Shown in pieces: positions 1 through 14,658 of a DNA stretch of 14,658 bases (position 1 is the first letter of the stretch; the number at the start of each line of letters is the position of its first letter). The notes under the pieces are model-generated. The model was not told where the DNA came from, ran no database searches, and saw only the letters and a program-made list of their open reading frames with translations. A program made the position numbers and the translations under genes. Origin of the DNA: Bacteroidales bacterium (GTDB lineage Bacteria > Bacteroidota > Bacteroidia > Bacteroidales > P3). Location: contig JAGCLI010000147.1 of NCBI GenBank assembly GCA_017647065.1, positions 1-14,658 of the forward strand, in the 5' to 3' direction.

Positions 1-1
1 T

Positions 2-331
2 AAAACAAAAACTGATTTAGGAGAAATCTATTCGCTTACTATACGAAATAACTCCAAATATTATAAAAAAATTGTTCTATTCTTAGGAACAAAAGATGAG
101 ATGTTGAAAAATATTCAAGATTTATCAGAAGCATTAGCAAATGGGAAAAATGGCGTTAATTTTGAATTTTCAGCCTGGGGTCAAGATTATCATTTAGTTT
201 ACAGAAATGTCCTATTAGGGGGAGTTTGTTTTGATATTAGCACGCCTGGAAGTACATCAAGTAATTTTGGGAGATTTTATAAAATGACAATTGATGACAT
301 ATTAAAATATTTACAAGAAAATAATAAATAA
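2..331 (+). CDS. Hypothetical protein, 5'-truncated by the window edge
   Basis: The reading frame is open from base 2 to the TAA at 329-331, so the ATG at 101 is probably an internal methionine and the gene begins upstream of the window. The visible part is about 109 residues. It is a soluble-looking, mixed alpha/beta sequence with aromatic and glycine-rich segments (GQDYHLVYRNVLLGG in the middle) and a polar helical end (MTIDDILKYLQENNK). There is no signal peptide, membrane segment or motif that I recognise, so I give it no function. It converges on purF, with a hairpin terminator in the 95-base gap. The coding call rests on the open frame, codon composition and the terminator directly downstream. 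Confidence 0.6.
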   Translation, partial: KTKTDLGEIYSLTIRNNSKYYKKIVLFLGTKDEMLKNIQDLSEALANGKNGVNFEFSAWGQDYHLVYRNVLLGGVCFDISTPGSTSSNFGRFYKMTIDDILKYLQENNK

Positions 332-361
332 AACAGTTTGGTTATATAATTCAAAGAAAAA

Positions 362-398
362 CGCTCGTGAGTCGTAGTTTTATTTTGACAAACGAGCG
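362..398. terminator. Bidirectional hairpin terminator between convergent genes
   Basis: CGCTCGT at 362-368 is the exact reverse complement of ACGAGCG at 392-398, giving a 7-bp GC-rich stem in otherwise AT-rich DNA, with a long loop of 23 bases. On the plus strand it is followed by TTTGTTTTTT, and on the minus strand by TTTTTCTTTG. It can therefore stop both the plus-strand gene ending at 331 and the purF transcript ending at 427. The long loop is a weakness of the call. Confidence 0.6.
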
Positions 399-426
399 GT
401 TTGTTTTTTATTTCTTTGCTTTTATT

Positions 427-2331
427 TTAATAAGCTCTTTTATTGTTTCCTTCGTAGTAGTTAATAAAGGCTTTATTTACTACTTTATTTCCGCCAGCGG
501 TTGGATAATCGCCTGTAAAGTACCAATCGCCTGTGTTATTTGGGCAAGCTTCGTGAAGCGATTCTATGGTATTGAAAATTATTTCTACTTCTGCATTTGC
601 ATCATCAGGAGTTAGCATTTGCGTAATCTTTGCTGTGATTTGGTCATCGGTAAATGGAGCGTAGATTTCTTTAACATAGTTTACGATTTCTTCTTTTGGA
701 AGATTTTCTTGTGCTTTACACTTGCGATAAACCTCTTCTATGATATGTGCTTGATTGGTTTCTTTCAACAACTCTATGGTTGCGTTGAAAGCAATAAACT
801 CATTTAGTCTTGACATATCGATTCCGTAGCAGTCAGGGTAACGAATTTGTGGTGCAGATGAAGCAACAACTATTTTCTTTGGTCCTAAACGGTCAAGGAT
901 TCTTAGAATTGATTGTTTAAGTGTTGTTCCCCTTACAATGCTATCGTCAATTACTACAAGATTATCTACATATTCTTTGACTTGTCCGTAAGTTACATCG
1001 TAAACATGTGCTACCATATCATCTCTTTCGCTATCGCGTGTGATGAATGTACGTAGTTTTACGTCTTTTACTGCTATGTATTCTCTTCTTGTCTTAGTTG
1101 AGAAGATTTCTTTTAACTTTTCTTCTGTTAAGTTTTCTTTATTTGCAAGTATTTCTTCTATTCGTAGTTTGTCGGCGTGCTCTGCAAAGGCTTCTGCCAT
1201 ACCTTGAAAGGCTACTGAGGCAGTATTTGGTATGTAAGAAATGACTGTATTCTTTATATCGTTGTTTATTGCTTTTAATACTTTTGGTAGGATTAGTCTT
1301 CCAAGCATTTTTCTTTCTTTATAGATGTCTGCATCGGTTCCTCGTGAGAAATAAATGCGTTCAAAAGAGCATTGTTTTGGTGCTTTTGTAGGTTCTTTGC
1401 AGCATTCTATGCTTATTTCGCCATTTCTTTTGATTATGATTGCGTGTCCTGCTGGTAATTCTTTTATTGCAGTGAGAGGTTTGTTGAAAGTCGTCATTAT
1501 CACAGGGCGTTCTGAGGCTACAACGGCTATTTCCTCATCTACGTAATAGAAACATGGTCTTATTCCGTTTTCATCTCTTAAAACAAAAGCGTCTCCGTGT
1601 CCTATCATTCCTGCCATTACGTATCCGCCGTCCCATCTCTTTGCAGAAGAGGTTAGAATTGTTTTTATATCCAATTCTTCTGCTATTTTCTCTGATATTT
1701 CTACGTTAGAAAGAACTCTTTCATCTTTGTATTTTCGGAATATTCTTTCGACTTCTCTGTCTAAAAACTTACCTATTTTCTCTAATACTATGGCTGTGTC
1801 AGCTACTTTTACGGGATGTTGTCCTAAACTTATGAGTTTGTCTAACATTTCATCAATATTAGTCAAATTAAAGTTGCCTGCAAGAACAAGATTACGTGTT
1901 TTCCAGTTGTTTTCTCTTAGAAAAGGGTGAAGATTGTCTATTTCGTCTTTTCCAAAGGTTCCATAGCGTAAATGTCCTAAGAAAAGTTCTCCTGTAAACC
2001 TTGCATTATTTTTTAACCAATTTATATCCTTTGCCTCTTCTGGGTGAGAAAGTTTAAGATTCTTCATATCCTTAAACGCTTCGGCAAATATATCTTGTAT
2101 AGGAGTAGAGGTATTGGATTTTGTTATGTTTATATATTGTTCTCCTGGCTTTGTGTCAAACTTAATGTTTGCAAGACCTGCTCCATCTTGTCCTCTATTG
2201 TGTTGTTTCTCCATAAGGAGATACATTCTGTTTAATGCCCAAGTGTTTCCGTACTTTTCTTGGTAATATTCCAATGGTTTTAGCAATCTTAACATTGCTA
2301 TTCCGCATTCGTGTTTGATTTGGTCGCTCAT
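427..2331 (-). CDS. purF: Amidophosphoribosyltransferase, long Bacteroidales form (PurF)
   Basis: PurF catalyses the first committed step of purine synthesis: PRPP plus glutamine gives 5-phosphoribosylamine. The N-terminal class II glutamine amidotransferase domain has Cys9 (HECGIAM) as likely nucleophile after removal of an 8-residue propeptide, RGQDGAG at 47-52 and GHLRYGT at 119-125. The C-terminal phosphoribosyltransferase domain has the PRPP-binding loop VVIDDSIVRGTT at 459-470, preceded by RTFI near 427-430. At 634 aa it is much longer than the usual PurF of about 470-500 aa, with an extended C-terminus and insertions. I recall this long form from Bacteroidales, where it can coexist with a standard PurF, so a paralogous role is possible. 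It starts 10 bases after nadE, so the two are probably co-transcribed, and it is the last gene before the terminator at 362-398. Confidence 0.9.
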   Translation of the reverse strand: MSDQIKHECGIAMLRLLKPLEYYQEKYGNTWALNRMYLLMEKQHNRGQDGAGLANIKFDTKPGEQYINITKSNTSTPIQDIFAEAFKDMKNLKLSHPEEAKDINWLKNNARFTGELFLGHLRYGTFGKDEIDNLHPFLRENNWKTRNLVLAGNFNLTNIDEMLDKLISLGQHPVKVADTAIVLEKIGKFLDREVERIFRKYKDERVLSNVEISEKIAEELDIKTILTSSAKRWDGGYVMAGMIGHGDAFVLRDENGIRPCFYYVDEEIAVVASERPVIMTTFNKPLTAIKELPAGHAIIIKRNGEISIECCKEPTKAPKQCSFERIYFSRGTDADIYKERKMLGRLILPKVLKAINNDIKNTVISYIPNTASVAFQGMAEAFAEHADKLRIEEILANKENLTEEKLKEIFSTKTRREYIAVKDVKLRTFITRDSERDDMVAHVYDVTYGQVKEYVDNLVVIDDSIVRGTTLKQSILRILDRLGPKKIVVASSAPQIRYPDCYGIDMSRLNEFIAFNATIELLKETNQAHIIEEVYRKCKAQENLPKEEIVNYVKEIYAPFTDDQITAKITQMLTPDDANAEVEIIFNTIESLHEACPNNTGDWYFTGDYPTAGGNKVVNKAFINYYEGNNKRAY

Positions 2332-2341
2332 ATTCTTTATA

Positions 2342-3877
2342 TTATGATATTGGCATTATTCTTTCTATTCCTAATGCACTATTTGACATTCTTAATAGTG
2401 GGGCTACTTGATTGCGTTTCCACTCATTTATTTTTACTAATCTTAATATTTTATCTACTATATTTGATTCAAAGCCTTGATTTATTATTTCCTCTCTGCT
2501 TAGTCTTTGTTCTAAATGCAAGAAAAGAACTTTGTCTAAAATATCATAATCAGGTAATGAATCTGTGTCTTTTTGATCTGGTCGTAATTCGGCCGATGGT
2601 GCTTTTATTATAGAGTTTTGAGGAATTATTTCTTCGTTGCGATTTATCCAACGAGACATTTCCCAAACATCTGTTTTGAAAATATCGCCTAATGCTCCTA
2701 TTGCTCCATTTGTATCGCCATAAAGAGTGCCATATCCTACTGAAAGTTCACTCTTATTCGTAGTATTCAAAAGAGCTGCTCCTATTTTATTGGCTATTCC
2801 CATTAGAATCATACCTCTAATCCTTGATTGTAGGTTTTCTTCTGCCACATTTGGTTCTTTTCCTTCAAAGATTGGCCCAAGAGCTTTTAGAGCTGAGGTA
2901 AACGTTTCTTTGATTGGTATTGTGTAGTATTCTATTCCTAAGTTTTCTGCACTCGCTTTTGCATCTGTTATGCTGTGAGAGGTAGAATATTCACTTGGTA
3001 AGAGTACTCCTATAACGTTTTCTTTTCCTAAGGCTTCTACTGCAAGCACTACAACCAAAGCTGAATCTATTCCTCCTGATAGTCCTAATAAGGCTTTCTT
3101 TATATTGTTTTTGCGGAAGTAGTCTTTTATTCCAAGAACTGCCGCATGATACATTTTTTCTATTCTACAAAGAGGCGATTGTGTATATTTTTCTGTTTTT
3201 TGTGTTTCAATTTGCAATGAGGATTCTTCAAATAAAGGTAATTCTTTTGACAAATCTCCGTTTGAAAGCATAAAGAAACTACTTCCATTGAAGATATAAC
3301 TTGCTTCTGCACCACATCTATTTACTAATACAATTGGTGTTTTTGCTTTTCTTATCTTTGGTTGAAGCGAAGTTAAAAGTTCTTTTTGCGTTTCAGGAGT
3401 AAAAAGTATGTTTGAGCTACAAATAATCAAATCTGCTTTGTCTTGCTTTTTTAAATAATCATCTAAATCTTCTAAAAAGCCAAATGCTATTGTTTGTTTT
3501 TTGTATTCTATTGTGCAAAAGCCCTCTCCTAAGGAAAATCCTTTGTCAAATCTATTTAAGTTCTTTTTTGTGGATATTGCTTTTAATTCTCCATTTTCTA
3601 TAAAAGCAAGTGCATTTAGAATTTCTCCGTTTTGATTGATTGGAAGTCCAAAAATAAAGTCTCTTTTTAGTTCTGATAATTTATCAGCATATTGAATGCT
3701 TTTTTTATGTGTGTCATTATATGATATAGAGTCGTAAAGCGGAGAACCACTTAATGATAATTCAGGAAAAATTATCAAGGAATCTACATCTGATTCTTTG
3801 ATTTTTTCCTGAATTAGATTAAAATTATATTCAAAATCTAAAGTTTTTGGATTTATTTGTGAAATTGTTACTTTCAT
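2342..3877 (-). CDS. nadE: NAD+ synthetase with degenerate nitrilase-type glutaminase domain
   Basis: NadE amidates nicotinic acid adenine dinucleotide to NAD+, the last step of NAD synthesis. Residues 1 to about 230 form a nitrilase-fold (CN hydrolase) domain; about 235-511 is the ATP-dependent synthetase. The synthetase has the ATP-pyrophosphatase loop LSGGIDSAL at 266-274, NTTNKSE at 371-377 and GYGTLYGD at 381-388, all typical of NadE. In the glutaminase domain Glu39 (FPELSLSG) and a Lys at 104 or 105 fit the Glu-Lys-Cys triad. The nucleophile motif, normally CED(L/I/M)W, reads LEDLDD, with Leu135 where Cys is expected (codon TTA at 3473-3475 on the minus strand). The protein therefore probably uses free ammonia or a partner's ammonia. 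At 511 aa it is shorter than typical two-domain NadE (about 540-680 aa), mainly in the nitrilase part. It lies 20 bases after recA and 10 before purF. Confidence 0.92.
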   Translation of the reverse strand: MKVTISQINPKTLDFEYNFNLIQEKIKESDVDSLIIFPELSLSGSPLYDSISYNDTHKKSIQYADKLSELKRDFIFGLPINQNGEILNALAFIENGELKAISTKKNLNRFDKGFSLGEGFCTIEYKKQTIAFGFLEDLDDYLKKQDKADLIICSSNILFTPETQKELLTSLQPKIRKAKTPIVLVNRCGAEASYIFNGSSFFMLSNGDLSKELPLFEESSLQIETQKTEKYTQSPLCRIEKMYHAAVLGIKDYFRKNNIKKALLGLSGGIDSALVVVLAVEALGKENVIGVLLPSEYSTSHSITDAKASAENLGIEYYTIPIKETFTSALKALGPIFEGKEPNVAEENLQSRIRGMILMGIANKIGAALLNTTNKSELSVGYGTLYGDTNGAIGALGDIFKTDVWEMSRWINRNEEIIPQNSIIKAPSAELRPDQKDTDSLPDYDILDKVLFLHLEQRLSREEIINQGFESNIVDKILRLVKINEWKRNQVAPLLRMSNSALGIERIMPIS

Positions 3878-3897
3878 CTTAAAGAGTTTGAGAGTTT

Positions 3898-4920
3898 TTA
3901 TTCTGTTTTATCTTTTAGATATTGGCGAATCTTTGTTTCAATCTCTTCTTGCAATTCTGGATTGTCTAATAAAAGTTGTTTAACTGCTTCTCTACCTTGT
4001 CCAAGTTTTGTTTCTCCATAGCTAAACCAAGAACCACTTTTCTTTAATACCTCTGCCTCAACTCCAATGTCTATAATCTCTCCTATTTTGCTTATTCCTT
4101 GTCCGAATAACAAATCAAATTCAACTTGACGGAAAGGTGGAGCAACTTTATTCTTCACTATTTTTACTCTAACTCTATTTCCAATATTGGTTTCTCCATC
4201 TTTAATTGCTTGTATTCTTCTTATATCGATTCTTATTGAAGAATAAAATTTTAAAGCATTTCCTCCTGTTGTAGTTTCTGGCGAACCAAACATCACTCCT
4301 ATTTTATCTCTTAATTGATTGATGAAAATACAACAACATTTCGTTTTACTAATTGTTGCAGTCATTTTTCTAAGAGCTTGACTCATTAAACGAGCGTGCA
4401 ATCCCATTTTACTATCGCCCATTTCTCCGTCTATTTCGCTTTTAGGTGTAAGAGCAGCAACGGAATCTATTACAATAATATCTACTGCTCCTGAACTAAT
4501 TAAGTTTTCTGCTATTTCTAATGCTTGCTCACCATTATCTGGTTGAGAAATATAAAGATTATCTACATCTACTCCTAATTTCTTTGCATACGAACTATCA
4601 AAAGCGTGTTCTGCATCTATAAATGCTGCAAGTCCTCCTTGCTTTTGACTTTCTGCTATTGCGTGTATTGCTAATGTTGTCTTACCTGAGGATTCTGGTC
4701 CATATATTTCTATTATTCTTCCTTTTGGAAATCCTCCAACTCCTAAGGACGAATCTAATGAAATAGAGCCCGTAGGTATTGTTTCTATATCTTCTACAGC
4801 TTTATCTCCTAATTTCATTATGGATCCTTTACCATAATTTTTCTCAATCTTTGAAACTGCTGCTTGAAGTACTTTTAATTTTTCTAATTTCTCAGCTGAT
4901 ATATCTTGTTGCTTTGCCAT
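3898..4920 (-). CDS. recA: Recombinase RecA
   Basis: RecA is the ATP-dependent strand-exchange protein of homologous recombination; it also triggers SOS responses where LexA is present. Visible features are the N-terminal polymerisation helix (about 1-33), the Walker A motif GPESSGKTT at 74-82, the Walker B region [11 protein letters not shown] at 147-157, loop L1 around EMGDSKMG at 166-173, and [20 protein letters not shown] at 201-220, which includes loop L2. The length of 340 aa is normal and the protein looks intact. Three consecutive cysteines (195-197, KCCCIFINQ) are unusual compared with the E. coli protein. A TAnnTTTG-like box lies 28 bases upstream of the start codon, so recA can be expressed on its own, though the lipoprotein gene upstream ends only 41 bases away. 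I see no clear LexA operator. Confidence 0.98.
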
Positions 4921-4947
4921 AGATTATTTTTATTTCTATTAAGTGTA

Positions 4948-4955
4948 CAAAAGTA
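4948..4955 (-). promoter_or_regulatory. Candidate -7 promoter box for recA
   Basis: On the minus strand this reads TACTTTTG, matching the Bacteroidota -7 consensus TAnnTTTG. It ends 28 bases before the recA start. No clear TTG -33 element is present at the expected spacing, so this is a partial match. It lies in the 41-base gap after the thioredoxin-like gene. Confidence 0.45.
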
Positions 4956-4961
4956 ATAATT

Positions 4962-5426
4962 TTATTTTAATAAATAACTACTTATGTAGTGTTCTATTTC
5001 GGTTTCCGACATAAATCCTTGCATAATAATAGGCGAAGAAGTAGAATCTGAAAAGAATATTAAAGTAGGAATTGCCGTAATACCCAATACATTTGCCAAA
5101 TCTGAGGATTTATCTACGTCTATTTTGTAAAAATAAACCTTATCTTCATATTTTTTTGACATTTTCTCCATTATGGGCGACAACTTCTTACAAGGACCAC
5201 ACCAAGAAGCATAAAAATCAACTATTGCAGGCTTATCGCCAATATAAGTTAAAGCATTGTTCTCTATTTTTGCAATTTTGTCAATAAAATACTTAGTATC
5301 GGCGTCTATTACCTTTGATTGATTTATTATTTTGTTTTCTTCTGTTTTTACAGTCTGCTTTTCGCCACAAGAAAACAAAAAGATGAACGAAAATATCAAT
5401 AGAAAATTAAAATATCTTACTTTCAT
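4962..5426 (-). CDS. Thioredoxin-fold lipoprotein
   Basis: This is a predicted lipoprotein thiol-disulfide oxidoreductase of 154 aa. The N-terminus (MKVRYFNFLL) leads into a hydrophobic stretch ending LFSC, giving a lipidated Cys20. A charged linker follows, then a thioredoxin domain from about 45 to 154 with the active site WCGPCKK (Cys76, Cys79) and the cis-proline segment AIPTL (Pro120). It should act in the periplasm, anchored to a membrane by its lipid, as a reductant or disulfide exchanger; its partner is unknown. I chose the ATG at 5426 because it gives a standard lipoprotein signal and sits one base after the upstream stop (TAATATG), suggesting translational coupling. A start six codons earlier (5444) would overlap the upstream gene by 17 bases. 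It is the last gene of the six-gene run that starts with rpiB. Confidence 0.88.
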   Translation of the reverse strand: MKVRYFNFLLIFSFIFLFSCGEKQTVKTEENKIINQSKVIDADTKYFIDKIAKIENNALTYIGDKPAIVDFYASWCGPCKKLSPIMEKMSKKYEDKVYFYKIDVDKSSDLANVLGITAIPTLIFFSDSTSSPIIMQGFMSETEIEHYISSYLLK

Positions 5427-5427
5427 A

Positions 5428-7548
5428 TTACAACCATTTTTCATTTTTATACCATTTTATTGTTTCTTCTACTCCTCTTTTTAAATCATATTGAGGGATG
5501 TAATTCAAATCTTTTTTTAAATCTTCTATATCACAATCCCAATTACGAGCAGAAAGAATAGAATACTTATCTTTATTAAGCGTAAACTGCTTCCCAATCA
5601 TATTGCCAAAAGAATTTAAAAACGAAGAAATGAATTTAACGATACAAAGCGGGAATGTTATTTTTATTGTCCACTTTTTCAAAACTTCTTTTGAGATTTG
5701 AGAATATTCACTATCCAAATACATATTTCCATCGCTAACAAAATATGTTCTTGCTGAAACATCGCTTTCAAAAGCTTTAATGCACAAATCCACAAGGTCC
5801 TTTGAATAAACAAAAGTCAAGTGTTGTGGAACAAATCCTAAGTATGGTTCCAAATGAATATCAATAGTTTGGAAGAAAACAAAGTAAACTGTTACACGTG
5901 GACCATAAACACCAGTTGGTCTCAAAATAACGTATTTTCCTTTAAAGTTTGAGTTAATATATTCTTCGGCTTTAAGTTTTGAAACCCCGTATGCAGTATT
6001 CGGATTATTAATATCACTAACCTTAGCCTTTGCAAAAGTTTTTTCATCTCCTGGTCCGTGAGCTGCAAACGAAGACAAGAAAATCAATTTTGTTACATTT
6101 ACATCAATAGCATCAACCAAATTTTTTGTAAAACTATAATTAACCCTATCAAAATCTTCATTTCTCTTCGCCTTTGTAAGACCTGCTAAATGAAATACAC
6201 ATTTAAAATTAAATTCTTGTAATTGTTTTTTTAATTTTTCAGAATCAGAAAATGCCAAATCAATGAAATTTATTCTTGTATCTTGCAAATATTTTTTACT
6301 TGATGTACTTCTAATCCCTGCATACACATTATATTTTCCATCTTCAAGCAATTTATCAATTAAAGTACTGCCTATAAATCCACTTGCACCAGTTACCAAA
6401 ACTTTTTCACGATTATCCTCAGGTATTTCTTTAATATATGCCCTTCTTCTCATAACAATATTGGAATCCTCATATTTTTCCCAAATGCGAGCTGCAAGAT
6501 TAGTTTCTAATTGAGGGCTTGCAAGTGCTGTTTGAGAGCCTAAGGAAATATATTGCTTATTCATTTCGGCATAATATATGGAATGAATCCCTTTATTCTG
6601 CCATTTAGGGTGTACACCATTGAAATAAAGATCTATTTTCTCAAAATTGCGTATCGCTTTTAAGAAATGATACCAACCAAATGGGAATAATTTTCCTTTA
6701 CTCTTACGAAGTGCTTCGGTAAGCGACGGCATAGAAACTCCAAAGGCTGCAATATCATCATTTTCATCAACAATCAAACACAAAAGCTTTTTATTCAAAA
6801 AAGGAAAGTACATATCAATATAGAATTGCATTTGTTTTTCGTTCAAAGGTACATATCCAAAAAGATGAGAGAAGGCTTCGTTTAGCGTTTCAAATAATTT
6901 ATGACCATATCTCTTTGCAATTTGTTGTGCCGATAGTCCTTCTACAATTCTAAGATTATACTTTTCCTTAATTAGATTATTGATTCGTAAAATCTTTTCA
7001 GGAATTTCTTGATTTGCTTTTATTCTATATTGAATCCAATCTACTTCTTTCTTATAGGAAAGCCTATCCATTATTTCTGGATAATAGGAAGGATTATAGT
7101 AAGTAGGCATTGAACAATCATCTTCAAAGCCTTCTACAAGCATTCCTTCTTTATCCATATCGGTAAAGCCCATTGGCCCTACGATTTGAGTCATTCCCTG
7201 GCTCCTACCCCAATTTTCAACTGCTTCTAAAAGCTTTTGACAAACTATATCTTCATTTATAAAATCTAACCAACCAAATCTAATTCTTTTTTCTTTCCAA
7301 ATTTCGTTTGATTTATGGTTTATCATTCCCACAACCCTACCTACCACTTCTGTGCCTTTATATGCCAAAAAGATTTTAAAATCACAAAACTCCAAAGCAG
7401 GGTTTTTCCTCTTGTCAAAAGTGGTTTTTTCATCCATTATTAAAGAAGGAACCCACTTCTTATCGTTTTTGTAAAGTTTATAAGGAAAATTTAAAAATTC
7501 TTTAAAGCCTTTTTTGTCTATAACGGTCTTTACAGTGATAGTATTCAT
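5428..7548 (-). CDS. Fused GNAT acyltransferase / extended SDR reductase, likely bacterial ceramide synthase-3-ketosphinganine reductase
   Basis: This is a 706-aa two-domain protein. Residues 1 to about 375 resemble a GNAT-superfamily N-acyltransferase: EVVGRVVGMINH near 67-78, GPMGFTDMDKEG at 124-135, and a second half with GVHPKWQNKGI at 311-321 resembling an acyl-CoA-binding turn. Residues about 380-706 are an extended SDR/NAD-epimerase domain with VTGASGFIG at 385-393 (GxxGxxG), LSSFAAHGPG at 491-500, catalytic YGVSK at 520-524 and RPTGVYGP at 543-550. It is 7 bases downstream of serine palmitoyltransferase. Known bacterial ceramide synthesis (Caulobacter spt, bCerS, cerR) uses a GNAT-type acyltransferase and an epimerase-like SDR as separate proteins. 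By inference this gene supplies both: N-acylation of the long-chain base and reduction of the 3-keto group. The SDR alone could instead act on another substrate. The domain assignment is firm; the substrate is inferred from the neighbour. Confidence 0.8.
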   Translation of the reverse strand: MNTITVKTVIDKKGFKEFLNFPYKLYKNDKKWVPSLIMDEKTTFDKRKNPALEFCDFKIFLAYKGTEVVGRVVGMINHKSNEIWKEKRIRFGWLDFINEDIVCQKLLEAVENWGRSQGMTQIVGPMGFTDMDKEGMLVEGFEDDCSMPTYYNPSYYPEIMDRLSYKKEVDWIQYRIKANQEIPEKILRINNLIKEKYNLRIVEGLSAQQIAKRYGHKLFETLNEAFSHLFGYVPLNEKQMQFYIDMYFPFLNKKLLCLIVDENDDIAAFGVSMPSLTEALRKSKGKLFPFGWYHFLKAIRNFEKIDLYFNGVHPKWQNKGIHSIYYAEMNKQYISLGSQTALASPQLETNLAARIWEKYEDSNIVMRRRAYIKEIPEDNREKVLVTGASGFIGSTLIDKLLEDGKYNVYAGIRSTSSKKYLQDTRINFIDLAFSDSEKLKKQLQEFNFKCVFHLAGLTKAKRNEDFDRVNYSFTKNLVDAIDVNVTKLIFLSSFAAHGPGDEKTFAKAKVSDINNPNTAYGVSKLKAEEYINSNFKGKYVILRPTGVYGPRVTVYFVFFQTIDIHLEPYLGFVPQHLTFVYSKDLVDLCIKAFESDVSARTYFVSDGNMYLDSEYSQISKEVLKKWTIKITFPLCIVKFISSFLNSFGNMIGKQFTLNKDKYSILSARNWDCDIEDLKKDLNYIPQYDLKRGVEETIKWYKNEKWL

Positions 7549-7555
7549 AATATTC

Positions 7556-8743
7556 TTATTTTATTATTTCGTATTTGCGGAATGTTTTATGTAATTTGTC
7601 TATTGCTTCTTCTACTTGCTCTTTTGTATGCGTAGCCATAAGAGAAAATCTTATTAAAGTATCTTCCGGAGAACAAGCAGGAGGAATCACAGGGTTAATA
7701 AATATTCCATTATCATAAAGTTCTCGTGTAATAAGGAAGGTTTTATCCATATCTCTTACATAGAGAGGTATTATCGGAGTAGAGGTATTTCCAATTTCAA
7801 AACCTAATTCTCTAAATGTTTTTAAGGCATAATCCGTTATTTTCCATAAATTCTCTATTCTTTCAGGCTCTTGTTTTATTATATCTATCGCTGCAATTAC
7901 GCTTGCAGTAGCTGCAGGAGATATTGAAGCAGAAAAAATGTATGGACGTGAGTGATGTTTCAAGAAATTGATAGTTTCGGCATCGGTTGCTATAAATCCC
8001 CCTATTGTTGCCAAGGATTTAGAAAATGTTCCCATAATTAAATCAACTTTATCTGTCAATCCATATTCCGAACATAACCCCCTACCCTCTTTTCCAAAAA
8101 TTCCTAATGAGTGTGCTTCATCTACATAAACAGAAGCATTATATTCTTCTGCCAAAGCAGTAATTTTATGTAAATCGGCTACGTCTCCTTCCATTGAAAA
8201 CACACTATCGGTTACTATTAACTTAATACTATCGTATGGAATCTTTTTTAACACATCTTCTAACGAAGACATATCATTGTGTTTATAACGATGAGACGAT
8301 GCAAAAGAAAGTCTACGTCCTTCAACTATTGAAGCGTGATTCAATTCATCACAAATAATATGATCATTTCTTCCCATAATTGTAGGAATCACTCCAATAT
8401 TTGAATGAAATCCTGTAGAATAAACTATAGCCTTTTCTTTACCAACATAATCTGCAAGTTTTTCTTCTAATTCTATATGAATATCCAAAGTACCATTTAA
8501 AAACGGAGAACCAGCACAACCTGTACCATATTTTTTTATTGCTTCAATACTTGCTTCTTTAATTTTAGGGTGATTAGTTAATCCTAAATAACTATTTGAA
8601 CCAAACATCAATACTTTTTCTCCTCGCATTATAACTTCTGTATCTTGCTCGCTTGAAATAGGTCTAAAATATGGATAAATACCTAATTCCTTTACTCTTT
8701 GCGGTTCGTTGTATAACGATAATTTTTTACGTAATTGCTTCAT
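7556..8743 (-). CDS. spt: Serine palmitoyltransferase (alpha-oxoamine synthase family)
   Basis: This PLP-dependent enzyme condenses L-serine with a fatty acyl thioester to 3-ketosphinganine, the entry step of sphingolipid synthesis. The 395-aa length and fold type I motifs fit: GSNSYLGLTNHP at 48-59, KYGTGCAGSPFLNGTLDIH at 71-89, His136 (NHAS) stacking on PLP, DEAH at 208-211 and the Schiff-base lysine K242 in GTFSKSLATIGGF. The family also contains Kbl (glycine C-acetyltransferase) and BioF, which are similar throughout. I prefer SPT because of the GTGCAGSxFLNGTLD segment, as I recall it from Bacteroidales SPT, and because the next gene pairs an acyltransferase with an SDR. It is cytoplasmic, possibly associated with the inner membrane. 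It lies 3 bases after deoC and 7 before the fusion gene, so it is co-transcribed with both. Confidence 0.85.
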   Translation of the reverse strand: MKQLRKKLSLYNEPQRVKELGIYPYFRPISSEQDTEVIMRGEKVLMFGSNSYLGLTNHPKIKEASIEAIKKYGTGCAGSPFLNGTLDIHIELEEKLADYVGKEKAIVYSTGFHSNIGVIPTIMGRNDHIICDELNHASIVEGRRLSFASSHRYKHNDMSSLEDVLKKIPYDSIKLIVTDSVFSMEGDVADLHKITALAEEYNASVYVDEAHSLGIFGKEGRGLCSEYGLTDKVDLIMGTFSKSLATIGGFIATDAETINFLKHHSRPYIFSASISPAATASVIAAIDIIKQEPERIENLWKITDYALKTFRELGFEIGNTSTPIIPLYVRDMDKTFLITRELYDNGIFINPVIPPACSPEDTLIRFSLMATHTKEQVEEAIDKLHKTFRKYEIIK

Positions 8744-8746
8744 ATA

Positions 8747-9634
8747 TTATTTATCTCTCGTTAATTTTTCTTTAATTTTATCAAATAATTGACTACAACC
8801 TATTCTAAAATAGTTGTTATCAAAATCTGAAGTAATGAATTTTTTATATAAATTAGTATATAAAATAGCTTCTTCTATCATTCTGATTCCTCCTGCTACT
8901 TTTACAGATTTCAAAACATTGGTTTTAAGATAATACTGCCTAAGAGCAAGCATCATTACTGAAAAAGAATAAATATCTGCTCCTTTTTCTATTTTTCCTG
9001 TTGAGGTTTTGATAAAATCTGCACCATTTTCTAAACATAAAATAGAAGCTTGCATAATATTTTGAAAGCAAGATAACTCCCCTACTTCTAAAATAACTTT
9101 TAAAACAATGTTTTTATCTGCCAAATTAAGCAAATCTTTTATCTCCCTTATCTCTTGAGCTGCTTTCTCTTTATTCTCATCAAAAAATAAACCTCTATTT
9201 AAACATATATCTATCTCATCTACATTGTTTTCTATTGCATATTTTATTTCTTCTTTTTTTACACTCAATGGAACTTGAGAATGAGGAAATCCTGCTGCAA
9301 CAACTACTGATTTTATCTTTTTTGATGGTTTACAATCATTTATTTGCGATAAGAATGGAGAATAACAACAAATCCCTCCTACATAATAATTATTTGATTT
9401 ACAAGTTAAAACACTATTTTTTACAAATTCTGTAATCGTTTTATTATTATCTGTTGATTTTAAAGAAGTTAAATCTAAATATTGTATTAAGTTAAATAAA
9501 TCCTCTTCGGAATAATTTGATAATTTATTAGATATAATTATCTCATCTATAGATTTTTTAAATTCATCTACCTTATTATTATAAATAAACTCTAATAATT
9601 TATCTTCATTTTCGATTTGATTTATACTTTTCAT
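8747..9634 (-). CDS. deoC: Deoxyribose-phosphate aldolase
   Basis: DeoC splits 2-deoxy-D-ribose 5-phosphate into glyceraldehyde 3-phosphate and acetaldehyde, in deoxynucleoside salvage. The TIM-barrel motifs are all present: VDEIDICLN with the catalytic Asp (142 in this numbering), DFIKTSTGK with the Schiff-base lysine K209, and VKVAGGIR with the activating lysine K245. I chose the ATG at 9634 (295 aa), preceded by GAGAG. A TTG three codons earlier at 9643 overlaps the upstream stop and is less likely. An N-terminal extension of roughly 40-50 residues, rich in Asn, Lys and Glu, precedes the barrel compared with short DeoC proteins. The gene is more AT-rich than purF or recA. It sits between the LUD-type protein and spt in the tight minus-strand run; no phosphopentomutase or nucleoside phosphorylase is nearby. 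Confidence 0.93.
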   Translation of the reverse strand: MKSINQIENEDKLLEFIYNNKVDEFKKSIDEIIISNKLSNYSEEDLFNLIQYLDLTSLKSTDNNKTITEFVKNSVLTCKSNNYYVGGICCYSPFLSQINDCKPSKKIKSVVVAAGFPHSQVPLSVKKEEIKYAIENNVDEIDICLNRGLFFDENKEKAAQEIREIKDLLNLADKNIVLKVILEVGELSCFQNIMQASILCLENGADFIKTSTGKIEKGADIYSFSVMMLALRQYYLKTNVLKSVKVAGGIRMIEEAILYTNLYKKFITSDFDNNYFRIGCSQLFDKIKEKLTRDK

Positions 9635-9639
9635 TACTC

Positions 9640-10791
9640 TCAAATTTTATCTTGTTGTATTTGGTTAAATGTCCTTTTTGAAAAAGTAGGAATATACACC
9701 AATTTTCTTGTAGTTTTTGGTATTATTCTTCTCAATAAATATCTTTTATACCATGATTTTGAATTCATTTTCTTCCGCTTTAAAAAGAACTTTTTAAGGC
9801 TAATTATCAATAAGTTATCCTCAAAATCTAATATTTTATTTTCAAAGAAAAATTTCCTGTTTTCAAGAATTAAATCTGGTATTGAAAGATTAACAGGACA
9901 AACACTTGAACAATTTCCACAAAGTAAGCAATTGTAACTTAAATGTTTATAATTTTCATAATTTTCTAAGTAAGGTAACATAACGTTTGCAACAGGTCCG
10001 GTTATTGTATTAGAATAAGGTTCATCTTTTATAGACTGATAAACCGGACAAACCTTCTTACAAGCTCCGCAATCTATGCAAGATAAAATTCTTCTTTGTT
10101 CTTTGAAAGCCAATAGATTACTTCGTGAATTATCTACTATGAAAACGTATGTTTCTTTATTAGTATCAAATGCTGAAGGAGTAAAAATATTTGATAATAT
10201 CGGAAAAGAAGTATTTTTTTTATAAATTGAAAATATATGTGTAAATATATCAATATCAGATATATTACAAATAAATTTGTTAATTGGCAGTATACATATT
10301 TTAATTTTAGAGTCTAAAAATAATTCCATTTCAAAAACAGAATCAAATACCGAAAACATACTTGCAGTATCAACAACTGCCAAATCAGGAGAAAGAATAG
10401 AACATTTGTTTTCATTTGAAAATGAAGATATTCCTTCATTTTTTAATGTTTCTTTTAATCCTAATTCTTCTGTAAAATTAGAAAAAAAAGCATTGACGGA
10501 CTTTATTTTTTTATTACTTAAAAGATCAAGTAATTGTTCCGTAAAGTCCTCATAAGATAAACACCAATTAATTTTTCCTTTATTTGAAAGAAGATTTTTT
10601 TCAAATAGAAGAAGATTATCAACTATATTGTTAATGAATTTTTGTCTAACTCTATAAGCTTGATTTTTAAGTTTATCTATATCATTAAATGTTGAGTGAA
10701 TCGTACTTTTAGGATTAAATACCTCAAAATCAGAGTTATTTAAATTTCTATTACAAATATGTAAAAAACTTTTGTATTCACTCGTATTCAT
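9640..10791 (-). CDS. Shortened LutB-like iron-sulfur protein with divergent LUD region
   Basis: The protein resembles the lactate-utilisation iron-sulfur protein LutB/YkgF. Two ferredoxin-type cluster motifs are complete: CIDCGACKKVCPVY with Cys238, 241, 244 and 248, and CLLCGNCSSVCPV with Cys288, 291, 294 and 298. They are linked by the family segment TITGPVANVMLP (262-273). They follow FIVDNSRSNLLAFK (217-230), which matches the end of the LUD domain in LutB. Residues 1 to about 215 are a divergent LUD-like region. At 383 aa it is about 80-100 residues shorter than usual LutB (about 460-480), and its C-terminus is a strongly basic tail (KRKK, RYLLRR). LutA and LutC partners are absent here. 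It likely shuttles electrons in a membrane-associated oxidoreductase, but the substrate is unknown. It lies 10 bases after rpiB, with deoC starting 5 bases downstream. Confidence 0.75.
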   Translation of the reverse strand: MNTSEYKSFLHICNRNLNNSDFEVFNPKSTIHSTFNDIDKLKNQAYRVRQKFINNIVDNLLLFEKNLLSNKGKINWCLSYEDFTEQLLDLLSNKKIKSVNAFFSNFTEELGLKETLKNEGISSFSNENKCSILSPDLAVVDTASMFSVFDSVFEMELFLDSKIKICILPINKFICNISDIDIFTHIFSIYKKNTSFPILSNIFTPSAFDTNKETYVFIVDNSRSNLLAFKEQRRILSCIDCGACKKVCPVYQSIKDEPYSNTITGPVANVMLPYLENYENYKHLSYNCLLCGNCSSVCPVNLSIPDLILENRKFFFENKILDFEDNLLIISLKKFFLKRKKMNSKSWYKRYLLRRIIPKTTRKLVYIPTFSKRTFNQIQQDKI

Positions 10792-10801
10792 TAAAGAAAA
10801 C

Positions 10802-11239
10802 TTATTTAATAGGTATTTTTTCTACTCTTTTTTGATGTCTTCCACCTTCAAATTCAGTGTTTAAATAAGCCTCAACTATTGAAAGTGCTTTTTCTTTTGA
10901 AATAAAACGTGCTGGTAATGAAATAATATTTGCATTATTGTGTTGTTTAGCTAATTGAGCTATTTCTTCTTCCCAACAAAGCGCACATCTAACGTTTTGA
11001 TACTTATTTGCAACCATAGAAACTCCATTTGCACTACCACACATTATGATTCCAAATTCAAAATTTCCAGCATTAATTTCTTTAGCCAAAGGATGAATCA
11101 TATCAGGATAATCCACAGAATCAGAAGTATAAGTTCCAAAATCTTTAATTTCTAATCCTCTTTCAATAAGAGCAGATTTAAGAAATTCTTTTAGTTCAAA
11201 TCCGGCATGATCACAAGCCATAGGTATTACTTTACTCAT
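10802..11239 (-). CDS. rpiB: Ribose 5-phosphate isomerase B
   Basis: RpiB interconverts ribose 5-phosphate and ribulose 5-phosphate in the non-oxidative pentose phosphate pathway. The 145-aa protein has the full RpiB/LacAB signature: CDHAGFELK at 9-17, DYPD at 43-46, the anion-hole and catalytic cysteine segment IIMCGSANGVSMVANK at 64-79 (Cys67), HNNANIISLPAR at 100-111 and GGRHQKRV at 132-139. It is normal in length and complete. It is the first gene of the minus-strand operon and is preceded by a TATCTTTG promoter box. The pentose link fits deoC two genes downstream. Confidence 0.95.
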   Translation of the reverse strand: MSKVIPMACDHAGFELKEFLKSALIERGLEIKDFGTYTSDSVDYPDMIHPLAKEINAGNFEFGIIMCGSANGVSMVANKYQNVRCALCWEEEIAQLAKQHNNANIISLPARFISKEKALSIVEAYLNTEFEGGRHQKRVEKIPIK

Positions 11240-11268
11240 ATTTTAAAAATTTAGTTATTATAATCTCG

Positions 11269-11276
11269 CAAAGATA
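11269..11276 (-). promoter_or_regulatory. Candidate -7 promoter box for the rpiB operon
   Basis: The minus strand reads TATCTTTG, an exact match to TAnnTTTG, 29 bases upstream of the rpiB start. The expected TTG -33 element is not evident. This would drive the rpiB - LutB-like - deoC - spt - fusion - thioredoxin run. Confidence 0.5.
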
Positions 11277-11446
11277 ACATTTTTTTAAGAATTATTTCTT
11301 AGATTTTTTAAATTTTTTCAATGATTTTATAAAATATTTCTTTGAAAAAATAAAATTTTTCTTTAAAAAAAATCACTAAAACATTTCAACAATTTTTTTG
11401 TTAAGAAGTTGTTAAAAGCATGATAATATATCTTTATAATTATCCA

Positions 11447-11476
11447 CTTGTTAATATCTACTCTTTAATTAACAAG
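11447..11476. repeat. Perfect 9-bp inverted repeat with 12-base spacer
   Basis: CTTGTTAAT at 11447-11455 is the exact reverse complement of ATTAACAAG at 11468-11476. It abuts the near-DnaA box TTATCCACT. It could be a dimeric regulator site or part of a replication origin; a hairpin is also possible but would be AT-rich and weak. Confidence 0.6.
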
Positions 11477-11611
11477 AAAATAAACACTTTATTAACACAA
11501 TTTTACATTTAAATTTATAAAATTTTATCAACAAAAAGGTGAAATTAAATATTTGTTAATAATTTAGATAATTTACTGATATATACAAAATTAAAATGTA
11601 GATAAATTGTC

Positions 11612-11641
11612 TTGTTTTGTTAATAAAAAGACGTATATTTG
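11612..11641 (+). promoter_or_regulatory. Promoter of nadA (Bacteroidota -33/-7 type)
   Basis: TTG at 11612-11614, a 19-base spacer and TATATTTG at 11634-11641 match the Bacteroidota pattern TTG-N19-TAnnTTTG. Transcription would start a few bases after 11641, giving a leader of about 75 bases before the nadA ATG. One copy of the repeated 9-mer TGTTAATAA (11618-11626) lies inside the spacer, where a bound protein would block the polymerase. Confidence 0.65.
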
Positions 11642-11722
11642 CAATAATTTTTTTGTGAGATTTTTTTTCAACAAATTTCACATAGCTATAATAAATCATT
11701 ATAAATAAAAAATATATTAAAT

Positions 11723-12667
11723 ATGGATAAAAAGCTTTTTTTTGAAAAAGTTGAGAAATTAAAAAAAGAAAAAAATATTGTAATATTAGCACACTACTAT
11801 TGCTTACCTGAAATACAAGAAGTTGCTGATTATGTAGGAGATAGCTTAAATTTAGCTCAAATAGCTAAAGAAACAGAAGCTGATATAATTCTCTTATGTG
11901 GAGTACACTTCATGGGAGAAACAGCAAAGATACTTAATCCTAATAAAAAGGTAATAATACCAGATTTTAATGCAGGTTGTTCACTTGCAGACTCTTGTAA
12001 ATATGAAGAATTTAAAGCATTTAAAGAACAATATCCTGATCATATCGTAATATCTTACATTAATTGTTCTGCGGAAATAAAGACTCTTTCCGATATAATT
12101 TGCACCTCAGGAAATGCAGTACAGATGATAAATTCTCTTCCTAAAGATCAGAAAATTATATTTGCACCAGACAAAAATTTAGGAGGATATATCAATCGTA
12201 TTACTAACAGAGAAATGGTTCTTTGGAAAGGAAGTTGCGAAGTTCATGAGTTATTAACACCACAATATGTAAAAGAGTTGAAAAACAAATATAAAGACTA
12301 TACTTTAATAGCACATCCAGAATGTAATGACTCAGTTTTACAACTTGCAGACTTTGTAGGATCTACTCAAGCTATGATAAAATTTGTTAAAAACTCAGAA
12401 AATACTAAATTTTTAGTTGCAACAGAATCAGGTATAACTCACAAATTAAAACAAGATAATCCAAATAAAGAATTTATTGTAGTTACACCAAATGAAAATA
12501 CTACTTGTAACGATTGTCGTAATATGAAATTAAACACAATGGAAAAAGTGATAGATGTAATGGAAAATTTAAATAATGAAATTATACTATCAGAAGAATT
12601 AATGAAAGATGCGGAAAAACCAATCTTAAAAATGTTGGAAATATCAAAAAACTTAGGAATTATTTAA
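11723..12667 (+). CDS. nadA: Quinolinate synthase A
   Basis: NadA condenses iminoaspartate with dihydroxyacetone phosphate to quinolinate in de novo NAD synthesis, using an oxygen-sensitive [4Fe-4S] cluster. The 314-aa protein shows the three-fold repeated architecture with cluster cysteines Cys86 (AGCSLAD), Cys172 (WKGSCEVHE) and Cys262 (TTCNDCRNMKLNT). Other family motifs are LAHYYC at 22-27, GDSLNLA at 39-45, VHFMGETAK at 61-69 and HPECND at 198-203. It is complete. nadB and nadC are not adjacent, so iminoaspartate must be supplied from elsewhere; nadE, the last enzyme of the pathway, is 8 kb away in this window. It has its own promoter at 11612-11641 and a weak hairpin terminator after the stop. 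It is the first plus-strand gene after the divergent gap. Confidence 0.96.
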   Translation: MDKKLFFEKVEKLKKEKNIVILAHYYCLPEIQEVADYVGDSLNLAQIAKETEADIILLCGVHFMGETAKILNPNKKVIIPDFNAGCSLADSCKYEEFKAFKEQYPDHIVISYINCSAEIKTLSDIICTSGNAVQMINSLPKDQKIIFAPDKNLGGYINRITNREMVLWKGSCEVHELLTPQYVKELKNKYKDYTLIAHPECNDSVLQLADFVGSTQAMIKFVKNSENTKFLVATESGITHKLKQDNPNKEFIVVTPNENTTCNDCRNMKLNTMEKVIDVMENLNNEIILSEELMKDAEKPILKMLEISKNLGII

Positions 12668-12672
12668 AAATG

Positions 12673-12709
12673 GTCTATTTTCGAAAAAAAATAGACAATA
12701 CATTTTTTT
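12673..12709 (+). terminator. Possible hairpin terminator after nadA
   Basis: GTCTATTTT at 12673-12681 pairs exactly with AAAATAGAC at 12688-12696 (9 bp, 6-base loop). A run of seven T follows at 12703-12709, six bases after the stem, which is further than ideal. It lies 6 bases beyond the nadA stop codon. Confidence 0.5.
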
Positions 12710-12798
12710 GATATTTTTATAATTTAACTATAAGATTAACAATAACTTATAATGCTAATTTTACTAAATTTTACCAACTTTAAGCCCAAATGCTTCAA

Positions 12799-12835
12799 AA
12801 AAAATCAACCGACTGATTAATTGACTTGATTTTTT
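12799..12835. repeat. Inverted repeat upstream of the secreted-protein gene
   Basis: AAAAAATCAA at 12799-12808 pairs with TTGATTTTTT at 12826-12835, leaving a 17-base loop. It lies 28 bases before the next start codon. It could be a second terminator for nadA or a leader structure. It is AT-only apart from one base pair per arm, so weakly stable. Confidence 0.35.
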
Positions 12836-12863
12836 GAGAATATAAGGAGTTAAAATTTGAATT

Positions 12864-13502
12864 ATGAAAAATATTTCTTTGACTTTTTTAATTCTATTTT
12901 TATTTGCTTTGAATAACTCTTTATATTCTCAAAATAAAAAAATGCTTTTTAAAAGTTTAAGTACAAAAGATAAAATTTGGTGTTTAAAAAATTTTAGTAC
13001 AATTAAAAAATCATTGGATATATCAAACTCTGTTTTGATTACAATGGATAGTTTATCAAAAAAAGATAAAGACTTTTATAATAAAAACATTGAAGCAGGA
13101 AAATATGATGCTTTTCGACATGTTTTATGGATGTATAAACTTTCAGAAAATATAGGAATAGAAAAAGCAAGGAGGGTAGGAGAAATTTATGAAAATTATA
13201 ATGAATATATTTTTAAAGTAAATCCAAGTTCAGGTTATGATTTAGCTTCTAAAAATATGGATTTATATAATAATGAAGTAGGAATTTATCTTTTTTTAAA
13301 AGAAGGGCAGAAAAAAAATGAAGAAAAACTATTTTTAATCATTAAAGAAATTATAGAAAAAGGCTACGTAAAAATTGTATTTAAAGATAAGGAATACAGA
13401 AACTTAGATAAAAATAATTTAATTATAGAAGAAAATCAATGGAAAGGAAAATGGGAAAATCAACGTTATTTAATAAATTCAAATTCAGCAATTTGCGAAT
13501 AA
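12864..13502 (+). CDS. Secreted protein of unknown function, DUF6973-like (tentative)
   Basis: The 212-aa protein begins with a Sec signal peptide (MKNISLTFLILFLFALNNSLYSQ) with likely cleavage near residue 20-23. The mature part has a conserved-looking core: DAFRHVLWMYKLSENIGIEKA around 83-103, then SGYDLASKNMDLYNNEVGIYL around 122-142. The pairing of a DAFRH(A/V)LW helix with MDLxNNxxG resembles, from memory, the uncharacterised DUF6973 family, which I cannot confirm here. The His of FRH and Asp/Asn of MDLYNN could form a polar or metal site, but no catalysis is established. AAGGAG at 12844-12849 lies 14 bases before the ATG, longer than usual. The next gene starts inside its last 52 bases, so translational coupling is likely. 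Confidence 0.7.
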   Translation: MKNISLTFLILFLFALNNSLYSQNKKMLFKSLSTKDKIWCLKNFSTIKKSLDISNSVLITMDSLSKKDKDFYNKNIEAGKYDAFRHVLWMYKLSENIGIEKARRVGEIYENYNEYIFKVNPSSGYDLASKNMDLYNNEVGIYLFLKEGQKKNEEKLFLIIKEIIEKGYVKIVFKDKEYRNLDKNNLIIEENQWKGKWENQRYLINSNSAICE

Positions 13503-14658
13503 GCTTTTTTGCTTTACTATTGATAATTAGCACATTATCCTCAGCACAATCATATAAGTATGCAATATATTGCAAAGATACTCTTGCGAGTGAGTATATG
13601 GCAGGAAGAGCATACGTAGATGAAGGAGATAAAAAGGCAGCTACGTTTATTAGAAACGAACTAAAAGAAAGTGGAGTAAAGCTTTTGGGAGAAAATGGAT
13701 TTCAAAAACTTAATTTTCCTATAAATAATATTATGGATTTAAAGGTTTCAATGCGTTATTTAAAGAAACCTTTGAAGCTTGGCGAGGATTATTTAGTTTT
13801 TGGTTCATCTCCATCGGCAAATATGGTGTTAGAAAATGTTAAACCACTAATTTTCAACACTAAAAAGCAAATTGAAGAAATTAAACCAAAAAAATTACAA
13901 GATAAAGTACTGTTATTCAATACTAAAACTCTATCTTATGTTGATATAATAGTATTTTTAAGAGGTTTAAAGAAAGAAAACGTTACTCCAAAACTTGCTG
14001 TAATTCAAGGATATGATAAAATACCATATTATACAGGTCGTGCGTTGATGGATTTTCCTATACTGCAACTCAAAGGTAATATAATATATAAGAAAATTAA
14101 ACATTTAGCTTTGGAAATCAAGAGTGAATTTATTTCTTCCTATCAATCTCAAAACGTTTGGGGTATTGTAGAGGGTACAAAGTATAAAGACAGTTGTTTT
14201 GTCTTTATTGCACATTATGATCACTTAGGAAAAGTAGGAGATGTTCACTTTCCAGGAGCAAATGATAATGCAAGTGGAGTTGCTGTTCTTTTAGATTTAG
14301 CGAAATATTATGCAAAAAATCCTGCTGAACATTCAGTTGTCTTTATATTTGCAACAGGGGAGGAGGTAGGTCTTTTAGGTTCTAAATTTGCTGCTGAAAA
14401 TCCTTACATAGATTTAGAAAAGGTGAAGTTTTTATTTAATTTAGATATGTGTGGAACAGGAGCTACGGGCGTAGCTGTAATAAATGGATTGAAAGAACCT
14501 GAGGCTGGAAAATTATTACAAGAAATTAACAATGAAAATCAATGGTTTATAAAAGTATTTTTAGGAGAGGAATCTTGTAATAGTGACCATTGTCATTTTG
14601 TTCAAAAAGGTGTTCCTGCTCATTTCTTGTTTACTTACGGTTGTGAGTACAATGAATA
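13451..14658 (+). CDS. Secreted zinc peptidase, family M28 (3' end beyond the window)
   Basis: The frame is open from the ATG at 13451 through the window end (402 complete codons plus two bases), so the gene is cut at its 3' side. An N-terminal signal peptide (RISFFALLLIISTLSSAQ, about 16-33) implies export. The M28 aminopeptidase core carries every expected zinc and catalytic residue: His255 (AHYDHLG), Asp272 (GANDNASG), Glu304/Glu305 (ATGEEVGLLGS), Asp332 (NLDMCG) and His380 (SDHCHF). The region between, about 95-235, may hold a PA-like insert. The ATG overlaps the preceding gene by 52 bases but has a purine-rich GGAAAGGAAA directly before it. An alternative TTG at 13493 would also begin a good signal peptide. 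It probably trims peptides in the periplasm or outside the cell. Confidence 0.92.
   Translation, partial: MGKSTLFNKFKFSNLRISFFALLLIISTLSSAQSYKYAIYCKDTLASEYMAGRAYVDEGDKKAATFIRNELKESGVKLLGENGFQKLNFPINNIMDLKVSMRYLKKPLKLGEDYLVFGSSPSANMVLENVKPLIFNTKKQIEEIKPKKLQDKVLLFNTKTLSYVDIIVFLRGLKKENVTPKLAVIQGYDKIPYYTGRALMDFPILQLKGNIIYKKIKHLALEIKSEFISSYQSQNVWGIVEGTKYKDSCFVFIAHYDHLGKVGDVHFPGANDNASGVAVLLDLAKYYAKNPAEHSVVFIFATGEEVGLLGSKFAAENPYIDLEKVKFLFNLDMCGTGATGVAVINGLKEPEAGKLLQEINNENQWFIKVFLGEESCNSDHCHFVQKGVPAHFLFTYGCEYNE

Follow-up and report, generated by a model that had tools for sequence, protein, structure and literature searches.

Does one gene of a Bacteroidales bacterium encode both an acyltransferase and a reductase of ceramide synthesis, and if so, at which site and in which order would the two act? 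The question is raised by an open reading frame of 706 amino acids with an ATG start (5428-7548, minus strand), found in a window of 14,658 nucleotides that constitutes the whole stretch of DNA analysed. A sequence-only reading of this DNA had proposed that a ceramide synthase and a reductase are fused in this frame and that, with the neighbouring serine palmitoyltransferase (SPT), two genes encode the entire route from serine and acyl thioester to dihydroceramide. As a whole that reading is partly supported here: the observation of the fusion is confirmed, and the reactions of the two-gene route are predicted from sequence.

Both halves of the frame have known counterparts. The N-terminal half resembles bCerS of Caulobacter crescentus (CC_1154/CCNA_01212) and YghO of E. 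coli in family, length, and the company of SPT and CerR, and the C-terminal half resembles CerR of Caulobacter (CC_1164/CCNA_01222) and ECD_02852 of E. coli B, extended SDRs located near SPT and an acyltransferase. The known proteins all stand alone, with Caulobacter bCerS described as cytoplasmic and CerR placed in the periplasm in PMC11087976, whereas here the acyltransferase and the reductase are joined. A literature search over titles and the starts of abstracts, with preprints outside its scope, found no report of a fused bCerS-CerR, an absence that is thereby unproven.

Gene arrangement at the locus

The GNAT-like and extended SDR halves share one frame, as the sequence-only reading had described. 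A tandem-GNAT half assigned to the N-acyltransferases of the bCerS/YghO family (residues 1-375, 6424..7548) is followed by the six-residue linker PEDNRE (residues 376-381, 6406..6423) and by an extended SDR half of the CerR type (residues 382-706 and the stop codon, 5428..6405) with GASGFIG and Y520-x-x-x-K524, all on the minus strand. The predicted structure of the whole fusion has a pTM of 0.67. The SPT gene (7556-8743, minus strand, 395 aa) lies upstream at a gap of 7 nt, the spacing given in the earlier reading, and scores 665.9 bits on NF047600 (CFB type), above the cut-off of 640; the closest PDB match is serine palmitoyltransferase 8guh. Immediately upstream of SPT is a DeoC-like aldolase (8747..9643, minus strand), a conserved neighbour in many relatives for which we know of no role in the sphingolipid pathway. 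Downstream, a thioredoxin-like protein (4962..5444, minus strand) overlaps the last 17 nt of the fusion and is probably outside the pathway; by eye, its N-terminus resembles a lipoprotein signal. RpiB, LutB-like, NAD-synthase-like, and PurF-like proteins are also encoded on the same strand, along with what we take from its sequence to be RecA, and this order of neighbours is repeated in close relatives, except for SPT in one genus-mate (G004).

The order SPT-bCerS-CerR is shared with other Bacteroidales, Streptomyces sp. NBC_01001, and Rubrobacter radiotolerans, where the three proteins are separate, while E. coli and Aureispira have a different orientation or order of these genes. Statements in two papers, that cerS is always in a different operon from the de novo synthesis genes (PMC11324152) and, citing earlier work, that Bacteroidota making sphingolipids do not have the three genes in close proximity (PMC11334938), both meet an exception at this locus. 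The special ACP and acyl-ACP synthetase that are described in PMC9386255 as accompanying bCerS in Proteobacteria have no counterpart within this window.

Distribution and age of the fusion

Pairs of both halves were recovered at 46 loci, 31 of them distinct. Only two of the 31 are fused, both in gut species of one genus (two of its six genomes): the window itself and a Bacteroidales genome from water-buffalo caecum (L021, the DNA of which contains locus L002 of genome G003). The remaining 29 are split neighbours with stops between the genes; counted from the first base of the acyltransferase stop codon, the reductase alignment starts 8 to 94 nt further on. This survey of split and fused versions had been suggested by the sequence-only reading, from which the restriction to two species of one genus was not visible, as it considered the window alone. 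Among the matches listed for genomes of the order (393) and of the class (395), none besides the two fused loci spans both halves without a break; two candidates were scored per genome, some of the junctions were read, and the long frames of G771 and G239 were left out. Long apparent open frames in G142 and G159 are split by several stop codons, and no fused frame was seen in four other candidates (G242, G123, G310, and G038).

The fused junction reads EI-PEDNRE-KVLV, and the N-terminus of the split reductase in G004 reads MEFKKEVSLDNRPKVLV. A hand count on the DNA gives a net loss of 44 nt relative to G004, including the stop codon and the start codon of the reductase. The fragmented state of the window assembly (332 contigs, 72% complete), combined with the predominance of the split state, could point to a sequencing or assembly artefact, but the second genome has an equally open junction in a frame that is 86.7% identical in DNA and carries its own synonymous and non-synonymous changes. 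An artefact is therefore exceedingly improbable and was rejected. The fusion is genuine and recent, and its distribution within the genomes searched is narrow; it would have arisen in one genus out of an SPT-bCerS-CerR operon.

Comparison of the two fused species indicates that both halves are maintained by purifying selection, since dN/dS (NG86) is close to 0.1 in each (0.084 for the GNAT half and 0.122 for the SDR half). Identical, synonymous, and non-synonymous codons number 264, 74, and 37 in the GNAT half, 3, 2, and 1 in the linker, and 202, 80, and 43 in the SDR half. Of the positions on which at least 12 of 13 aligned relatives agree, the window protein departs at 10 and the other fused species at six; V552 and V554 are unique to the window protein, with E in 12 of 13 and D in 13 of 13 aligned relatives, respectively. 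Two alignments (A1 and A4), in which reductases apparently lay on acyltransferase columns (identity 13-32%, where 60-76% was expected), were excluded from the conclusions.

Family assignment of the acyltransferase and reductase halves

No Pfam or NCBIfam model matches residues 1-373 of the fusion at E-values up to 10. The label 'GNAT-like' derives instead from 15 of the 21 members of the family alignment, which match PF00583 at E-values up to 1 (the window sequence itself not among them), from weak matches of the family profile to GNAT acetyltransferases in the PDB (best E-value 0.0004), and from the predicted structure, in which this half has a tandem GNAT fold. The half finds E. coli YghO at an E-value of 8e-32 with about 28% identity and, in the other direction, YghO has a single match (E-value up to 1) in each of four genus genomes, which is the GNAT half or its split counterpart. 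YghO is listed with the Caulobacter ceramide acyltransferase in a gene list of PMC9386255, and membership in bCerS was judged via the E. coli protein rather than Caulobacter's own sequence. According to the same paper, E. coli BL21 possesses ceramide genes as well. As far as sequence can show, the assignment as a bCerS-type acyltransferase with putative activity holds; the grouping with an unrelated acetyltransferase family, named earlier as what would overturn it, did not occur.

The SDR half is covered by Pfam Epimerase (PF01370) over residues 383-599. Both hallmarks of an extended SDR (GxxGxxG and YxxxK) are present, and the GASGFIG and YGVSK motifs are intact, as had been claimed; no aligned row deviates from their G, Y, and K residues (15 of 15 and 14 of 14). 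In four of four genomes the SDR half or its counterpart is the best match of the E. coli ceramide dehydrogenase ECD_02852 (about 26% identity), and this ranking persists in G003, which contains 14 stretches matching PF01370. These matches of YghO and of the dehydrogenase are the reason for designating the halves as bCerS-type and CerR-type. A tree of 22 SDRs compared 15 rows (the window, relatives, the E. coli protein, and further SDRs that either neighbour SPT or GNAT genes or were retrieved with the SDR half) with seven other SDRs of G003, outgroup row L114 (646 aa) being left out. The 15 rows separated from the others at 89/92 and in 88% of bootstrap trees, with long branches. The SDR-family profile additionally matches chains of NDUFA9, which is named as a relative of CerR in PMC11087976. 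Overall there is moderate support for placing the SDR half with CerR rather than with other extended SDRs, and the model for 3-ketodihydrosphingosine reductase (KdsR, NF049977) is absent among the best 25 of 67 NCBIfam families for this half. The sequence-only reading had called the enzyme a ketosphinganine reductase in its title and CerR in its text, two names that imply different substrates; the CerR-type designation used here is one of sequence family, and either substrate may apply. Arg413 is the same in all 14 aligned rows, at a position where NADP(H)-preferring SDRs often carry a basic residue, and the SDR half probably uses NADPH.

Alternation of CerR-type reductases and KdsR

In other genera of the family the position beside SPT and bCerS that is occupied here by the CerR-type SDR is held by KdsR, a classical short SDR encoded as a separate gene and, in most loci read, on the opposite strand, unlike the extended, fused SDR of the window. 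Where no CerR-type SDR is adjacent, several genera have a classical SDR of this kind (about 266 aa) adjoining bCerS and SPT, identified by position and sequence match at L016, L017, L018, L053, L058, and L059, and at L096 with 41% identity. Two of these proteins score 394.3 and 381.5 bits on NF049977, just below its cut-off of 400.

Among 61 genomes compared, SPT was present in 34, a CerR-type SDR in 22, and KdsR in 13; at the cut-offs used, no genome contained both reductases. The 34 SPT-positive genomes comprise 20 with CerR only, 13 with KdsR only, and one with neither (G006), in which a contig ends in a KdsR-like fragment. The thresholds were chosen after inspection of gaps in the scores: 225 bits or more for the CerR-type SDR (next lower value 83) and 323 bits or more for KdsR (next lower value 224), with only two KdsR proteins above the curated cut-off. 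Counted by genus, the 17 with SPT divide into 10 with CerR and seven with KdsR, none with both (hypergeometric P = 5e-5, with genera being non-independent samples). SPT accompanies the CerR-type SDR in 20 of 22 genomes, the exceptions being G004 and the 61%-complete G047.

A tree of SPT (41 rows, rooted with E. coli, 37 rows labelled by the adjacent reductase) requires two changes of label with CerR basal; one of the changes depends solely on L096, and 6% of bootstrap trees need one change. The distant rows L086-L088 (L086 being a glycine C-acetyltransferase) and the late-start SPT row L083 were omitted. Because G142, a genome outside the 61, combines a CerR-type SDR next to SPT with a KdsR-like gene (46%) at another site, and because both reductase types are reported or implied for Bacteroides in PMC10191378 and PMC10865984, the alternation is a regional rule and not a universal one. 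Within the region, the failure of the two types to co-occur in the SPT-positive relatives makes them seem interchangeable, and suggests that ketone reduction in the SPT pathway falls to the SDR half.

Proposed pathway and alternative explanations

The gene likely encodes a bifunctional bCerS-CerR enzyme, whatever the order of the steps. In the proposed pathway, SPT would condense serine and a fatty-acyl thioester to 3-ketosphinganine, the GNAT half would acylate its amine with a second acyl thioester, and the SDR half would reduce the C3 ketone, such that SPT and the fusion together would convert serine and two fatty-acyl thioesters to dihydroceramide. The channelling of a reactive keto intermediate, which the sequence-only reading had also proposed, is hypothetical. 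Several observations weigh against a bifunctional enzyme: the low identities to the E. coli references, the moderate support in the SDR tree, the G004 pair for which SPT was not found, the window-specific V552 and V554, and the periplasmic CerR of Caulobacter.

Acylation before reduction is slightly favoured. The sequence-only reading had taken the domain order as support for this sequence of steps, an argument that fails, since the same order is found in the split gene pairs (29 of 31 distinct loci) and differs in E. coli and Aureispira. The converse, in which the SDR half would convert 3-ketosphinganine to sphinganine like KdsR and the GNAT half would then acylate sphinganine, as in eukaryotes, retains the bifunctional assignment and is a serious minority possibility. 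BT_0972, the studied enzyme with KdsR activity, is reported to reduce 3-ketosphinganine with NADPH (PMC9278070), the SDR half and KdsR alternate across the 34 SPT-positive genomes, and a GNAT of the bCerS family (194 bits or more) occurs in 13 of 13 KdsR genomes, so that this family should accept the KdsR product. By sequence, however, the SDR half is not KdsR (no match to NF049977 at E-values up to 1e-50 in G000-G005), and in Caulobacter the deletion of CerR, the closest relative that has been studied, leaves ceramide in oxidized form according to PMC11087976.

The remaining alternatives concern the polypeptide and the substrate. It is unlikely that the reductase is also, or mainly, made as a separate polypeptide through an internal start at Met366 or cleavage of the linker. 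Both fused species have an in-frame ATG at codon 366 where G004 has ATA, Met is otherwise absent from that column of the 21-row alignment, and the original start codon of the reductase was lost; against this, no well-placed ribosome-binding site was seen by eye ahead of codon 366, and a product starting there would, in the predicted structure, repeat the final strand of the GNAT fold. Bacteroidota depend little on ribosome-binding sites. That the pair acts on another amino-lipid, such as a sulfonolipid base or a salvaged sphingoid base, with its linkage to SPT only partly functional, is quite improbable. In favour of this reading is G004, a split genus-mate rated 100% complete that retains bCerS and CerR, with the acyltransferase start 17 nt past the end of DeoC, and has no SPT match at E-values up to 1e-120, its top SPT match being a glycine C-acetyltransferase (672.7 vs 493). 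The bCerS-CerR pair may therefore have a use independent of SPT, and at nine of 44 loci of the bCerS family, including some at contig ends, the 2.2 kb upstream contain no SPT. Conversely, SPT is found in nearly all genomes with a CerR-type SDR, and the SPT of the window, above its curated cut-off, scores 503 bits against SPT structures and 206 against cysteate acyltransferase. The main text of a sulfonolipid paper (PMC11211663) contains none of the terms GNAT, N-acyl, and CerR.

Probable cellular site of reduction and implications

Hydropathy of the fusion reveals no hydrophobic or signal-like N-terminus and no membrane-like linker, with the top 19-residue value (1.44) at residue 626. The E. 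coli CerR-type protein has no evident signal peptide either, and thus sequence alone does not settle location within the CerR family. The fusion supplies a different constraint: the acyltransferase needs an acyl thioester, presumably cytoplasmic, and the reductase six residues away must then be cytoplasmic as well. This suggests that the fusion sets CerR in the compartment of the acyltransferase, unlike in Caulobacter, where the supply of cofactor to a NADH-dependent CerR in the periplasm, which lacks NADH, is termed unclear in PMC11324152.

Known enzymes are arranged here in a new way, and the chief value of the locus is that it makes testable where and at which step the reduction takes place. 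A broader proposal falls just short of being probable: a cytoplasmic, NADPH-using fusion would hand keto-dihydroceramide from site to site, periplasmic reduction as in Caulobacter would not be general, and CerR and KdsR would be interchangeable cytoplasmic solutions across Bacteroidales. The fusion to an enzyme that uses acyl thioesters argues for a cytoplasmic CerR, at least here, and provides a single construct for assaying step order, cofactor, and channelling, while the alternation of CerR and KdsR offers a means of predicting the reductase of a given Bacteroidales species.

Reductase exchange and gene neighbourhoods

In the set of 61 genomes compared, no SPT-positive relative has both the classical-SDR 3-ketosphinganine reductase KdsR and the CerR-type SDR under the score cut-offs applied. 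Mapped on an SPT tree, the two reductases change places twice beside SPT and bCerS; loci with KdsR in this position include L053 (6259–7056), L059, L017, and L096. A second recurring neighbourhood of bCerS-family genes is one in which the gene is followed directly by those for topoisomerase IV subunit B and CoaD (L054, L057, L069, L097, and L098), the identity of these two neighbors being taken from the annotation in L069 and assigned by eye in the other four loci.

Plasmid-borne SPT-bCerS-CerR-like operons occur in Streptomyces sp. NBC_01001 (L068:4766–9292), where a condensation-domain gene adjoins the operon, and in Rubrobacter radiotolerans (L090:3581–6948). The SPT-like genes of both plasmids score below the cut-offs of the SPT models. 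Gene content of this kind suggests that sphingolipids are made in Actinomycetota.

Other genes of the window

Two further window products fall short of the models for the families they resemble. The PurF-like protein (634 aa; 427–2331) scores 121 against a purF cut-off of 350, shares 81–96% identity among the genus loci compared, and is possibly a divergent paralogue. The LutB-like iron-sulfur protein (383 aa; 9640–10791), encoded between rpiB and deoC, scores 144 against the LutB/LldF cut-off of 445 and is less conserved than most of its neighbors.

The fusion gene and its split genus-mate

In the reductase half of the window fusion (5428–6405), directly C-terminal of the RPTGVYGP stretch, residues 552 and 554 are valines at positions where the aligned relatives have glutamate (12 of 13) and aspartate (13 of 13). 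Close to the end of the acyltransferase half, codon 366 (6451–6453) is an in-frame ATG common to both fused species; G004, a genus-mate in which bCerS and CerR are separate genes, has ATA at this position. Rated 100% complete, this genome (locus L102:4845–5990) retains bCerS and CerR, and SPT is absent from the interval between deoC and the acyltransferase gene; a search for an SPT copy elsewhere in the genome found none. It is possible that G004 uses its bCerS and CerR on imported sphingoid bases.
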